Positions 1 through 64,000 of a stretch of 64,000 nt of DNA are shown here, one piece after another. Position 1 is the stretch's first letter, and every line of letters starts with the position of its first letter. The position numbers and the translations under genes are program-made. The notes beneath the pieces were generated by a model that was given only the letters and a program-made list of their open reading frames with translations, was not told the DNA's origin and did not search any database. This stretch comes from Halobaculum marinum (lineage in GTDB: Archaea > Halobacteriota > Halobacteria > Halobacteriales > Haloferacaceae), in assembly GCF_029338555.1 (NCBI RefSeq), contig NZ_CP119989.1, forward strand, positions 1,054,001 through 1,118,000, in the 5' to 3' direction.

Positions 1-867
1 GCCGACCGTGACGCCGGGTTCGACGACGTCGACGGCGGCCTCCTGCGCCTCGCGGACGACGCGGTGGACCTCGCGAAAGCCCTCGGGCGGCGAGTCGTCG
101 CCGAACACGAGCGTCCGCGTCTGGTCGGAGGGGTAGCCGTCGACGCGGGTACCGAAGTCGAGGACGATCGGGTCGCCCGCCTCGACCACGCGGTCGCCGT
201 GGGTGTGGTGGGGCATCGCGCCGTTCGGCCCGGAGCCGACGATGGTCTCGAAGGAGACGCCGGTGCCGCCGTGGGCTGCGAGGCGGTCTTCGACTTGGCG
301 CGCCAACTCCGTCTCCGTCATCCCGACCACCTCGTCGCCCATCTCACGCAGGTCGCGCACGACGGCGTCGGCGGCCTCCCCGGCGTGGCGGAGCGCGGCG
401 ATCTCAGCGTCGTCTTTGACCACGCGCAGGTCCGCGAGTACGTCGCTCGCGAGCCCCCACGTCGCGTCGGGGAGCACCGTTCGGAGGTCCTGCGTGAACC
501 GGGCGTGCATCGTGTCGTCGACGAGGACGTGCGGCGCGTCGTTCGCGAGCGCGAGGTCTTCGGCGACCGCCTCGACGGCGGCGACGGGGTCCTCGTCGTC
601 GCCCCACGTGCGCACGTCGGCGACGGGGGTCCCGGCGCGCACTTGCTCGCCCGATAGCTCGGGCACGAGGAAGACGGGGTCGGCGTCGTCGACGACGAAC
701 AGCAGGAAGTGCCGCTCGCTCGGGTGTTCGCTGTGGCCGGTGAGGTACCGGAGGTTCGTGCTCGGGAACAGCACGAGCGCGTCCGCGTCGGCGTCGGGGA
801 GTCGCTCGCGAGCGGCCTCGAGTCGGCGGGCGTACGGCGCGTCGCCGTCGGCGTCGGTGTCGGGCAT
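1..867 (-). CDS. M24 family Xaa-Pro peptidase, truncated by window edge
   Basis: The 289 visible codons encode an N-terminal creatinase-like domain (about residues 1-125) followed by the first part of an M24 pita-bread metallopeptidase domain. The first two metal-binding aspartates are visible in VLDFGT (about Asp237) and PSDQT (about Asp248), with the usual spacing of eleven. The later His and two Glu ligands would lie beyond the edge, so catalysis cannot be confirmed here. The start is the ATG that opens MPDTDADGD; the creatinase fold begins directly after it. Members remove N-terminal residues ahead of proline in the cytoplasm. A second M24 gene lies at 46663-47841. Family assignment is firm; substrate is inferred. 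Confidence 0.9.
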   Translation of the reverse strand, partial: MPDTDADGDAPYARRLEAARERLPDADADALVLFPSTNLRYLTGHSEHPSERHFLLFVVDDADPVFLVPELSGEQVRAGTPVADVRTWGDDEDPVAAVEAVAEDLALANDAPHVLVDDTMHARFTQDLRTVLPDATWGLASDVLADLRVVKDDAEIAALRHAGEAADAVVRDLREMGDEVVGMTETELARQVEDRLAAHGGTGVSFETIVGSGPNGAMPHHTHGDRVVEAGDPIVLDFGTRVDGYPSDQTRTLVFGDDSPPEGFREVHRVVREAQEAAVDVVEPGVTVG

Positions 868-1017
868 ACACCCGGGTTCCGGCGCCGCCGAGTTGAACGC
901 GTCGGAGGCGCCGGCGCTGGGCGACCCAGACGGCACCGCCGGCGCCGTCGGCGCCGCCACTGGCGAGCGGTGCGCACGGAGAGGGACACGAAGGGGGACC
1001 GACGACTCGCCCGAGGT

Positions 1018-2658
1018 TCAGTCGGCGCCGCCTGCGGCGTCGTCGCCGTCGCGGACGAACCGGTCGTACGCGGAGGCGAAGTCCTCGTCGGACTCGGCGG
1101 TCTCGGCCCAGTCGGCGAGACCGCGCTCCTCGTCGGTGCCGGGGATGGCGTTGTCGAGCGCGAACGCGACGATGCCGCCGACGCTGATGCCGGTCGACCC
1201 CACGACGAACACGGTGTTGGCGACGACCTCCGCGCCCAGCACCGCCCCGAGGACGGGCACCGCGGCCATGCTCTGTGCGAAGAACGTCGCCCCGCCCATT
1301 CCGTCGGGCGCGGCGGCGGCGACGTTACCGAAGTACTCGGGGACGAACAGCCCTGCGAACAGCGAGACGCCCAGGACGAACAGGTTACGCTGGGAGTCGA
1401 GGTCGACGTACTTCAGGTTCGAGAGACCGACGCCGACGATTTGGCCGAACATCGCGACGTAGAGGCCGCCCACCACGGGCGCGGGGATGCTCGCGATGAG
1501 CGCGCCGAACGGCCCGAAGAAGCCGACGACGAGCATCGCCGCGGCGCCGACCTGCACGACGTAGCGGGAGGCGACGCCAGTCAGCCCGATGGCGCCGATG
1601 TTCTCGGAGTAGGAGGTGGAGCCACCGGCGCCCATGAGGCCGGCGAACACGTTTGCGATCCCCTCCATCCCAATGCCGTGGGTGATGCGCTTCTCGGAGG
1701 GGGCGCCGACACCCGACAGGCGAGCGACGGCGTGGTAGTCGCCGAGCGACTCGATGATCGAGGCGATGACGCCCGCGAGCATCCCGACGACGAAACTGGT
1801 CGTCACCTGCGGGACGCCCCACTGGAGCGGGTAGATCGCGACGGCAAGCGGCGCCTCGAACACTGGCTGGAGGTCGACGTAGCCGGGCGTGCCCTGCGCG
1901 TACACGCCCGTCGCCGACAGCGCGAGCGCGACGCCGTAGGCGACGACGATACCGAGCAGGACCGGGAACAGTTGGAACGCGCGCGAGCGGTCGCCGAGGA
2001 ACTGCGAGAACACGGCGATGAGGCCGAACGTGAACAGCAGCAGCGGCCAGTTCTGCGTCGCGCTGGCGACCTGCGGCGCGGAGAACAGCGTCAGCCCGAT
2101 GAGCACGATCACCGGGGCGATCACGACCGGGGAGAAGTAGCGGCGGAGGCGACCCACGAGGCCGAGGTAGCCGATGACGACCTCGAACAGCGCGGCGACG
2201 ACGATGGCGCCCTGCAGTTGTAACAGCGCGGCGCGCCACGCCTCGATCCCGCCGCCTGGCGGGTTCGCGACGACGACGCCGACGATAGCCAGCGCCGGCG
2301 CGAGCATCGAGAACGGGGCGCCCTGGACGATGGGGTAGCGGTTGCCGAGCGTCGTCTGCGCGAGCGTCGCGATGCCGGAGACGACGAAGAACGTCCCGAC
2401 GAACCGCGGGACGAACTGGTCTGGCATCCCCATCGCACCCGCGAGGATGAGCGGGACTGCGATGTTCGCGCCCACCATCGTGAGGTAGTGCTGGAGGCCC
2501 AGCCCCAGCGCCTGTGCGAACGGCGGGCGGTCCTCGATGCCGTAGGTGATCAGCGACGACTCGTCTCCGCCGGATCCGTCGGCGCCCGGTTCGTCGGCGC
2601 CGCCGTCCGTCAGCGGTGGCTGTTCGGCTCCGTCACTCGTGTCGGTGTCCCCTGCCAT
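1018..2658 (-). CDS. NCS2 family uracil/xanthine permease
   Basis: A 546-residue polytopic membrane protein of the nucleobase-cation symporter-2 (UraA/PbuX) family. After an acidic cytoplasmic N-terminus of about 45 residues come roughly fourteen hydrophobic segments, starting at QALGLGLQHYLTMVGANIAVP, which is the family's typical first helix. The half-helix region GSTSYSENIGAIGLTGV carries the conserved glutamate used for base binding. It would import uracil, xanthine or a related base by cation symport. The start is the ATG at MAGDTDTSD; the frame stays open far upstream, but that part runs through the divergent MFS gene and looks non-coding. Exact substrate cannot be read from the sequence. 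Confidence 0.93.
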   Translation of the reverse strand: MAGDTDTSDGAEQPPLTDGGADEPGADGSGGDESSLITYGIEDRPPFAQALGLGLQHYLTMVGANIAVPLILAGAMGMPDQFVPRFVGTFFVVSGIATLAQTTLGNRYPIVQGAPFSMLAPALAIVGVVVANPPGGGIEAWRAALLQLQGAIVVAALFEVVIGYLGLVGRLRRYFSPVVIAPVIVLIGLTLFSAPQVASATQNWPLLLFTFGLIAVFSQFLGDRSRAFQLFPVLLGIVVAYGVALALSATGVYAQGTPGYVDLQPVFEAPLAVAIYPLQWGVPQVTTSFVVGMLAGVIASIIESLGDYHAVARLSGVGAPSEKRITHGIGMEGIANVFAGLMGAGGSTSYSENIGAIGLTGVASRYVVQVGAAAMLVVGFFGPFGALIASIPAPVVGGLYVAMFGQIVGVGLSNLKYVDLDSQRNLFVLGVSLFAGLFVPEYFGNVAAAAPDGMGGATFFAQSMAAVPVLGAVLGAEVVANTVFVVGSTGISVGGIVAFALDNAIPGTDEERGLADWAETAESDEDFASAYDRFVRDGDDAAGGAD

Positions 2659-2815
2659 CGTCCCGCACCACCAAGCTACGGGACTTGAGCGTACCGTTCT
2701 CGCGAGTCTAATGTCAACAGAGTTGATTGCACCGTCGACACGAACCACCAGAGAGGACGCACCCGTGTGGGGGCTGGAGCGGAACCGATTTGCCACGCCC
2801 CCCACATCGGCCCGC

Positions 2816-4156
2816 GTGGAGCGCAATCGCCGCTGGTTGGCCGCGTGGGGACTCGGGTACGCCGCCGTCGGCGGCGCATCCGTGCTGGTGCCACTGTACG
2901 CCATCGCGCTAGACGCGAGTCTCGCGTTCGTCGGGCTCATCGCCGCCACCGCCGCGCTCGTCGGCGTGCCGGGCGCGGTCGCCTGGGCCGCCCTCGCCGC
3001 GCGCACGGACCGCCGCCGCCCGTTCGTGCTCGTCGCGCTCGGCGCGACCGCGGGGGTGCTCGCACTCGTCCCGTTCGCCACCTCGCCGGCGACGGTGCTC
3101 GTGTTGAACGCCGCCCTGTGGTTCGTCGTCGCGGCGGCCGTCCCGGTGCTCAACCTCGTCGTCGTCGAGGGCGCACCCGTCGACGAGTGGGACGGCCGCA
3201 TCGCCTCGCTGAACGCGTGGCAGGGGTACGGCTGGGTCGCGGGGCTCGTCGTCGGCACCGCGTGGACCCTCGCGGTTCCCCGCTTCGGCGTCGACCCGCT
3301 GGTCGGCCAACGACTCCTCTTCTTCGCGCTCGCGGTCGTCGCCACCGCGGCGCTCCTGTTGGCGCGGCTGTGGTACCCCGAACCGTCGACCGTCTCCGCC
3401 GAGCGCTTCCGCCGGGTGTACGCGCGACTCGCTCGCTCGAACTGGGGCGCCGGTCGCTACCTCCGCGCGAGCCTCTACGGTCCGGGGCGCGTCTTCTGGG
3501 GACTTCGAACCGCGCGCGCCCGGCGTGACGGGTCACACCGTGCCGGCCGGTCGCCGAATCCGCTCGCCCGGTTCGCGCCGTCGCTCCAGCGCTACGTCCT
3601 CGCTGTCGTCGTGTTCTCCCTGGGTTTCGCGGTGTTCTGGGGGCCGGTGCCGGCGTTCCTCGCGGACCGCGTTGACGCCGGCGCGGTGTTCGGCGTCTAC
3701 CTCGCCGGCAACCTCGGGTCGGCGGTGTGTTACGCGCCGGCGGGTCGACTCGCCAAGCGCTACGCGCCGCACGCGATCCAGATCGGCGCGCTGGCCGGGC
3801 GGGCAGCCCTGTTTCCCGCGGTAGCAGTCGTCGCGCTCGCGCTGCCGGCGCTGGCGGGCTACTCGCTGGCGTTCGGCCTCATCGGCGCGACGTGGGCGTT
3901 CATCGCCGTCACGACCGCCGGCATCGTCACGCGCCTCGCCGACGAGTCGAACCGCGGCGCCGCGCTGGGCGTGCAGGCCGCCGCCGCCGGTCTCGCCACC
4001 GCGGTCGGCTCCGCACTCGGTGGGGTCGTCGCGGGTGTCGTCGGCTATCTGGCGACGTTCGCGCTCGGCGCGGCGCTCGTGGCCGTCGGCATCGGGCTGG
4101 TCGTCGTCGCCCGCCGCCCCGCCGGCTACCGCTCGGCGAGGAACGCTTCGACCTGA
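2816..4156 (+). CDS. MFS transporter
   Basis: A 446-residue major facilitator with about twelve transmembrane segments, split by a basic cytoplasmic loop near residues 195-255 (TARARRDGSHRAGR). The substrate is unknown. I chose the GTG start that opens VERNRRWLAAW, just before the first helix. An in-frame ATG at 2711 would add 35 residues (MSTELIAPS...) of unusual, non-acidic composition, so it is less likely but possible. The gene is divergent from the NCS2 permease. Its last 31 bases overlap the end of the convergent sugar kinase gene, so the two transcripts are antisense at their 3' ends. Confidence 0.85.
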   Translation: MERNRRWLAAWGLGYAAVGGASVLVPLYAIALDASLAFVGLIAATAALVGVPGAVAWAALAARTDRRRPFVLVALGATAGVLALVPFATSPATVLVLNAALWFVVAAAVPVLNLVVVEGAPVDEWDGRIASLNAWQGYGWVAGLVVGTAWTLAVPRFGVDPLVGQRLLFFALAVVATAALLLARLWYPEPSTVSAERFRRVYARLARSNWGAGRYLRASLYGPGRVFWGLRTARARRDGSHRAGRSPNPLARFAPSLQRYVLAVVVFSLGFAVFWGPVPAFLADRVDAGAVFGVYLAGNLGSAVCYAPAGRLAKRYAPHAIQIGALAGRAALFPAVAVVALALPALAGYSLAFGLIGATWAFIAVTTAGIVTRLADESNRGAALGVQAAAAGLATAVGSALGGVVAGVVGYLATFALGAALVAVGIGLVVVARRPAGYRSARNAST

Positions 4157-5070
4157 GCGCGGGTCGGCAGCGCCGCCATCGCCCCCTGTGCGGTCGTCGC
4201 GCGGGCGCCGACGGCGTTCGCGAACCGTATCGCGTCGGCCAGCGACTGCCCGCCGTCGAGTGCGGCGATGACGCCCGCGGTGAACGCGTCGCCGGCGCCG
4301 GTCGTGTCGACCACGTCGGCGTCGAACCCCGCGTGTTCGGCCTCGCCGGCGCCCCACGGCGCGTCTTCGGTCGAGCGAGCGTACGCACCGGCGGCGCCGC
4401 GCGTGATCAACGCAGTGTGTGGGCCGTCCGCCGTGATCGCAGACGCGAGCGCCTCTGGGCTCCCCTCGTAGCCCGCGGGGGCGAGGTCCTCTTCGCTGGC
4501 GACCAGGACGTCTACGTCCGGGAGGGCCTCGGCGAGCGTGTCGGCGTAGTCGAACGCGCGCCACAGCGACTCGCGGGCGTTCGGGTCGAACGAGACGGTC
4601 ACTCCGTCGGGCGCGCGGTCCAGCAGGTCGAACACCGCCGAGCGTGACGGCTCGTACGCCAACTCGACGCCGCCGACGTGGAGCCAGTCGAGGTCGGCGA
4701 GTGTCGCGTTGTCGACCGCCCCCGTCTCCAGCCGACTGCTCGCGGTTCCCTCCAGGTACAGCGCGAACGAGCGGTCGCCGTCGGCGTCCAGCGAGACGAC
4801 CGCGAGGCCGGTCGGCGCGTCGGGGTCGCGCTCGACGTGGGTGTCGGGGACGCCCTCCGCCGCGAGCGTCTCCGCGAGGAAGTCGCCGAACCCGTCGGCG
4901 CCGATGCGCGTCCACAGGTCGGGCGCCTCGTCGAGGCGGGCGAGGCCGACCGCGACGTTCGCGGGCGCGCCTCCCGGTTTGCGGGCGTAGACGCCGGTGT
5001 CGTCGTGGCTTCCCGACTCGATCTTTGGATGGAGGTCGACGAGACACTCGCCGACGACGAGGCGGCTCAC
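4126..5070 (-). CDS. PfkB family carbohydrate kinase (fructokinase-like)
   Basis: A 314-residue ribokinase-fold kinase. The first PfkB signature GGAPANVAVGLARL lies near residues 33-46 and the second, DTTGAGDAFTAG, near residues 252-263 with the catalytic Asp of GAGD. It would phosphorylate a sugar or sugar acid with ATP in the cytoplasm. It starts with GTG, and that codon overlaps the TGA stop of the upstream TIM-barrel isomerase gene by four bases, so the two are almost certainly co-translated. The pairing suggests that the isomerase or epimerase product is the kinase substrate. Fructose is the default guess for this subfamily, but 2-keto-3-deoxy sugars are also possible. Confidence 0.9.
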   Translation of the reverse strand: MSRLVVGECLVDLHPKIESGSHDDTGVYARKPGGAPANVAVGLARLDEAPDLWTRIGADGFGDFLAETLAAEGVPDTHVERDPDAPTGLAVVSLDADGDRSFALYLEGTASSRLETGAVDNATLADLDWLHVGGVELAYEPSRSAVFDLLDRAPDGVTVSFDPNARESLWRAFDYADTLAEALPDVDVLVASEEDLAPAGYEGSPEALASAITADGPHTALITRGAAGAYARSTEDAPWGAGEAEHAGFDADVVDTTGAGDAFTAGVIAALDGGQSLADAIRFANAVGARATTAQGAMAALPTRAQVEAFLAER

Positions 5071-5924
5071 GCGTCTCCCTCCGTGTCCGTCTGGGCGCCC
5101 CCGTCGTCGCCCCTGTGGTCGTCCCTGTCGTCACCCGCTACAGCCGCGAGCACCTCGCGGACTCGGTCGATGCTGTGGCCCAGATACGCGGCGTCGTGGG
5201 TGAACACTTCCGCCGAGAGCGTGCCCGTCCAGTCGTCGGGGAACGCCCCCAACACGTGCTCGAAGTCCACGAACCCAGCGCCGATGGGGAGGTGTTCGTC
5301 GTCGGCGCCGCGCACGTCGTTGAGGTGGACGTGCGAGATGCGGTCGGCGTGGTCGCGGACGAACGCGGCGATGCCGCCGTCGTCGCGACCGTCGACGCGA
5401 GCGTGGCCGGTGTCGAGACACAGCGACGCGTCGGTGCGCTCGACCAACTCGTCGATCCGGTTCGTGTCGAAGCGGCCCTTGGGGACGTTCTCCGCGACGA
5501 GTTCCACGTCGCGGTCGGCGGCGTAGCCGTCGAGGTGGCGCACCGACTCGACGATGGCGTCGCCGATCACCGCGTCGTCGTGGGCGTGCGTCCACGCGTT
5601 CGATGTGGGGTGGAGCGTCGCCTTCGTCGCCCCGAGCGCCGCGGCGAGGTCGAGGTGCGCCTCCAACTCGGCGACCGACCCCGAGCGAGCGCCGTCGAAC
5701 GGCGACCCGGGGTCGAGGCCGCGGAACGGGAGGTGGACGGTGCAGGCGACGCCGCGCTCGTCGAGCGCGCTCCGGAGGTCGTCGCGACGCGGGGCGAGTC
5801 GGTCGCGCGCGCCGGCGCCGTCGAGCATCACCTCCACGTAGTCGTAGCCGTACTCGGCGGCGGTCGCGACCGCCTCCCGGTGGTCCACCCCGAGTTGGGT
5901 GACGAACCCGATGTCGACGTTCAT
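5067..5924 (-). CDS. Sugar phosphate isomerase/epimerase-like TIM-barrel protein
   Basis: A 285-residue protein of the xylose isomerase-like TIM-barrel superfamily (AP_endonuc_2 fold). Visible barrel motifs include GFVTQLGVDHREAV at the N-terminus, TLHPTSNA (about residues 109-116), LVAENVPKGRF (about 149-159), LCLDTGHARVDG (about 174-185) and HVHLNDVRG (about 203-211). The His, Glu and Asp residues in these match the usual metal ligands. It would isomerise or epimerise a sugar or polyol derivative, but the substrate is not evident. The start is the ATG at MNVDIGFV, which opens the first strand. It overlaps the downstream PfkB kinase by four bases and appears to head a two-gene operon. Confidence 0.85.
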   Translation of the reverse strand: MNVDIGFVTQLGVDHREAVATAAEYGYDYVEVMLDGAGARDRLAPRRDDLRSALDERGVACTVHLPFRGLDPGSPFDGARSGSVAELEAHLDLAAALGATKATLHPTSNAWTHAHDDAVIGDAIVESVRHLDGYAADRDVELVAENVPKGRFDTNRIDELVERTDASLCLDTGHARVDGRDDGGIAAFVRDHADRISHVHLNDVRGADDEHLPIGAGFVDFEHVLGAFPDDWTGTLSAEVFTHDAAYLGHSIDRVREVLAAVAGDDRDDHRGDDGGAQTDTEGDA

Positions 5925-6044
5925 AGCCTCCGTTTCGCGCGCCCGCACTTCGATTCTCCGGACGCGACACCGACGGCGTTCGACGGTGGAGGCCGTCGCT
6001 CGGACCACCGTGGCGCTCATGACAACGGATCACGAAGCCCGCGT

Positions 6045-6422
6045 ATGGACGGGCTCGGGCCGCTCGCGGAGTACGTCGATCAGACGGCGAGTGACGCAGA
6101 CGTCGACGGGGACGCCCTCGCGGAGACGCTCGCGGGGATGCAGGCGGACGTGCGGGCGTACCCCGGCGTCGCCGACCTCGTGTTCGAGTACCGGCGCGCG
6201 TTCGAGTACGACCCGCTCGTCCGTCGGAGGGGGCGGGCGTACTACCTGCTGGTGCCGCCGCGGGTGTGGGCCGAGTTCGCCGCCACGCTCGACGCGTCGG
6301 CGGCGCTGCTGGCGGCGGCGAAGGCCGTCCACGACCGCGCGTTCACCGAGGGCACAGAGTTGGCGCCGGAGGAACGCGGCGACTGGGAGCCGTTGGTGTT
6401 CGTCGCCGAGCGAGCGCCGTAG
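6045..6422 (+). CDS. Hypothetical protein, 125 aa
   Basis: A soluble, acidic, mostly helical protein of 125 residues with no motif I recognise. It begins MDGLGPLAEYVDQ and contains a repeated aromatic and arginine element (EYRRAFEYDPLVRRRGRAYYLLVPP, residues about 48-72). A small charged C-terminal strand ends at ERAP. It stands alone between a leftward isomerase-kinase pair and the end of a leftward sensor kinase. The frame shows strong third-position GC bias, supporting a real gene. No function is proposed. Confidence 0.72.
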   Translation: MDGLGPLAEYVDQTASDADVDGDALAETLAGMQADVRAYPGVADLVFEYRRAFEYDPLVRRRGRAYYLLVPPRVWAEFAATLDASAALLAAAKAVHDRAFTEGTELAPEERGDWEPLVFVAERAP

Positions 6423-6475
6423 CCGTCTCGGCCCGGCCACACTCGGTCCGGCCACAGTCAATCGCCGTTCTACAG

Positions 6476-8761
6476 TCAGTCGTCGTCCGCGGGCGCCTCG
6501 TCCGTCGATTCGTCCGTGGGCGTCTCGGCAGACGGGTCGGGCGTCAGCGCCTCCTCGACGACCGCGTCCACGGGCGTGTCGTCCCGCGGACGCCACCCAG
6601 TCGGGCCGCCGTCGGCGACCTCCGTGGCACCGGCAGGTACGCTCCACGGGTCGATCTGATCGCCGACGGGCGGGTCGTCGTCGCCCTCGGTGGCACGGAG
6701 GCGCACGACGACGACCGTCGCGACGTCGGGGAACGGCGCCGCCTCCTCGCCGGGGTCGTCGACGAACGTCAACTCGCCGTCGACGCCGTCGACGATCCAC
6801 CGGACGAGCCACAGGCCGATCCCGCTGGCGTGTTGCAGTTGCGTCTCGTGGCCCGACTCCACGGCGGCCCGGTCGCCGTCGGGGATGCCGGGTCCGTCGT
6901 CGGCGACGCGGATCTCGACGGTTTCGTCGTCGGAGGAGACCGTCAGCGCCACGCGGGGGGTGTCGCCGTCGTGGTGACGCCCCGCGTTCTCGACGACGTT
7001 CCACACGGCAGTCGCGAGCAGTTCGTCGGCGTACGCGACCGCCTCCTCGGCGTCGACCGTGAGCGTCATCTCCGGGAACTGGTCTCGGGCGCGGTCGGCG
7101 ACCTCGTCGGCGACGGCGGCCACGTCGACCGGCCGACCGCCGTGGTCGGTGCTCTGGAGCGTCCGGTCGACGCCGCGCACGCGGTCACCCAACGAGGCAA
7201 GTCGCCCCGCCGACCGCTGGATCCGCTCGGCGTACTCGGCGGTGTCGTCGTCGGCGGTGGCGGCGATCACGTCCGCGTAGCCGAGCACCACGTTCAACTC
7301 GTTGCGGAGGTCGTGCCGGAGCACCCGCGTCAGGACGCGCAGGCGTTGCTCGTAGCGTTCGCGGCGGGTCTCGTCGCGCAGCGTCATCAGGTAGCCGCCG
7401 ATGTTCGGGTCGTGGAAGCGGTTCACGCCGACACCGTCGAGGGTGCGCCAGCCGCCGTCTGCGTGTTCGACGCGGAACGACACCCGGACGCTCTCGCCGG
7501 GGCGGTCGAGGCTCTCGGCGAACGGTTCGGCGACCGAGCGGCGGTCGTCCGGGTGGATGTAGTTGGTGAACACGCCTCCTTCGAGTCCCTCCGGGTCGTG
7601 ACCGAGGACGCCTTCGACGGCGGGGCTGATGTACTCCAGAACGCCGTCGGCGTCGGCGACCGCGATGATGTCGTCTGCGTGCTCGACGTACGCGCGATAG
7701 CGTCGCTCGACGCGGGTGCGCTCGGTCACGTCGCGGAACACGAGGAGGCGCACGCCCTCGCGCCCAAGCGGTTCGCACGTCGCCTCGAAGTACGTCGGAC
7801 CCGAGACGCTGGCGGCGAAGTTCCGTCGTTGGCCGCCGCCGTCGTCGAGTGTGACCTCTGCGTCGTCGCCCTCGAGCAGGCCGGCCACCTCCTCGGTGTC
7901 GGGGAGCAACTCCTCGGCGGCCAGGCCGACGCCGTCGCCGTCGACGTCGAACGCCTCGCGGGCCGCGGGGTTCGTCTCCAACACGCGGTCTGACTCGTCG
8001 ACGACGACGATGGCGTCGTCGAGGCCGGCGAACACGGTCTCGTGGGCGACCGGCGCCACGTCGAACAGGTCGTACCGGTACATCGCGACCAGCAACACCA
8101 GACACGCGGCCCCGAACACGACCGGCGTCGTGTCGAACGGCGGGAGCCACGCGGGGCCGACGGCGAACAGCACCACGCTCGCCAGTGGCAAGGAGGCGGC
8201 CAGCGCGACCGTCGTCGCCTGCCGCCGGTACGGGCCGGACGAGCGCGTCGCGGCCTCCGCCAACAGCATGATGAACGCGGCCCCCACGACTGCACCGTAC
8301 CCGAGGTGGAGCACGAACCCGGTCGCCGGGACCCCGACGTACGCTCGCAGGCCGTACACCGACTGCTCCACGACGCGGGTAAACACGACCCCGCTAGGAT
8401 CGAGCACGAGCACCGCGGCGGCGACCGCGGGTTCGACGCTGAGCAGGACGGTCCGGCGCGGCGTGACCCAGTCGCCGCGACCGGTGTAGTAGAGACCGAA
8501 CAACAGTGCGCTCGTCACGACAGGCGTCGCCAACACCCACTTCGCGCGCAAGAACACGTACCCCGCCTGCGTCGGTCCGGCGAGCAGTTGCAGTCCGAAC
8601 AGCACCGCCCACAGCGCCCCACCGTAGGCGAGAGCGACGAACGAGATGCCGGCGTGGTCGCGTCGCTCGCGCGTCCGCAGATACGCGAGCGTCCCCGTCA
8701 CCGTCGACACCACCGCCGAGGCGAAGGTGGCGACGATGAGGATCTCTGACGCAGTGTCCAT
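6476..8761 (-). CDS. Membrane sensor histidine kinase with 7TM input and PAS domains
   Basis: A 761-residue haloarchaeal sensor kinase. Residues about 1-230 hold seven hydrophobic segments of the histidine-kinase N-terminal 7TM type. Two PAS domains follow (about 245-340 and 355-465). The phosphoacceptor box VLRHDLRNELNVVLGY places the His near residue 482. The HATPase domain has its N-box at NVVENAGRHH (about 589) and its G-box at DDGPGIPDG (about 620). A 70-residue acidic tail ends in DDD. No response regulator is adjacent, which is common for haloarchaeal orphan kinases, so the partner and signal are unknown. The ATG start lies directly before the first helix. Confidence 0.92.
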   Translation of the reverse strand: MDTASEILIVATFASAVVSTVTGTLAYLRTRERRDHAGISFVALAYGGALWAVLFGLQLLAGPTQAGYVFLRAKWVLATPVVTSALLFGLYYTGRGDWVTPRRTVLLSVEPAVAAAVLVLDPSGVVFTRVVEQSVYGLRAYVGVPATGFVLHLGYGAVVGAAFIMLLAEAATRSSGPYRRQATTVALAASLPLASVVLFAVGPAWLPPFDTTPVVFGAACLVLLVAMYRYDLFDVAPVAHETVFAGLDDAIVVVDESDRVLETNPAAREAFDVDGDGVGLAAEELLPDTEEVAGLLEGDDAEVTLDDGGGQRRNFAASVSGPTYFEATCEPLGREGVRLLVFRDVTERTRVERRYRAYVEHADDIIAVADADGVLEYISPAVEGVLGHDPEGLEGGVFTNYIHPDDRRSVAEPFAESLDRPGESVRVSFRVEHADGGWRTLDGVGVNRFHDPNIGGYLMTLRDETRRERYEQRLRVLTRVLRHDLRNELNVVLGYADVIAATADDDTAEYAERIQRSAGRLASLGDRVRGVDRTLQSTDHGGRPVDVAAVADEVADRARDQFPEMTLTVDAEEAVAYADELLATAVWNVVENAGRHHDGDTPRVALTVSSDDETVEIRVADDGPGIPDGDRAAVESGHETQLQHASGIGLWLVRWIVDGVDGELTFVDDPGEEAAPFPDVATVVVVRLRATEGDDDPPVGDQIDPWSVPAGATEVADGGPTGWRPRDDTPVDAVVEEALTPDPSAETPTDESTDEAPADDD

Positions 8762-8965
8762 TGCCGGAGTTGATGCACGGTGGCCGAGTTGACCACATAA
8801 ACGTGTGCCCGGGATTATCAGTTCAGATTCCCATATAGCCGCTCGCCGTCTCCGGATCAGCGGTCGAGTTGTCGGCTAGCGCACAGACGCTGCGCCCCGC
8901 TTCCCCCGCAAACGCCCTCGCTGGTTCGCGCCGCTCACTCGCTCGTCCGTTTCGTGGTCGCCAGG
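8762..8965. other. Intergenic region between sensor kinase and acyl-CoA dehydrogenase
   Basis: About 200 bases. The part nearest the kinase start is AT-richer (a stretch around 8795-8840 with cataaacgtg and cccatatagc) and probably holds its promoter. The rest is GC-rich with CTCGCTCG-type runs. No gene was found. Confidence 0.5.
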
Positions 8966-10105
8966 TTAGAGGCCGAGTTGGCGCCCGATGACGAGGTGCT
9001 GGATCTCGCTGGTGCCTTCGCCGATCTCCATCAACTTCGCGTCGCGGTAGAACCGCTGGGGCGGGAAGTCGGTGGTGTAGCCGTAGCCGCCGTGCACCTG
9101 CACAGAGTCCTCTGCGACCTTCCGGGCTGCCTCGCTGGCGTCGAGTTTCGCGAGCGCCGACGCCTTGGTGACGTCCTCGCCGTCGTCGTACATCGTCGCG
9201 GCCTTGTGGGTGAGCAGGCGCGCGCGCTCGACCTTGCGGTCCATGTCGACCACCATGTCGCGGACGGCGTCGAACTTCGAGATGGGCTTGCCGAACTGCT
9301 CGCGCTCGCCCGAGTACGACTTCGCCGCCTCGTAGGCGCCCTGCGCGAGTCCGGTCGACAGCGCGGCGATGGAGATGCGCCCGCCGTCGAGCGTCTTCAT
9401 CGTCTGTTTCCACCCCTCGCCCTCGTTGCCGAGCAGGCGGTCCTCGGGGATACGCACGTCGTCGAGGCTAATCTCACAGGTGGGCGAGCAGTTGAGGCCC
9501 ATCTTGTCCCAGACGGTGGTGACCTCGAACCCGTCGTCTTCGGGGTCGACGATGAACGTCGAGATGCCGTCGTACCCCGCGCCGGGGTCGGTGACGGCCT
9601 TCACGAGCACGCTGTTGGCGACGCTGGCGTTCGTGATGAACTGCTTCGTGCCGTTGAGCACGTACTCGTCGCCGTCCTTCTCGGCGACGGTGTCCATGTC
9701 GGAGGCGTCCGACCCCGAACCGGGTTCGGTGAGCGCCCACGCGCCCATCCCGTCGCCCTCGGCGAGCGGGCGGAGCCACTCCTCCTTCTGCTCGTGGGTG
9801 CCGAACAGTTCGATCGGCTTGGCACCCAGCGACGTGTGGGCGACGTACGAGAGGCCGATGCCGCCGGAGACGCGACCGAGTTCCTCGGCGACGACGGCGT
9901 ACATCAGGGTGTCGCCCCCGAGCCCGCCGTACTCCTCGGTGAGCGGGACGCCCATCATGTCGAGGGCGGCCAACTCGTCGAAGATCTCCTGCGGGAACCG
10001 GTGTTCGTCCTCGATATCCTGCGCGATGGGAGCGATCTCCTCCTCGCAGAACTCCCGGACCTGGTCGCGGATCATCCGGTGTTCCGCGGGTAGATCAAAG
10101 TTCAT
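8966..10105 (-). CDS. Acyl-CoA dehydrogenase
   Basis: A 379-residue flavoenzyme of the acyl-CoA dehydrogenase family, the normal length. The N-terminal helical domain starts NFDLPAEHRMIRDQVREF. The middle beta domain includes the FAD/substrate motif WALTEPGSGSDAS (about residues 121-133). The C-terminal part ends YRDAKLMEIGEGTSEIQHLVIGRQ, where the Glu before GTSEIQ is the catalytic base. It oxidises acyl-CoA to enoyl-CoA in fatty-acid or branched-chain amino-acid degradation and would pass electrons to an electron-transfer flavoprotein not seen here. The ATG start has a TATA-like box 26 bases upstream, which argues against a longer frame. Chain-length preference cannot be told. Confidence 0.94.
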   Translation of the reverse strand: MNFDLPAEHRMIRDQVREFCEEEIAPIAQDIEDEHRFPQEIFDELAALDMMGVPLTEEYGGLGGDTLMYAVVAEELGRVSGGIGLSYVAHTSLGAKPIELFGTHEQKEEWLRPLAEGDGMGAWALTEPGSGSDASDMDTVAEKDGDEYVLNGTKQFITNASVANSVLVKAVTDPGAGYDGISTFIVDPEDDGFEVTTVWDKMGLNCSPTCEISLDDVRIPEDRLLGNEGEGWKQTMKTLDGGRISIAALSTGLAQGAYEAAKSYSGEREQFGKPISKFDAVRDMVVDMDRKVERARLLTHKAATMYDDGEDVTKASALAKLDASEAARKVAEDSVQVHGGYGYTTDFPPQRFYRDAKLMEIGEGTSEIQHLVIGRQLGL

Positions 10106-10126
10106 GAACGAAGTGGAGGCGTCCCG

Positions 10127-10135
10127 GGAAATACT
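10127..10135 (-). promoter_or_regulatory. TATA-like box of the acyl-CoA dehydrogenase gene
   Basis: On the coding strand this reads aagtatttc, centred 26 bases before the ATG at 10105. The spacing fits a leaderless archaeal transcript. Confidence 0.6.
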
Positions 10136-10288
10136 TGTTTCGATGGCTTTCGGTACGCGCAATATCCGCGGGGACGACACACGAGTGGGCGACGCTCCTC
10201 GACCGGCGCGGGGGCGGGTCGACTGGACCGTGTCCTACGGGACAGTCGGAGCAAGGTTCTTCGCACCGGCCACCGCGTTGGCAACCCG

Positions 10289-10582
10289 ATGACCGACTCC
10301 GGCTCGACCGAGGACGACGACCCGTCGCTGTGGTGGGGGTGGGCGGCGACGCTCGGCGTCGTCGTGTTCGGAGTCGTCGTCCTCGCAGTCGCGGTCACGG
10401 CCACCGCGGGATCGCCCGCGACCTGTCGCGTCCCGAACCCCGGCGCGTGGTTCCGTTGCGACTGGACGCGTCGGTTCGCGACGAATCTGATCGGTGTCAC
10501 CGTCGGCGCGGTCGTCGCGGTCGGTGTGGTCGCGGCGTCCGTGGGGGTCGCCCGGGCGGTCGCGCGTGGGCTCCGCGAGTAA
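10289..10582 (+). CDS. Small membrane protein with two helices, 97 aa
   Basis: After an acidic start (MTDSGSTEDDD) the protein has two hydrophobic helices, residues about 15-39 and 67-91, joined by a loop with two cysteines (TCRVPNPGAWFRCDW, residues about 47-61). The cysteines could form a disulfide if the loop is outside. It ends in a basic tail RAVARGLRE. No family is recognised. It lies 128 bases before the RIO-like kinase in the same direction, but that gene has its own TATA box. Confidence 0.72.
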   Translation: MTDSGSTEDDDPSLWWGWAATLGVVVFGVVVLAVAVTATAGSPATCRVPNPGAWFRCDWTRRFATNLIGVTVGAVVAVGVVAASVGVARAVARGLRE

Positions 10583-10680
10583 TCGGGCCCCGTCGTCGGG
10601 ACGCCGCGACCACGGCCGTACCATCGACGACGCCCCTCATGGCTGAACCGCTGACAACTCACGTTCGGGCCGTACGACGA

Positions 10681-10686
10681 TTTATC
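10681..10686 (+). promoter_or_regulatory. TATA-like box of the RIO-like kinase gene
   Basis: The sequence tttatc lies in an AT-richer patch (cgatttatccc), centred 27 bases before the ATG at 10711, so the transcript is probably leaderless. Confidence 0.65.
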
Positions 10687-10710
10687 CCATCGGGCGCGGT
10701 ACCACGTTCC

Positions 10711-11562
10711 ATGGACCTCCAGCGGCTCCTCCGTGGCACCGTCGAGTGGGACCGACTGGAGGCGGTCGTCCGCGAGTTGGCCGCGCGTTACGGCGACGGC
10801 ACGGCGCGTGCGGAGTTCCTCGACGCCGACAACTGGCTCTCCACGCCGTTCATTCTCCACACCGGCGGCGAGACGTACTTCGTGAAGGTGGTGAGCCGCC
10901 AGAACTCGCTGGTGCACGCGCTGTTCACCGCCGGTCGCAACCTCGGGGCGTTCTCCTCGGGGACGGAGGGGTTCTTCGGCCACTTCGGGACGCCGGCGCA
11001 GATGGCCCGCCACGAGTTGGAGGCGACCGAGGAGATGCGGGCGATCGGTGTCAACGCGCCCGAACCGGTCGAAGCGCTCGAAATCGACGGTCTCGGCGTC
11101 CTCGTCGTCGAGTACCTCCCGGCGTTCCGGCCGCTGGACGAGTTGGACACGGACACCGAGCGCGAGTTGGCGCCGGCGCTGTTCCAGTCGCTGCGCCGTC
11201 TCCACGACAGCGGACTCGCCCACGGCGACCTCCGCGCGGAGAACGTGCTCATCCTCGACGGCGACCTCTACTTCATCGACGCGACGAGCGTCCGCGAACC
11301 GGGTGCGCTCGACGCTCGCGAGTACGACCTCGCGTGCGGGCTGGCGGCGTTGGAGCCGCTGATCGGCGCGCCAGACGCCGTCGCGGCGGCGCTGTCGGCG
11401 TACCCCGCCGCAGACGTGCTCGGCGCGCGCGAGTACCTCGACTTCGTCGCCATCCGCCCGGACCACGACTTCGACGGCCCGCAGTTGAAAGGAGAGATCG
11501 AGAAGCGCGCTGCCGACCGTGGCGGGGTCGCAGACGCAACCGGCGAGCGGAGCGAGTCGTGA
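10711..11562 (+). CDS. RIO1/Bud32-like serine/threonine protein kinase
   Basis: A 283-residue protein-kinase-like fold. The probable ATP-binding lysine is in YFVKVV (about residue 56). The catalytic loop is HGDLRAENVL (about residues 171-180), with its Asp and Asn. The metal-binding motif is FIDAT (about 188-192), as in RIO-type kinases, rather than DFG. The glycine-rich loop is degenerate. RIO and Bud32 kinases act in ribosome maturation or tRNA modification, while related lipopolysaccharide kinases act on small molecules, so the substrate is open. The last 20 residues are low-complexity. The ATG is fixed by a TATA-like box 27 bases upstream. Confidence 0.82.
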   Translation: MDLQRLLRGTVEWDRLEAVVRELAARYGDGTARAEFLDADNWLSTPFILHTGGETYFVKVVSRQNSLVHALFTAGRNLGAFSSGTEGFFGHFGTPAQMARHELEATEEMRAIGVNAPEPVEALEIDGLGVLVVEYLPAFRPLDELDTDTERELAPALFQSLRRLHDSGLAHGDLRAENVLILDGDLYFIDATSVREPGALDAREYDLACGLAALEPLIGAPDAVAAALSAYPAADVLGAREYLDFVAIRPDHDFDGPQLKGEIEKRAADRGGVADATGERSES

Positions 11563-11658
11563 GTCACACGATCCATCGGGCCGTGCGACCCGGACGGTCG
11601 CGCCGTCGCTCGAACGGGGCGGTCGGCGACCCACGCGGCGTTCAGATCGGTGTCTCCC

Positions 11659-12126
11659 CTACTCCTCGGTGATCTCGATCCGCACCGGGCCGTCGTCGGC
11701 GTCGTCGCTCGCACCCGCATCGACGCCCGCCCCCGTGGGGCCGTCGCGCGTGGTCCCGTCGACGAACTCCTCGATGTGCTCGACGTTCCACACGTTCGCC
11801 TTGATCACGGCGTCGAACAGCGGCCCGACGACCGGGACCGACCCCAGCACCGCGTCGGCGGCCGCGTTCGCCAGCATCCGGACGACCGTCGACAGCGGGA
11901 CGCCCAGGTAGGCCGCCTCGGCGACGATGTACAGTGAGATGCCCGCCGCGACCACGTCTCCCGCGCCCGGGAGCACGCCCAGCACCGGGTCGAGTCCGAC
12001 CCACGTGTTCGTCCCCGGGATCCGAACCGCCTCGTCCATGACGCGCGCGACGGTCTGCACCCGTCGCAGCGCCGGTTCGTCGGCCGATTCGGGCAGGTCC
12101 ATCGTGAACGACTCGGCGTCGACCAT
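11659..12126 (-). CDS. DUF4112 family membrane protein
   Basis: A 155-residue protein with the DUF4112 pattern. A helix VARVMDEAVRIPGTN leads into a first membrane hairpin WVGLDPVLGVLPGAGDVVAAGI (about residues 42-63). A second follows, ADAVLGSVPVVGPLFDAVIKAN (about 90-111). The repeated 'D-x-G-x-V-P-G/V-x-G-D' elements at the helix ends define the family. The C-terminus is an acidic, Gly-rich tail. Function is unknown for the family. A second copy lies at 50923-51375. The gene is convergent with the RIO-like kinase, with 96 bases between their stops. Confidence 0.85.
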   Translation of the reverse strand: MVDAESFTMDLPESADEPALRRVQTVARVMDEAVRIPGTNTWVGLDPVLGVLPGAGDVVAAGISLYIVAEAAYLGVPLSTVVRMLANAAADAVLGSVPVVGPLFDAVIKANVWNVEHIEEFVDGTTRDGPTGAGVDAGASDDADDGPVRIEITEE

Positions 12127-12227
12127 ACCTGTCGCGACACGATCACGAGGAAAGGGCCTTACGGCCGCTCGGTCGACGAGGTCGCGCTCGTTGCCGCTCA
12201 CAGACCCACCAGCAGGCGATTTGGCCA

Positions 12228-12257
12228 CTCTCGGTCTCTCGGTCTCTCGGTCTCTCG
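12228..12257. repeat. Eight-base tandem repeat (tctctcgg), nearly four copies
   Basis: The unit tctctcgg repeats almost perfectly over about 30 bases, in the space upstream of the leftward DUF4112 gene. It is a simple-sequence tract that could vary in length by slippage. Confidence 0.85.
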
Positions 12258-12685
12258 TTCGGTGACCGCGACGCTCGTCGGTGGTGGTGTCGACCTCGGA
12301 GAGGGGAGGTCCGCTCCCTGAGACGCGCCGGAGGGTGGCTCCGGTGTCCGTCGCGCGGTGAATCCGACGTGGTGTGTGACGCCGACCGCGTCGCGGACGT
12401 GATGTGGTTCGGTGTGGTGTGCGTCTGTGCGGTGCCGGGGGCGGTGGGGCGGAGCGGGAGTGGGAGCGGGAGTGCTCCGACCCTCCCGGGCGGATGGGCG
12501 AATCGCCGTCGCACGGGCGCCCCCAGTTCGCTCGGGACACGCGGTCCCGTACCCCGCGAAGCCGAACCGGGACGACCGTAACGGTCGCTCTGTCCGGGCG
12601 CGCTGGGGGGGAGCACCTGGACAAGGCTCGGACCCGCGGTACCTGCATCGGCGAGCGTTCGTTACTTCAAGACACCGCCCGAATT

Positions 12686-12697
12686 ATCGGATCCGAT
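12686..12697. promoter_or_regulatory. 12-base perfect palindrome, candidate operator
   Basis: The sequence ATCGGATCCGAT equals its own reverse complement. It ends 19 bases before the TATA-like box of the sugar dehydrogenase gene, a typical place for an activator or repressor site in haloarchaea. Confidence 0.45.
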
Positions 12698-12716
12698 TTT
12701 CGACTAGCCGACGCCG

Positions 12717-12722
12717 TTTAGC
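12717..12722 (+). promoter_or_regulatory. TATA-like box of the Gfo/Idh/MocA gene
   Basis: The sequence tttagc lies 26 bases (centre) before the GTG at 12745, supporting that GTG as a leaderless start. Confidence 0.5.
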
Positions 12723-12744
12723 CCTCGGAACGGAACACTCGGCC

Positions 12745-13815
12745 GTGTTCGATACGACGCTCTCGGCGGCGAGCGACCGAGACTGGGACACCGGCGCGGT
12801 AGAGGACCCGGTCCGAATCGCGATCGTCGGCTGTGGCAACTACGCGCGGTCGGTGTCGATTCCCGCGATGGTGGCGGGGACGTACGCGACGCCGACCGTC
12901 GCGGTCAGCGGCGCCCCCGACACGCGAGCCTCGCTGGCCGACGAGTTCGGCCTCACGTCCATCGACTACGACGCCTACGAAGCGGGGGCCGCGACCGACG
13001 AGTACGACGCCGTGTACGTCGCGACGCCGAACCGCCTGCACCTCCCGCACGTCGAGACGGCGGCTCGCCACGGCAAACACGTGATCTGCGAGAAGCCGTT
13101 GGAGGCGACCGTCGAGCGTGCCGAACGACTCGTGGCAGCCTGCGCCGACGCGGACGTCCGCCTGATGACGGCCTACCGGATGCAGACCGACCCCGTGGTC
13201 CGCCGCCTCCGCGAGTTCGTCGCCGGCGGCGGCATCGGCGACTTCCAGCGCGCGGTCGGCGACTTCACGTTCCCCGTGCTCGGGGGCGACGCGGGGCCGG
13301 ACCAGTGGCGTCTCGACGGCCACCTCGCGGGCGGCGGCGCGCTGTACGACGTGGGCGTCTACCCGCTCAACACCGCCCGGTTCGTCGCCGGCGACGACCC
13401 GACCGCGGTGTCGGCGACGACTCGCTCGCCGGACCCCGCGTTCGACGAGGTTGACCAGCACGTCGACTTCCGTGTCGAGTTCGGCGGCGAGGACGGCTGG
13501 GTCGGCAACTTCTCGGCGTCTTTCTCCGGGCACTTCAACACCGAGTTGGAGTTCCTCGGCACCGACGGCCGGGTCGCGGTGCGGTCGGCGTTCGAACCCG
13601 GCGCCGACCGCGAGGTGACCGTCGAGACGCCCGACGGCACGCTCGAACTCGCCGAGGCGGGCGCCGACGAGACGGTCGCCGAATTCGACTACTTCGCGCA
13701 CGCTGTCGCGACGGGTGCCGACGTGGAACCGGACGGCGCCGACGGCCTCGTCGACATGCGCACTCTGGCGGCGGTCCAAGCGTCGGCGGCGACGGGCGAC
13801 CGGGTGGAACTGTAG
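12745..13815 (+). CDS. Gfo/Idh/MocA family sugar dehydrogenase (xylose 1-dehydrogenase/Gfo6-like)
   Basis: A 356-residue NAD(P)-dependent oxidoreductase. The Rossmann motif VRIAIVGCGNYARS starts near residue 23. The family signature EKPLEATVERAERLV follows CEKP (about residue 116), whose Lys is catalytic. The GGGALYDVGVYPLNTARF segment holds the His/Asp-like pocket region of the C-terminal domain. Overall layout matches the haloarchaeal D-xylose 1-dehydrogenase/glucose-fructose oxidoreductase group, so it probably oxidises an aldose to its lactone. No other xylose-pathway gene is adjacent, so the substrate is inferred. The GTG start is set by a TATA box 26 bases upstream. The family match is strong. 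Confidence 0.85.
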   Translation: MFDTTLSAASDRDWDTGAVEDPVRIAIVGCGNYARSVSIPAMVAGTYATPTVAVSGAPDTRASLADEFGLTSIDYDAYEAGAATDEYDAVYVATPNRLHLPHVETAARHGKHVICEKPLEATVERAERLVAACADADVRLMTAYRMQTDPVVRRLREFVAGGGIGDFQRAVGDFTFPVLGGDAGPDQWRLDGHLAGGGALYDVGVYPLNTARFVAGDDPTAVSATTRSPDPAFDEVDQHVDFRVEFGGEDGWVGNFSASFSGHFNTELEFLGTDGRVAVRSAFEPGADREVTVETPDGTLELAEAGADETVAEFDYFAHAVATGADVEPDGADGLVDMRTLAAVQASAATGDRVEL

Positions 13816-14179
13816 CGAACTGCTCGGAGGGAAGCGGTCGGGGGCGCCGGCGCTCGCGATGGCGGGTGACGACGCGTGCGCTCACTGGCACCGACGACGG
13901 CGTGACTCGGCGGCGTGGGAAACGAAGGTGGGCGGAGTGGAGTGGGGAGGCGGTGGTGTGCGCGTCCGGCGCGATGGACCCCTGATCGCGGCTCGGGCGC
14001 GCACGGTCGCGTCGGGCGCGGCGGCGCGGATTTTTAGGTTCGCCAGCCTTCGACGAGAAAAGCGTCGATCAGCCGGCATCCCCGACTACTAGGCTGACGG
14101 TGATAAAGCCACCGGCACGCCCGACGGCGAGATTCGGCGCCGACGGAACGGTTATGTGAACACGAGCGGAGGCCAGCAT
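13816..14179. other. 364-base intergenic region with a possible structured segment
   Basis: The first 200 bases are GC-rich with no gene seen. A TATA-like run (gatttttagg, about 14029-14038) is followed by a foldable segment at 14044-14096. Two more AT-rich elements, gataaagcc (14101-14109) and ggttatgtg (14151-14159), precede the small gene at 14180. No protein-coding frame is convincing. Confidence 0.45.
14044..14096 (+). other. Predicted nested stem-loop, possible small RNA or leader
   Basis: An outer stem pairs CAGCCT (14044-14049) with AGGCTG (14091-14096). Directly inside it, TCGACG (14050-14055) pairs with CGTCGA (14063-14068) around an AGAAAAG loop. It follows a TATA-like run. The pairing is seen directly; that it is an RNA is inference. 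Confidence 0.3.
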
Positions 14180-14434
14180 ATGGCTCGCCTCAGGGCCGAG
14201 GCACTGCTCGGCGGTGCCGAGGACCTGCTGTCACAGCCGCGCCGCATCGTCGACCACCGTCGACTCGGGGAGCCGGGCGACCCGCTCGGCCTCCCTGACG
14301 GCGGGGTCGTCGGGAAGCTCTTACGGGTGGAGGAGATCCCCCTCGCCCACGTGAACGTCGGGCCGGACGTGCGCGAGCGGCTCTGTCAACTCCTCGACGG
14401 CGAGCGCACCGTCTTCGTCCACTACGTCGAGTGA
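14180..14434 (+). CDS. Hypothetical protein, 84 aa
   Basis: A small soluble protein with no recognised domain. It has an N-terminal amphipathic part (MARLRAEALLGGAEDLL), a beta-rich middle (VVGKLLRVEEIPLAHVNVG) and a C-terminus RERLCQLLDGERTVFVHYVE. I chose the ATG at 14180 because a perfect GGAGG lies seven bases before it. An upstream GTG at 14156 would add eight residues and overlap the Shine-Dalgarno site. It is convergent with the nitrilase gene, with 37 bases between them. Confidence 0.7.
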   Translation: MARLRAEALLGGAEDLLSQPRRIVDHRRLGEPGDPLGLPDGGVVGKLLRVEEIPLAHVNVGPDVRERLCQLLDGERTVFVHYVE

Positions 14435-14471
14435 GCGGCGTCGCTCGTCGGCGTCGCCGACAGCGTCGGCA

Positions 14472-15284
14472 TCAGTAGTCGCGCCGGTCCGCCAGTGCGG
14501 GGAACTCCTCGCGGACGGTGGCGACGCGCTCGGGGTCGGCGTCGGCGACGACGAGCGCGGGGTCGTCGCCCGACGACGCCAGCGTCGTCCCCCACGGGTC
14601 GTACACGGTCGAGCGACCGACGAGGTCCGCGTCCTCGAAGCTCCCCGAGCCGTTCACCGTCGCGACGTACGAGAGGTTCTCGATAGCCCGCGCCCGCGGG
14701 AGCGTCCGCCAGTGCTCGACCCGTGGGTACGGCCACGCGCTCGGCACGAGCACGAGTTCGACCCCCTCGTCCGCCAGCACGCGGAACTGTTCGGGGAAGC
14801 GCAGGTCGTAACACGTCGTCACCGCCACGTTGAGGCCCCCGACCTCGACGACCGGGAGCTCCTCGCCGGGGGTGAGCAGGCGCGTCTCGGCAGACTCGTA
14901 GCCGAACAGGTGGTGCTTGCGGTAGACGGCCAGCCGGTCGCCGTCGGCGTCGAACAGCACCGCGGTGTTCGCGAGGCCGTCGTCGGCCGGGACCGACTCC
15001 CCGTCGGCGGCGCTCGCGGCGAGGTCCTCGACGATGGAACCGGCCAGCAGCGCCACGTCGTGCTCGTTGGCGGCCTCCCGTAGGCGCGTCAGCGTCGGGC
15101 CGCCGAGCGCCTCGGCGCCGCGCTCGTACGCCTCGAACGCGAAGTAGCCGACGTTCCACAATTCCGGCAGGGCGACGAGGTCGGCACCGTCGGCGGCCGC
15201 GCGTTCGATGGCGTCGAGCGCGCGCTCCAGGTTGCCCTTGCGGTCGGCCTCGCGCACCTCGATCTGTGCGAGCGCTAGTCTCAT
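14472..15284 (-). CDS. Nitrilase/carbon-nitrogen hydrolase family protein
   Basis: A 270-residue C-N hydrolase with the complete triad: Glu41 in PELWNVGYF, Lys123 in YRKHHLFGYE and Cys158 in TTCYDLRFPE. The fold hydrolyses amides or nitriles; this subgroup resembles omega-amidase/Nit-like enzymes, which clean up alpha-keto-glutaramate or damaged metabolites, but I cannot fix the substrate. The ATG start overlaps the stop of the upstream SRPBCC gene by four bases (ATGA), so the two are translationally coupled. The gene has normal length with no sign of damage. Confidence 0.9.
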   Translation of the reverse strand: MRLALAQIEVREADRKGNLERALDAIERAAADGADLVALPELWNVGYFAFEAYERGAEALGGPTLTRLREAANEHDVALLAGSIVEDLAASAADGESVPADDGLANTAVLFDADGDRLAVYRKHHLFGYESAETRLLTPGEELPVVEVGGLNVAVTTCYDLRFPEQFRVLADEGVELVLVPSAWPYPRVEHWRTLPRARAIENLSYVATVNGSGSFEDADLVGRSTVYDPWGTTLASSGDDPALVVADADPERVATVREEFPALADRRDY

Positions 15285-15709
15285 GCCAACCCCAGGTCGC
15301 GTTCGAGTGCGCGTTCGAGGTTGTCGAGTTCCTCGCCGAAGCGCCGCTCGAAGAACGACTCGACGCCGGGGACGCGCCCGGAGACGACGAACTCGTTCAC
15401 GAGGCGGGTGCGGCCGTCGTCGGTCTGGGAGACGGTGTGCTCGCCGGTGACGCGGAACGCCTTCGACTTCCCGACGAACTTCACGTACTCGGGCGGCTCC
15501 TTCGCGACTTCCTCGGTGTCGACGGCGATGCTCGACCGGATCACCGGGATCGGGAGTCGCACGTGCCACGTCGCGGTGCCGTCGTCGTGGACCTCGTACT
15601 CGTCGACGACGCTGATCGCGCCGGCGCGCTTGGCCGGGTCGGAGATGAACGCCCAGACGTCCGCCGGCTCCGCGTCGAAGACGAACTCCCGGGACACACG
15701 CACGGTCAT
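15281..15709 (-). CDS. SRPBCC (START-like) family protein, coenzyme Q-binding-type
   Basis: A 142-residue helix-grip fold protein. It begins with strand TVRVSREFVFDAEPADVWAFISDP, typical of polyketide cyclase/CoxG-like members, and ends in a long C-terminal helix (FFERRFGEELDNLERALERDL) that closes the hydrophobic pocket. Such proteins bind lipids, quinones or other hydrophobic ligands. It is the first gene of a two-gene unit with the nitrilase. A TATA-like run (ctttttcg on the coding strand, 15734-15741) sits 28 bases upstream of the ATG. Confidence 0.85.
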   Translation of the reverse strand: MTVRVSREFVFDAEPADVWAFISDPAKRAGAISVVDEYEVHDDGTATWHVRLPIPVIRSSIAVDTEEVAKEPPEYVKFVGKSKAFRVTGEHTVSQTDDGRTRLVNEFVVSGRVPGVESFFERRFGEELDNLERALERDLGLA

Positions 15710-15830
15710 TGTTCCGACCTACGGGCGGGGGGCGAAAAAGCGGGGGGGTTCCGGCGTGGACGCACGACGCTGTGGCTCAGCGATGTCGCGCCAGTGGGAG
15801 GGCGGACGCGTGGGCCGTGGGTCCAGAGCC

Positions 15831-16055
15831 TCAGGGTAGTTCCACGCGCCACGTGGTCGACCGCGCGCGACCCCACTTCTCGATGTCGACCTCGTCGGCC
15901 TTCTCGGCGAGCGTCGGGAGTCGCGAGCCGACCTGTTTGGCGGAGAGGCCGATGGCCTCCGCGATGTTCTTCGCCCGGAAGTACTCCTCCCCCCGGGAGA
16001 CGCTGTCGCGCAGGTACGCGAGGATGCGTTTCTCCTCGTCGGTGTACTCCGTCAT
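15831..16055 (-). CDS. Small winged-helix/HTH protein (DUF7123-like)
   Basis: A 74-residue protein with a helix-turn-helix pattern: EEKRILAYLRDSVSRGEEYF, then AKNIAEAIGLSAKQVGSRLPTLAEKA, where the second helix reads like a recognition helix, and a final strand with WGRARSTTWRVELP. It is probably a sequence-specific DNA-binding regulator. The family name is from memory of similar haloarchaeal proteins and is uncertain. A TATA-like gttaagaac lies about 33 bases upstream of the ATG on the coding strand. Confidence 0.75.
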   Translation of the reverse strand: MTEYTDEEKRILAYLRDSVSRGEEYFRAKNIAEAIGLSAKQVGSRLPTLAEKADEVDIEKWGRARSTTWRVELP

Positions 16056-16143
16056 TTGTGCTACCTTACTCTACTGTGTGCGCGTTCTTAACGCTTCCTT
16101 CGGTGGCGAACGGCGGGTTCGACCGTCGACGGCACGCGTCGCG

Positions 16144-16329
16144 TCAGGCGTCGAACGCCTGCACCGCGACGACGGCCAGAATCGCCGCGCCCATCGCCAG
16201 CGCGAACCCCCACGCCATCACGATCTGGGACGCGCCGGCGATCATGAACCCCGCGCCGACGACCGCCAGCGCGGCGAACGCCAGCGAGACGCCGATCGCC
16301 TTGTCGCTTTCGAGGGTCTCGGTTGCCAT
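16144..16329 (-). CDS. Small two-helix membrane protein, 61 aa
   Basis: After ten polar residues (MATETLESDK) the protein is almost entirely two hydrophobic helices, residues about 12-33 and 36-58, with Gly/Ala-rich faces that suggest helix packing. There is no enzyme motif. Its own TATA-like gcgttaggta lies 26 bases upstream of the ATG. It sits beside the small HTH gene in the same direction, with 88 bases between, but appears separately transcribed. Confidence 0.72.
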   Translation of the reverse strand: MATETLESDKAIGVSLAFAALAVVGAGFMIAGASQIVMAWGFALAMGAAILAVVAVQAFDA

Positions 16330-16497
16330 ACTCGACGCTCCGACGGAACGTACCTAACGCTTGCGGAAGACCGGCACACGGCGGGTCACTCCACGCCGGA
16401 GGGGGGCGACTGGTGCCTCGACGCCGCCGCCGTCACCGACAACGGACTGACAGGCGGCGAGCAGGCTTTTCAGCCCGGGGGGCACACCGACCCGACG

Positions 16498-17745
16498 ATG
16501 AGTGGCAGTCCCGGCACGTCCCAGTCGCACAGGGAGACCGACCGCGCTGTCTCGACCGTCAGGGCGGTCGCCGCCGCCGTCGTCGTCCTGGTCGCCGCAG
16601 TCGGTGGGGCGTTCGCGCTCGGGGTCGTGGGCGCGCCGTCGGTCGTCGGCGTGGAGAACCGCTTCGGCGAGGTGACCAACGAGACGACCGTCGTCGAGAG
16701 CGACCTCGTCGTGAACAACCCCAACCCGATCGGCGTCCGCCTCGGCGGCGTGACCGCAGACTACGCCGTCACGATGAACGGTATCACGATGGCCGAGGGG
16801 ACGAAGGAGGGCGTCGGGGTCACGACCGGCAACACCTCAGTCCCGTTCGAGACGAGTCTCGACAACTCGAAGATCCCGGCGTGGTGGGTGAGTCACGTGA
16901 ACAACGGCGAACACACCGACCTGCTCGTGGACGCCGACGTGCGCTCGTCGCTCGTCGGGCAGAGCTACGGGACGCAGGTGAGTCGCGACGTGAACACCTC
17001 GATCATCGAGGCGTTCCGAACGAGTGAGCCGAAGCCGTTGAACGCGAGTTCGCCGGTCGTCTCAGACCCCGTGTTGATCCTCGAACGCACGGAAGCCGAC
17101 TGGGGCACCGTGGACGACGACACCACCGAGGTGGAGATGACGCTGTACCTCCACAACCCCAAGTCGTACCCGATCACTGTCTCGAAGATCGGCTACGACA
17201 TCTACATGAACAACATCACGATGGGGAGCGGTGAGGCCGGCCGGACGACCGCCATCCCGCCGGGAGAGACCGTCGCGGTCGAGGCGACCACCGAGATTCG
17301 CACCCAGCGCCTCGACGAGTGGTGGGTGTCGCACCTCCAGCAGAACCAGGTGACCGACCTCACCATGCCGTTCTACCTCGTCATCGATCTGTCGGAAGCC
17401 GGCGCGGGCGAACAGCGCATCCACCTCGACGGCTACCAGCGAACGGTCGAGACGGACCTCTTCGGAACGAAGAACGCGACCGACAGCGGCGCGGCGACCG
17501 ACGCCGAAGACACCGACGAGAGCGGCACCGACGGCGACGACGAGTCGACGGCGACGCCGACCGACGACACGAACGAACCGTCGACCGAGACTGCGACGCC
17601 GACCGGAACCGCGACGCCGACGCCGACCCCGGACGGCTCCGACGACGGTCCGCTCGGGACGCCCGTCCCGACAGAGACGCCGACCGGCACCACGACCACC
17701 AGCGACGACGGGCTGTTCGCGGTCGCCGCGACCGTGCCACGCTGA
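16498..17745 (+). CDS. Membrane-anchored protein with two LEA14/WHy-like domains and a Thr/Pro stalk
   Basis: A 415-residue protein with an N-terminal anchor helix (about residues 22-48). Two LEA type 2-like domains follow. The first has NNPNP at 73-77 and WWVSHV at 129-134; the second has HNPKS at 219-223 and WWVSHL at 275-280, so both pairs are 56 residues apart and the protein is an internal duplication. Residues about 325-400 are low-complexity, rich in Asp, Thr and Pro (TATPTGTATPTPTP), like glycosylated stalks of archaeal surface proteins. Several N-glycosylation sequons (NETT, NTSV, NASS) fit an outside location. There is no C-terminal anchor. Role unknown. Confidence 0.82.
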   Translation: MSGSPGTSQSHRETDRAVSTVRAVAAAVVVLVAAVGGAFALGVVGAPSVVGVENRFGEVTNETTVVESDLVVNNPNPIGVRLGGVTADYAVTMNGITMAEGTKEGVGVTTGNTSVPFETSLDNSKIPAWWVSHVNNGEHTDLLVDADVRSSLVGQSYGTQVSRDVNTSIIEAFRTSEPKPLNASSPVVSDPVLILERTEADWGTVDDDTTEVEMTLYLHNPKSYPITVSKIGYDIYMNNITMGSGEAGRTTAIPPGETVAVEATTEIRTQRLDEWWVSHLQQNQVTDLTMPFYLVIDLSEAGAGEQRIHLDGYQRTVETDLFGTKNATDSGAATDAEDTDESGTDGDDESTATPTDDTNEPSTETATPTGTATPTPTPDGSDDGPLGTPVPTETPTGTTTTSDDGLFAVAATVPR

Positions 17746-17764
17746 CACGCGGTGCCGACAACGC

Positions 17765-17770
17765 TTTACA
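17765..17770 (+). promoter_or_regulatory. TATA-like box pointing at an ATG at 17792
   Basis: The sequence tttaca is centred 25 bases before ATG 17792. That ATG is out of frame with the conserved gene that follows, which matters for the start of that gene. Confidence 0.55.
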
Positions 17771-17849
17771 CGCGGGCGAAAACTGGGAACCATGCCCCGG
17801 AGTATCACCGCTCCTGATCGAGTTCTCGGACGGTAACGCAACCACCTCT

Positions 17850-18248
17850 GTGGACGGCGATGCCATCGTCGTCGAGGTGGACGGTGCGACGTACGAACTG
17901 ACACGCGAGGCCGCCGCGGACCTGCAGGAGTCGCTGGCGGACGCGCTGACCGAACGGCGGGAGTTCTTCCGGACGGCGGGGGAGTTCCGCGCCGACGGGA
18001 GCTACGTCGTCTCGCGCAAGGCCGCCGACTCGGCGGGGAACGCGAAGGTGTTCGACTCCTTCGAGGAGGTTCGCCGCCTGTACGACCGCCTGCCGGAGAC
18101 GTTCGACGCCGACGACGTGGGGACCACCGGCATCACCGGGTCGCGCCGGCACATGCTGATCCGGCACTTCGCCGAGCACCCCGCGTTCGACTGCCGGATC
18201 CACCGCCGGAATCCGCTGACCGGTCGCAAGGAGGACGGCGAGGAGTAG
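17850..18248 (+). CDS. Conserved haloarchaeal protein of unknown function; 5' end uncertain or frameshifted
   Basis: The frame reads TYELTREAAADLQESLADALTERREFFRTAG and continues through SYVVSRKAADSAGNAKVFDSFEEV to RRHMLIRHFAEHPAFDCRI, a compact helical protein that looks conserved but whose function I do not know. I list the first in-frame GTG. The TATA box at 17765-17770 instead points to ATG 17792, which runs out of frame and stops after 14 codons (MPRSITAPDRVLGR). Either a one-base frameshift lies between 17795 and 17835, or translation starts at CTG 17814 or GTG 17850. The region downstream is intact. Confidence 0.7.
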   Translation: MDGDAIVVEVDGATYELTREAAADLQESLADALTERREFFRTAGEFRADGSYVVSRKAADSAGNAKVFDSFEEVRRLYDRLPETFDADDVGTTGITGSRRHMLIRHFAEHPAFDCRIHRRNPLTGRKEDGEE

Positions 18249-18375
18249 TCCGCCGCGCACTGCGGGTTCCGGAGACGGCCGAAGCCGCTCGGCGCAGCGA
18301 CCGCTCCTCACTTCTCGCGTCTACTGAGCCTTCCACCGGTCGGTCTCACAGAAGTCGTGGGCGGCGCGGTCTCGT

Positions 18376-18420
18376 GCCGCGCCGCCGTTTCCCGAGACGC
18401 TCGCTGCGCTCGCGTCTCGC
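18376..18420. repeat. Direct repeat copy 1 (about 44 bases) with hairpin
   Basis: Nearly identical to 18511-18554, including the run gccgccgtttcccgagacgc. The inverted repeat GAGACGC/GCGTCTC spans 18394-18418. Confidence 0.85.
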
Positions 18421-18510
18421 CGTACTCGCGGGTCGCTGGGCTCCCCGCTCGCCCAATCGGGGCCTCCCGGTGGTCGGCCATACAAGATTCGTGGGCGGCG
18501 CGGGACAGGA

Positions 18511-18554
18511 CCGCGCCGCCGTTTCCCGAGACGCTCGCTGCGCTCGCGTCTCGC
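18511..18554. repeat. Direct repeat copy 2 (about 44 bases)
   Basis: Matches 18376-18420 base for base over the shared core. The flanking cgtgggcggcgcgg is also repeated (about 18356 and 18490), so the duplicated unit is about 65 bases with a short variable middle. Confidence 0.85.
18528..18552 (-). terminator. Hairpin directly after the PhoU-like gene, putative terminator
   Basis: GAGACGC pairs with GCGTCTC around an 11-base, partly self-complementary middle (tcgctgcgctc). It begins three bases after the stop codon at 18556. There is no clear T-run on the coding strand, so a transcript-stabilising role is also possible. Confidence 0.5.
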
Positions 18555-18555
18555 G

Positions 18556-19587
18556 TTACTCGATCGTGACGAACTCGTTCTCCTCGTTCAGCGCGAGGTT
18601 CGCGGCGACCTCCGCGATCCGCATCGCGTACTGCGCCGTCTCCTGGAGGCTGACGAGCACCTCACGCACCTGGAGCAACTGCGCGTTCGACATCTCCGGC
18701 AGGTCGGTGAGGATGTCGTTCTCGCGGTCTTTCAGCTCGCGGAACAGGTACTTCACCTCGATCGTGAGCGCGTAGTCGCGCTTGACCGCGGCCTCGACGG
18801 CCATCGCGGTGATCTGGTCGACCTGGTCGGTGAAGTCGCGGATGCGCCGCATCGTCGCGTCGTCGACGTCGAGCGTGTTGCCCTCGGCCTCCATCGCGAT
18901 CTCGGCGATGTCCTCGGCGTTGTCCGCGATGAGTTCGAGGTTCTTCGCGATCGAACGGTAGCCGATCAGCGGGAACCCCGAGTCGAGGCCGACTGCGCGC
19001 GCGAGGTTCGGGTTCTGGTACGCCGTGAAGATGAGGCGAAGCAGGAGGACGAAGATCTTGTTCGCCTGCCGCTCGCGGTTGAGCGCGCGCTGGGCCAGGT
19101 CGGCGTTGCCGTGGGCCAGCGCCTTTACCGCCTCGCCGCGCATCGTCGACCCGGTGTTCTCCAGGCGTTCGAGCAGGTTGTCGAGCGTGAAGTCCTCGGG
19201 GTCGACCGAACAGCGAATCGCGATGTTCTCCGGCGTCTCCTCGATGACGCCGAGGCCCATGAGCTGCGTCTCGGCCTTGTAGACGGCGTTGATGTGGTCG
19301 GAGCCGAGCGCGCCGTCCTCGGTGGTGATGTTGATGACGCGCCGGCCGAGCACGTACTGCGCGAGGATCGCGCGTTCGAGCGCGTCGGCGTCGAGGTTGT
19401 CGGCGTGGAGGGTCGCCTCGGCGTCCTCGGTGCTCGCCGACTCCGGCAGCACCGTCAGCGTCCCCTTCCCGCCCATCCGGAGCGACACCTCGTCGCCCTT
19501 CTCAACGTTCTGTTCTTTCGCCCATTCGGCGGGCAACGTCATCGCCAGCGTCGAGGGGCCCAGTCGTTGGACCTTCCGCGTTTCCAT
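18556..19587 (-). CDS. AbrB-domain/PhoU-like phosphate uptake regulator
   Basis: A 343-residue protein. Residues 1-48 form a SpoVT/AbrB swapped-hairpin DNA-binding domain (VQRLGPSTLAMTLPAEWAKE, KGDEVSLRMGGKGTLTVLP). Residues about 115-340 are PhoU-like helical bundles with the metal-binding style motif IADNAEDIAEIAMEAEG (about 216-232). PhoU proteins relay phosphate status to the Pst transporter, but no pst gene is near, so this is probably a stand-alone regulator of phosphate or another process. A TATA-like ggttaagg lies about 27 bases upstream of the ATG. Length is normal for the archaeal fusion type. Confidence 0.88.
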   Translation of the reverse strand: METRKVQRLGPSTLAMTLPAEWAKEQNVEKGDEVSLRMGGKGTLTVLPESASTEDAEATLHADNLDADALERAILAQYVLGRRVINITTEDGALGSDHINAVYKAETQLMGLGVIEETPENIAIRCSVDPEDFTLDNLLERLENTGSTMRGEAVKALAHGNADLAQRALNRERQANKIFVLLLRLIFTAYQNPNLARAVGLDSGFPLIGYRSIAKNLELIADNAEDIAEIAMEAEGNTLDVDDATMRRIRDFTDQVDQITAMAVEAAVKRDYALTIEVKYLFRELKDRENDILTDLPEMSNAQLLQVREVLVSLQETAQYAMRIAEVAANLALNEENEFVTIE

Positions 19588-19697
19588 AGCTGTCAGGACC
19601 CCCTAGACGACCTTAACCTTGTCCCCATGTCCATAATACCCGTGGCGAGATATGTAAGGATCGACCGCCTGACTTATCACGCGGGGTCGACTCGGCC

Positions 19698-20762
19698 TCA
19701 GACGATTTTCATCATCCGCCGCTCGAAGCGCCCGACGCGCACTTTCTCCCAGCCACGCAGCGCCTCGTCCAGGTCCGGGTCGTCGGTGTCGACGCGCAGC
19801 ACCCGGAGGTCGTCGAGTTTGTCGCGCGAGGCGACGACCTCCACGTCGCACTCGCGGATCACCGCGGGCGACAGTTGGGGGTTGCCGCGGCCGAAGACGA
19901 ATCCCTGTCCGCCGATGGGTGTGACGACGATGACGTTGTCCTCGCCGAGCGCGTCGAGAATCTCCGCCTCCGTCGCGTCCAGTTCGACGACCTCGCCGTC
20001 GCGGAACACGTCGACGCCGATGGGCGACCCCTCGAAGCCGAGTCGCTCCTTCACCTCGCCGACGGTCGACCCGGGCCCGAGCACCCACGTCGTCTCTGGG
20101 CGAGCGCGCACGTCCTCGGCGACGCCCTCGGCGAGCGACTCGACGGTGCCACCGCCGATCTGTTTCCCAGACTGGAGTTGCTCGGCGACGGGGACGTGCG
20201 CGACGGCGCGGAGTTCGGGGTTGACCTCGCCCTCGCGGTAGTCGTCCTCGTCGATGTCCATCACCTCCCGGCGTTCGGTGCGCTCGAACGTCGCGGCGGC
20301 GTAGGCGGCGTCCTCCGGGGAGACGGCGAACACCGACGAGTACACCTTCACCCCTGCGGGGACGCCGAGCATCGGCGTGTCGCTCCCCGCCAAGCCCTCC
20401 GCCACGTCGGCGGCGGTGCCGTCACCCCCGACGAACAGCACGAGGTCGACGCCGGCCTCACGGAACGCCGCCACGGCGCGGCCCGTGTCGTCGCTGGTCG
20501 TCTCCTCGCCCGCGGGCGTGCCGAGCACCTCGGGGTCGAACCCCGCCGCGCGGACTTCGCTCGCGCCCATCGGGTCGCCCCACGCGACCAGGTCGGCGTC
20601 GGGTGCGCGCTCGGCGAGGGCGTCGAGGGCACGGCGAGCGCGGTCTGGCGCGCGCGGGTCGGCCCCCCGGGCGCGCGCCTCCGCGACCTTCCCGTCTGTG
20701 CCCTTCAGGCCGACGCGGCCGCCCATGCCCGCGATGGGGTTGAGCAGGAAGCCGATTCGCAT
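19698..20762 (-). CDS. ATP-NAD kinase-like protein (COG3199 type)
   Basis: A 354-residue protein of the NAD kinase/diacylglycerol kinase fold. It begins RIGFLLNPIAGMGGRVGLKG, where the GMGG motif is diagnostic, and has the nucleotide-binding GGDGTAADVAEGL near residue 113. Members of this group are annotated as predicted polyphosphate or ATP-dependent NAD kinases; the true substrate of archaeal ones is not settled. The C-terminal half contains the GGGTVESLAE and DVFRDGEVV segments. A TATA-like cttttgcc on the coding strand sits 28 bases upstream of the ATG. Confidence 0.82.
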   Translation of the reverse strand: MRIGFLLNPIAGMGGRVGLKGTDGKVAEARARGADPRAPDRARRALDALAERAPDADLVAWGDPMGASEVRAAGFDPEVLGTPAGEETTSDDTGRAVAAFREAGVDLVLFVGGDGTAADVAEGLAGSDTPMLGVPAGVKVYSSVFAVSPEDAAYAAATFERTERREVMDIDEDDYREGEVNPELRAVAHVPVAEQLQSGKQIGGGTVESLAEGVAEDVRARPETTWVLGPGSTVGEVKERLGFEGSPIGVDVFRDGEVVELDATEAEILDALGEDNVIVVTPIGGQGFVFGRGNPQLSPAVIRECDVEVVASRDKLDDLRVLRVDTDDPDLDEALRGWEKVRVGRFERRMMKIV

Positions 20763-20886
20763 ACCGAGGGGCGGCGCGCGGGCGGCAAAAGCGCCCCGAA
20801 TCCGGGGGCAGGCGCACCGCTATTCGATGTGGACGCTGACGGACGGAGGACGGGAGAACTCGGTGGGGACCTCTGTGTATCCGGTT

Positions 20887-21339
20887 CTACAGCAGACCGA
20901 GGTTCAGCGCGTACGGCCACGGGGCGGAGGCGAGCGCGAGAAACGCGAGCGCCGCGCCGGCCATCACGGTGTTCTTGAGGAAGCTCGTCATCTCGTCTTG
21001 CTGCTGGTCCTCGGGGACGGCCCAGAAGTTGTGGATGGTGACCGCCGACAGCAGCAGGAACACCGCGAGGCCGCCCGCGGCGACGACGACGAACGCGCCC
21101 GTCGCGATGCCGAGGCCACCGAGCAGGAGCAGGCCGCCGGAGAACAGCGTCGCGAGCCGCGGCGCCGGGACGCCCTTCGCCTCGGAGTAGCCAGCGAGGC
21201 CGTCGGTCATCATGAAGTGGTTCAGTCCCATGAACGCGAGGACGAAGCCGAACAGGAGCCGCGCGAGGAGGAACACCTCGGCGGAGCCGGCGCTGTTGAA
21301 CAGGTCGGACGCACCCTGGAGCACGATTGTGTCGAACAT
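20887..21339 (-). CDS. DoxX family membrane protein
   Basis: A 150-residue protein with four hydrophobic helices in the DoxX pattern. The first carries the typical ARLLFGFVLAFMGLNHF (about residues 22-38), and a polar loop GYSEAKGVPAPRLATLFSG leads into the second. DoxX proteins link to thiosulfate or quinone redox in some archaea, but most members are of unknown role. I chose the second ATG (MFDTIVLQ) because the TATA-like aaattataac (21365-21374) is 30 bases upstream of it. An inverted repeat lies just beyond the TATA box. Confidence 0.82.
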   Translation of the reverse strand: MFDTIVLQGASDLFNSAGSAEVFLLARLLFGFVLAFMGLNHFMMTDGLAGYSEAKGVPAPRLATLFSGGLLLLGGLGIATGAFVVVAAGGLAVFLLLSAVTIHNFWAVPEDQQQDEMTSFLKNTVMAGAALAFLALASAPWPYALNLGLL

Positions 21340-21364
21340 CGACCGATGGTACACGACGCCCCAA

Positions 21365-21374
21365 GTTATAATTT
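21365..21374 (-). promoter_or_regulatory. TATA box of the doxX-like gene
   Basis: Reads aaattataac on the coding strand, one of the best TATA matches in the window, centred 30 bases before ATG 21339. Confidence 0.7.
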
Positions 21375-21387
21375 CCCTGACATTGGC

Positions 21388-21400
21388 GTAACCGGGTTAC
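21388..21400. promoter_or_regulatory. Inverted repeat GTAACC-G-GGTTAC, candidate operator
   Basis: Two perfect six-base arms flank one G. The site lies 14 bases upstream of the doxX-like TATA box, so it could hold an activator or extend the BRE region. Confidence 0.5.
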
Positions 21401-21585
21401 ACGGCTGTCACTCGCGTTCATTCAGGGTTCTACAGCCTCCAATCGGTCGATCCCCTCATTCAGAATCATCGTCCGAACTCTACTCTCGCACATCTGATAG
21501 TTCTTCGACGGTCGACCTCCTCGCCTCGTCCCGTCGCGGTCGGCGTCGCAACCGACGGGGACGAACCACCGGGAGCGACGGAGGT

Positions 21586-22053
21586 ATGGCCGCTCGACCC
21601 CTCGATCCGACCATGTACACGGGGCGGACCGAACAGCCGTGTTGCCTGTGCGACTCGCCGGACACGGTGGCCCGGATCGACATCCCACCACGGGCGGTCC
21701 AGTTGATGAAGCACTCCGACCCCATCGCGTGGCGCGACATCGTGGGCGAGGTGTCCATCCACTTCTGTGAGTCCGACTGGGAGACCGTGGTGGACCTCGT
21801 GGTGAACCTCGGGATGAACCCGCTGTCGCGGTGCAACGTCGCGCGCGCCTCCTTCCACCTCCGGGAGGACTTCGAGGCGCTGTTGAACGCCACCCGGGAG
21901 GAACCGGACCAGACGGAACTGGAGGAACGACTGCTCGCGGCCGCCGACGAGACGCTGTCGAACGTCGACGACCCGATGACCGAACAGCGCGACGTGGTCG
22001 AGGCGCGGGTGGTCGTGGACTCGCTGACGGAGTTGGGCGTCGCGTCCGCCTGA
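21586..22053 (+). CDS. Hypothetical cysteine-containing soluble protein, 155 aa
   Basis: The N-terminal part has PCCLCDSPD (about residues 19-27), a CxxC-like cluster, with further Cys in IHFCESDWE (about 65) and SRCNVAR (about 86). These, with a His at HFC, could form a zinc site. The rest is acidic and helical. No family is recognised. The start could also be the ATG at 21613 (MYTGRTEQ), which would remove nine residues; no Shine-Dalgarno or TATA box decides. The gene stands alone between the doxX-like and DICT genes. Confidence 0.7.
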   Translation: MAARPLDPTMYTGRTEQPCCLCDSPDTVARIDIPPRAVQLMKHSDPIAWRDIVGEVSIHFCESDWETVVDLVVNLGMNPLSRCNVARASFHLREDFEALLNATREEPDQTELEERLLAAADETLSNVDDPMTEQRDVVEARVVVDSLTELGVASA

Positions 22054-22160
22054 CGCCGTCGTCCCGACGCCTCGCGGTGCGTGTGCGCGCGAAGTGGCAC
22101 GCCCGGACCACGACGGTGATAGGCTTATCCCCCTCCCCGATGTAGCGCCGCTGAGAGAAG

Positions 22161-22883
22161 ATGTCGTTGCGCGCAGTCATCGCGTCCGTCGAGGACCGCG
22201 AGAAGCGGTTGACGGTGTTCGATCCCCCCGACGAGGCGGTCGTCGAGGAGCTGCGCGAGTACTTCGCCTCGCAGGCGGTTCGCGTCGAGGTCGGCAGCAC
22301 CGACAGCGGGCTCTCGGGCTACGTCGTGCTGTCGGACGAACACGACGACGAGGTGCTCGCGGCGGTCGACCTGCGGCACCTCGACGGTGACCTGACGGCG
22401 GCGCCGGGCGAACAGGGCGCGTTCGCCCCGATCCTCGAACACCTCGACGGCGCCACGTTCACCTCCTACGACATCCCGCAGATGATGGCCGCGACGCGGG
22501 AGATGGAAGACCGCGCGTGGCGCGCGGGGACGGGCGAACTCCACGCGGGGTTCCAGCGCGTCGGCGCCATCCGCGCGCAGAAGGGGGTGTACGAGGACCT
22601 CGCCACCAAACACCTCGACATCCACACGTACTGCGCACCGAGCGACGACCACCCGGAGATCGAAGGCGTCACGATCCACCAGGTGGACTCCCGAGAGATC
22701 GCCGAGTCGTGGTTCGTCGTCTACGACGGCGGCGGCAACCCCAACGACGCGTGCGCGCTCCTCGCCGAAGAGCGCGGTGACACCGACGGACGACGGTTCT
22801 ACGGCTTCTGGACGTACGACCCTGCGATCGTCGGGCGTGTGCTCGATCACTTGACCGAACAGTACGTACTTTCAGCTAACTGA
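22161..22883 (+). CDS. DICT sensory domain protein
   Basis: A 240-residue soluble protein. The opening LRAVIASVEDREKRLTVF and the middle MAATREMEDRAWRAGTGELHAGFQR (about residues 109-133) match the DICT domain, named for its links to diguanylate cyclases and two-component systems. In haloarchaea such proteins occur as stand-alone light or redox sensors of unproven role. A conserved-looking core YCAPSDDHPEI and HQVDSREIAESWFVVYDGGG follows. A TATA-like gcttatcc lies 25 bases before the ATG, so the transcript is probably leaderless. No partner kinase is adjacent. Confidence 0.8.
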   Translation: MSLRAVIASVEDREKRLTVFDPPDEAVVEELREYFASQAVRVEVGSTDSGLSGYVVLSDEHDDEVLAAVDLRHLDGDLTAAPGEQGAFAPILEHLDGATFTSYDIPQMMAATREMEDRAWRAGTGELHAGFQRVGAIRAQKGVYEDLATKHLDIHTYCAPSDDHPEIEGVTIHQVDSREIAESWFVVYDGGGNPNDACALLAEERGDTDGRRFYGFWTYDPAIVGRVLDHLTEQYVLSAN

Positions 22884-22956
22884 CAACCTACCGGTGGGTT
22901 TCCGACGGTTTCCGACAGGTTATATGCGTGGCTGACTGAACGGTTAGACAACACCG

Positions 22957-24507
22957 ATGTCACACCGTTTCAGCGCGAGCGTTATCGCGGCAGTACTCTG
23001 CCTGTCACTGGTCGGCCCCGGCTTCGTCGGCGTCGCCGCGGCGGTTGAGGATCCGCGGTTCGAGGCGGACGTGCCCGAACCGGTCGTACAGCCAGGAACG
23101 ACCCAACAGCTGACGGTCGAACTCACGAACGACGCAGCCGACTACGACGAGACCGTCGAGCCGGCGTACGACGTCCGCGCGACCGTCGGCGACACCGACG
23201 GGATCGAGGTGCTCTCGGGCACTCGCGAGGTCGGTCGGATGGGTAACGGCGCCACGCGCGCGGTTACTGTCCAGATCGACGTGGCGGCCTCCATCGCCGG
23301 TGGGACCCACCGCGTCCCCATCGTCGTCGAGTACCGCGACGAGGACGACCGCGACGAGGTCGTCACCCAGACCGTGTACGCCACCGTCCGCGTCCAAGAG
23401 CGCGCGCGGTTCGCCGTCGAGTCCGTCGACTCTGCGGCGCCCGTTGGCGGTTCCGGCCCGGTCGACGTGACCATCCGGAACGTGGGTGAAGAGCAGGCGT
23501 CCAACGCCGTGGTCGCGTTCCAGTCCGGGAACTCGGATCTCACGTTCGGGCAGTCGGCGAGTGCGCGCCGGTTCGTCGGCACGCTCGCGCCCAACGAGAC
23601 CGCGACGGTGAGCGTCGACGCGACGCTGTCGTCGTCCGCTGAGACCCGCGAGTACGCCGTCGACGCGACCGTCGAGTACGAGACCGTGGAGGGCGCCTCC
23701 GCGACCTCCCGGCCGCTGTCGTTCGGCGTCCTGCCGATCCCCGAGCAGACGTTCGGCGTCGAGGGACTGGAGAGCACCCTCCGCGTCGGCGAGGAGGGAC
23801 AACTCACCGGAACGGTGACGAACACTGGCGAACAGACCGTGACGAACGCGGTCGTGCTGTTCGAGACGACCAACCCCAACGTCTCGCCGTTGGAACCGGA
23901 GGTGGCCGTCGGCTCGCTCGCGCCGGGTGAGTCCGCCGAGTTCGCCTTCGACATCGAAGTGTCCGACGCCGCGGAGGCCGGCCCACGCCAGTTCACGCTG
24001 CGCGTGCAGTACCGCGACCCAGATGGCACCCAGCAGACCGGCGACCCAATCGACGCGCCGGCGACCGTCGCCGAAGAGCGTGACGAGTTCGCCGTCAGCG
24101 TCGTCAACGGGAGCTTCGAGTCTGGCAGCAGCGGGACGCTCACGCTCGAGGTGACGAACAACCGCGAGACGACCGTGCGCGAAGTCTCGGCGAAGCTGTT
24201 CCTCGACGCGCCGCTGTCCTCCAGCGACGACGAGGGGTTCATCGACGTGCTCGAACCCGGCGAGACGAAGGAGGTGACGTTCGACCTGTCGATGGCCGGT
24301 TCCGCCATCGTCGGCAAGAAGTACCCCGCGAGCGTCGACTTCCGCTACGAGACGAGCGAGGGTGACACGCTCATCTCCGACACCTACCGCGTGCCCATCC
24401 GCGCGACCGCCGCCAGCGGCGGCGGCATCCCGCTCGGCCTCGTCGGCGTCGTCGCAGTCGTCGTCGTCGGACTGATCGGGGGCGTCATCGTCAGGCGCAA
24501 CAGATGA
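22957..24507 (+). CDS. Secreted COG1361/CARDB-type surface protein with C-terminal anchor
   Basis: A 516-residue exported protein. A signal peptide covers about residues 1-28, ending near VAAAVEDP. Four Ig-like repeats follow, each with a 'T-N-x-G/T-N' core such as RNVGEEQASNAVVAF and TNTGEQTVTNAVVLF, as in NEW3/CARDB domains. A C-terminal helix (GIPLGLVGVVAVVVVGLIGGVIV, about 490-512) and a basic stop-transfer RRNR anchor it. Its stop overlaps the start of the RND transporter by four bases, so it probably works with that pump on the cell surface. A TATA-like ttatat lies about 34 bases before the ATG. Confidence 0.85.
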   Translation: MSHRFSASVIAAVLCLSLVGPGFVGVAAAVEDPRFEADVPEPVVQPGTTQQLTVELTNDAADYDETVEPAYDVRATVGDTDGIEVLSGTREVGRMGNGATRAVTVQIDVAASIAGGTHRVPIVVEYRDEDDRDEVVTQTVYATVRVQERARFAVESVDSAAPVGGSGPVDVTIRNVGEEQASNAVVAFQSGNSDLTFGQSASARRFVGTLAPNETATVSVDATLSSSAETREYAVDATVEYETVEGASATSRPLSFGVLPIPEQTFGVEGLESTLRVGEEGQLTGTVTNTGEQTVTNAVVLFETTNPNVSPLEPEVAVGSLAPGESAEFAFDIEVSDAAEAGPRQFTLRVQYRDPDGTQQTGDPIDAPATVAEERDEFAVSVVNGSFESGSSGTLTLEVTNNRETTVREVSAKLFLDAPLSSSDDEGFIDVLEPGETKEVTFDLSMAGSAIVGKKYPASVDFRYETSEGDTLISDTYRVPIRATAASGGGIPLGLVGVVAVVVVGLIGGVIVRRNR

Positions 24508-27074
24508 GCGACGGGCGGATCGTCGGTCAGATCGCGACCGAGATCACCGAGCGTCCCGGCCGGATCGTCGTGGCGTTCCTGCTGGTGACGGTGCTGTTCG
24601 CCGGCGGCCTGGCGAACGTCTCCACGTCCGCGGGGACCGAGCAGTTCACCTCCGGCATCCCGGCCGAGCAGGCGCTGTCCGACATCCAGCGCGAGTTCGG
24701 CCCGTCGTTCACGACCGACAGCGGGTCGACACAGCTCGTCCAGCGCAACCGGAACGTGCTGTCGAAGCCGGCGATGATCCGGATGCTGGAGGCGCAGTCG
24801 CGACTCCAAGACACCGACGGCTTACGCGTCGTCGGCGTCTCCTCGCCGGCGGCGACGGTCGCGCGAACGATCGACCCGACCGCGACGACGACCGACGCGC
24901 AGATCCGCGCGCTCGAACAGGCGACGCCCTCGGAGGTCGACGAGGCGGTCCGGGCGAACGCCGACAACCCCGCGTTCACCGGCGGCGTCTCTGACGACTT
25001 CAACGCCGAGTCGGCGTCCGCCTCCGCGGCGATCGGCGTCGTCAGCCACCAGATCCCCGGCGCCGGCGGCGGCGGTGCGGCCGCTGGGCAGTCCGGGTCG
25101 AGCCCGCTGACCGACATCCAACTACGGAGTCAGCGCGTCGTCGACACCGTCGGCGGCGACATCACCGTCTTCGGCTCCGGGATCATCTCCGACGAGTTCT
25201 CCACGGTGATCACGGACTCGCTGATCATCGTCACGCCCGCCGCGGTGATCCTCATCGCGGGCTTCCTCGTGGTCGCCTACCGCGACCTGCTCGACCTGTT
25301 CCTCGGGTCGTTCACCCTACTGTTGGCGGTCGTGTGGACGTTCGGCTTCCTCGGGCTGGCCGGGATCCCGTTCAGCCAGATGATGATCGCGGTGCCGCCG
25401 CTGCTGCTCGCGGTCGGCATCGACTTCGGGATCCACGCGGTGAACCGCTACCGCGAGGACCGCGCGGAGGGGCTCGGCATCGACGAGGCGATGAACCTCG
25501 CGGTCCGGCAGCTCGTCGTGGCGTTCTTCATCGTCACCGGGACGACCGTGATCGGATTCCTCGCGAACCTCACCTCCGCGCTCGCGCCGATCCGCGAGTT
25601 CGGACTGGTCGCGGCGGCGGGCATCCTGTTCACGTTCCTGCTGTTCGGGATCTTCCTCCCGGCCGCGAAGGTGCTCATCGACCGCAACCGCGAGGCGCTG
25701 CCGATCCCCACGTTCTCGCAGAAGCCGCTGGGCGCCGAAGGGAGCGGACTCGCGGACGTGCTCCGCGTCGGCGTCTGGATCGGCGAGCGCGGGCCGCGAG
25801 TGTTCCTCGCGCTAATGGTCGTGCTCACGGTCGCCTCCGGCGGCTACGCCGCGGGCATCTCCACCTCGTTCTCGCAGGAGGACTTCCTCCCGCCCGAGGA
25901 GACGCCGGACTACCTGGAGTCGCTGCCAGAACCGTTCGCGCCGGGCGACTACTCCGCCGTCGGGACGCTCAACTTCCTCGAAGAGAAGTTCACCGCGAGC
26001 CAGGGCGGGTCGGTGACCATCTACGTCGAGGGGGACATGGAGGAACCGACCAGACTCGAGGAGATCCATCGCATGGGTGAGAGTCCCCCCAGTTCGTTCG
26101 TCAGCGAGGACGGCCACGCCCAAGAGCAGAGCATCATCACGGTGATCCGCCAGCGCGCGGCGAGCGACCCCGAGTTCCGCCGACTCGTGAACCGCAACGA
26201 CCGCAACGCCAACGGGATCCCCGACGACAACCTCGGAGAGGTGTACGACTACCTGCTGTCGTCGTCCTCGCGCGACCAGGCACTCCAGTACCTCGCCGAG
26301 GACCGACGGAGCACGCAGGTCGTCTACTCGGCGCAGGCCGACGCCAGCCAAAACGAGGTGACCGCCGACGGTCGCGCCGTCGCCGAGCGCTACCGCGCGA
26401 CCAGCGGTATCGCCGTCGCCACCGGGAGCACGGTGGTGTTCGCGGCGGTGTCGGACCTCATCTTCACCTCCGCGGTGCAGAGCCTCGCGGTGGCACTGGC
26501 GCTGACGGTCGTGTTCCTGCTCGTCATCTACGGTGTGCTGGAGGGCCGCCCCTCGCTGGGGCTGGTGAACACGGTCCCGATCGTAGCGTCGGTCGCGCTC
26601 GTCGCGGCGACGATGCGGCTCGCGGGAATCGCGTTCAACGCGTTCACCGCGACGATCCTGTCGCTCACGATCGGGCTCGGGATCGACTACTCGGTCCACG
26701 TCGTCCACCGCTTCGTCGACGAGCGGACCGAACACGACCTGATCACCGCCTTGGAGCGGACCGTCCGGGGGACCGGCGGCGCACTGCTGGGCAGCATGCT
26801 CACCACGACGACCGGCATCGGGGTGTTGATGCTCGCGGTGCTCAGCATCCTCGGCCAGTTCGGTGTGCTCACCGCCTTGTCGATCCTCTACTCGTTCGCC
26901 ACGTCGATGCTGGTGCTCCCCTCGGCGTTGGTTGTCTGGGACCGCCTCGAAGGCCACGACCCCGACCGCCCCGTGGAGGCGAAGACGGGGCTGTCGATCC
27001 CGTTCCTCGGCGGCGGGAGCGACGCCGGAGGCGCGAACGACCCGGCCGGACCGGAACCGACGCGCGGCGACTGA
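24504..27074 (+). CDS. RND/MMPL family transporter
   Basis: An 856-residue membrane protein with the RND layout: a first helix (about 19-40), a large outside domain, six helices (about 245-430), a second outside domain, and six helices (about 650-830). Each membrane half carries the family's proton-relay style motif, GIDFGIHAVNRYRED near residue 305 and GLGIDYSVHVVHRF near 726. It would move a lipid or other hydrophobic compound using ion flow. It is translationally coupled to the anchored Ig-like surface protein upstream, which could play the part of a periplasmic adaptor. Substrate unknown. The C-terminus is a Gly-rich tail. Confidence 0.9.
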   Translation: MSDGRIVGQIATEITERPGRIVVAFLLVTVLFAGGLANVSTSAGTEQFTSGIPAEQALSDIQREFGPSFTTDSGSTQLVQRNRNVLSKPAMIRMLEAQSRLQDTDGLRVVGVSSPAATVARTIDPTATTTDAQIRALEQATPSEVDEAVRANADNPAFTGGVSDDFNAESASASAAIGVVSHQIPGAGGGGAAAGQSGSSPLTDIQLRSQRVVDTVGGDITVFGSGIISDEFSTVITDSLIIVTPAAVILIAGFLVVAYRDLLDLFLGSFTLLLAVVWTFGFLGLAGIPFSQMMIAVPPLLLAVGIDFGIHAVNRYREDRAEGLGIDEAMNLAVRQLVVAFFIVTGTTVIGFLANLTSALAPIREFGLVAAAGILFTFLLFGIFLPAAKVLIDRNREALPIPTFSQKPLGAEGSGLADVLRVGVWIGERGPRVFLALMVVLTVASGGYAAGISTSFSQEDFLPPEETPDYLESLPEPFAPGDYSAVGTLNFLEEKFTASQGGSVTIYVEGDMEEPTRLEEIHRMGESPPSSFVSEDGHAQEQSIITVIRQRAASDPEFRRLVNRNDRNANGIPDDNLGEVYDYLLSSSSRDQALQYLAEDRRSTQVVYSAQADASQNEVTADGRAVAERYRATSGIAVATGSTVVFAAVSDLIFTSAVQSLAVALALTVVFLLVIYGVLEGRPSLGLVNTVPIVASVALVAATMRLAGIAFNAFTATILSLTIGLGIDYSVHVVHRFVDERTEHDLITALERTVRGTGGALLGSMLTTTTGIGVLMLAVLSILGQFGVLTALSILYSFATSMLVLPSALVVWDRLEGHDPDRPVEAKTGLSIPFLGGGSDAGGANDPAGPEPTRGD

Positions 27075-27095
27075 CGCCGCCCGACGGTGGCGCGC

Positions 27096-27380
27096 CTACC
27101 GACGGACGGTGAACCCCGTCAGGCCCTCGGGGTCGCCGTACTCGACCGCGACGTCCTCGACGACTGCGCTCGGACTGCCCGTGTGACACCACTCGACCAT
27201 CCCTTCGACCGCGTCGCGCCGCCCCTCGAAGACGGCCTCCACGCGCCCGTCGTCGAGGTTTTTGACCCAGCCGTCGACGCCCCGCTCGCGGGCGGTGTCG
27301 CGGGTGGTCGCTCGGTAGAAGACGCCCTGCACGCGCCCGGAGACGAACACGTGTGCGTGAACTCGCTCGTCGTCGCTCAT
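27096..27380 (-). CDS. Acylphosphatase
   Basis: A 94-residue enzyme that hydrolyses acyl phosphates. It has both active-site residues: Arg23 in GRVQGVFYR and Asn41 in GWVKNLDDG. The strand KNLDDGRVEAVFEG is the standard family signature. The C-terminus YGDPEGLTGFTVRR completes the ferredoxin-like fold. It is a single-gene unit, convergent with the RND transporter and divergent from the EamA permease. An AAAAGCC/GGCTTTT inverted repeat lies between the divergent starts and may carry both weak TATA elements. Confidence 0.95.
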   Translation of the reverse strand: MSDDERVHAHVFVSGRVQGVFYRATTRDTARERGVDGWVKNLDDGRVEAVFEGRRDAVEGMVEWCHTGSPSAVVEDVAVEYGDPEGLTGFTVRR

Positions 27381-27527
27381 GAGCGCCCGTTCGGCGCGGA
27401 CACCCGAAAAGCCGCCGGCGGCGAGTCGTCGACCGAGCCGCCACCGCGGGCTTTTCCTCCTCGCCGGCCACCCGTGGACAACGATGCAATCGCGAACCAG
27501 CCGTAGCGGGCGAACGAGGGGCCGCCC

Positions 27528-28475
27528 GTGACCGCAGACGGAGCGGCCCAGCGCTACGGCTACGCGGTGGCGCCGCTGCTCGCGGCGGCCATCTGGGGCG
27601 GGATGTACGTCGTGAGCAAGTGGGGGTTCGCGCGAGTGCCGCCGCTCACCTTGGGGTTCCTGCGCGTCGCGGTCGGCGCCGCCGCGCTGTACGCGGTGGT
27701 CCGCGCTCGCGGCGTCACGGTCGACCGGGCGGACTACCGCCGGTTCGCCGTGCTCGGCGGGTGGGTCGCGCTCACCATCGCGACCCAGTTCCTCGGCACG
27801 GAGTGGACGAACGCGAGTCAGGGATCGCTGCTCACCGTCCTCACGCCGGTGTTCACCGTCGCGCTCGGCGCGTGGGTGCTCGGGGAGACGGTCACCCGTC
27901 GGACGGTGGTCGGCGTCGGCCTCGCCGGCGTCGGCACGCTCGTTGTGCTCGCAGGGCAGTACGACCTCGGGAGCCTCGCGGTCGCCAACGCGGCCGGCGT
28001 CGGCGCGCTCGTCCTCGCGAGCGTCGCGTGGGCCGGCTACACCGTCTGGGGCGTACCGGTCGTCAGGAAGTACTCGGCGTTGACGGCGGCGACGTACTCC
28101 TCGCTGGCGTCGCTCCCGGTGTTGGCACTCCTGTCGGCGGTGGAGGTGGCGGTTCGAGCGCCGCCGCTGGGGGCGCTGACGACGCCGGGCGCACTGGCGG
28201 CGGTGGCGTACCTCGGTCTCGGGTCGACCGCGGCCGCCTGGTACCTCTGGTACAAGGGGTTGGAGACGGTGTCGGCGGGCACCGTGTCGGTGTTCTTCTT
28301 CGCGCAACCGCTCGTCGGGGCGGCGCTGGGGGCGGCGCTGCTGGGCGAGGCAGTCGGCCCGTGGTTCCTCGTGGGCGGCGTGGTGATGGCCGTCGGCATC
28401 TGGACGGTGAGCACCGGTCGTGCCGCCGCCGACACGGCGACTGGCTCCGGCGCCGAGCGTTCGACTGAGGGCTGA
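27528..28475 (+). CDS. EamA family (DMT superfamily) transporter
   Basis: A 315-residue permease with ten predicted helices in two EamA halves (about 10-140 and 150-290). The first half starts YAVAPLLAAAIWGGMYVVSKWGFA and ends with the AxxLGxWVLGExxTRRxxxG pattern; the second half has FAQPLVGAALGAALLGEAVG. Such proteins export amino acids, nucleotide sugars or other metabolites; the substrate is not evident. The start is GTG, followed directly by the first helix. The C-terminus is a short polar tail. Confidence 0.88.
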   Translation: MTADGAAQRYGYAVAPLLAAAIWGGMYVVSKWGFARVPPLTLGFLRVAVGAAALYAVVRARGVTVDRADYRRFAVLGGWVALTIATQFLGTEWTNASQGSLLTVLTPVFTVALGAWVLGETVTRRTVVGVGLAGVGTLVVLAGQYDLGSLAVANAAGVGALVLASVAWAGYTVWGVPVVRKYSALTAATYSSLASLPVLALLSAVEVAVRAPPLGALTTPGALAAVAYLGLGSTAAAWYLWYKGLETVSAGTVSVFFFAQPLVGAALGAALLGEAVGPWFLVGGVVMAVGIWTVSTGRAAADTATGSGAERSTEG

Positions 28476-28641
28476 CAGACGACGACGAACTGGACTCCTC
28501 CCGGCGCGTGTCGTCGTGCACCCGCGAGCGCGCCGGGGCGGTGGTCACCGCATCGGCGACGGTGCCCCCGTCATCGCACTTCAACTCCCGGTCGCCGCCG
28601 CCGACCGGGGGAGTCTTGGGCGCGCACCCGGACGGTCGAGT

Positions 28642-30009
28642 ATGGACCTGTTCGGAACCGCCGGCATCCGCGGCGACGTGACCGAGCGCGTCACGCCGGG
28701 GCTCGTCCTCGACGTGGCCCGCGCGCTCGGCGCTCACGCCCGCGAGGCCGGCGACCGGGAGTTCGTCGTCGGTCGCGACGGTCGCGTCACCGGACCGGCG
28801 CTGGCGGCGGCTGCCGAGGCTGGACTGGAGTCGGCGGGCGCGACCGTGCGCCGCATCGGTCAGGTGCCGACGCCCGCGCTGGCGTTCGCCTCGCGCGGTC
28901 GCCGCGGCGTCATGCTCACCGCTTCGCACAACCCGCCGACCGACAACGGCGTGAAGGCGTTCGTCGACGGCGTCGAGTACGGCGAAGCCGCCGAGACTGC
29001 CATCGAGGAGGCCGTCGCCGCCGGCGCCGCTCCGACCGACTGGGACGAGTGGGGCGACGGCGCCGACGAGGAGGTGCTCGACGCCTATCGTGCGGCCGTC
29101 GTCGACTACGCTCGCGGCTTCGGCGCGGACCCCGAGGACCTGCGCGTCGCCGTCGACTGCGGCAACGGGATGGCCGCGTTGGCGACCCCGCAGGTGCTCC
29201 GGGAGGTGGGTGCCGACGTGGTGACGCTCAACGCGACCGTCGACGGCCACTTCCCCGGCCGCGAGTCGAAGCCGACGCCGGAGTCGCTGACGGACCTCCG
29301 CGAGTTCGTCCGCGAGGGCGGTGCCGACTTCGGCATCGGTCACGACGGCGACGCCGACCGCATCGTCGTCGTCGACGGCGACGGCGAGGTCGTCCACGAG
29401 GACACCGTGCTCGCCATCCTCGCCGAGCGGTACGTCGCGACGAGCGACGCCGACGACCCCGTCGTCGTCACGACGCCCAACGCCTCCGGTCGGATCGACG
29501 AGCGCGTCGAGGCGGCGGGCGGACGCGTCGAGCGCGTCGCGCTCGGCTACCTCCACGACGGCATCGCTGCCGCCCGCGCGGGCGGGGGCGACGTGGTGTT
29601 CGCGGCCGAGCCGTGGAAGCACGTCCACACCGGCTTCGGCGACTGGATCGACGCCGTCGTCAGCGCCGCGGTGTTGACCCGCCTCGTCGCCGACGAGGGA
29701 CTCGGCGGCCTGCGCGCACCCGTCACCGAGCGCCCGTACCGGAAGGTGAGCGTCGACTGCCCCGACGACGCCAAGCCCGCCGTGATGGAGCGACTCGGTG
29801 AGTCGCTGCCGGCGGCGTTCCCCGACGCCGAGGTCGACCCCGAGTACGGCGTGCGGCTCACGTTCCCGGACGCCTCGTGGACGCTCGTGCGCCCCTCGGG
29901 CACCGAGCCGTACGTCCGCGTGTACGCCGAACACGACGACGTCGATCCGTTCGTCGACGAAGTCGCCGCCGTCGTCGAGTCTGCCGTGAGTGCTGTCACT
30001 GAGTCGTAA
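28642..30009 (+). CDS. glmM: Phosphoglucosamine mutase/phosphohexomutase
   Basis: A 455-residue alpha-D-phosphohexomutase. The phosphoserine is Ser95 in LTASHNPP. The metal loop DGDADR is at residues 235-240. The phosphate-binding loop RPSGTEPYVRVYAE is near the C-terminus. The sugar-specificity loop reads AAEPWKHVH (about 327-335) rather than the common GEQSGH or GEESGG. The enzyme converts a hexosamine or hexose 6-phosphate to the 1-phosphate for UDP-sugar or glycan synthesis. The glmM name rests on overall type; a phosphomannomutase role is possible. It precedes a nucleoside importer but is separated from it by a promoter. Confidence 0.82.
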   Translation: MDLFGTAGIRGDVTERVTPGLVLDVARALGAHAREAGDREFVVGRDGRVTGPALAAAAEAGLESAGATVRRIGQVPTPALAFASRGRRGVMLTASHNPPTDNGVKAFVDGVEYGEAAETAIEEAVAAGAAPTDWDEWGDGADEEVLDAYRAAVVDYARGFGADPEDLRVAVDCGNGMAALATPQVLREVGADVVTLNATVDGHFPGRESKPTPESLTDLREFVREGGADFGIGHDGDADRIVVVDGDGEVVHEDTVLAILAERYVATSDADDPVVVTTPNASGRIDERVEAAGGRVERVALGYLHDGIAAARAGGGDVVFAAEPWKHVHTGFGDWIDAVVSAAVLTRLVADEGLGGLRAPVTERPYRKVSVDCPDDAKPAVMERLGESLPAAFPDAEVDPEYGVRLTFPDASWTLVRPSGTEPYVRVYAEHDDVDPFVDEVAAVVESAVSAVTES

Positions 30010-30035
30010 GGAGCTTGTCCGGCGGATTACGACGA

Positions 30036-30043
30036 TTTTAAAC
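30036..30043 (+). promoter_or_regulatory. TATA box of the BMP lipoprotein gene
   Basis: The sequence ttttaaac is centred 27 bases before the ATG at 30067, a strong archaeal promoter for a leaderless transcript. Confidence 0.75.
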
Positions 30044-30066
30044 GTCTCAGCTCCGGGCTTGCGCAC

Positions 30067-31209
30067 ATGGACACAGACCGGTTCGATCGGCGGAAGTTCG
30101 TGAAGGGTGTCGGTGCGGCTGGCCTCGTCGGCCTCGCAGGCTGTACCGGCGGCCCCGAGTCCGGTGGCAGCGACGGCGGCTCCGAGGACACTGAGGCGTC
30201 GACCCCTGCGGCCGACGACACCGCGACCGAGGCCTCGGGCTCGGAGACGACCAACATCGGGATGGTGTACGCGACCGGCGGGCTGGGCGACGGCTCGTTC
30301 AACGACCAGGCGCAGACCGGGATCCAGCAGGCCGCCGAGGAGTTCGACATCTCCTTCGACGAGTCCGAGCCGGACTCGGTGTCGCAGTTCTCGACGTACC
30401 AGCAGCAGTACGCCCAGTCGACCGACCCCGACTACGACCTCGTGTCGTGTATCGGCTTCCTGCAGGCTGACGCGCTCTCCCAGACCGCGCCCGAGTACCC
30501 CGAGCAGGACTTCATGATCGTCGACAGCGTCGTCGACGCCGACAACGTCCGCTCGTACACGTTCAAGGAGCACGAGGGCTCGTACCTCGTCGGCCAACTG
30601 GCCGGCCTGCTCACGAGCCAGTCGTTCTCCGCGGGCGAGTCGTCGACCGCCAGCGACACCGCGAACGTCGGCTTCGTCGGCGGCGTCGAGGGGACGCTCA
30701 TCAAGAAGTTCGAGGCCGGCTTCATCGCGGGCGCGCAGGCCGCGAACGCCGACATCGAGGTCCAATCGACGTACACCGGCTCCTTCTCCGAGCCGTCCGC
30801 GGGCCGCGAGGCCGCGAGCTCGATGTACAGCTCCGGCGCGGACGTCGTCTACCACGCGGCGGGGAACACCGGCATCGGCGTGTTCCAGGCCGCCCGCGAG
30901 GAGGGCAAGTTCGCCATCGGCGTCGACCGCGACCAGTCCGTCACGACGGACTACGCGGACGTGATCCTCGCGTCGATGGTCAAGCGCGTCGACACCGCCG
31001 TCTACAACGCCGCGCAGGCGACCGTCGAGGGCAGCTTCGAGGGCGGCACGGCGACCAGCCTCGGCCTGGCCGAGGAGGGTGTCGCCAACGTGTACGGCTC
31101 CGAACTGGGCAGTGAGATCCCCGACGACGTGAAGTCGGAGGTCGACGCCTCCGCCGAGGCGATCATCAACGGCGAGATCACCGTCCCGCAGGACCCGAGC
31201 GAGATCTGA
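30067..31209 (+). CDS. BMP family ABC transporter substrate-binding lipoprotein (nucleoside)
   Basis: A 380-residue Tat-exported lipoprotein. The signal RRKFVKGVGAAGLVGLAGC has twin arginines at residues 8-9 and the lipid-anchored Cys26. A Gly/Ser/Asp-rich linker (about 27-60) tethers the Bmp domain, which begins IGMVYATGGLGDGSFNDQA. This is the basic membrane protein/PnrA pattern for purine or other nucleoside binding. The domain includes GIGVFQAAREEGKFAIGVDRDQ (about 278-299). Downstream lie the matching ATPase and two permeases, making a complete importer. The lipoprotein has its own strong promoter, consistent with higher expression than the membrane parts. Confidence 0.93.
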   Translation: MDTDRFDRRKFVKGVGAAGLVGLAGCTGGPESGGSDGGSEDTEASTPAADDTATEASGSETTNIGMVYATGGLGDGSFNDQAQTGIQQAAEEFDISFDESEPDSVSQFSTYQQQYAQSTDPDYDLVSCIGFLQADALSQTAPEYPEQDFMIVDSVVDADNVRSYTFKEHEGSYLVGQLAGLLTSQSFSAGESSTASDTANVGFVGGVEGTLIKKFEAGFIAGAQAANADIEVQSTYTGSFSEPSAGREAASSMYSSGADVVYHAAGNTGIGVFQAAREEGKFAIGVDRDQSVTTDYADVILASMVKRVDTAVYNAAQATVEGSFEGGTATSLGLAEEGVANVYGSELGSEIPDDVKSEVDASAEAIINGEITVPQDPSEI

Positions 31210-31355
31210 GCGGGCGACCCCTCGGCGACGCGATGTCGCCGGCAGCCGTCTCGTCACACGATCCACACCTCTTTGTTCGCGCTTCGTCCGTGAGCCAGTG
31301 GTAGCTCCCCCTGACAGTCGTGTTTTCTGAGGCGTCGGTCGGACGAAACGCGCCG

Positions 31356-31361
31356 TTTATC
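31356..31361 (+). promoter_or_regulatory. TATA-like box of the importer ATPase-permease operon
   Basis: The sequence tttatc, in gccgtttatccc, is centred about 29 bases before ATG 31388. Confidence 0.65.
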
Positions 31362-31387
31362 CCGCACCCGCCGAAACACCCGCCGAC

Positions 31388-33049
31388 ATGACGGAGGCCG
31401 TCCGCCTCGACGGGATCACGAAGCGCTTCCCCGGCGTCGTCGCCAACGACGACGTCACCCTCTCGGTCGAGCGGGGGACGGTCCACGCCCTGCTCGGCGA
31501 GAACGGTGCCGGCAAGACCACGCTGATGAACGTCCTCTACGGGCTGTACGAGCCCACAGAGGGCGACGTGTACGTCGACGGGGACGGACTAAGTTACGAC
31601 GACGACGGCGCGATTGCGGACCCCCCGCGTCGTTTCGACTCCCCGCGCGACGCTATCGACGCCGGCGTCGGGATGATCCACCAGCACTTCATGCTGGTCG
31701 ACCCGATGACCGTCGCCGAGAACATCACCCTCGGGAACGAGCCGCGCAAGTGGGGCGGCCTCGCCGTGGACCGCGAGGCGGCTCGCGAGGACGTGATCGA
31801 ACTGTCCGAGCGCTACGGCTTCGACGTGGAGCCGGAGGCGACGATCGAAGACATCGGCGTCGGCGTCCAACAGCGCGTCGAGATTCTGAAAGCGCTGTAC
31901 CGGGGCGCAGAGATCCTCATCCTCGACGAGCCGACGGCCGTGCTCACGCCCCAGGAGGTCGAAGACCTGTTCGAGGTGCTGGAGGAGCTGACCGACGCGG
32001 GGAAGACGGTCATCTTCATCACGCACAAGTTGGGCGAGGCGCTGGAGGCCGCCGACGAGGTGACCGTCCTGCGCGACGGGAAGAACGTCGGCAGCGTGGA
32101 GACGGCGGGCACGACCCGCGAGGAGCTGGCCGAGCTGATGGTCGGTCGCGAGGTGATGCTGGAGACGGAGACGCCCCCCGCGAACCCGGGCGACGAGACG
32201 CTGACAGTGTCTGGCGTGAGCGCCGACGACGAGCGCGGCGTCACCGCGGTCGACGACGTGTCGTTCACCGTCCGCGAGGGCGAGGTGTTCGGCATCGCCG
32301 GCGTCGACGGCAACGGTCAGTCCGAGTTGGTCGAGGTGATCACCGGACTCCGCCGACCGACCGCCGGCAGCGTCGCACTGGAGGGCCGGGACGTGACCCG
32401 CGCGTCTCGTCGCGAGCGCACCCGCGCGGGCATGGCGTACATCCCCGAGGACCGCCAGGAGCGCGGGCTCGTGATGGACTTCGACCTCACCGAGAACGGC
32501 GTGCTCGGCTCCCAACACGACGTCCCGTTCGCACACAACGGCCGCCTCGACTGGTCGTACGCCGACGACCACGCGGTCGACATCATCGAAGAGTACGACG
32601 TTCGCCCACCGGACGCGAGCGCCGAGGCGAAGTCGCTGTCGGGCGGCAACCAGCAGAAGTTCATCGTCGGCCGGGAGTTCGCCCGCGACCCCTCCTGCAT
32701 CGTCGCCTCGCACCCGACGCGCGGCGTCGACATCGGGTCGACGGAGTTCATCCACGACCGGCTCATCGACCTGCGCGACGAGGGACGAGCGGTGCTGCTC
32801 GTCTCCTCGAAGCTCGACGAGGTGCGCGGGCTGTCCGACCGCCTCGCGGTGATGTACCGCGGGCGCGTCGTCGACGTGGTCGACCCCGACGAGGTGACCG
32901 AAGAACAGCTCGGCCTGCTGATGGCCGGCGAGGAGCCCGAGGACGTTCCGCGCGCGCCGACGCCGGGCGCCCGCGACGGGGCCGGCTCCGGAGAGGCGGT
33001 GGAGACGCCGCCGACCGACGACGCGGACGCGGAGGTGGCCGATGACTGA
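31388..33049 (+). CDS. ABC transporter ATPase, nucleoside/sugar type with two ATP domains
   Basis: A 553-residue double ATPase. The first half has Walker A GENGAGKTT (about residues 37-45), a degenerate signature (GVGVQQRVEI) and Walker B LIILDEPTAVL. The second half has a degenerate Walker A GVDGNGQSE (about 309-317) and a good signature SLSGGNQQKF (about 417-426). This asymmetry is normal for RbsA/NupA-type importers. An acidic tail of about 40 residues follows. It powers the two permeases encoded next and overlaps the first of them by eight bases. Confidence 0.93.
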   Translation: MTEAVRLDGITKRFPGVVANDDVTLSVERGTVHALLGENGAGKTTLMNVLYGLYEPTEGDVYVDGDGLSYDDDGAIADPPRRFDSPRDAIDAGVGMIHQHFMLVDPMTVAENITLGNEPRKWGGLAVDREAAREDVIELSERYGFDVEPEATIEDIGVGVQQRVEILKALYRGAEILILDEPTAVLTPQEVEDLFEVLEELTDAGKTVIFITHKLGEALEAADEVTVLRDGKNVGSVETAGTTREELAELMVGREVMLETETPPANPGDETLTVSGVSADDERGVTAVDDVSFTVREGEVFGIAGVDGNGQSELVEVITGLRRPTAGSVALEGRDVTRASRRERTRAGMAYIPEDRQERGLVMDFDLTENGVLGSQHDVPFAHNGRLDWSYADDHAVDIIEEYDVRPPDASAEAKSLSGGNQQKFIVGREFARDPSCIVASHPTRGVDIGSTEFIHDRLIDLRDEGRAVLLVSSKLDEVRGLSDRLAVMYRGRVVDVVDPDEVTEEQLGLLMAGEEPEDVPRAPTPGARDGAGSGEAVETPPTDDADAEVADD

Positions 33050-34304
33050 CGCTGGCGACGGGAGCGACCCGGCGTCGACGCCGTCGCCGCGCGACCGCGC
33101 GTTCGACGCGCTCGACCGCCTCGTGTCCGCCAGCGCGACCGAACGGCTCCTCATCTCTGGGTCTGCGCTCGTGTTGTCGATGGTGGTCGGCTTCCTCCTC
33201 ATCCTCGTGGCGGGGCGGATGACCTCCTGTGACACGGCGGCGTACACGCTGTTCGGCGTCGGCTTCTGTTACGACCCGGTGCTCGTGTACGACAGCTTGT
33301 TCCTCGGCGCGTTCGGCGACTTCCTCGCGAACCCGCTCAACGGGCAGTTCGCCACCACCATCTCCGAGACGACGGTGCTGGTGTTCACGGGCGTCGCCGT
33401 CGCGGTGGCGTTCAAAGCGGGCGTGTTCAACATCGGCGGACAGGGCCAACTCGTGTTCGGCGCGCTCGCGAGCGCGCTGGCGACGTACGCCGTCGCGGGC
33501 GCCCTCTCGGGCGTCGTCGGCACCGTCGTGCTCGTCACCTTCGGCCTCGCGGTCGGCGCGTTCGTGGGTGGCCTGTACGGCGCTATCCCGGGCGCGCTGA
33601 AGGCGTACGCCGACGCCAACGAGGTGATCACGACGATCATGCTCAACTTCGTCGCCACCTCGGTGGCGCTGTACCTCGCGGGCGGCCCGTTCAAGGACCC
33701 CGAGAGCTTCGCCAACCAGACCCGGCGGCTCCCGGATTACGCGCTGTTCCCGCAGCCGCTGTTCCCGGGCCGGACGGACGCGTCGATGATCGCGCTCGTG
33801 CTGGCGGTCGTCGTCGCGCTCGGAATCGCGTACCTGCTCCAGCGGACGGCGTTCGGCTACGACATCCGGACGAGCGGCATCCAGCCGGACGCCGCCGAGT
33901 ACGGCGGCGTCGACGCCGCACGCACGGTCGTCTCCTCGATGGCGCTGTCGGGCGCGCTCGCCGGCCTCGGTGGCGCGGTGTACGTCCTCACCATCGCCGG
34001 CAACTTCCAGACGGGCGTGCCCGACTACGGCTTCGACGGCATCACCGTCTCCATCCTCGCGGGCAACAACCCGGTCGGCGCCATCGCCGCCGCGCTGCTG
34101 TTCGGCGTCCTCAAGTCCGGGTCCATCGTCGTCGACGTGAGCACGGACGTGCCGCCGCAGTTGGTGGGCGTCCTCCGCGGGCTCATCGTCCTGTTCGTGG
34201 CGATGCCGGAGTTCTTCCGGATGATCGGCAAGCGCGTCGACGTGCGCGACCGGTTCGGGGGGAGTCGTGACGCCGTCGCGACCGACGGAGGTGAGGACGC
34301 GTGA
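33042..34304 (+). CDS. ABC transporter permease, nucleoside import (NupB-like)
   Basis: A 420-residue permease of the BPD_transp_2 (LivM/RbsC-like) family. After an acidic N-terminus (about 1-45) the first helix LLISGSALVLSMVVGFLLILVAG is followed by an outside segment with two Cys (TSCDTAAYTLFGVGFCYDP), which may form a disulfide. About eight more helices contain the coupling segment GIQPDAAEYGGVDAARTV (about 284-301) that contacts the ATPase. Its ends overlap the ATPase gene by eight bases and the next permease by four, so the three are co-translated. Confidence 0.92.
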   Translation: MTDAGDGSDPASTPSPRDRAFDALDRLVSASATERLLISGSALVLSMVVGFLLILVAGRMTSCDTAAYTLFGVGFCYDPVLVYDSLFLGAFGDFLANPLNGQFATTISETTVLVFTGVAVAVAFKAGVFNIGGQGQLVFGALASALATYAVAGALSGVVGTVVLVTFGLAVGAFVGGLYGAIPGALKAYADANEVITTIMLNFVATSVALYLAGGPFKDPESFANQTRRLPDYALFPQPLFPGRTDASMIALVLAVVVALGIAYLLQRTAFGYDIRTSGIQPDAAEYGGVDAARTVVSSMALSGALAGLGGAVYVLTIAGNFQTGVPDYGFDGITVSILAGNNPVGAIAAALLFGVLKSGSIVVDVSTDVPPQLVGVLRGLIVLFVAMPEFFRMIGKRVDVRDRFGGSRDAVATDGGEDA

Positions 34305-35437
34305 GCGCTCCCTCCTCGATTCCGGAGGCGGTCGGCGACCGCGTCGACGCCCTCGGGACGCGCACGACGGTCGCGGTCGGGACGGTGCTGGCGGCGCTGC
34401 TCGCCGTCGGCGCACTCGCAGCGGCCGGCTCGGGCGACACCGTCGTGGCCGTCCTCGAACTGCTGTTCTCGAAGTCGACGCTCGGCGCGGCGCTGCGCCT
34501 GTCAGTGCCCATCGCGTTCGCCGCGCTGGGCGGCATCTTCGCCGAGAAGTCGGGCGTCATCAACATCGGGCTGGAGGGGCTGCTCATCATCTCGGCGTTC
34601 GCCGGGGTGTACGCCACCTCCGTCACCGGGTCGGTGTGGCTCGGCGTCCTCGGCGGCGTCGTCGCCTCGACGCTGCTGGCGGCGCTGTTCGCGGTCGTCT
34701 GCATCGAGTTCCGCGCCGACCAGATCATCGCGGGACTGGCCATCTGGCTCATCGCGCTCGGGCTCGCGCCGTTCGCCTCGCAGGTCGTGTTCGGCTCGAA
34801 GAACGCCTCCGCGGGCGCGACGTTCCCCGACATCCAGCAGCTGCTGGCCGACACCGGTATCCCGGTGCTCTCGACGGTCGTCGTCGACGCGCTGGCGGCG
34901 CTGGGCGAACTCCCGTTCTTCGGGGCGCTGTTCGAGGCGTCGCCGATGGTGTACCTGATGTTCGTCGCCGTCGGCGCGTCGTGGTGGACGCTGAACCGCA
35001 CCTCCTTCGGTCGCTGGGTGCGCGCCTCCGGGGAGAACCCGAAGGCGCTCGACACCGCCGGCGTCGACGTGACGCGCGTGCGCTACGCGGCGGTGCTGCT
35101 GTCGGGCGTCCTCGCGGGCATCGGCGGCGCGGCGCTGTCGCTGTCGCTCGGCCAGTTCGTCGGCAACGGGCCGACGATGGTGAACGGGAAGGGGTTCATC
35201 GCCATCGTCACCTACCTGCTCGGGAACTACAACCCGATCGGCGCACTGCTGTCGACGATGCTGTTCGCCGGACTGGACGCGCTGCAGTTCTCGCTGCAGG
35301 GCCAGGACGTGCTCGCCATCCCGCAGTCGCTCGTGCGCACCATCCCGTACGTGTCGGTCATCGTCGTGCTGGCGCTGTTCGGTCGGACGCGCATCCCGGA
35401 GGCGGCCGGGGAGTACTACGAGTCGGGTGAGGAGTAG
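34301..35437 (+). CDS. ABC transporter permease, nucleoside import (NupC-like)
   Basis: A 378-residue permease of the same family as its upstream partner; together they form the membrane pore. The family hallmark FAALGGIFAEKSGVINIGLEGLL (about residues 73-95) is clear. The coupling segment SGENPKALDTAGVDVTRVRY lies near 245-264. It starts with GTG overlapping the previous stop (GTGA). A seven-base inverted repeat begins at the base directly after its stop codon. No cytidine deaminase or nucleoside phosphorylase gene follows, unlike many such operons in other lineages. Confidence 0.92.
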   Translation: MSAPSSIPEAVGDRVDALGTRTTVAVGTVLAALLAVGALAAAGSGDTVVAVLELLFSKSTLGAALRLSVPIAFAALGGIFAEKSGVINIGLEGLLIISAFAGVYATSVTGSVWLGVLGGVVASTLLAALFAVVCIEFRADQIIAGLAIWLIALGLAPFASQVVFGSKNASAGATFPDIQQLLADTGIPVLSTVVVDALAALGELPFFGALFEASPMVYLMFVAVGASWWTLNRTSFGRWVRASGENPKALDTAGVDVTRVRYAAVLLSGVLAGIGGAALSLSLGQFVGNGPTMVNGKGFIAIVTYLLGNYNPIGALLSTMLFAGLDALQFSLQGQDVLAIPQSLVRTIPYVSVIVVLALFGRTRIPEAAGEYYESGEE

Positions 35438-35470
35438 CGCGGCCGAGCGAACGGCGTGAGCGAGGCCGCG
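35438..35470 (+). terminator. Hairpin directly after the importer operon
   Basis: CGCGGCC (35438-35444) pairs with GGCCGCG (35464-35470). The first arm starts one base after the TAG stop. No T-run follows, so it may protect the 3' end rather than terminate. Confidence 0.45.
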
Positions 35471-35607
35471 GCCAGACGGCGGCGAGGTCATCGGGCCGAG
35501 CCGCCCGGAACAGCGGAGATCGCCCACGGCTCACGGCTCGCTGCGCTCGCCGTTCGCATCGGGGTCTCGCTCGCTCCGCTCGCTCGACCCCGCACCGAAC
35601 GACTGCC

Positions 35608-35615
35608 TTTTTTAC
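35608..35615 (+). promoter_or_regulatory. TATA-like T-rich box of the geranylgeranyl reductase gene
   Basis: A run of six T then ACC, centred 26 bases before ATG 35638, in an otherwise GC-rich gap. Confidence 0.65.
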
Positions 35616-35637
35616 CACCCACGAGTGACTCCGTGTA

Positions 35638-37008
35638 ATGACTACACACGAGCCCGATATCGTCGTCGTCGGCGCGGGCACGGCGGGCTGTTACGCGGCT
35701 GCGACCGCCGCGGACGCCGGCTTCGACGTCGTCATCGTGGAGCGGAAAGACGAGGAGGAGGCGGGTCACATCGCCTGCGGGGACGCGCTCAAGGGCGCGG
35801 ACAAGTTCCCCGACTCGATCCCCAAATCGGAGATCCAGCCGGCGTTCACCAACACCGGCGTCGACCACGGTCGCTTCGAGATCCCGAGCCACGACACGGT
35901 GCTGGAGATCCCGATCCCCGGCGAACTCGCCGTCATCGACCGCCTGAAGTACGGCAAACTGCTCATCGAGGGCGCGAAGAAGCGCGGCGTCGACTTCCAC
36001 TACGACACGGTCGTCCAGGACGTGACCCAGACGGACGACGGGCGCGTCACCGGCGTCCGCGGCAAGCGCAAGGGCGAGGTCGTCGAGTACGAGGCGGAGG
36101 TCACCATCGACGCCGCGGGGGCCCTGTCGATCCTCCAGGACAAGGCGGACCTGTCCGACGCGACGTTCGACACCAACGTCTCGTTCTCGCAGTTCTGCTC
36201 GGCGTACCGCGAGATCGTCGAGGTGCCCGAGCCGGTCGACTACGACGACGCGCTCGTGTTCAAGCCGACGAAGCGCGCGGCGGGCTACCTCTGGTACTTC
36301 CCGCGCAGCGACACCGAGATCAACGCCGGCCTCGGCTTCCAGATGAACGAGGAGCCGATGAAGCTCGTCGACGACCTCAAGCAGGACATGCGCGCGCGCC
36401 CCGAGTTCGAGGGCGCTGAGGTGACCGACAAGCTGGGCGCGGCGCTGCCCACTCGCCGCCCGTACGACTCGGCAGTCGCGCCGGGGTTCGTCGCTGCCGG
36501 CGACGCCGCGGGCCACGTCAACCCGACCACCGGGGGCGGCATCGCGGGCGCCGCCTACGCCGGGAAGTACGCCGCCGAGCAGGCCATCGAGGCGATCGAA
36601 CAGGGCGACGTGAGCGAGGAGGCGCTGTGGCGCTACAACGAGCGCGTCATGCACCACTTCGGGAGCCGCTTCGCCGCGCTCGACGTGTACAACATCCTCT
36701 CGACGGCCGTCGACGTGGACGAGCTGATGGGGCTGATGGCGTCACTGCCCGGCGAGAGCCTCGCGGAGGCGCTGTACGAGGGGAGCGCGTCCGTGAAGCC
36801 GCGGCTCGTCGCGGAGGTCGTCAAGGACAGCTACGGCCACTGGGGGCAGATCTGGGACTTCTACAAGACGAAGCGCGCCGCCGACGAGCTGATGGCCCAC
36901 TACGAGCGCTACCCGCAGCGCCCGGGCGGCTTCGAGGGCTGGCGCGCCGAGCGCGACCGGATCATGGAGCGCGTGTACGACGTGACCGGCGCCGACGCGA
37001 AGTACTGA
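35638..37008 (+). CDS. Geranylgeranyl reductase family flavoprotein
   Basis: A 456-residue FAD-dependent reductase. The dinucleotide motif VVVGAGTAGCYAAATAADAG opens the protein (about residues 9-28). The flavin motif GFVAAGDAAGHVNPTTGGGI lies near 283-302, where the GDAAG element is diagnostic. The family saturates geranylgeranyl chains of archaeal lipids (digeranylgeranylglycerophospholipid reductase) or of quinone tails. Haloarchaea usually carry several paralogs, so whether this one acts on membrane lipids or menaquinone is not settled. The C-terminal helical part (about 330-456) is full length. Confidence 0.88.
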   Translation: MTTHEPDIVVVGAGTAGCYAAATAADAGFDVVIVERKDEEEAGHIACGDALKGADKFPDSIPKSEIQPAFTNTGVDHGRFEIPSHDTVLEIPIPGELAVIDRLKYGKLLIEGAKKRGVDFHYDTVVQDVTQTDDGRVTGVRGKRKGEVVEYEAEVTIDAAGALSILQDKADLSDATFDTNVSFSQFCSAYREIVEVPEPVDYDDALVFKPTKRAAGYLWYFPRSDTEINAGLGFQMNEEPMKLVDDLKQDMRARPEFEGAEVTDKLGAALPTRRPYDSAVAPGFVAAGDAAGHVNPTTGGGIAGAAYAGKYAAEQAIEAIEQGDVSEEALWRYNERVMHHFGSRFAALDVYNILSTAVDVDELMGLMASLPGESLAEALYEGSASVKPRLVAEVVKDSYGHWGQIWDFYKTKRAADELMAHYERYPQRPGGFEGWRAERDRIMERVYDVTGADAKY

Positions 37009-37147
37009 CGAGCGGCGCCGTCAGCACTACATCGCTCACGCGTTTCGGGTCTCCGCGTCCGACTCCGTCTGCCTCGCCAGTCACAACGCGGAACGCGAAG
37101 AATGGCTCGCTGGCGGGGACTGACGCTGGTGGCTCAGTCGCCGTCGG

Positions 37148-37567
37148 TCACTCCTCGTCGAAGGTGGTCCACTCCGCTTCGGTGCCCAGAATGTCGACGA
37201 GGGAGCTGACCATCGACTGGAGTTCGTCGATCTGTTGCTGTTGGCGCTCCGCGAGTTCTTCGAGTTCGGTGAGGCGTGCGGCGCCGTCTTCGTGCTGGTG
37301 GTTCACTCGTTCGACCTTCGCCGAGAGTGACTCCATCGCTCCCGAGAGGTTCTCGATGTCCCCATCGGTCGCGAGCCCGTGGTTCTCCGGGTCGCGCAGC
37401 ATCTCCCTGTTCGTGACGATGGCGTCCGAGACGCTCGTACTCCCCTCCGGGAGGGGAATGGTCATCCCTGGCGACTCGGCCACGTCTCCCCCCTGTGCGG
37501 CGTCGTCGGTCTGGTTGGAGTCGTCCTGCGTTGCATCTGGATTCGAGTCTCTCGGCCCACTGCTCAT
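37148..37567 (-). CDS. Hypothetical coiled-coil protein, 139 aa
   Basis: The N-terminal 35 residues are polar and probably disordered. The middle (TIPLPEGSTSVSDAIVTNREMLRDPENHG) looks folded. Residues about 68-125 form a long coiled coil (NLSGAMESLSAKVERV, then LTELEELAERQQQQIDELQSMVSSL). The tail is acidic. No family is recognised. Base composition is slightly less GC-rich than neighbours. A TATA-like atttatg on the coding strand is 28 bases before the ATG. Confidence 0.72.
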   Translation of the reverse strand: MSSGPRDSNPDATQDDSNQTDDAAQGGDVAESPGMTIPLPEGSTSVSDAIVTNREMLRDPENHGLATDGDIENLSGAMESLSAKVERVNHQHEDGAARLTELEELAERQQQQIDELQSMVSSLVDILGTEAEWTTFDEE

Positions 37568-37639
37568 GGGGGGAGTGAGGTAGTCGGTGACATAAATCGT
37601 CGTCAGACAATAGTAGTTATTCAGACACTTTCGGCGGAC

Positions 37640-38329
37640 TTACACCGCAGCGTCGGCGGTCATCTCGTCCATCGGCTCGTCGCTCGCGTCGTCACGCGTC
37701 TCGAAGTACACGTGGGCGATGGCCGCAGCGAGGACCGGGCCGGAGATAGCGTTGAGGAGCACCGCGGAGATGCCCGTCGTCGCCAGGTCCGTGCTGATCA
37801 GCGCGAGGATCCCAGCCGCGACCGCCTGGAGGACGAACACGACGAGGAACACGCCGAGCAGGCGCAGGACGTTCCCGCGACCCATCGTCCAGCCCTCGCG
37901 CAGCGAGTCGGCGATGCCGTGCTCGCCGAGCGCGGCGACGGGGAGCGCGGGCGCCAACCGGGCGGCGATGTACAGCCCGGGGATCACGAGTGCGATCAGG
38001 CCGAGGAACACGGCCAGCGCGTAGGCGACGCTCACGACGAGCAGGGTGACGTACCGCTCGCGCACGTCGGCGGCGACCGCGTTCAGCCCGCGCGCCTGGA
38101 GTCGGATGTCGTCTGCGACGACGACGTACGCCATCCCGACGACGAAGGTGGTCACGAGGAGCGCGAGCAGCCCCCCGACGAACGGGACGTAGCCGACGAG
38201 GCCCGCCAGCAGGAACAGGCCGACGAGGGCGGGGTTGTCTCGGACGCGGACGGCGGCCCAGGTGACGAGGCGGCGGACACCGAGTCGCTCGACGCGCTCG
38301 ACTGACTGGTTGGACACTGTGGTGGACAT
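37640..38329 (-). CDS. Polytopic membrane protein (DUF4013/GPDPase-membrane-domain-like)
   Basis: A 229-residue protein with about six helices. The Gly-rich helix pairs GLVGYVPFVGGLLALLV and LGLIALVIPGLYIAARLAPALP (about residues 112-133) resemble the membrane domain of glycerophosphodiester phosphodiesterase-like and DUF4013 proteins. The next element, GIADSLREGWTMGRGNVLRLLG, is typical of that group. Function is unknown. I chose the ATG at MSTTVSNQ since a TATA-like ggtattccg lies 30 bases before it; an earlier ATG would add 17 residues. The C-terminus is acidic. Confidence 0.75.
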   Translation of the reverse strand: MSTTVSNQSVERVERLGVRRLVTWAAVRVRDNPALVGLFLLAGLVGYVPFVGGLLALLVTTFVVGMAYVVVADDIRLQARGLNAVAADVRERYVTLLVVSVAYALAVFLGLIALVIPGLYIAARLAPALPVAALGEHGIADSLREGWTMGRGNVLRLLGVFLVVFVLQAVAAGILALISTDLATTGISAVLLNAISGPVLAAAIAHVYFETRDDASDEPMDEMTADAAV

Positions 38330-38432
38330 TGTGAAACTCCGATACTCCGATCTGCGGAATACCTTCATTACTAATGGCACCGCGAGCTAATAAACTAGCA
38401 GTGAGACGGGCTCGCTCGGCTCTTCCCCCGTC

Positions 38433-39713
38433 TCAGGGCTGCTGCTCGGCGATCGAGAGCACCGCCGCCGTGAGGAAGTCGACGCCGATATCGAGCGACT
38501 CCTCCTCCACGTCGAAGGTGCTGGTGTGGTGGCCGCCGGGGTGACTGGTGCCGACGCCGACGTAACTGGCGTAGCCGCCGTTCTCCTGCACCGCTTGCAT
38601 CATGTACGTCGCGTCCTCGCTGCCGCCCAACTCGTCGCGTTCGATCACGTTCGTCACGCCGTCGATGTCGCCGGCGGCGGGCGCGATGGCGTCGATCAGT
38701 TCCTGGTCGCTCGTCGCCGACGGCGCGCGCCCGAGCGTCTCGATGTCCACGTCCACCTCGTGCATGTCGGCGGCTGACTCGATGACGCGGCCCGCCTTGT
38801 CGTCCATGTACTCCATCAACTCGGTGGTACCGCCGCGCACCTCACCCTCGACGAAGCACTCCTCGGGGATGATGTTCGTCGCGGTGCCGCCGCCGACGAC
38901 GCCGGCGTTCACGCGGGTCGGCCCGTCGGCGTGGCGCGGGATGCCGTACAGATTCTGGATGGCCGCCGCCGCGGCCTGCACCGTGTTGCGGCCCTGCTCG
39001 GGGTGACCTCCGGCGTGGGAGGGTTCGCCCTCGAACTCCGCGAGGAAGTGCGAGACGGCGAGGAAGCCGTCGATGCCGCAGATGACCTCGCCGGTCGGGT
39101 GGTCGAGGCCGACGTGTGCGGCCAGGAAGTACTCCACGTCCGCGATGAGGTCGGAGTCGGCCATCGGCTTGCCGCCGACGATCTGCTCTTCGCCGGGCTG
39201 GAAGAACACCTTCAGCGTGCCTTGGAAGTCGGACGCGAGCACCTCGTCGATCAGGCCGAGGCCGAACGTCGCGTGGGCGTCGTGGCCGCAGGCGTGCATG
39301 TACCCCTCGTTCTCCGAGCGGAAGCCCGCGTCTGCGGGGGCGTGGTCGTCGTCTTCGGATTCGAGGATCGGGAGCGCGTCGATGTCGACGCGGACGCCGA
39401 CGACCGGCCCCTCACCACGTTCCAGCACGGCGACTGCGCCGGTGTAGCCGCCTTCGATCTTCGCGAGCACGTCTTCGTTCGCGCCGGCGTCGCGGGCGCG
39501 CTCGAACCACTCGGCGAGTTCCTCGTCGTCGGGGACGTTCATGCGCTCGGAGCCGAGGATGTCGGGGCCGTAGTGGACCGCGTCGAGGTCGCGAGCCGCC
39601 AACTCGTCGACGATGCGCGCGGTGGTGTAGAACTCACACCACGCGGGTTCGGGGTGGCGGTGGAGGTCGCGGCGGAACGCCGACAGATCGTCGTGAGCGA
39701 CAGTCTGGCTCAT
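38433..39713 (-). CDS. M20 family amidohydrolase (aminobenzoyl-glutamate/indole-acetyl type)
   Basis: A 426-residue metallohydrolase. The N-terminal AFRRDLHRHPEPAWCEFYT and the metal motif HACGHDAH (about residues 146-153) place it in the M20D amidohydrolases. A further ligand region is AAHVGLDHPTG (about 205-215). The C-terminal TSHPGGHHTSTFDVEEESL (about 394-412) closes the active site. Such enzymes cleave N-acyl amino acids or aminobenzoyl-glutamate. It carries an insertion of about 30 acidic residues after GSERMNVPDDEE, as in AbgA-like members. A TATA-like gtttatc lies 28 bases upstream on the coding strand. Confidence 0.9.
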   Translation of the reverse strand: MSQTVAHDDLSAFRRDLHRHPEPAWCEFYTTARIVDELAARDLDAVHYGPDILGSERMNVPDDEELAEWFERARDAGANEDVLAKIEGGYTGAVAVLERGEGPVVGVRVDIDALPILESEDDDHAPADAGFRSENEGYMHACGHDAHATFGLGLIDEVLASDFQGTLKVFFQPGEEQIVGGKPMADSDLIADVEYFLAAHVGLDHPTGEVICGIDGFLAVSHFLAEFEGEPSHAGGHPEQGRNTVQAAAAAIQNLYGIPRHADGPTRVNAGVVGGGTATNIIPEECFVEGEVRGGTTELMEYMDDKAGRVIESAADMHEVDVDIETLGRAPSATSDQELIDAIAPAAGDIDGVTNVIERDELGGSEDATYMMQAVQENGGYASYVGVGTSHPGGHHTSTFDVEEESLDIGVDFLTAAVLSIAEQQP

Positions 39714-39792
39714 ACCGCGGGCTTGCGCGTGGGTCGGGATAAACCCGGGCGTCGCGGCACGCTGGACGTGTCCGCGACGCGATCGGTTCCGG

Positions 39793-40239
39793 CTACTCGT
39801 CGTCGGCCAGCGCCTCGCTGTAGCGCACGGTCAACACCGGTTGCCCCGCCGAGCGCACCACCCGCTCGGTGACGCTGCCGAGGAGGTAGCGGTCGAGGCC
39901 GCGGCGGGCGTGGGTCGCCATCACGATCAGGTCGACGTCGTTGTCGTCGGCGTACTCGACGATCTCCCGATAGGCGGTGCCGGTGACGACCGCCTCGACG
40001 GTGGCGACGTTCGCCTCCTCGGCGGCCTCGGCGATCCGCTCGACGGCGGCCTCTCCCTCGCGTTCGAGCGCGTCGCTCACGATAGAGGTGCCGCCCTCCA
40101 GCACGGAGTAGGCGGTCGCGTCGACGACGTACAGCACGTGGACCGTCGAGTCGAACTCCTGAGCCAGCGTCAGCGCGTGGTCGACCGCCGCGTCCGCCGC
40201 CGGACTTCCGTCGGTCGGCACGAGGATGTCGTCGTACAT
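39793..40239 (-). CDS. Universal stress protein (UspA family)
   Basis: A 148-residue single-domain UspA protein. It starts YDDILVPTDGSPAADAAVDHAL and carries the ATP-binding pattern MATHARRGLDRYLLGSVTERVV (about residues 113-134), so it probably binds ATP. It ends with the usual PVLTVRYSEALADDE strand and tail. A T-rich ctttttt on the coding strand sits 28 bases upstream of the ATG. No fused domain or adjacent transporter points to a special role. Confidence 0.93.
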   Translation of the reverse strand: MYDDILVPTDGSPAADAAVDHALTLAQEFDSTVHVLYVVDATAYSVLEGGTSIVSDALEREGEAAVERIAEAAEEANVATVEAVVTGTAYREIVEYADDNDVDLIVMATHARRGLDRYLLGSVTERVVRSAGQPVLTVRYSEALADDE

Positions 40240-40338
40240 ACAGTTCGTCCTACGCGGCGGGTGAGAAAAAAGCGACCCCCACGCTCCCCCCGGGGAGAAA
40301 CGAGCTGCCGAGGGCGCGCTCTGCACCGCCGCGACGAC

Positions 40339-40671
40339 TCACTCCGTCGCGTCGGCGTCCGTCTCGCCCGCGCCGCTCGCCCGCACCGCGTCCTCGCAGA
40401 CGCGCAACGCCTCGTAGCGCTCGGACTCGTCCTCGATGGCGACCGTCTCGACGACCGCCCAGGCGCCGCCGCGGAAGTCGATGCCCTTCACCCACGAGTC
40501 GGTCGCGAGCAGCAGGCCCTCGGCGCCGGGGGCGGCGGCGTTCCCCTCGGCCGCCGCCGTGTCCGTCTCGCTGTCGACGGCGACGGCGAGTTCGACCGAG
40601 TCCGCGCGATTCAACGAGGCCACCTCCCCGTCCGTGAGCGGGCGACCGGGGAGTGACGCGACCAGCGACAT
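40339..40671 (-). CDS. Hypothetical protein, 110 aa
   Basis: A small acidic protein. A folded core reads MSLVASLPGRPLTDGEVASLNRADSVELAVAVD, then GLLLATDSWVKGIDFRGGAWAVVETVAIEDESERYEALRVCEDAVRASG. It is a beta-rich half followed by one helix, with an Ala-rich linker between (about residues 37-52). It is not recognised. It is divergent from the Agl23-like gene, 118 bases away. The ATG at MSLVAS is chosen over longer in-frame starts, which run into low-complexity sequence overlapping the divergent gene. Confidence 0.72.
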   Translation of the reverse strand: MSLVASLPGRPLTDGEVASLNRADSVELAVAVDSETDTAAAEGNAAAPGAEGLLLATDSWVKGIDFRGGAWAVVETVAIEDESERYEALRVCEDAVRASGAGETDADATE

Positions 40672-40760
40672 GGACGTTGGTGGGCGGCGGCGCCCGATGA
40701 GCGTGTCGTTCCCGGACGGCGCCGCGGTCGCCCCTTCGCTCGCGGCCGAAACCCGAAGAC

Positions 40761-40767
40761 ATACTAT
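40761..40767 (+). promoter_or_regulatory. TATA-like box of the Agl23-like gene
   Basis: The sequence atactat is centred 26 bases before ATG 40790. Confidence 0.6.
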
Positions 40768-40789
40768 CGCGGCGGGGACACGCCCGGGT

Positions 40790-42442
40790 ATGTCGGACGG
40801 CGACCGGACGGGCGCGACACGGTCGACCCGGTTCGACCGCACCGTCGCCGCGGTCGGGGTCGTCGTCGCGCTCGCCCTCATCGCACGGTTCGCCCTCCTC
40901 GGCGCCCGGCCGTTCCACTGGGACGAGGGCCGCGTCGGCTACTGGACCCTCCGGTACCTCGACACCGGCGTGTACGAGTACCGCCCGGTCGCCGGCGGGC
41001 CCTTCCTGTACCTCGCGAACCGCTGGGTGTTCGCCCTGTTTGGCGCTTCGGATGCAACCGCGCGGGCGGTCGTCGCGCTCGTCGGCGGCCTGCTCCCCGC
41101 GGCGGCGCTGTTGTTCCGCGGCAGCCTCCGCGACGACGAGACGGTCGCGCTCGCGGCGCTGCTGGCGGGGTCGCCGCTGTTGGTCTACTACTCGCGGTTC
41201 CTCCGCGGCGACGTGCTCGCGGCGGCGTTCGGCCTCGTCGCGGTCGGCGCGCTCGTCCGCCACCGCGACACCGGCGCGCGGTGGCCGCTGTACCTCGCCG
41301 CCGCCGCCGTCCCGCTCGCGCTCGCCTCGTCCGGGTTCGCGCTCGTGTCCCTCCCGCTGTGGCTCGTCGCGGGCGTCGCCGTCCTCGACGAGACGCGCGT
41401 CCGCGGCACGCCCGCGGCGGCGGCACAGCGCGTCGGCGCCGGCGTCGCGTGGCTCCGGGCGAACACCACGCCGCTCGCCCGGGCGCTGTTCGTCTTCCTC
41501 GGCGTCGCACTCCTCCTGTTCGCTCCGCGCGGCGGCGGCGTCGGGCCGGGGCTGTGGTCGCCGTCGACGCTCCCGTCGGTCGTCTCCTTCGCGTTCGTCG
41601 AGGCGCCCGAGCGGTTCGTGCAACTCCGGTTCGCCGACCGCCTGTCGCCGCCGGCCCGCGGCAACTCGTTCCTCCCCGCGGTCGTCGGCTACGCGCGGAC
41701 GCTCGTCGCGACGGCGTGGCCGGCGCTGCTGTTCGGACTGGTCGGCTTCCTCCACGAGCGCTACCAGCCGGAGAGCCGGGGGGTCGTCGCCTTCGGCGGC
41801 TACGCCGCGGGACTCGGGCTGCTCGCGTTCCCCATCGCGTCGATGGGCGTCGAGCCGTGGACGGCGGTCCACGTCGTCCCGCTGTTGGCGCTGCCGGGCG
41901 CCGTCGGGTTGGCGTGGGCCGCTCGCGGACTGGCTGCGCGCGCGTCGGTCGCAGAACCGGCGTTGCTCGTGGCCGTCCTCCTGGTCGCGTCGGCGGGCGT
42001 CGTCGGCTACGGTGCGACCGCCGCGGGCGTGTACGCGGACCCCGCCCCCGGGTCGGCGTTCGCCCAGTACGCCCAACCCTCGGACGACCTCGACCCGATG
42101 CTGGCCGCCGCCGCAACCGCCATGGAGGGGAACGACGGCACGGACGTGGGCTACGTGGGGCGCGAACTGTACACGGAGCAGGAGTACGCGCTCCCGCCTG
42201 TCGCGGCGGTCGACCGCGACGCGTGGGGTGCGCGGCTCCCGCTCCAGTGGTACTTCGAGCGCATGGGCGCCGAGACGGAGAGCGTCACCGCCCTCGCGCA
42301 GTTCGGGGACGACCCACCACCGGTGGTCGTCACCACGCCCGACCGGCGCGTCGACGTGAACACGAATCTCGACGGCTACCAGCAGTACGACGCCAGCTTG
42401 GGGCTGTGGAACCGCGACGTGATCGTGTTCGTCGAAGAGTGA
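40790..42442 (+). CDS. Agl23-like GT-C fold membrane protein (TIGR03663 family)
   Basis: A 550-residue protein with about eleven helices. The first outside loop has HWDEGRVGYWTLRYL (about residues 44-58), where the Asp-Glu pair is the usual acidic site of GT-C glycosyltransferases that use dolichol-phosphate sugars. The rest alternates helices with Arg-rich inside loops, followed by a soluble C-terminal domain (about 420-550). Proteins of this type are linked to N-glycosylation and lipid-linked sugar flipping in haloarchaea (Agl23). No other agl gene is near. The ATG is fixed by a TATA box 26 bases upstream. Confidence 0.82.
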   Translation: MSDGDRTGATRSTRFDRTVAAVGVVVALALIARFALLGARPFHWDEGRVGYWTLRYLDTGVYEYRPVAGGPFLYLANRWVFALFGASDATARAVVALVGGLLPAAALLFRGSLRDDETVALAALLAGSPLLVYYSRFLRGDVLAAAFGLVAVGALVRHRDTGARWPLYLAAAAVPLALASSGFALVSLPLWLVAGVAVLDETRVRGTPAAAAQRVGAGVAWLRANTTPLARALFVFLGVALLLFAPRGGGVGPGLWSPSTLPSVVSFAFVEAPERFVQLRFADRLSPPARGNSFLPAVVGYARTLVATAWPALLFGLVGFLHERYQPESRGVVAFGGYAAGLGLLAFPIASMGVEPWTAVHVVPLLALPGAVGLAWAARGLAARASVAEPALLVAVLLVASAGVVGYGATAAGVYADPAPGSAFAQYAQPSDDLDPMLAAAATAMEGNDGTDVGYVGRELYTEQEYALPPVAAVDRDAWGARLPLQWYFERMGAETESVTALAQFGDDPPPVVVTTPDRRVDVNTNLDGYQQYDASLGLWNRDVIVFVEE

Positions 42443-42537
42443 GGCGACCGACGGGGTAGCGTCGGGCGAGACGGCGCCGCGGCTCGGTGGTGTCGAATCG
42501 AACGCGGTGAAAAACGGTGTGTCGTGCGGTCAGCGCG

Positions 42538-43494
42538 TCAGCGGAAGCCCATCGCTTCGATCTGCTCTTGGTACCGGTTCCGGATGGTGACCTCCGTCAC
42601 CTGCGCCACGTCGGCGACCTCGCGCTGCGTCTTCTTCTCGTTACACAGCAGCGAGGCGGCGTAGATGGCGGCGGCGGCGAAGCCCGTGGGCGACTTGCCC
42701 GACAGCAGGCCCTGCTCGGCGGACACGTCGATGATCTCTGTGGCCTTCGCCTGTGTCTCCTCGCTGAGGTTGAGCGCGCTGGCGAACCGCGGGACGAACT
42801 GCTTGGGGTCGACCGGCTTCAGTTCGAGACCGAGTTCCTGGGAGATGTAGCGGTAGGTCCGACCGATCTCCTTCTGCTCGACCCGGGACACCTCCGCGAC
42901 CTCGTCGAGCGAGCGCGGGATGCCCTCCTGCCGGCACGCCGCGTACAGCGCGGCGGTCGCGACGCCCTCGATGGAGCGCCCGCGGATGAGGTCCTCCTTC
43001 AGCGCGCGGCGGTAGATGACGGAGGCGACCTCGCGGACCGAGCGGGGGACGCCCAGCGCGGAGGCCATGCGGTCGATCTCAGAGAGCGCGAACTGGAGGT
43101 TGCGCTCGCCCGCGTCTTTGGTGCGGATGCGCTCTTGCCACTTGCGGAGGCGGTGCATCTGCGAGCGCTTCTCGGAGGACAGCGACCGGCCGTAGGCGTC
43201 TTTGTCCTTCCAGTCGATAGTGGTCGTCAGCCCCTTGTCGTGCATCGTCTCCGTCACCGGGGCGCCCACCCGAGACTTCGACTGCCGCTCGGAGTGGTTG
43301 AACGCGCGCCACTCCGGTCCGCGGTCGATCTGGCGCTCGTCGAGCACCAGCCCACAGTCGTCACAGACCAGTTCTCCCTGGTCAGCGTCCATGACGACGT
43401 TGTCGCTGGAACACTCCGGGCACGAGAGCGTCTCGTCCGACTGCTTCTCCGACTCCCCGCTCTCCCGTTGTCGCTGTCGGCTCGGACCTTCCAT
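42538..43494 (-). CDS. tfb: Transcription initiation factor TFB
   Basis: A 318-residue archaeal TFIIB homolog. The zinc ribbon uses Cys25, Cys28, Cys44 and Cys47 (CPEC and CDDC). The B-finger/linker follows ([21 protein letters not shown]). Two cyclin folds (about 125-210 and 220-312) end with a helix-turn-helix ([23 protein letters not shown]) that reads the BRE next to TATA boxes. It recruits RNA polymerase. Haloarchaea have several TFBs with different gene sets; which paralog this is cannot be told. Its own promoter is a strong TATA box. The neighbour across the divergent gap is a small protein-methyltransferase pair. Confidence 0.97.
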
Positions 43495-43517
43495 TAATAA
43501 GTCTTCTGTCGCGGCTC

Positions 43518-43527
43518 GTATTTAAAG
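43518..43527 (-). promoter_or_regulatory. TATA box of the tfb gene
   Basis: Reads ctttaaatac on the coding strand, a near-consensus haloarchaeal TATA box, centred 28 bases before the ATG at 43494. Confidence 0.75.
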
Positions 43528-43752
43528 CTTTGGGCCGACGTTCTCGCAGAATCTGTAACACAGACCCGTTCACGCACTCGTTTTCAGGCAGTATCAGGGG
43601 CTCAACCGAACCGATACGCATGTCGTGGGGGGTGTCGACGTTCGGTGCACGACGCGTCTGTTCGGCCTGTAGACACCTCTCGACGGGTGGTTCGCGTTCG
43701 ACGCTGCCGCCGTGGCTGGCGACTGAGATAACCACTGGACATTAGCAAACGC

Positions 43753-43762
43753 TTTTGTATTA
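43753..43762 (+). promoter_or_regulatory. TATA-like box of the small gene at 43782
   Basis: The sequence ttttgtatta is centred about 25 bases before ATG 43782. Confidence 0.6.
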
Positions 43763-43781
43763 CCGGGTGTACGGTGTTGCC

Positions 43782-44195
43782 ATGAGCACCCAGTCGCCCG
43801 CGCACGTCCGCCAGGCCGTGGCCAGTGCCGAACCGGTCGACGCCGAACCGGTCACCATCGACGCCGCCGCGCTGTCCTCGACGGCGCCGGCGGACCTGCG
43901 CGACCTGCGCGCCGCGCTCGCCGACGAGGGGTACGTCCCCGCCGGCCTGCGCGTCGAAGCGGACTTCACGACCGACTGCTCCATCGAGACGCAGCGCGAG
44001 GCGGACCGCCTGCGCTCGCTGGTCCGCACCGCCAGTCACCTCGGCGCGGGCGAACTCGTCGTCCACACGGACGCCGACGCCGACGCCGAGAAGGTCTGTC
44101 CCGCGCTGGAGGCGCTGGCCGAGCGCGCCGAGCGCGAGGGCGTCTCGCTCACCGTCGCCGGCGCGGTCGACTCGCCCGCGGACGTGGACGCCTGA
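43782..44195 (+). CDS. Conserved hypothetical protein, 137 aa, paired with methyltransferase
   Basis: A soluble alpha/beta protein. Strand-helix units read VTIDAAALSSTAPADLRDLRAALADEGYVPAGLRVEADF, then THLGAGELVVHTDADADAEKVCPALEALAERAEREGVSLTVAG, which has the look of a small Rossmann-like or TIM-fragment fold. The family is not recognised with confidence. Its stop lies four bases before the GTG of the METTL5-like gene, so the two share a transcript and probably a role in RNA modification or metabolism. Confidence 0.75.
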   Translation: MSTQSPAHVRQAVASAEPVDAEPVTIDAAALSSTAPADLRDLRAALADEGYVPAGLRVEADFTTDCSIETQREADRLRSLVRTASHLGAGELVVHTDADADAEKVCPALEALAERAEREGVSLTVAGAVDSPADVDA

Positions 44196-44199
44196 ACCG

Positions 44200-44844
44200 G
44201 TGGCGAGTCGTCGCGCGCTGGAGGGGGAGTTGGCCGTCGTCGCCGGCTTCGACGACCCCACGGCGAGTCTCGAACAGTACCCGACGCCCGCAGACGTGGC
44301 CGCCCACGTCGTCCACCTCGCGGACCTCCGCGGCGACGTCGAGGGGGGGACCGTCGTCGACCTCGGCGCCGGCACCGGGATGTTCGCCCTCGGTGCCGCC
44401 CTCCGCGGCGCCACTCGCGTTGTCGGCGTCGAACTCGATCGCGGCGCGCTCGCGGTCGCGCGCGCCAACGAACGCCGCGTCGGCGCCCGCACGGCCGTCC
44501 ACTGGGTGCACGCCGACGCGACGCGTCCCCCGCTGTCGCGCGACCGCGTCGCCGACGAAGGCCCCGTCACCGCGATCATGAACCCGCCGTTCGGCGCCCA
44601 GACCGGCAACGAACACGCCGACCGCGCGTTCCTGGAGACGGTCGCCGCGCTCGCGGACGTGTCGTACTCCGTCCACAACGCCGGGAGCCGCGAGTTCGTG
44701 GAGGCGTTCGCCGCCGACGAGGGCGGTACGGTGACCGACGCCTTCGCCGCGACGCTCACGCTCGACAGGACGTACGACCACCAGACGAGCGCCGCCGCCG
44801 ACATCGACGCCGAGGTGTTTCGGATCGAGTGGAGCGGTGCGTAG
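44200..44844 (+). CDS. METTL5-like N6-adenine RNA methyltransferase
   Basis: A 214-residue SAM-dependent methyltransferase. The SAM motif VVDLGAGTGMFALGAAL lies near residues 49-65, and the catalytic motif NPPFGAQTGNEHADRAFLE near 127-145. NPPF plus the following QTGN-H-D pattern is the signature of METTL5, which places m6A on small-subunit rRNA in eukaryotes. The N-terminal LEQYPTPADVAAHVV is also typical. Archaeal members are predicted rRNA methylases. It starts with GTG right after the small upstream gene. It is convergent with the rhomboid gene, 15 bases apart. Confidence 0.88.
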   Translation: MASRRALEGELAVVAGFDDPTASLEQYPTPADVAAHVVHLADLRGDVEGGTVVDLGAGTGMFALGAALRGATRVVGVELDRGALAVARANERRVGARTAVHWVHADATRPPLSRDRVADEGPVTAIMNPPFGAQTGNEHADRAFLETVAALADVSYSVHNAGSREFVEAFAADEGGTVTDAFAATLTLDRTYDHQTSAAADIDAEVFRIEWSGA

Positions 44845-44859
44845 CGACGGGCCGCCCGC

Positions 44860-46578
44860 TCACTGCCGACCGCCGTAGCGCTCGCGCGTCGCGACCCTGA
44901 CCTGCGTCGCCGTCGCGTTCCCCGTCGAGGTGTTCCCCTCCCCGGCGAGCGCGAATACCGCACGCCCGTCGCGGACGAACGCCAGGCCGTTCGCCGTCAC
45001 CGTCTCGTTCTCCGAGGGAATCGGTGCCGTCACGCTCCGGTTGTCGCCCGCGACGAGCAGTTCGAAGCCGGTCACCGTCGGGACGACCGAGACGGTTCGA
45101 CCGTCGATTCGGGGCTCTGCGGTCGACGCGTTCGAGAGGTGTGCCAGTCGGGTCACCCCGTCGTGGGTGAGCGTCACCCGGTAGGCAGGCCCGTCGCCGC
45201 CGACAGTCGTCCAGCCTCGCCGGTCGACCCGGACGACCTCCCGCCACCCGACGCCGCCGAGGACGACCCGCTGGGTGCCCGCGAACGCGAGTCGCCCTTT
45301 CGACACCGCCGTCGTCCACACCCCTCGCTCGGGGTTGCGGACGACGACGCCGGAGGTGTTCACGGTCGTCGACTCGCCGAACGCCTCAATGTCGACTACC
45401 GACACCATGCCGTTCTCCACCCCCTCGGCGTAGGTGACGGTGTAGCCGCGAACCTCGACGGGGTCGCCGGGCAGCGGGTCGTCGTCGACCGCCGTGAGGT
45501 TCACGTACAGCGCCGGCCCCGTCAGCACTGCCAGCACGACGAGGAGCGCGGCGACCGCGCCGCGCCGCGGAGTGAGCGACCGCAGTGCCGCGCGCACGGA
45601 GTCGGCGGCGGGGGCGTCGCGGTCGACCGCGAGCGCCGCGACGAGCACAGCCGACAGCGCGACGAGCGCGAGGCCGACCCCGCGGTAGAGGACGAACGTC
45701 TCGCCGCCACGGTACCAGTACACCGCCCACAGCGACTGCTCGACGCCGACGAGGAGCGCGCCCAGCGCGAGGCGCCGCGGCGGCGGGAGGTCGTCGCCGC
45801 GGGCGGCCGCCAGCCACGCCGCCGCGAGGATGCCGACGAGCAGCCCCAGCGCGTGCCCTTGGATGGCGATATCGGCCCACCACGGCGTGATGTACGCCGA
45901 CCGGCCGCTCGCTTGGAGGACGGGCGTACTCAGCGCGCTGTACGCCGTCGACACGAGGCCGGCGCCCGACAGCGCGACGACCGTCCCGAGCGGGTAGTAC
46001 ACCAAGGCGGCGCCGACGAACGCGAACACGACGCCGGAGAAGCCGATGACCGGCCCGAGCGCGAACGCGCCCGAGACGAGCCCCACGACGAGCGCGGCCG
46101 CCGGGAACAGGAGGAACGCGCGAGCGTAGGGGTTGTACGCGAGCGATCCGAGTCGCGAGCCGTCGCGCGCCCGCCCGAACGACGAGGCGCCGCGTCGCCG
46201 CGGGTAGTGGCCGACCGCGTACTCGACGAGCGGTGCGACCGCGAGCGTGCCGAAGAGGTTGCCGAGCAGGTGGCCCGAGCCGGAGTGGGCGAACGGCGAC
46301 ACGACGACGCCCAGCGGCGCGAGGTACGACCACGCCCGAAACGGAATCACGACGGGCGCGTTCCAGTGGTTCCACCCGCCCTGCACGAACAGGTACACCG
46401 CGAGGACGAACCCCGAAACCGTCAGTGTCCCCCACGGGACGCCCAACAGGAGACGGCTCCGGATCCGAGGACCGCGCTCGGCGCCGGCGAGTCGCTCCAG
46501 CGCGACGACGAGCGCCAGCGTGAGCACCGCGGCGGCGACGACCGCCACACGGGAGCCGAACACGACCGGGGAGTTCAC
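44860..46578 (-). CDS. Rhomboid-family intramembrane serine protease with C-terminal exodomain
   Basis: A 572-residue protein. Its membrane core (about residues 1-365) has the rhomboid site: Ser near residue 181 in GFSGVVFAF and His near residue 241 in IQGHALGLLVG. A conserved HSGSGHLLGNL element lies near 95-105. After the last helix (AALLVVLAVLTGPALYV, about 350-366) comes a soluble, beta-rich domain of about 205 residues with several Asn-glycosylation sequons, probably outside the cell. The start is the GTG at VNSPVVFGSR, just before helix one; an ATG 23 codons earlier is possible. It would cut membrane-protein substrates. Confidence 0.85.
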   Translation of the reverse strand: MNSPVVFGSRVAVVAAAVLTLALVVALERLAGAERGPRIRSRLLLGVPWGTLTVSGFVLAVYLFVQGGWNHWNAPVVIPFRAWSYLAPLGVVVSPFAHSGSGHLLGNLFGTLAVAPLVEYAVGHYPRRRGASSFGRARDGSRLGSLAYNPYARAFLLFPAAALVVGLVSGAFALGPVIGFSGVVFAFVGAALVYYPLGTVVALSGAGLVSTAYSALSTPVLQASGRSAYITPWWADIAIQGHALGLLVGILAAAWLAAARGDDLPPPRRLALGALLVGVEQSLWAVYWYRGGETFVLYRGVGLALVALSAVLVAALAVDRDAPAADSVRAALRSLTPRRGAVAALLVVLAVLTGPALYVNLTAVDDDPLPGDPVEVRGYTVTYAEGVENGMVSVVDIEAFGESTTVNTSGVVVRNPERGVWTTAVSKGRLAFAGTQRVVLGGVGWREVVRVDRRGWTTVGGDGPAYRVTLTHDGVTRLAHLSNASTAEPRIDGRTVSVVPTVTGFELLVAGDNRSVTAPIPSENETVTANGLAFVRDGRAVFALAGEGNTSTGNATATQVRVATRERYGGRQ

Positions 46579-46662
46579 ACCGGGGGTCCGGACCCGCCGT
46601 ACTTCACGGTGCCGCTCGGGTGGATTGCCAGCGGGCGCGGTCAGCACCGGCCGAGCAGCGGC

Positions 46663-47841
46663 TCACAGCGACCGCAACGCGGTCTGCGGCGGCACGACCC
46701 ACTCGGTGCCGGTCTCGGTCACACGGACCATCTCCTCTTGCCCGACGTACCCCCACTCGGTGGCGACGCCCAACTCCATCGTATACACTTCGCCCGGTCG
46801 CACGGCGTGGCGGGGCGCCTCCCCGTAGCGCTCCCACTCCGGGCCGAGCAAGGTGCCGCCGTCGTGGGCCGCCCGGCCAACCTGGTGACCGAAGGCGTGC
46901 TCGAAGGCGGGCCACCCGCGCGAGGTGAGTTCCTCGCGGGCGGCGGCGTCGACCTCGTGGCCGACCGCGCCCGGCCCGAGTACGTCGTGGCCGGCGTCGA
47001 TGGCGGCGCGCACGTCACGGAACGCCTCCCGGAGTCCGTCGCTGACGTCTCCCCTGACCCACAGCCGCTGGATGTCCGAGGCGTAGCCGTCGCGCCGGAT
47101 GCCGAAGTCGACGTGGAGCAGTTCCCCCTCGTCGACGGTGTGGTCGGCGGGGAGCGTGTGCCCAACCTCGCGGTCGCCCATGTGGACCGTCGGGCAGTAG
47201 TCCCACGCCCACGCCGAGTCGAGACCGCGCTCGGTCATGCGGTCGTGGAGGAAGGCCGCGAACTCGCGTTCCGTCGTCTCGGGCGTCCACTCGGCGGTCG
47301 CCGCGGCGAGCAGTTCCTCGGTCTCTTCGGCGGCGGCGCGGACTCGTTCGTACTCCGTGTCGGACTTGATCCCGCGCAGGCGACGGACCAGCGCGCTCGC
47401 CGACACGAACTCCCTGTCGGGGAGGTAGTCGCGCAGTTGGAGGAACAGGCCGTGCGAGAGGCCGTCGGCGACCACGTCGTCGCGGTCGTAGTTGAGCGCG
47501 ACCCGCTCGGCGCCCATCCCGTCGAGCACCTCGCGGAGCGGCTCGGCTATCGACTCGTCGTACGGGTGGACCTCGTGGACGCCCAGGTCGCGCGCGGTCG
47601 GCGCGTCGTGGCGACCGAGGACGACCGCCGCCGAGTCGGGACCGACGACGACCGCGGTCGGCCACACCACGTCGAACCCGAGGAGGTACGGGAAACACGG
47701 CTCCGGAGTCACGTCCGTCTCGCGGCCGACCGACAGCCACGCGTCCACGTCGTCGCTGGCAGCCACCGCCGCCTGCGCGGCGGCGACCTTCTCCGCCACG
47801 ACCGCCGCGTCCACTCCCTCGACCTCGCCTGCGTCGCTCAT
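46663..47841 (-). CDS. M24 family Xaa-Pro peptidase
   Basis: A complete 392-residue M24 metallopeptidase. The N-terminal creatinase-like domain (about 1-165) is followed by the catalytic domain. All five metal-ligand positions are visible: Asp in LHVDFG, Asp in GYASDIQ, His in FGHQVGRAAHDGG, Glu in YTMELGV and Glu in GQEEMVRV. It would remove an N-terminal residue preceding proline, or act on a related dipeptide. It is the second M24 gene here, along with the partial one at the left edge; the two differ in sequence and are distant paralogs. It lies downstream of menF in the same direction. Confidence 0.92.
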   Translation of the reverse strand: MSDAGEVEGVDAAVVAEKVAAAQAAVAASDDVDAWLSVGRETDVTPEPCFPYLLGFDVVWPTAVVVGPDSAAVVLGRHDAPTARDLGVHEVHPYDESIAEPLREVLDGMGAERVALNYDRDDVVADGLSHGLFLQLRDYLPDREFVSASALVRRLRGIKSDTEYERVRAAAEETEELLAAATAEWTPETTEREFAAFLHDRMTERGLDSAWAWDYCPTVHMGDREVGHTLPADHTVDEGELLHVDFGIRRDGYASDIQRLWVRGDVSDGLREAFRDVRAAIDAGHDVLGPGAVGHEVDAAAREELTSRGWPAFEHAFGHQVGRAAHDGGTLLGPEWERYGEAPRHAVRPGEVYTMELGVATEWGYVGQEEMVRVTETGTEWVVPPQTALRSL

Positions 47842-47933
47842 GGGCGTCGCTCTCGGTCGGTGGGGTTAGTCGTTAGGCAATCGGCCACCCACTCGCTCAC
47901 GGGTCGCGGTCGTCGGTCAGCTCCGACGGCCGC

Positions 47934-49292
47934 TCACGGGTCGCGCTCCAACTCGTCCATCACCGGTCGCACCTTGTGCTGGAGTTCGTCCCACTCGTCG
48001 GCGGGGTCGGAGTCGGCGACGATGCCGTTGCCCGCGAACAGGGTGGCCTGGCCGTCACCGGCGACACCCGAGCGGATGCCGACGGCGAACTCGCCGTCGC
48101 CGGCGGCGTCGAACCAGCCGACCGGCGAGGCGTACCAGCCGCGGTCCCACGTCTCGGTCTCGCGGATCGTCTCCAACGCGAGGTCGAGCGGGAGGCCGCC
48201 GACCGCGGGCGTCGGGTGGAGCGCCTCGACGAGTTCGAGCACGTGCGTGTCGCCGTCGAGGACGGCGTTGATCGGCGTCCGCAGGTGCTGGATGTTGGTG
48301 AGCTTCCGGATCCCTTGTTCGCCCTCGCCGACGGTGCCGAAGGAGTCCAACTGCTCGCAGATGGTGTCGACGACGACGCCCTGTTCGTGTTGGAGTTTGT
48401 CCGACTCCAGCAGCGAGCGGGCGTACTCGTCGTCCTCCTCGGGGGTGTCGCCGCGGGGCATCGACCCCGCCAGCGCCTCCGTCTGGACGACCTCCCCCTC
48501 GCGGCGGACGAGGCGCTCCGGCGGTGGGCCGAAGAACCCCTCGCCGTCGGTCGGCTGGACGAGGAAGCGGTAGCACTCGGGGTAGGTGCGGCGCAGGCGG
48601 CCGAGCGTGTCGGGGATGTCGATCTCGTCGACGAGGTCGACGCGCAGCGCGGTCGCCATCACCGCCTTCCGGAGCGGCCCCTCGCGGATGCGCTCGATCA
48701 CGCTGGCGACCTGTGCGGTCCACTCCTCGCGGTCGACGAGCCACTCGGTGCCGGCGACGCCCGGTTTCTCACCTCGGGGGCGCATCATCGGCAGTTCGGC
48801 GAGTCGGTCGCGGGCGTCCGCGAGCGCGTCGCGCGCGCCACCGGCGTCCGCGTCCGGGCCGTACCGGTTCACCGTGAGGTACGTGCCGCCGTCGGCGCGA
48901 GTGAGTTGGATCGCCGGGAGGATGAACGAGGCGCCCGGGAAGCCCGCCCACACGCCTGTCGCCTCGTGGTCGGGGTCGAACGCGATGCCGCCGAACACGC
49001 GGGGTCGCGTCGCCGGCGGTCCGTCGTGGTCGACGGCGTCGAACAGTCGGTCGGCGTCGGCACGGAGCGAGTCGAAGCGGTCCGGGCCGTCGGCGACGAG
49101 TCGCGCCGCGGCGCCGCCGCCGGCGACCTCCAACCCCTCCGGGGTCGACCAGTGGACGCGGTGGCGGTCGCCCGCCGCGAGGAACGAGCCGAAGGAGATG
49201 TCGGGCACCTCGCAACTGCGACTCACGAGCACCGCGTCGTCGTCGGCCTCCGTGAGCGGCACCGCCCGCGCGTCGCCGTCCGGCGGGTTCAT
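47934..49292 (-). CDS. menF: Isochorismate synthase
   Basis: A 452-residue chorismate-binding enzyme that turns chorismate into isochorismate, the first step of menaquinone synthesis. The chorismate-binding domain covers about residues 190-445. Conserved elements are PLRKAVMATALRVD, RLVRREGEVVQTEALAGSMPRG (about 268-289), HPTPAVGGLP (about 364-373) and the Mg-binding style FAGNGIVADSDPADEW (about 418-433). HPTPAVGG and AGNGIV are hallmarks of the isochorismate/salicylate group. Other men genes are not adjacent. A TATA-like cgtaaagagc on the coding strand lies 27 bases upstream of the ATG. Confidence 0.92.
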   Translation of the reverse strand: MNPPDGDARAVPLTEADDDAVLVSRSCEVPDISFGSFLAAGDRHRVHWSTPEGLEVAGGGAAARLVADGPDRFDSLRADADRLFDAVDHDGPPATRPRVFGGIAFDPDHEATGVWAGFPGASFILPAIQLTRADGGTYLTVNRYGPDADAGGARDALADARDRLAELPMMRPRGEKPGVAGTEWLVDREEWTAQVASVIERIREGPLRKAVMATALRVDLVDEIDIPDTLGRLRRTYPECYRFLVQPTDGEGFFGPPPERLVRREGEVVQTEALAGSMPRGDTPEEDDEYARSLLESDKLQHEQGVVVDTICEQLDSFGTVGEGEQGIRKLTNIQHLRTPINAVLDGDTHVLELVEALHPTPAVGGLPLDLALETIRETETWDRGWYASPVGWFDAAGDGEFAVGIRSGVAGDGQATLFAGNGIVADSDPADEWDELQHKVRPVMDELERDP

Positions 49293-49475
49293 TGGCCGTG
49301 GTAGGGGTGGGGCGCTCTTTACGCCGTTGGTTCCAGCCCCCGCCGCCGCCATCGACGGTCACGGTTTCGACGCGCAGAGTCGTGTCGCCTGTGGTGTCGA
49401 GGTGCTCGGTCGCTTCGCTCGGTCTGTTGCACGATACTGGGCGGCTCGGCCCTTCGGACCTCGCCGCCGCTGTCC

Positions 49476-49508
49476 GAGACGCTCGGTCGCTTCGCTCCCT
49501 CGCGTCTC
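49476..49508 (-). terminator. Hairpin directly after the molybdopterin oxidoreductase gene
   Basis: GAGACGC pairs with GCGTCTC around 19 bases that include ctcggtcgcttcgctc. The arm begins one base after the stop codon at 49510. It uses the same seven-base arms as the hairpins near 18400 and 18540. Confidence 0.5.
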
Positions 49509-49509
49509 G

Positions 49510-50112
49510 CTAACTGTACCGCTCTTCCTCCCACGGATTCGCCGTGTCGGAGTACCCCCGCTTCTCCCAGTACCCGCGCTCGGGTTCGGTGAGGAACTCG
49601 ACGCCGGTCACCCACTTGGCGCCCTTGTACGCGTACTTGTGGGGCGTGACGACGCGGAGCGGGCCGCCGTGGTCGTCGGGCAACTGCTCGCCGTCGTAGT
49701 CGTAGGCGAACAGCACCTCCTCGCGGTCGCACGCCGCCAGCGGGAGGTCCGTCGTGTAGCCGTCGAGCGCGTGGAACATGACCCACTCGGCGTCGTCGCG
49801 GACGCCGGCCAACTCGGCCAACTGCGGGAAGGTGACGCCGGTGAACTCGCAGTCGAACTTTGACCACCCCGTGACGCAGTGGAAGTCCTGCCGCTGCGTC
49901 TCCGACGGGAGGTCGCGGAACTCGTCGTAGTCGTACGTCAACTGCTCGTCGACGGCGCCCCACACCTCGAAGGTCCAGTCGTCGCGGTGCCAGTCGGGCG
50001 TCCCGGACTTCGAGAGGACCGGGAATCGGTCCGTCTTCCGCTGTCCCGGTGGGAGTCGCTCGTCGGAGAACTCCTCGTAGAGGTCCGTGTAGTCGGTGAC
50101 CTCGCTGCTCAT
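49510..50112 (-). CDS. Molybdopterin-dependent oxidoreductase (sulfite oxidase/YedY-type domain)
   Basis: A 200-residue protein made of the single molybdopterin-binding domain of the sulfite oxidase family. The Mo-ligating Cys is in FHCVTGWSKFD (about residue 79). The segments VMFHALDGYTTDLPL (about 111-125) and DHGGPLRVVTPHKYAYKGAKWVTGVEF (about 147-173) line the cofactor pocket. There is no signal peptide, so it is cytoplasmic, unlike YedY (MsrP). The substrate is unknown; sulfite, or reduction of a sulfoxide, are candidates. No heme partner is adjacent. A stop-abutting hairpin follows the gene. Confidence 0.9.
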   Translation of the reverse strand: MSSEVTDYTDLYEEFSDERLPPGQRKTDRFPVLSKSGTPDWHRDDWTFEVWGAVDEQLTYDYDEFRDLPSETQRQDFHCVTGWSKFDCEFTGVTFPQLAELAGVRDDAEWVMFHALDGYTTDLPLAACDREEVLFAYDYDGEQLPDDHGGPLRVVTPHKYAYKGAKWVTGVEFLTEPERGYWEKRGYSDTANPWEEERYS

Positions 50113-50271
50113 ACGCGTGCAAGTAGCCCCGCCGACCTGAGACTGTCGGCTTCCGTCGGGTGAACCCCCGACACGGGTTCTGTCGTCCTAAAACTCCTGT
50201 TGGCTCTCCGGAAATCGATCTGTCGATACGGGAAGCATCGGTTTCTATTGTCGCAAGCATCCCCCGCTGGT

Positions 50272-50279
50272 TTTAAATA
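50272..50279 (+). promoter_or_regulatory. TATA box of the RHH regulator gene
   Basis: The sequence tttaaata, within ggttttaaatacc, is centred 27 bases before ATG 50303 and is close to the consensus. Confidence 0.75.
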
Positions 50280-50302
50280 CCACGTCCGTCAAGCCCCGCA
50301 TA

Positions 50303-50518
50303 ATGCCGAAAGTCGAGATCACGGTCCCGGAGCACCTCGAGATGCAGATCGCCCAGATGGTCGAACAGGGTGAGTTCGTCAATCGGGAGGAGGCGATCGA
50401 GGAGCTGATCTCAACCGGGATGAAGGCGTACAAGACGAGCGGACCGCAGGACGCGGAGACGGAACCGGGCTTCGAGGACGACGGGATGATGGGCCACGAA
50501 GACGAGTACGTCTTCTGA
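50303..50518 (+). CDS. Ribbon-helix-helix (CopG-like) DNA-binding protein
   Basis: A 71-residue protein. The ribbon is PKVEITVPEHLEMQIAQMVEQGEF, and the helix-helix part is VNREEAIEELISTGMKAY (about residues 26-43), the standard RHH pattern for dimeric DNA binding. The C-terminal 25 residues are acidic and Met-rich (FEDDGMMGHEDEYVF) and probably disordered. It resembles the small RHH proteins widely conserved in haloarchaea. Its strong leaderless promoter suggests high expression. No toxin gene is adjacent, so an antitoxin role is unlikely. Confidence 0.85.
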   Translation: MPKVEITVPEHLEMQIAQMVEQGEFVNREEAIEELISTGMKAYKTSGPQDAETEPGFEDDGMMGHEDEYVF

Positions 50519-50613
50519 GACGCCGCGGTTGGCCGCTTCGGGTGGTCTCCGTTCGGTGTGCCCCTCCGCTGTCCCCGCGAGCGTGCAAGCCGTGCGACAT
50601 CCCCACGAACAAC

Positions 50614-50620
50614 GCTTAAC
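50614..50620 (+). promoter_or_regulatory. TATA-like box of the UPF0058 gene
   Basis: The sequence gcttaac is centred 28 bases before ATG 50645. Confidence 0.55.
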
Positions 50621-50644
50621 TCAGACAGTAGCCAACGCACGGTC

Positions 50645-50923
50645 ATGCACAAGGACGAACTCCTCGAACTCCACGAGCAGATGGTTACGATCATGGAGCA
50701 CTTTTCGGCCCGCGAGGAGGTCGACGAGGCCCTGTTCGAGCCGTACCACGAACTGAGCGTCGACCCCTCGCACGTCCACAAGTCCAAGAGCGAGCACAAA
50801 CACGCCGTGTTCGTGCTGGGCAACGCGCTCGCGACCGCCATGTCCGACGACGAGTTCTCCAACGCCGGCCGCGTCGGCAAGCGCATGGAGGAACTGGCGG
50901 ACGACGCCGAGTCGAAGCTCTGA
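50645..50923 (+). CDS. UPF0058 family protein
   Basis: A 92-residue helical protein that matches UPF0058, an archaeal family of unknown function. It begins MHKDELLELHEQMVTIMEHF and has the family's His-rich middle HVHKSKSEHKHAVFVLG (about residues 43-59), which may bind metal. The C-terminal helix is RVGKRMEELADDAESKL. Its TGA stop shares one base with the ATG of the following DUF4112 gene (TGATG), so the two are coupled. A TATA-like box lies 28 bases before the ATG. Confidence 0.9.
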   Translation: MHKDELLELHEQMVTIMEHFSAREEVDEALFEPYHELSVDPSHVHKSKSEHKHAVFVLGNALATAMSDDEFSNAGRVGKRMEELADDAESKL

Positions 50924-51375
50924 TGGCGCCTGTACGCGGCGAGCGACCAGCCGCCGAAGGCGACGCGCACGCACTCCGCGCCGACGGCGGGGTGGCGCTC
51001 GCGGACCGACCCGCGGAGACGCTCGTCGACGACGCCCTCTCGGCGGCACGACTCCGCCGCGCCCGTCGGATCGCCCACCTCCTCGACGACTCGATCAAGG
51101 TGCCGCTGGTCCCCTACCGGATCGGGTTCGACGCCGTCGCGGGGCTCGTCCCCGTCGTCGGCGACGCCGTCGGTTCGCTGGTGGGGCTCCTCGTCGTCTG
51201 GCAGGCGTTCCGACTGGGCGCACGCAAGCGGACGCTGGCACTGATGCTGCTGTACGTCGCGGTCGACTACCTGGTCGGCTCGCTCCCGTTCGTGGGCGAC
51301 ATCCTCGACGCGACGATGAAGCTCAACCTCCGGAACGTTCACAGACTCGAACGAGAACTCGCGCGGCGTGACTGA
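50923..51375 (+). CDS. DUF4112 family membrane protein
   Basis: A 150-residue DUF4112 protein. A cytoplasmic N-terminus and a basic helix (ARLRRARRIAHLLDDSIKVPL) lead to the first membrane element YRIGFDAVAGLVPVVGDAVGSLVGLLV (about residues 65-91). The second is VAVDYLVGSLPFVGDILDATMKLN (about 108-131). The two 'P-x-V-G-D' turns are the family mark. The C-terminal NLRNVHRLERELARRD is basic and amphipathic. It is translationally coupled to UPF0058. Its paralog at 11659-12126 shares the same plan but has an acidic tail. Confidence 0.88.
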   Translation: MAPVRGERPAAEGDAHALRADGGVALADRPAETLVDDALSAARLRRARRIAHLLDDSIKVPLVPYRIGFDAVAGLVPVVGDAVGSLVGLLVVWQAFRLGARKRTLALMLLYVAVDYLVGSLPFVGDILDATMKLNLRNVHRLERELARRD

Positions 51376-51381
51376 CCTCGA

Positions 51382-52362
51382 CTACCCCTGCCACTCCGCG
51401 AACTCGCGGTACACTCCCTTCGAGAGGTAGCGCTCGCTGGAGTCACAGAACACCGTCACCACCGTGTCGTGGGGCGCGTCGACCGCGCCGTCGCGAATCT
51501 CCTCGGCCACTTCGATGGCCGCCAGCGAGTTCGCGGCCGCGCTGGAGGCGACTAACTGCCCCTCCTCGCGGGCGAGTCGGGCCATCTCCTCGTGGATCGC
51601 GCGGTCGGAGAACGTCTTGAGGTCGTCCAGTTTCTCGGGGTCGACCAGCTCGTTGGTCGACACGTCGTGGGTGCCGATCCCTTCGGTCTTGTAGTCGCCC
51701 TCTTCGGTCTCCTCGCCGAACAGGTCGCCGTACGTCGATCCCTCCGGCTGGACGCCGACGATCCGTGCGTCACAGCCCTGGTCGCGGGCGTAGTCGGCCA
51801 TCCCCATCAACGTCCCGCCGGTCCCCATGCCAGCGACGATGGCACCCACCTCGCCGTCGAGCGCGTCGAACACCTCCGGTGCAGTCGTCGCGTAGTGCGA
51901 CTCGGCGTTCAGCGGGTTCTGGAACTGCTGGGGGACGACCGCGTCGTCGAGTTCCTCGGCCAACTCGTGGGCGCGCTCGATGGCGCGACCCATCCCGTCC
52001 TCGCTGGGGGTGTTGACGACCTCGGCGCCGAGCGCGCGCATCAACTGCTGTTTCTCGACGCTGAAGCGCTCGGGGACGACGAACACGGCGTTCACGTCGA
52101 GTTGCCCCGCGGCGACCGCGAAGCCGATGCCCGTGTTACCCGCGGTCGGTTCGATCACCGTGCCGCCGGGGGAGATGGTCCCCTCTTCCAGCATCCGTTC
52201 GAGCATGTACTTCCCGATGCGGTCTTTCACGGAGGCGCCGGGGTTGAACGTCTCCAACTTCGCGTACACCGGGACGTCGTCGGGCGAGGCGTGGACCCGG
52301 ACGAGCGGCGTCTCCCCGACCGTCTCCAACACGGAGTCGAGGGGTTCGCGGTGGGTGGTCAT
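51382..52362 (-). CDS. PLP-dependent cysteine synthase
   Basis: A 326-residue enzyme of the O-acetylserine sulfhydrylase/cystathionine beta-synthase family. The PLP lysine is Lys46 in FNPGASVKDRIG. The substrate loop TAGNTGIGFAVAA lies near residues 77-89, and the phosphate-binding GMGTGGTLMGMA near 183-194. It makes cysteine from an activated serine and sulfide. It has no CBS domain and no adjacent serine acetyltransferase. An earlier in-frame ATG would add nine residues; the start at MTTHREPLDSVLETVGETPL matches the family. It is convergent with the DUF4112 gene, six bases apart. Confidence 0.93.
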   Translation of the reverse strand: MTTHREPLDSVLETVGETPLVRVHASPDDVPVYAKLETFNPGASVKDRIGKYMLERMLEEGTISPGGTVIEPTAGNTGIGFAVAAGQLDVNAVFVVPERFSVEKQQLMRALGAEVVNTPSEDGMGRAIERAHELAEELDDAVVPQQFQNPLNAESHYATTAPEVFDALDGEVGAIVAGMGTGGTLMGMADYARDQGCDARIVGVQPEGSTYGDLFGEETEEGDYKTEGIGTHDVSTNELVDPEKLDDLKTFSDRAIHEEMARLAREEGQLVASSAAANSLAAIEVAEEIRDGAVDAPHDTVVTVFCDSSERYLSKGVYREFAEWQG

Positions 52363-52431
52363 GTCCTCGCAACTCTTGCCGAGGGACACGTATCTTTCTA
52401 TCGCGAGGAGCGCGCTCGCGGCGACCGCCGC

Positions 52432-52779
52432 TCAGGCCGCGTCCGTCGGTGAGTCGGCGCTGGCGTCGTCGCCAGTCGGCTCGTCGGCAGCCGACTCCTC
52501 TTCGGTCTCGTCTGTCTCGTCTGTCTCGTCTGCCTCCGCTTCGAGGTCGAGGTCGTCGACGACGGCGTCGACGTCGACGCCCTGCTGTTCGGCGAGCGCC
52601 TCGATCACCGCCCGCTGTCGCGCGGTCTCACGTTCGAGCGCGCCGACGCGCGCCTCGGTGGTCTCGACGGAGTCTTGCATCGACTCCACCTGCTCGCGGA
52701 TCTCGTTGACCTTCGCGTACAGCTTCTCGGCCATGTCGGCGACCGTCTGGAGCTTCTTCGCCGTGCTTCCGAGTCCCAT
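52432..52779 (-). CDS. Coiled-coil protein, DUF5798-like
   Basis: A 115-residue protein. Residues 1-66 form one long helix that is a clear coiled coil (LGSTAKKLQTVADMAEKLYAKVNEIREQ, then ESMQDSVETTEARVGALERETARQRAVIEAL). The rest is an acidic, repetitive tail with DETDETDETEEE. It resembles the haloarchaeal DUF5798 family, whose role is unknown. It follows the divergent side of a small lipoprotein gene. The ATG opens MGLGSTAKK, the usual family start. Confidence 0.8.
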   Translation of the reverse strand: MGLGSTAKKLQTVADMAEKLYAKVNEIREQVESMQDSVETTEARVGALERETARQRAVIEALAEQQGVDVDAVVDDLDLEAEADETDETDETEEESAADEPTGDDASADSPTDAA

Positions 52780-52839
52780 ACCCGTCCTGGTGGGCCGGTG
52801 CCCCTGTGCGTTGCGGTCTGGCGTCGCGACCACCGGAGG

Positions 52840-52846
52840 ATTTACT
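52840..52846 (+). promoter_or_regulatory. TATA-like box of the Tat lipoprotein gene pair
   Basis: The sequence atttact is centred 27 bases before GTG 52870, supporting that non-ATG start. Confidence 0.55.
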
Positions 52847-52869
52847 CCGGCGCTCGCGTAGCGCTCGGC

Positions 52870-53376
52870 GTGTTCAGACGAACGGTCCTCGCGACCGCGA
52901 CGGCGACGCTCGCCGGGTGCGGTCTCGCGCCCGACCCGCCCTCCACGACCGGCTTCCCCGAGACGCTCCCGAACGCCGTCTTCGCGTTCTCGTGGGACCG
53001 CGACGCCGGCGTCTACGAGATCGACTTCGTCAGAGGGAACCGCCTCACGACCACCAACACCGGCGCGCTCGCGTCGGTCGTGACGAGCGACGACGCGGAG
53101 TCGACGACGCTGTGGGTCGGTGGCGTGCCCGGCGGGCCCTCCGTCGGCGACGACTCGACCGAGCCGCGGGCGTCGTTCCCGCTGACTCCCGGTGCAACCC
53201 TGCGCGTCCCCGTCGAGCGCCGAGGCGACGTGCGGGTGATCTGGACCGCGCCTGACGGGAGTCGGAGTCGGGTCGTCGGTCAGTGGGAGCTCACAGAACA
53301 GCCGAGGACGGATCGCTCGACTGCCGCCGCGAGCGGCGACGCGACCGACACCGCCGCGCCCACGGAGGAGCCGTGA
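52870..53376 (+). CDS. Tat-type lipoprotein of unknown function, 168 aa
   Basis: The N-terminus FRRTVLATATATLAGC has twin arginines and a lipobox with Cys17, so the protein is probably Tat-exported and lipid-anchored. The body (about 30-145) is beta-rich: AVFAFSWDRDAGVYEIDFVRGNRLTT, TTLWVGGVPGGP and RGDVRVIWTAPDGSRSRVVGQWEL. The 'F-S-W-D ... G-x-Y' strand pattern recalls the globular part of archaeal type IV pilins, but there is no pilin signal. A Thr/Ala-rich tail follows. The stop overlaps the GTG of the next exported protein, so the two form a coupled secreted pair. Confidence 0.72.
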   Translation: MFRRTVLATATATLAGCGLAPDPPSTTGFPETLPNAVFAFSWDRDAGVYEIDFVRGNRLTTTNTGALASVVTSDDAESTTLWVGGVPGGPSVGDDSTEPRASFPLTPGATLRVPVERRGDVRVIWTAPDGSRSRVVGQWELTEQPRTDRSTAAASGDATDTAAPTEEP

Positions 53377-54338
53377 ACCGCCGAGCCTTCCTCGCGAGCG
53401 CCGGTGCCGCCGCGGCGGGCGTCCTCGGATACGGCGGCGCTCGCGTCGCCGACCTGCGCCCGTACGATCCGACCGTCCCGGCGGCGTCCCTCGACGACGA
53501 GGCGTCGCCGCGCGAGCGCGTGCTCGCGGCGACTCGACACGTGTTCGCGGCAGACCACCGCGCGGTCACCCGCGTCCGGGTGCTCGACGACTGGACCGGC
53601 GACGCGCCGTACCGCCTGACGCGCCACCGCGAGCTGCACGAGCACTCCCGGCGACGCCACACCCATGCGCTGACGACGTTCGGCGACGGCCTCGTGCTCG
53701 CCGACCGCGACCGGGACGGCGTCGACCCGCGGGCGGCGACGCCGTACGCCACCATCGACGCGGTGCTCCACTTCTCGGACGCGGTGCTGGCGGACCCGGA
53801 GACGCTCCCCGAGCGGTTCGTCCTTCACGTCGACGACGGGCGCCTCGCGTTCGACCGCGACGCGCCTCCGCAGTCGGTGGGCGAACCGATCCGCGTCGAC
53901 GGCGGGTACGCCGGGTGGACGCCGACGCGCGACTACCCCCGCCGGATGTTCGGCGAGCCGATCCGCCCTCACCGCGCCACCTGGCGCGAACACGACCGGA
54001 CACCGGAGACGATCACCTACGAGGTAGCGGGCGCCGACGCGTACGTTCGGGCGACCCCGCTCTACAGTACGGCAGGTGTCGACTTCCGCGACGGGTCGCG
54101 CCTGCGCGCGACGCTCGACCGAGAGACTGGCCGGCTCAGCCGAGTCGTCGATCGGCGCGAGATGGCCGTCGACGTCGGCGTCGACCGCCGAGACGTCCGT
54201 CCGCTCACGATGCGTCGGGAGACGACGTTCGACCGCTACGGCGAGGCGACGGCGCCGTGGCCGCGGGGGTCGTTCGAGGCGTCGCCGGGTGTCACCGGGC
54301 GACTCGCCGCGCTGGCCAACGACCTGGCGAGGTACTGA
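53373..54338 (+). CDS. Tat-exported protein of unknown function, 321 aa
   Basis: The signal NRRAFLASAGAAAAGVLGYGGARV (about residues 2-25) carries the Tat motif RRAFL and no lipobox Cys. The mature part is Arg- and Asp-rich and beta-rich, with DYPRRMFGEPIRPHRATWREHD (about 189-210), EVAGADAYVRATPLYSTAGVDFRDGSRLRATLDRETGRLSRVVD (about 217-260) and a short final helix. This resembles outer-surface beta-sheet proteins that bind lipid-like ligands, but no family is recognised. The start GTG overlaps the upstream lipoprotein stop by four bases (GTGA), so the two are co-translated and exported by the same route. Confidence 0.75.
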   Translation: MNRRAFLASAGAAAAGVLGYGGARVADLRPYDPTVPAASLDDEASPRERVLAATRHVFAADHRAVTRVRVLDDWTGDAPYRLTRHRELHEHSRRRHTHALTTFGDGLVLADRDRDGVDPRAATPYATIDAVLHFSDAVLADPETLPERFVLHVDDGRLAFDRDAPPQSVGEPIRVDGGYAGWTPTRDYPRRMFGEPIRPHRATWREHDRTPETITYEVAGADAYVRATPLYSTAGVDFRDGSRLRATLDRETGRLSRVVDRREMAVDVGVDRRDVRPLTMRRETTFDRYGEATAPWPRGSFEASPGVTGRLAALANDLARY

Positions 54339-54352
54339 CTCGCTCGGACAGG

Positions 54353-54358
54353 ATTAAG
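54353..54358 (+). promoter_or_regulatory. TATA-like box of the PRC-barrel gene
   Basis: The sequence attaag is centred 31 bases before ATG 54386. Confidence 0.5.
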
Positions 54359-54385
54359 TGACAAGCGGAGAAGCGTTCCACAGCT

Positions 54386-54724
54386 ATGGCATCCGACCCC
54401 ACACCCGTGACGGACCTCGCGGACAAGGAGGTGTTCACGGCGGACGGCGCCCGCGTCGGCCGGGTCACCGACGTGATCGTCGACCTGCAGGCGGAGGCTC
54501 CGGTCGAGTTGGCGCTGGCGGACGTGACCGAACGCACGGTCGGCGGCCTCCCGGCGTCGGCCGCGGGCGTCCGGGTCCCGTTCCACCTCGTCCGCGGCGT
54601 CGGCGACGTGGTCGTCCTCCGCAGCGCCGCTCACGAGGCCCCCCTACCGCTCCCTGGCGGTCGCGACGACGGGGGCGACGGGGACGGCGAGGCTGTCGAC
54701 GACGACGACGATCCCATCGTCTGA
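54386..54724 (+). CDS. PRC-barrel domain protein
   Basis: A 112-residue protein. Residues about 8-82 form the PRC barrel, starting VTDLADKEVFTADGARVGRVTDVIVDLQAEAPVELALADV, where the GxxVGxVxDVxVD pattern is diagnostic. A PFHLVRGVGDVVVL strand closes the barrel. The acidic tail (about 90-112) reads GDGDGEAVDDDDD. PRC barrels occur in RimM and in stand-alone archaeal proteins linked to RNA or ribosome work and cell division. The gene stands alone with its own promoter. Confidence 0.88.
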   Translation: MASDPTPVTDLADKEVFTADGARVGRVTDVIVDLQAEAPVELALADVTERTVGGLPASAAGVRVPFHLVRGVGDVVVLRSAAHEAPLPLPGGRDDGGDGDGEAVDDDDDPIV

Positions 54725-54792
54725 GGGTCGGGCACACCACACCGACGACGGCGAGCGGCGCGCTTTTGCACCCGCCGTCCGAGTCGTGACCA

Positions 54793-55599
54793 ATGAGTTC
54801 CAGCGACGCCCCGCGGTTCCTCCTCACGAACGACGACGGCATCGACAGCCCCGGCTTCCGGGCGCTGTACGACGCGCTCTCGGAGTTGGGCGAGGTGGTC
54901 GCGGTCGCGCCCGCGGACGACCAGTCGGCGGTCGGGCGAAAGCTCTCCGGGCGCGTCGAGGTGCGCGAGCACGAGTTGGGGTACGCCATCGTCGGGACGC
55001 CAGCCGACTGCGCCATCGCGGGGTTGGAGTCGCTGTGTCCGGACGTGGACATGGTCGTCGCCGGCTGTAACAAGGGCGCCAACATCGGGGCGTACGTCCT
55101 CGGGCGCTCGGGGACCGTCTCGGCGGCGGTCGAGGCCGCGTTCTTCGGCGTGCCCGCGATGGCCGTCTCGCTGTACGTCCCCGGCGGCAGCGGCGACGAC
55201 TGGCGGTCGAAGGCGAGCGACCCGAGCGACTACCGCGCCGCCGCCGAGGCGACGCGCTACCTCGCCGAGCACGCCGAGGACGCTGGCGTGTTCGACGAGG
55301 CCGACTACCTGAACGTGAACGCGCCGTGGGGTGGCGAGCAGGAGCCGACGGGGATGGAGGTCACGCGCCCGTCGACGCTGTACGACATGACCGCCGAACG
55401 CGACGGCGACCACGTGAACCTCATCGACCGCACGTGGGACCGGATGCTCACCGGTGACATCCCGGACCCCGTCGGCACCGACCGCCGTGCCGTCGTCGAG
55501 GGGCGCATCTCCGTGTCGCCGCTGACCGCCCCCCACACGACGCGACACCACGACGCGCTCGACGGGTTGGCCGACGAGTACGAGCCACGCGAGGCGTGA
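54793..55599 (+). CDS. surE: 5'/3'-nucleotidase SurE
   Basis: A 268-residue SurE phosphatase. The N-terminal FLLTNDDGIDSPGFRAL contains the metal-binding Asp-Asp pair (about residues 15-16). The segments APADDQSAVGRKLSG (about 38-52) and VVAGCNKGANIGAYVLGRSGTVSAA (about 92-116) carry the other metal ligands and the Asn/Ser that bind phosphate. It hydrolyses nucleoside monophosphates in the cytoplasm. Its stop codon lies inside a GAGGCGT/ACGCCTC inverted repeat, and a tandem duplication follows. The gene stands alone. Confidence 0.95.
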   Translation: MSSSDAPRFLLTNDDGIDSPGFRALYDALSELGEVVAVAPADDQSAVGRKLSGRVEVREHELGYAIVGTPADCAIAGLESLCPDVDMVVAGCNKGANIGAYVLGRSGTVSAAVEAAFFGVPAMAVSLYVPGGSGDDWRSKASDPSDYRAAAEATRYLAEHAEDAGVFDEADYLNVNAPWGGEQEPTGMEVTRPSTLYDMTAERDGDHVNLIDRTWDRMLTGDIPDPVGTDRRAVVEGRISVSPLTAPHTTRHHDALDGLADEYEPREA

Positions 55600-55625
55600 G
55601 GGAGCCGAAGGCGACCGAACGCCTC
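55591..55625 (+). terminator. Hairpin spanning the surE stop codon
   Basis: GAGGCGT (55591-55597) pairs with ACGCCTC (55619-55625). The left arm includes the last coding codons and the T of TGA. Confidence 0.45.
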
Positions 55626-55731
55626 GGCCGTCCGCGGCGAGGTCTGTGGGCCGAGCCGCGGAGTGGTGCGGGGGTGGACGAGGGAGCCGAAGGCGACCGA
55701 ACGCCTCGGCCGTCCGCGGAGTGGTGCGGGA
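55598..55731. repeat. Imperfect tandem duplication of about 82 bases
   Basis: The 40-base block at 55598-55637 recurs exactly at 55680-55719 (it includes gccgaaggcgaccgaacgcc). A second shared block, gcggagtggtgcggg, follows at about 55657 and again at about 55717. The copies differ by a roughly 23-base insertion or deletion. Confidence 0.85.
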
Positions 55732-55793
55732 GCGGTAGCTAGCAAGCGGTTGCACCGCAATCGACTGGCGCGGTCGCGCCGGGGATATACACG

Positions 55794-55800
55794 TTTATAC
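55794..55800 (+). promoter_or_regulatory. TATA box of the 42-residue membrane protein gene
   Basis: The sequence tttatac, preceded by ggatatac, is centred 27 bases before ATG 55824. It is a strong promoter for such a small gene. Confidence 0.7.
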
Positions 55801-55823
55801 GCCGGTCGGTCCCAGCCTCGTGC

Positions 55824-55952
55824 ATGAATCCGCTTCCGCTCGTCGCCGAGTCCGGCTCGGAGGTCGCGCTTCCCACGACGCTCACCGCGTCGGTCGTCCT
55901 CGTCGTGAGTATCCTCGTCGTCGTCGGCTGGCTGGCGTACCTCTACCGCTGA
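55824..55952 (+). CDS. Single-helix membrane microprotein, 42 aa
   Basis: The frame reads 42 codons: a polar, Ser/Glu-containing N-terminus (MNPLPLVAESGSEVALP), then one helix (LTASVVLVVSILVVVGWLAYLY, residues about 20-41) and a final Arg. The charge balance suggests the N-terminus outside. A strong TATA box sits 27 bases upstream, which supports real expression of a gene this short. It could be a subunit of a membrane complex or a small regulator of one. No family is recognised. Confidence 0.72.
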   Translation: MNPLPLVAESGSEVALPTTLTASVVLVVSILVVVGWLAYLYR

Positions 55953-56018
55953 GCCCCGCGATGACCGCACCGACGCCGTTGGTTACTGCTCGCGAGCGAC
56001 CGCGCCGTCGGCGACGCC

Positions 56019-56720
56019 TCACTCGTCGGCCGTCTCGACTGGCTCCACCCGCTCGCGGAACCACGTAGCGGCCTCCGCGACGACGGCCTCGTCGGTGCTG
56101 GTGAACTTCACCCGGACGTGTTCGCCGGGGTACGAGCCGACGGTCACGTCGAACCGTTCTTGCACCGCCGCGAGCCGGTCCAACAGCGTCGACTCCGGTT
56201 CGCCGGTCTCGACGACGGCGGTGTGCGGCTCCTCGCCGGCGAACTCGTCGGCGACGGTCGCGAACATCGCCTTCATCTCCGCCGGGACCCCCGGGAACAC
56301 GTAGACCCCGTCGATCACACAGCCGGGTGCGACTCCCTCCTCGTTGTGGATCACGCGTGCGCCCTCCGGGAGGTGAGTCGTGCCCTCGGTGAGGTCGTCG
56401 GCCGCGTAGCCGCCGTGGTCGGTGAGGTACGCGAGCGCGTCGCCGTTGGCCGCGAGGTCGACGCCGACGGCGGCGGCGACCCCGTCCATCGTCACGTCGT
56501 CGTGGGTCGGCCCCACGCCACCGGTGACGAGCACCGCGTCGTAGGCGTCGCGGTACGCGTCGACGACGTCGGCGATGTCGTCGACCCGGTCGGGGACGGT
56601 CGTCACCCGCTCGACGGCGACGCCGCGAGCCGTCAACTGCTGGGCGAGCCACGAGGCGTTCGTGTTGACCGTGTCGCCGGCGAGGAGTTCGTCGCCGACG
56701 GTGACGAGTGCGACCTGCAT
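56019..56720 (-). CDS. CinA-like molybdopterin-binding domain protein
   Basis: A 233-residue protein of the MoCF/CinA N-terminal family. It begins QVALVTVGDELLAGDTVNTNASWLAQQLTARGV, the family's signature start. The core motif is VLVTGGVGPTHDDVT (about residues 63-77), and VFPGVPAEMKAMF lies near 140-152. It lacks the C-terminal amidase domain of full CinA, so NMN deamidase activity is not expected; ADP-ribose pyrophosphatase activity is known for the N-terminal domain in some species. A TATA-like atttattcg on the coding strand is 30 bases upstream. It lies next to the glp locus but appears separately promoted. Confidence 0.88.
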   Translation of the reverse strand: MQVALVTVGDELLAGDTVNTNASWLAQQLTARGVAVERVTTVPDRVDDIADVVDAYRDAYDAVLVTGGVGPTHDDVTMDGVAAAVGVDLAANGDALAYLTDHGGYAADDLTEGTTHLPEGARVIHNEEGVAPGCVIDGVYVFPGVPAEMKAMFATVADEFAGEEPHTAVVETGEPESTLLDRLAAVQERFDVTVGSYPGEHVRVKFTSTDEAVVAEAATWFRERVEPVETADE

Positions 56721-56809
56721 GGCTGGAAGGAAGGCGTGTCGTGCGAATAAATCCGCTGGCGGGCCGAAGTCAGTTCGGCCCGCCGGACGACCGAGCGCGC
56801 CGCGCCGGC

Positions 56810-57883
56810 TCAGAGGTAGCCGGCGTTCGGCAGCACGCCCAGCAGCGCCAACACCGCCACGACGAGCATCGCGAGCGCGATGGCCATCGCCGGCGGGTCG
56901 ACGTGGGTGCCCGAGTGGGCGTAGAGGATCCGCTGGGTCACCTCGCCGAGCAGGCCGCTGACCACGCCAAACACGCCCGCCGCGAGCAGCGCGACGACGC
57001 TCCCCGCCATCGGGTCGACGACGACCGCTCCGACGGCCCCGATGAGCGTGATGTGGTGGGTGACTGGGATCTTCTCGACGCCGAGTTGGAGGAACAGCAG
57101 GCTCATCGCCGAGATGGCGTAGCCCAGGAAGATGCTCCCCGTCTGGATCCAGATGTAGCCGCCGAGGATGCCGCCCACGAGTCCGATGGTGGCGACGCCG
57201 GCCCACTTGTACTGGTGGGGGAGCCACGGCTCGGTCGCGAGGCGATTCGGGTACAGGCCGTCGGCGGTGCCGCCGTCGGCGGCGGCCGCGGGCTCTTCGC
57301 GCTCGAACGGCGACATGTCGAGGAAGCCCCCGCCGGCGGGTCGACCGACCAGCGGGTAGCCGAACGTGAGCCGGGCGATGAGCGCCGTGAGCACGACCGA
57401 CAGCGCGATCGTGTCGGTCGGCGTGCCGACGGCGGCGGCGACCTGGTTGATCAACATCCCCAGAACGCCGAACACCGCGCCGACGGCGAGAATGTCAGGC
57501 TGCGTGCCGAAGGCGTACAGGATGTTCTTCCCGAAGTGGTAGTCCCAGCCGTCGGGCTTCATCTCCGGGTACTTCATGCCGGCGTACGCGGACGCCGCCA
57601 CGCCGCCCGCGAAGGCGATGTGGGGGCCGGTGATCGCGCCGAAGCCGATCACGCCGGTGACGTTCGTCCCGAGCGTCGCGTCGATGGCGGGGACCGCGGC
57701 GACCTCCCGCTGGAGGTACGCGAGCCCCTCACCGAGGAAGACGACGAACCCGGTGAAGATGAACGCCGGGAGCGCGCCGATCGCTGCGCCGAACGCCCCG
57801 CCCGCGAGCGCGGTGATGAACAGGAGGATGAAGGCCTCCCACTCCATTCCGAGAAGCGGGACTTGGATGATGAGTTCGTGCAT
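56810..57883 (-). CDS. Membrane protein linked to glycerol kinase, candidate glycerol transporter
   Basis: A 357-residue protein with about ten helices. The first is AFILLFITALAGGAFGAAIGALPAF. Gly-rich pore-like segments include NVTGVIGFGAITGPHIAFAGGVAASAYAGM (about residues 74-103). A polar inside loop of about 40 residues (about 190-230) splits it, and GEVTQRILYAHSGTHVDPPAMAI follows near 315-337. It has no NPA boxes of aquaglyceroporins and no MFS pattern. It starts six bases after the glpK stop, so it is co-transcribed with glycerol kinase. That placement suggests glycerol uptake, an inference from context only. Confidence 0.75.
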   Translation of the reverse strand: MHELIIQVPLLGMEWEAFILLFITALAGGAFGAAIGALPAFIFTGFVVFLGEGLAYLQREVAAVPAIDATLGTNVTGVIGFGAITGPHIAFAGGVAASAYAGMKYPEMKPDGWDYHFGKNILYAFGTQPDILAVGAVFGVLGMLINQVAAAVGTPTDTIALSVVLTALIARLTFGYPLVGRPAGGGFLDMSPFEREEPAAAADGGTADGLYPNRLATEPWLPHQYKWAGVATIGLVGGILGGYIWIQTGSIFLGYAISAMSLLFLQLGVEKIPVTHHITLIGAVGAVVVDPMAGSVVALLAAGVFGVVSGLLGEVTQRILYAHSGTHVDPPAMAIALAMLVVAVLALLGVLPNAGYL

Positions 57884-57889
57884 ACACGA

Positions 57890-59422
<1,533 letters not shown>

Positions 59423-59466
59423 GTGGTGTGTCCTCCGTGTCGAGCCCCGAGCGGTCGGAACTCTCT

Positions 59467-59476
59467 AGCGCAAACC
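59467..59476 (-). promoter_or_regulatory. TATA-like box upstream of glpK
   Basis: Reads cactataatg-like on the coding strand, about 50 bases before the glpK start, leaving a leader of about 20 bases that carries the GGAGG ribosome site. Confidence 0.5.
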
Positions 59477-59496
59477 ATTATAGTGAAAGAACATAA

Positions 59497-59505
59497 ACGT
59501 TATCG
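59497..59505 (-). promoter_or_regulatory. Nine-base word CGATAACGT upstream of glpK
   Basis: On the glpK coding strand this reads CGATAACGT. The same word in the same orientation lies upstream of glpA at 60897-60905. It is a candidate site for a shared glycerol regulator. Confidence 0.45.
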
Positions 59506-59668
59506 ACACACGCCGACCGACAGTAAACAATCGGCGCGACGGCGCGCACCGGGAGCGGGCGCTCGGCCGGTCGCGGGGTTCCGAGACCGTGTCGATTAGA
59601 ACCCCCGCCGTACAAGCGCCGTTACTCACCGATTCGGCCCCTCTGCGACCGGGCCGACGCACACGACC

Positions 59669-60847
59669 ATGGACATCGAGGACCGCATCGCGCGTCGTCG
59701 CCGGACCGGCGACCGTCACCGACTCGTGCTCGACGAGGACCCGTTGAGTCCCGTCTGGCACCCCGAAGAACCGATCGGGCGCGGCCCACTCGTCGAACGC
59801 CTCCTCGACCACTTCGACCCCGTGTTCGACGGCACCGTCCCGCCGAACGGCTACCTGTACGGCCCCGGCGGGACGGGGAAGTCCGCGGTCACGACCGCCC
59901 TCGTCGAGCGACTGGCCGGGTCGCTGTCTCCGCCAACGGACGCCGTCTACACGACCACGCGCGGCGGGAGCGCCCCCGGCGTCTCGTTCGTCCGCGTGGA
60001 CCTCCGCGAGGCGGACTCGGCGTTCGAGTTCGCACACGCCGTCCTCGACGGCCTCGTGCCCGAATCGGTCCCCCGGAGCGGCGTCGGCACAGACGAGATT
60101 CACGAGCGGTTGGAACGACGCGTCCGCGGCGGCGGACCGGTCGTGGTCGTCGCGGACCACGTCGCCGAACCCGAGACGGTCGACGTGGCGACCGTCGACG
60201 ACCGCCTCGCGGGCGTCGCTGGCGCCTTCGCATGGCTCGCCATCGGTCGTGAGGAGCCATCGGCGGCGGGCGTCCCGCCCGAGACCGCCGTCGTCGAAGT
60301 CGACCCGTACTCGCAGGCGGCGCTGACGGACCTGTTGGCCGCTCGCGCGGACGCCGGTCTCGGGCAGGGGTCGCTGAGCCACGCCTCCATCCGGCGCGTC
60401 GCCGAGTGGGCGGAGGGCGACGCAGAGTTCGCTCTCTCGGCGGTGTTGGGGGCGGTCGAAGCCGCATCCGCCGCCGGCGAGGCCGTCGTCGACGACGCCG
60501 ACATCGAGGCCGGCATGCGGGCGGTTCCGTGGCCGTGTGTCCCCCTCGGACGGGTGCTCGCGCTCCCCGCGAACCGGATCCGGGCGCTCCGGTGTCTCGT
60601 CGCGCTCGCCCCCGAGCAGCGCGCGCCCGTCAGCGGCTGTGCGGCGCGGATCGCTGGCGAACTCGACCTCACCGCCTCCACCGTCGAGCGGTTCCTCTAC
60701 GAACTCGCCGAGACCGGCGTCGTCGAACGCGTGCAGGTCGACGACCACGGCGGCCCCGGCCGGCCGCCGAGCCGCGTGGAACCGCGCTTCGCGACACTCG
60801 CGTTCCAACGGCTCAGCCGACGGCGGTTCGACCGCACGACCGTCTGA
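59669..60847 (+). CDS. Divergent Orc1/Cdc6-like AAA+ ATPase
   Basis: A 392-residue protein. The opening RIARRRRTGDRHRLVLDEDPLSPVWHPEEPIGRGPLVERLLDHFDPV matches Orc1/Cdc6, including the RE/RG-x-L helix. Walker A is GPGGTGKSA (about residues 66-74). Walker B reads VVVVADHV (about 156-163) instead of the usual LDEID, so catalytic acids are missing or moved. A C-terminal winged helix (about 305-385) includes ASTVERFLYELAETGVVERVQ. It may bind DNA without normal ATP turnover. It sits between glpK and glpAB, so it could be a local regulator instead of a replication initiator. Confidence 0.78.
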   Translation: MDIEDRIARRRRTGDRHRLVLDEDPLSPVWHPEEPIGRGPLVERLLDHFDPVFDGTVPPNGYLYGPGGTGKSAVTTALVERLAGSLSPPTDAVYTTTRGGSAPGVSFVRVDLREADSAFEFAHAVLDGLVPESVPRSGVGTDEIHERLERRVRGGGPVVVVADHVAEPETVDVATVDDRLAGVAGAFAWLAIGREEPSAAGVPPETAVVEVDPYSQAALTDLLAARADAGLGQGSLSHASIRRVAEWAEGDAEFALSAVLGAVEAASAAGEAVVDDADIEAGMRAVPWPCVPLGRVLALPANRIRALRCLVALAPEQRAPVSGCAARIAGELDLTASTVERFLYELAETGVVERVQVDDHGGPGRPPSRVEPRFATLAFQRLSRRRFDRTTV

Positions 60848-60896
60848 GTCGGGGCGCCGGCGTCCCGCGGTATCTTTACTCTCGCTTCCCGACTAC

Positions 60897-60905
60897 CGAT
60901 AACGT
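60897..60905 (+). promoter_or_regulatory. Nine-base word CGATAACGT upstream of glpA
   Basis: Identical to the word upstream of glpK and in the same orientation to its gene, here centred about 48 bases before the glpA start. Confidence 0.45.
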
Positions 60906-60919
60906 AATGGCCGGCGCCC

Positions 60920-60939
60920 CCGTGTAGTATGACACACGG
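60920..60939. promoter_or_regulatory. Inverted repeat CCGTGT/ACACGG before glpA
   Basis: Two perfect six-base arms flank eight bases (agtatgac). The repeat ends nine bases before the glpA ATG, so it could be an operator or a leader hairpin. Confidence 0.4.
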
Positions 60940-60948
60940 AGCCACAGT

Positions 60949-62736
60949 ATGAGCGAACGGACCGAGGTGCTCGTGATCGGCGGCGGGTCGACAGGCTGCG
61001 GCGTGGCGCGAGACCTCGCCATCCGCGGCGTCGACGTGACGCTCGTCGAGCAGGGCAACCTCACACACGGGACGACGGGGCGGATGCACGGACTCCTCCA
61101 CAGCGGCGGCCGGTACGCCGTCTCCGACCAGGCCAGCGCCCGGGAGTGTATCGAGGAGAATCGGGTGTTGCGCGACATCGCGAGCCACTGCGTCGAGATG
61201 ACCGGCGGGCTGTTCGTGAAGCGACCGGAGGACACCGAGGAGTACTTCCAGAAGAAGTTGGAGGGCTGTCGCGAGTGTGGCATTCCCGCGGAGGTGCTCT
61301 CTGCAGAGGAGGCTCGCGAGGTCGAACCGTTCCTCGCCGGCGACATCGACAAGGCGATCCGGGTTCCCGACGGCGCCATCGACCCGTTCCGCCTGTGCGT
61401 CGCCAACGCCGCCGACGCCGAACAACACGGTGCGCGCATCGAGACGCACTCGCCGGTGACGGACGTGCTCGTCGAGGACGGCGAGATCGTCGGCGTCGAG
61501 GTGACCCACGAATCCGGGCCGGGCAAGCGCGTCCACGGCACCGAGGGCGGCACGGAGGCGATCTACGCCGACCACATCGTCAACGCGACGGGCGCGTGGG
61601 CGGGTCGCATCGGCGACATGGCCGGCGTGACCGTCGAGGTGCGGCCGAGCAAGGGCGTGATGACGGTGATGAACGTCCGCGAGGTCGACACGGTGATCAA
61701 CCGCTGTCAGCCGAAGGGCGACGCCGACATCGTCGTCCCCCACGAGACGACCTGCATCCTCGGCACGACCGACGAGGAGGTCGAAGACCCCGAGGACTAC
61801 CCCGAGGAGGCGTGGGAGGTCGACCTCATGATCGAGGAGCTGTCGAAGCTCGTTCCCATGCTCGAAGACGCCCGCACGATCCGGTCGTACTGGGGCGTAC
61901 GCCCGCTGTACGAGCCCCCGGGCACCGGCACCGCCGACCCGACGGACATCACGCGGGACTTCTTCCTGCTCGACCACGCCGAGCGCGACGACCTGCCCGG
62001 GATGACCTCCATCGTCGGCGGGAAGTTCACCACCTACCGGCTGATGGCCGAGAAAATCTCCGACCACGTCTGCGACCTGCTCGGCGTCGACGCCGAGTGT
62101 ACGACCGCCGACGAGCCCCTCCCCGGCAGCGAGGACTTCTCTGTGCTGCGCGACTACATGGACGAGTTCGGCCTCCGCTCGCCGATCGGCCGCCGGAGCG
62201 TCCAGCGACTCGGCAGCCGCGCCGACGAGGTACTCAAGACGGACGAGGCGAACCCAGTAGTCTGTCAGTGCGAAGCCGTCACGCGAGCGGAACTGCGCGA
62301 CGCCATCGGTGAGTCGGGGACCGACTTGAACGACGTTCGGCTCAGGACCCGCGCGTCGATGGGCAACTGTCAGGGCGGCTTCTGCGCCCACCGGATGGCG
62401 AACGAACTCCACGATTTCGGCGGCTACGACCAGCCGACCGTCGACGCCGCGCTCGACGAACTGTGGCAAGAGCGGTGGAAGGGCCAGCGCCACGCGCTGT
62501 GGGGCCAACAGCTCTCGCAGGCGATGCTCAACCACCTGCTGCACGCGACGACGATGAACCGGGACGGCGCCGCCCCGGAGGACTTTGCGGCGTTCGACAC
62601 GGGTGAGGCGCCCGACACCGCGGGCGGCCTCGACGACGCGGGTGACGCCACGGGTGCGACCGCCCCCGACGGCGGCATCCCGGTCGACGCCGACGCGATG
62701 GACCGACGCGACGGGGGTGACGCGGGTGGCGATTGA
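60949..62736 (+). CDS. glpA: Anaerobic glycerol-3-phosphate dehydrogenase subunit A
   Basis: A 595-residue flavoprotein that oxidises glycerol 3-phosphate to dihydroxyacetone phosphate. The FAD motif [18 protein letters not shown] opens it (about residues 6-23), followed by [20 protein letters not shown] (about 41-60). Residues about 435-485 form a BFD-like [2Fe-2S] domain with CQC and NCQGGFC (Cys near 438, 440, 474 and 479). The final 60 residues are a low-complexity Gly/Asp tail. The ATG lies nine bases after an inverted repeat. Its end overlaps glpB by eleven bases, so the subunits are co-translated. Confidence 0.95.
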
Positions 62737-64000
62737 GTCGGACGTTGTCGTCGTCGGCGGCGGCCTCGCCGGCGCGACCGCGGCGCTGTCGGCGGCCCGC
62801 GAGGGCGTGCACGTGCACCTCATCTCCGCGAAGGAGAGCACGCTCCGGCAGGCCAGCGGGCTGGTCGACGCGCTCGGCTACCCCGACCCCGACGCGGGGA
62901 CGGGCCCCGTCGCCGACCCGTTCACTGGTGTCGACGACCTCCCCGACAACCACCCGTACCGCGTCGTCGGCGCCGACGCGCTCCGCGAGGGGTTGGCGCT
63001 GTTCGACGGCGTCGTCGGCGACCTGTATCGGGGGAGCCACACCGACCGCAACGCGCTCGTGGCGACGACCTCCGGGCGCGCGAAGCCGACCGCGCGGTAC
63101 CCGCGTAGCATGGCGGCCGGCCTCGTCAGCGACGACCGACCGACGCTCCTCGTGGGGTTCGAGGCGGCCACGGACTTCGACGCGCCACTGGCGGCGGAGC
63201 GCCTGACCGCCGCGGGCGTCCCCTTCGACGTGAGGGGGGCCACCGTCGAGTTCCCGGGCGACTACCGCGCCGACGCCGCGGTGACGCGCCTCGCGCACGC
63301 GCTCGAACGGGACGAGGATGCCGGGAACGGCCGCTCGACCCGACAGCGCCTCGCCGACCGCGTGCGCCCGAACCTCGGCGACGCCGAGCGTGTCGGCTTC
63401 CCGGCGATGCTGGGCGACGCCCACGTCGAGGAGGTGCGGGCGGACCTGTCGGAACGCCTCGACGCCGAGGTGTTCGAGATTCCCACGGGGCCGCCGAGCC
63501 TCCCGGGGATCCGACTGGAGGACCGTCTGTTCGACGCGCTCGACGAGGCGGGCGTGTCGATGACGACCGGGAACCCGGTCGTCGACTACGAGACGGACGA
63601 CGACGGCGACATCGACCACGTGATCATCGACCGCAACGGCGCACGGATCCCGTACAGCGCCGGCGCGTACGTGCTCGCCACGGGCGGCCTCGTCGGCAAG
63701 GGCCTCGACTCCGACCGCGACGGGCCGCGTGAGGGGGTGTTCGGCTGTCACGTCCCCGCGCCCGAGGATCGGATGGCGTGGTCTGCGGAGGGCGCGTTCG
63801 CGGACCACGCGTTCGCACGCTTCGGGGTCGACCCGGACGAACAACTCCGGCCGCTCGACGCGAGCGGATCGCCGGAGTTCGGCAACCTGTTCGCCGCCGG
63901 CGGGGTCGTCGGCGGCGCGGACGTGGCGCGGGAGAAGTCGGCCAGCGGCGTCTCGCTGGCCACGGGGCTGGTCGCGGGCCGTACCGCGGCGGAGGAGGTA
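62726..64000 (+). CDS. glpB: Anaerobic glycerol-3-phosphate dehydrogenase subunit B, truncated by window edge
   Basis: The 425 visible codons encode a second flavoprotein subunit. The FAD motif [21 protein letters not shown] opens it (about residues 7-27). [17 protein letters not shown] (about 43-59) and the C-terminal [30 protein letters not shown] (about 389-418) are typical of GlpB. It starts with GTG inside glpA. GlpB links GlpA to the iron-sulfur subunit GlpC, which would be expected just beyond the edge. Only the last few codons appear to be missing, as the family motif near the C-terminus is present. Confidence 0.93.

Follow-up and report, generated by a model that had tools for sequence, protein, structure and literature searches.

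How glycerol enters the cell is the question raised by this locus. Algal glycerol is a main carbon source in brines, its entry into most haloarchaea is unproven, and a gene of the MIP (aquaglyceroporin) family was found in only 24/195 sampled genomes. Here, we analysed a stretch of 64,000 nucleotides (the window) within contig C1 of genome G000, in which a membrane protein is encoded next to the glycerol kinase gene glpK. The original prediction, made from the letters of the window, considered this protein a plausible glycerol uptake protein of a type distinct from the known glycerol channels. The idea that this family carries glycerol is not new and has been in print since 2011, when Anderson et al. 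predicted a haloarchaeal glycerol transporter family beside glpK (PMC3102087); the prediction was repeated in PMC3402447 and raised again in PMC5496347, and the available text of these three proposals contains no uptake measurement. What we add is a hypothesis on the fold of the protein and the description of an arsenic branch of the family that displaces the arsenite exporter Acr3 in place.

A membrane protein gene follows glpK in the glycerol locus

The genes of the locus are listed in Table 1. The membrane protein, which we label TP, belongs to a family that has no Pfam or NCBIfam model, and its nearest named relatives are from Halobaculum species. The start of glpB was set at the start of the family model and its end lies about 3 bases past the window, where it is followed by glpC (NF008369, 567.3 bits). 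Between glpK and glpA lies a gene for an Orc1/Cdc6-like ATPase, which is perhaps a regulator of the glycerol genes. An Orc1/Cdc6-like gene is also present in 64 of the 113 glpK-bearing loci longer than 9 kb, as well as in L085, L166, L175 and L184, stretches in which no glpK was found.

Table 1. Genes of the glycerol locus in the window.
Feature	Coordinates	Strand	Details
TP, predicted polyol (glycerol) channel	56810..57883	-	357 aa, ATG start
glpK, glycerol kinase, upstream partner of TP	57890..59422	-	NCBIfam TIGR01311 732.9 bits, equivalog cut-off 590.35
Orc1/Cdc6-like ATPase	59669..60847	+	TIGR02928 66.2 bits, below cut-off 181.3
glpA, glycerol-3-phosphate dehydrogenase subunit A	60949..62736	+	TIGR03377 757.1 bits, cut-off 552.8
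glpB, glycerol-3-phosphate dehydrogenase subunit B	62726..64000	+	NF003722 658.6 bits, cut-off 349

The predicted spacing of six bases between glpK and TP is exact (bases 57884-57889), and the estimate of about ten helices is fair, since the AlphaFold2 model contains nine helices of at least 16 residues, together with a broken helix pair (253-261, 263-266) and a short helix (75-80). Glycine makes up 50 of the 357 residues. The NPA box was rightly described as absent (NPA count 0), and the proposed profile search returned no Pfam or NCBIfam match for TP at E ≤ 0.1; thus, these sequence profiles do not assign TP to a transporter family with another substrate. A Pfam HTH_Tnp_2 match (E = 0.26) and the RTX matches of 7/100 relatives (best E = 7e-4) were taken as chance matches of a glycine-rich membrane protein. 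When 100 relatives were compared with Pfam and NCBIfam, only scattered, chance-like matches were obtained; these 100 are representatives of 214 family sequences, with less than 82% mutual identity and at least 290 aa.

The linkage to glpK is conserved

The linkage of this gene to glpK proved to be conserved. In the first 118 homologous loci (L001-L118), which contain 105 distinct genes, the TP-family gene adjoins glpK on the same strand in 103 of the 105, and the two exceptions are a gene at a contig end (L085) and a true orphan (L083). This adjacency is far beyond chance expectation. The gap between glpK and the TP-family gene has a median of 3 bases (range -19 to 44; 158 distinct cases, with start codons picked by script). 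In Halobaculum litoreum, glpK is broken across two frames (L002, L014 and L121, the first two being one gene counted twice), which may be a sequencing error or a pseudogene.

The TP family is carried by 131 of the 195 sampled genomes of the order, and GlpK was detected in 159/195 at E ≤ 0.001 and in 152/195 above the cut-off. GlpK is present in 129 of the 131 genomes with the TP family (Fisher p = 6e-18, relatedness ignored). When 246 genomes were drawn from the phylum, 29 matched the TP family, and all 29 are inside the order. After the 214 sequences were merged by identity across the C-terminal part, 196 distinct sequences remained; 149 of them have glpK only beside them, 12 have both glpK and ars genes, 13 have ars genes only and 22 have neither, counts which are not population frequencies because the loci were partly picked with the arsenic paralog as query. 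Six of the 22 belong to a divergent clade without readable context.

MIP channels occupy the same slot behind glpK

In 10/195 genomes (G119, G185, G106, G206, G124, G202, G048, G184, G166 and G179), a MIP gene lies 15-139 bases behind a glpK, as measured by the matched stretches. In G119 and G185 (L240 and L241), a MIP gene that scores above the family cut-off and has the NPA box directly follows glpK, and the TP family is absent; besides the glpK accompanied by MIP, the remaining eight genomes have another one that precedes a TP-family gene. The MIP search of the genome of the window gave no match, and the MIP profile (PF00230) matched none of the 100 TP-family members at E ≤ 0.1. Mutual exclusion of the TP family and MIP between genomes was considered and dropped (p = 0.34). 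Among the 159 GlpK-bearing genomes, 13 have both families, 116 have the TP family only, 5 have MIP only and 25 have neither. Since there is no mutual exclusion among these genomes, neither family is obligatory, and the 25 genomes with neither show that other routes or plain diffusion must serve too.

The predicted fold distantly resembles urea-transporter and Amt/Rh channels

The AlphaFold2 model of TP, built with 100 sequences, has a mean pLDDT of 95.0 and a pTM of 0.93, and that of a Haloferax homolog, built with 34 sequences, has a pLDDT of 82.0 and a pTM of 0.84. For the TP model, Foldseek alone found nothing in the PDB at E ≤ 0.001; its top rows were of the MFS type, and MFS was rejected since these rows had E values of 0.1 or worse and TM below 0.26. 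The viral structure library likewise gave nothing at E ≤ 0.001. A search of the PDB by sequence with TP alone gave no match, and a search by family profile gave eight soluble or single-helix chains at E 0.1-1.2, which were set aside.

In a second look, VIA-align was run over the 1000 best-ranked Foldseek chains. For the TP model, rows 1-13 are all urea transporters (Z 7.8-6.3, rmsd 4.8-6.3, 181-205 aligned), rows 14-29 are all Amt/Mep/Rh proteins, and the first unrelated row has a Z of 4.7. For the Haloferax model, rows 1-14 are all urea transporters (Z 8.0-7.2) and rows 15-30 are all Amt/Mep/Rh proteins (Z 6.0-5.0), with the first unrelated row at Z 5.0, so that the lowest Amt rows are tied with unrelated chains. 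Over the two models, the best urea-transporter Z values are 7.8 and 8.0 (181-205 residues at 4.6-6.3 Å), where, according to the tool, a Z of 7-8 is common among models with no clear relative and a Z below 8 may reflect a common arrangement. Neither second look contained a MIP row, although such lists cannot exclude a fold. At E ≤ 0.1, neither the urea-transporter profile PF03253 nor the Amt profile PF00909 matched any of the 100 TP-family members; the PF03253 search of genomes was uninformative, since the controls gave no match as well. The likeness of TP to the urea-transporter and Amt/Rh channels therefore appears to be a distant resemblance and not membership; weak as it is, it fits a channel for a neutral solute. 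Among the papers listed in the literature searches, the openly readable text ties the TP family neither to the urea-transporter fold nor to arsenic. A urea-transporter study is cited in a Haloferax paper of 2026, where, in the available text, the citation concerns urea as a nitrogen source only (PMC13358004).

An internal repeat was detected in the TP-family profile by local hhalign comparison (probability 87-92, score 41-45). As controls, the best of 60 block-shuffled profiles scored 23.7 and the reversed profile scored 14.6; a global run of the profile halves gave a probability of 57. The alignment of the halves pairs P87-H88 with H276-H277, and D157 with D329. H277, E314, R318, H323, H327 and D329 are invariant in 100/100 rows, D157 is present in 99/100 and E52 in 97/100, while position 88 is His in 83/100 and Ala in 17/100. 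P87-H88 and H276-H277 probably line the pore from equivalent places of the two repeats, and H88 and H277 in these positions are what we take to recall the twin-histidine pore of Amt/Rh proteins. By analogy with the urea-transporter and Amt folds, the two repeats may be inverted relative to each other.

A paralog clade belongs to arsenic operons

The genome of the window contains a second copy of the family at C1:1123730-1124878, 5.7 kb past the window. It comes last of three tightly packed genes, arsR (134 aa), arsC (156 aa) and the paralog, with overlaps of 1-4 bases at the gene ends; the operon spans L119:15731-17750 (G000:C1:1123730-1125749). An arsR-arsC-paralog set is also carried by Halobaculum litoreum. 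Its ArsR scores above the NCBIfam metalloregulator cut-off, and its ArsC is of the low-molecular-weight-phosphatase type, for which the best NCBIfam models are arsenate reductases, with scores below their cut-offs. The 13 of 196 distinct sequences that adjoin arsC and not glpK all fall into one pure clade (FastTree, midpoint-rooted; support 0.94), which spans the tool families f1, f4, f5, f7, f13, f16 and f17. In 10 of the 13, arsR and arsC are on the same strand as the channel gene, and in two of these (L152 and L153) an arsM lies between arsC and the channel gene (351 and 334 bits, arsenite methyltransferase cut-off 263). Among the remaining three, L158 is located at the end of a contig. L154 and L160 are surrounded by genes of phosphate uptake (L154, PstS below and PstB above the cut-off; L160, PstC and PstB above the cut-off), which fits the entry of arsenate through Pst; on the opposite strand, L154 also has a gene that resembles arsR.

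In genus g1, the interval between ileS and glpC was compared in ten of the eleven genomes seen (G000-G009; G010 was left out). arsR and arsC are always present in this interval. Behind arsC lies the paralog in G000, G001 and G008 and Acr3 in G002, G003, G004, G005, G006 and G009, with a second arsR ahead of Acr3 in G002-G004. All six Acr3 genes score above the TIGR00832 cut-off of 282.8 (369.6-374.1 bits), and each of these six genomes has a single TP-family match, which is linked to glpK. In G007 (L269), arsR-arsC is followed by neither Acr3 nor the paralog; by eye, a thioesterase-like frame lies on the opposite strand between arsC and glpC.

Acr3 was found above the cut-off in 111/195 haloarchaea, and at E ≤ 0.001 in 149/195. 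It is present in 0/10 genomes with arsR-arsC-paralog and in 2/13 genomes with an ars-clade copy (G187 and G029), a depletion with Fisher p values of 2.6e-4 for the 10 genomes and 0.0035 for the 13, uncorrected for phylogeny; at the genus level, the p value of 0.003 is rough, as it compares 7 genera with 192 genomes and is likewise uncorrected. Six of the 13 ars-clade genomes are part of the 195-genome sample, and G033 and G029 are 59% and 78% complete, respectively. ArsB (PF02040) was found in 0/13 ars-clade genomes. The genome of the window has neither Acr3 nor ArsB, and SBF (PF01758) is absent from it as well. The relationship is no strict rule, because G007 and seven genomes of genus g33 also lack Acr3; in the seven, Acr3 matches are weak and below the cut-off, and no ars-clade copy is among the matches listed. 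Taken together, these results suggest that the same channel type has been reused to let arsenite out.

Other gene contexts of the family

Twelve distinct loci combine glpK, the channel gene and an ars gene (L020 and L103 of G058 being the same locus), and all twelve are in family f17. In G140, G134, G194 and G157, arsR and Acr3 follow the glpK-channel pair. Such loci would fit a need to expel arsenite that leaks in through a glycerol channel, which is suggestive at most: they are weak evidence because G146 (L227) has glpK-arsR-acr3 and lacks the TP family. Glycerol and arsenite genes thus cluster in family f17 whether the channel is present or not.

Some copies lie beside other enzymes. sn-Glycerol-1-phosphate dehydrogenase makes the lipid backbone of archaea, and in genus g33 L166, L184 and L191 adjoin a gene for this enzyme, with L173 and L177 about 4 kb away (enzyme family confirmed for L166 and L173); this may indicate a link to glycerol and lipid turnover, or chance in one genus. 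In L168-L170, the channel copy occurs with an FGGY kinase, a class II aldolase and a 2-hydroxyacid dehydrogenase. The nearest models of the aldolase are fuculose- and ribulose-1-phosphate aldolases, below the cut-off, and two of the three loci also have glpABC-like genes; perhaps this pathway makes a small diol or aldehyde that must cross the membrane.

Bacterial homologs were found in seven plasmid records, and contexts were obtained from four. Where annotated, the homolog is named 'hypothetical protein'. The four homologs, two of them near-identical proteins of Rhodococcus, score 150-197 bits against the TP-family profile; as controls, MIP scores -5.6 bits and Acr3 3.3 bits. All four keep P87, H88, D157, P273, T275, H276, H277, E314, R318, H327, D329, P330 and P331; E52 is lost in 4/4 and H323 in 3/4. 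On a Microbacterium plasmid (NZ_CP089591.1; L242), an epoxide hydrolase, a haloalcohol dehalogenase and glpK precede the homolog, which follows 2 bases on; the halo-alcohol gene set is flanked by insertion sequences, and a pathway of these enzymes can end in glycerol. On two Rhodococcus plasmids, genes for an aldehyde dehydrogenase and an NDMA-dependent alcohol dehydrogenase lie before the homolog and genes for an enoyl-CoA hydratase, an AMP-binding enzyme and an acryloyl-CoA reductase lie after it, a set that may serve the use of 1,3-propanediol or 3-hydroxypropionate. On a Rubrobacter plasmid, a DeoR/GlpR regulator is encoded near the homolog, and a transketolase and an FGGY kinase are encoded further on. 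Most of the readable contexts point to small neutral polyols or As(OH)3.

Discussion

TP is predicted to be a glycerol transporter, a role that is well supported by gene context. A distinct, non-MIP uptake protein, as the original prediction had it, agrees with the glpK linkage, the co-occurrence with GlpK, the interchange with MIP in the slot behind glpK, the lack of MIP in this genome and the bacterial homolog behind glpK. We consider it probable that the family forms a passive, non-aquaporin polyol channel that lets glycerol in and, in its arsenic branch, lets As(OH)3 out, in convergence with GlpF and AqpS. This reading builds on the linkage, the phylogeny, the co-occurrence, the exchange with Acr3 at the same locus within one genus, the internal repeat and the predicted fold. 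Glycerol would diffuse inward through the TP channel, GlpK would trap it as glycerol-3-phosphate, and GlpABC would oxidise the latter. TP would represent a separate family with two repeats that have short or broken helices, and a pore between the repeats. A paralog clade would then have been recruited by arsenic operons: ArsC would reduce arsenate, and As(OH)3, a neutral mimic of glycerol, would exit via the paralog channel, in place of Acr3, down the gradient made by ArsC. What we infer here is that transport is passive, that its substrates are glycerol and As(OH)3, and which residues line the pore. A broader statement would be that a channel family outside the aquaporins, resembling urea transporters and Amt, acquired on its own the two roles known from aquaglyceroporins: it would take up glycerol together with GlpK and release arsenous acid together with ArsR-ArsC(-ArsM). 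In the second role it would have displaced Acr3 one gene for another and would supply the missing exit in haloarchaea where Acr3 and ArsB are absent. This statement seems to us somewhat better than an even call.

A counterpoint to a passive channel is that the conserved charged residues E52, D157, E314, R318, H327 and D329 could mean ion coupling. The family would then consist of secondary active transporters that take up glycerol by proton or sodium symport and expel arsenite by antiport, an alternative that we regard as unlikely. The ionisable residues, H323 included, are nearly or fully invariant in the 100 rows, and Acr3, whose position the arsenic branch has taken over, is driven by the proton motive force (PMC6205960); yet E52 is lost in all four bacterial homologs and H323 in three, the fold neighbours are channels, MIP channels occupy the same slot behind glpK, and an ars operon with a passive channel has a precedent in AqpS, according to the available text of PMC4435449 and PMC6205960. 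It is also rather improbable that the polyol channel is confined to the glycerol branch and that the arsenic paralog serves to export methylated arsenicals or transports another compound. The position of arsM between arsC and the channel gene in 2/10 arsR-arsC operons would agree with such a cargo, but the other 8/10 have no arsM there, all ten genomes lack Acr3 and ArsB (the two exporters covered), and in genus g1 the paralog sits where sister genomes have Acr3.

Two further readings were considered. In one, which we judge very improbable, the protein is not a transporter but serves at the membrane as a docking site or regulator for GlpK or a different cytoplasmic enzyme, as the tight coupling to glpK with its median gap of 3 bases might suggest; this is at odds with copies that lie beside arsC, arsM, other FGGY kinases and alcohol dehydrogenases with no glpK, and with the in-place exchange with two unrelated transporter families, MIP and Acr3. 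In the other, a conserved hypothetical membrane protein hitch-hikes with glpK by chance. In favour of this are the orphan L083 among the 105 distinct first genes and the 22/196 distinct sequences that adjoin no glpK and no ars gene, but the linkage is kept over many haloarchaeal families and an actinobacterial plasmid, and other small-polyol contexts exist, so that we give this explanation hardly any credence. A passive polyol channel remains our preferred reading. If both of its roles hold, two unrelated channel families would have arrived at the same pair of tasks, the uptake of glycerol and the release of its mimic As(OH)3, and would be a clean example of convergence.

Comparison with known systems

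The closest described counterpart of TP is the family of Anderson et al. 2011 (rrnAC0550 type), likewise a membrane protein beside glpK. TP, an uncharacterised membrane protein that adjoins a haloarchaeal glpK, is taken to belong to the same family by context, rrnAC0550 having been matched by context and not by sequence. Bacterial homologs of that family are described near glycerol or propanediol genes (PMC3102087), and in Haloquadratum HQ1732A is transcribed together with glpK (PMC5496347). Unlike the present analysis, the available text of the 2011 description includes no fold, no arsenic branch and no statistics.

Among channels of known structure, urea transporters (SLC14; PF03253) are two-repeat channels for a small neutral solute, with a fold of two inverted five-helix repeats and pore helices, and are the best fold neighbours of both TP-family models, with the differences that the Z values are middling and that urea is not implicated by any gene context seen. 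The Amt/Mep/Rh proteins (PF00909) are the second-best neighbours, at Z values of about 5-6, below those of the urea transporters.

In predicted function, a parallel is the MIP family (GlpF, AqpS; PF00230), which like the TP family acts as a partner of glpK and occupies the same gene slot. It differs in that the window protein lacks NPA and has more helices, and in that the TP family has no PF00230 match. The parallel extends to arsenic: As(III) passes through aquaglyceroporins, and in the arsenic operon of Sinorhizobium meliloti the part of ArsB is taken by AqpS, as far as the available text of PMC4435449 and PMC6205960 describes it, just as the paralog clade accompanies arsR and arsC where Acr3 or ArsB would be expected. 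For Halobacterium NRC-1, the available text of PMC3600143 reports that ArsB can be dispensed with and postulates a yet unidentified As(III) transporter other than ArsB; the arsenic paralog described here is a concrete candidate for a transporter of this kind.
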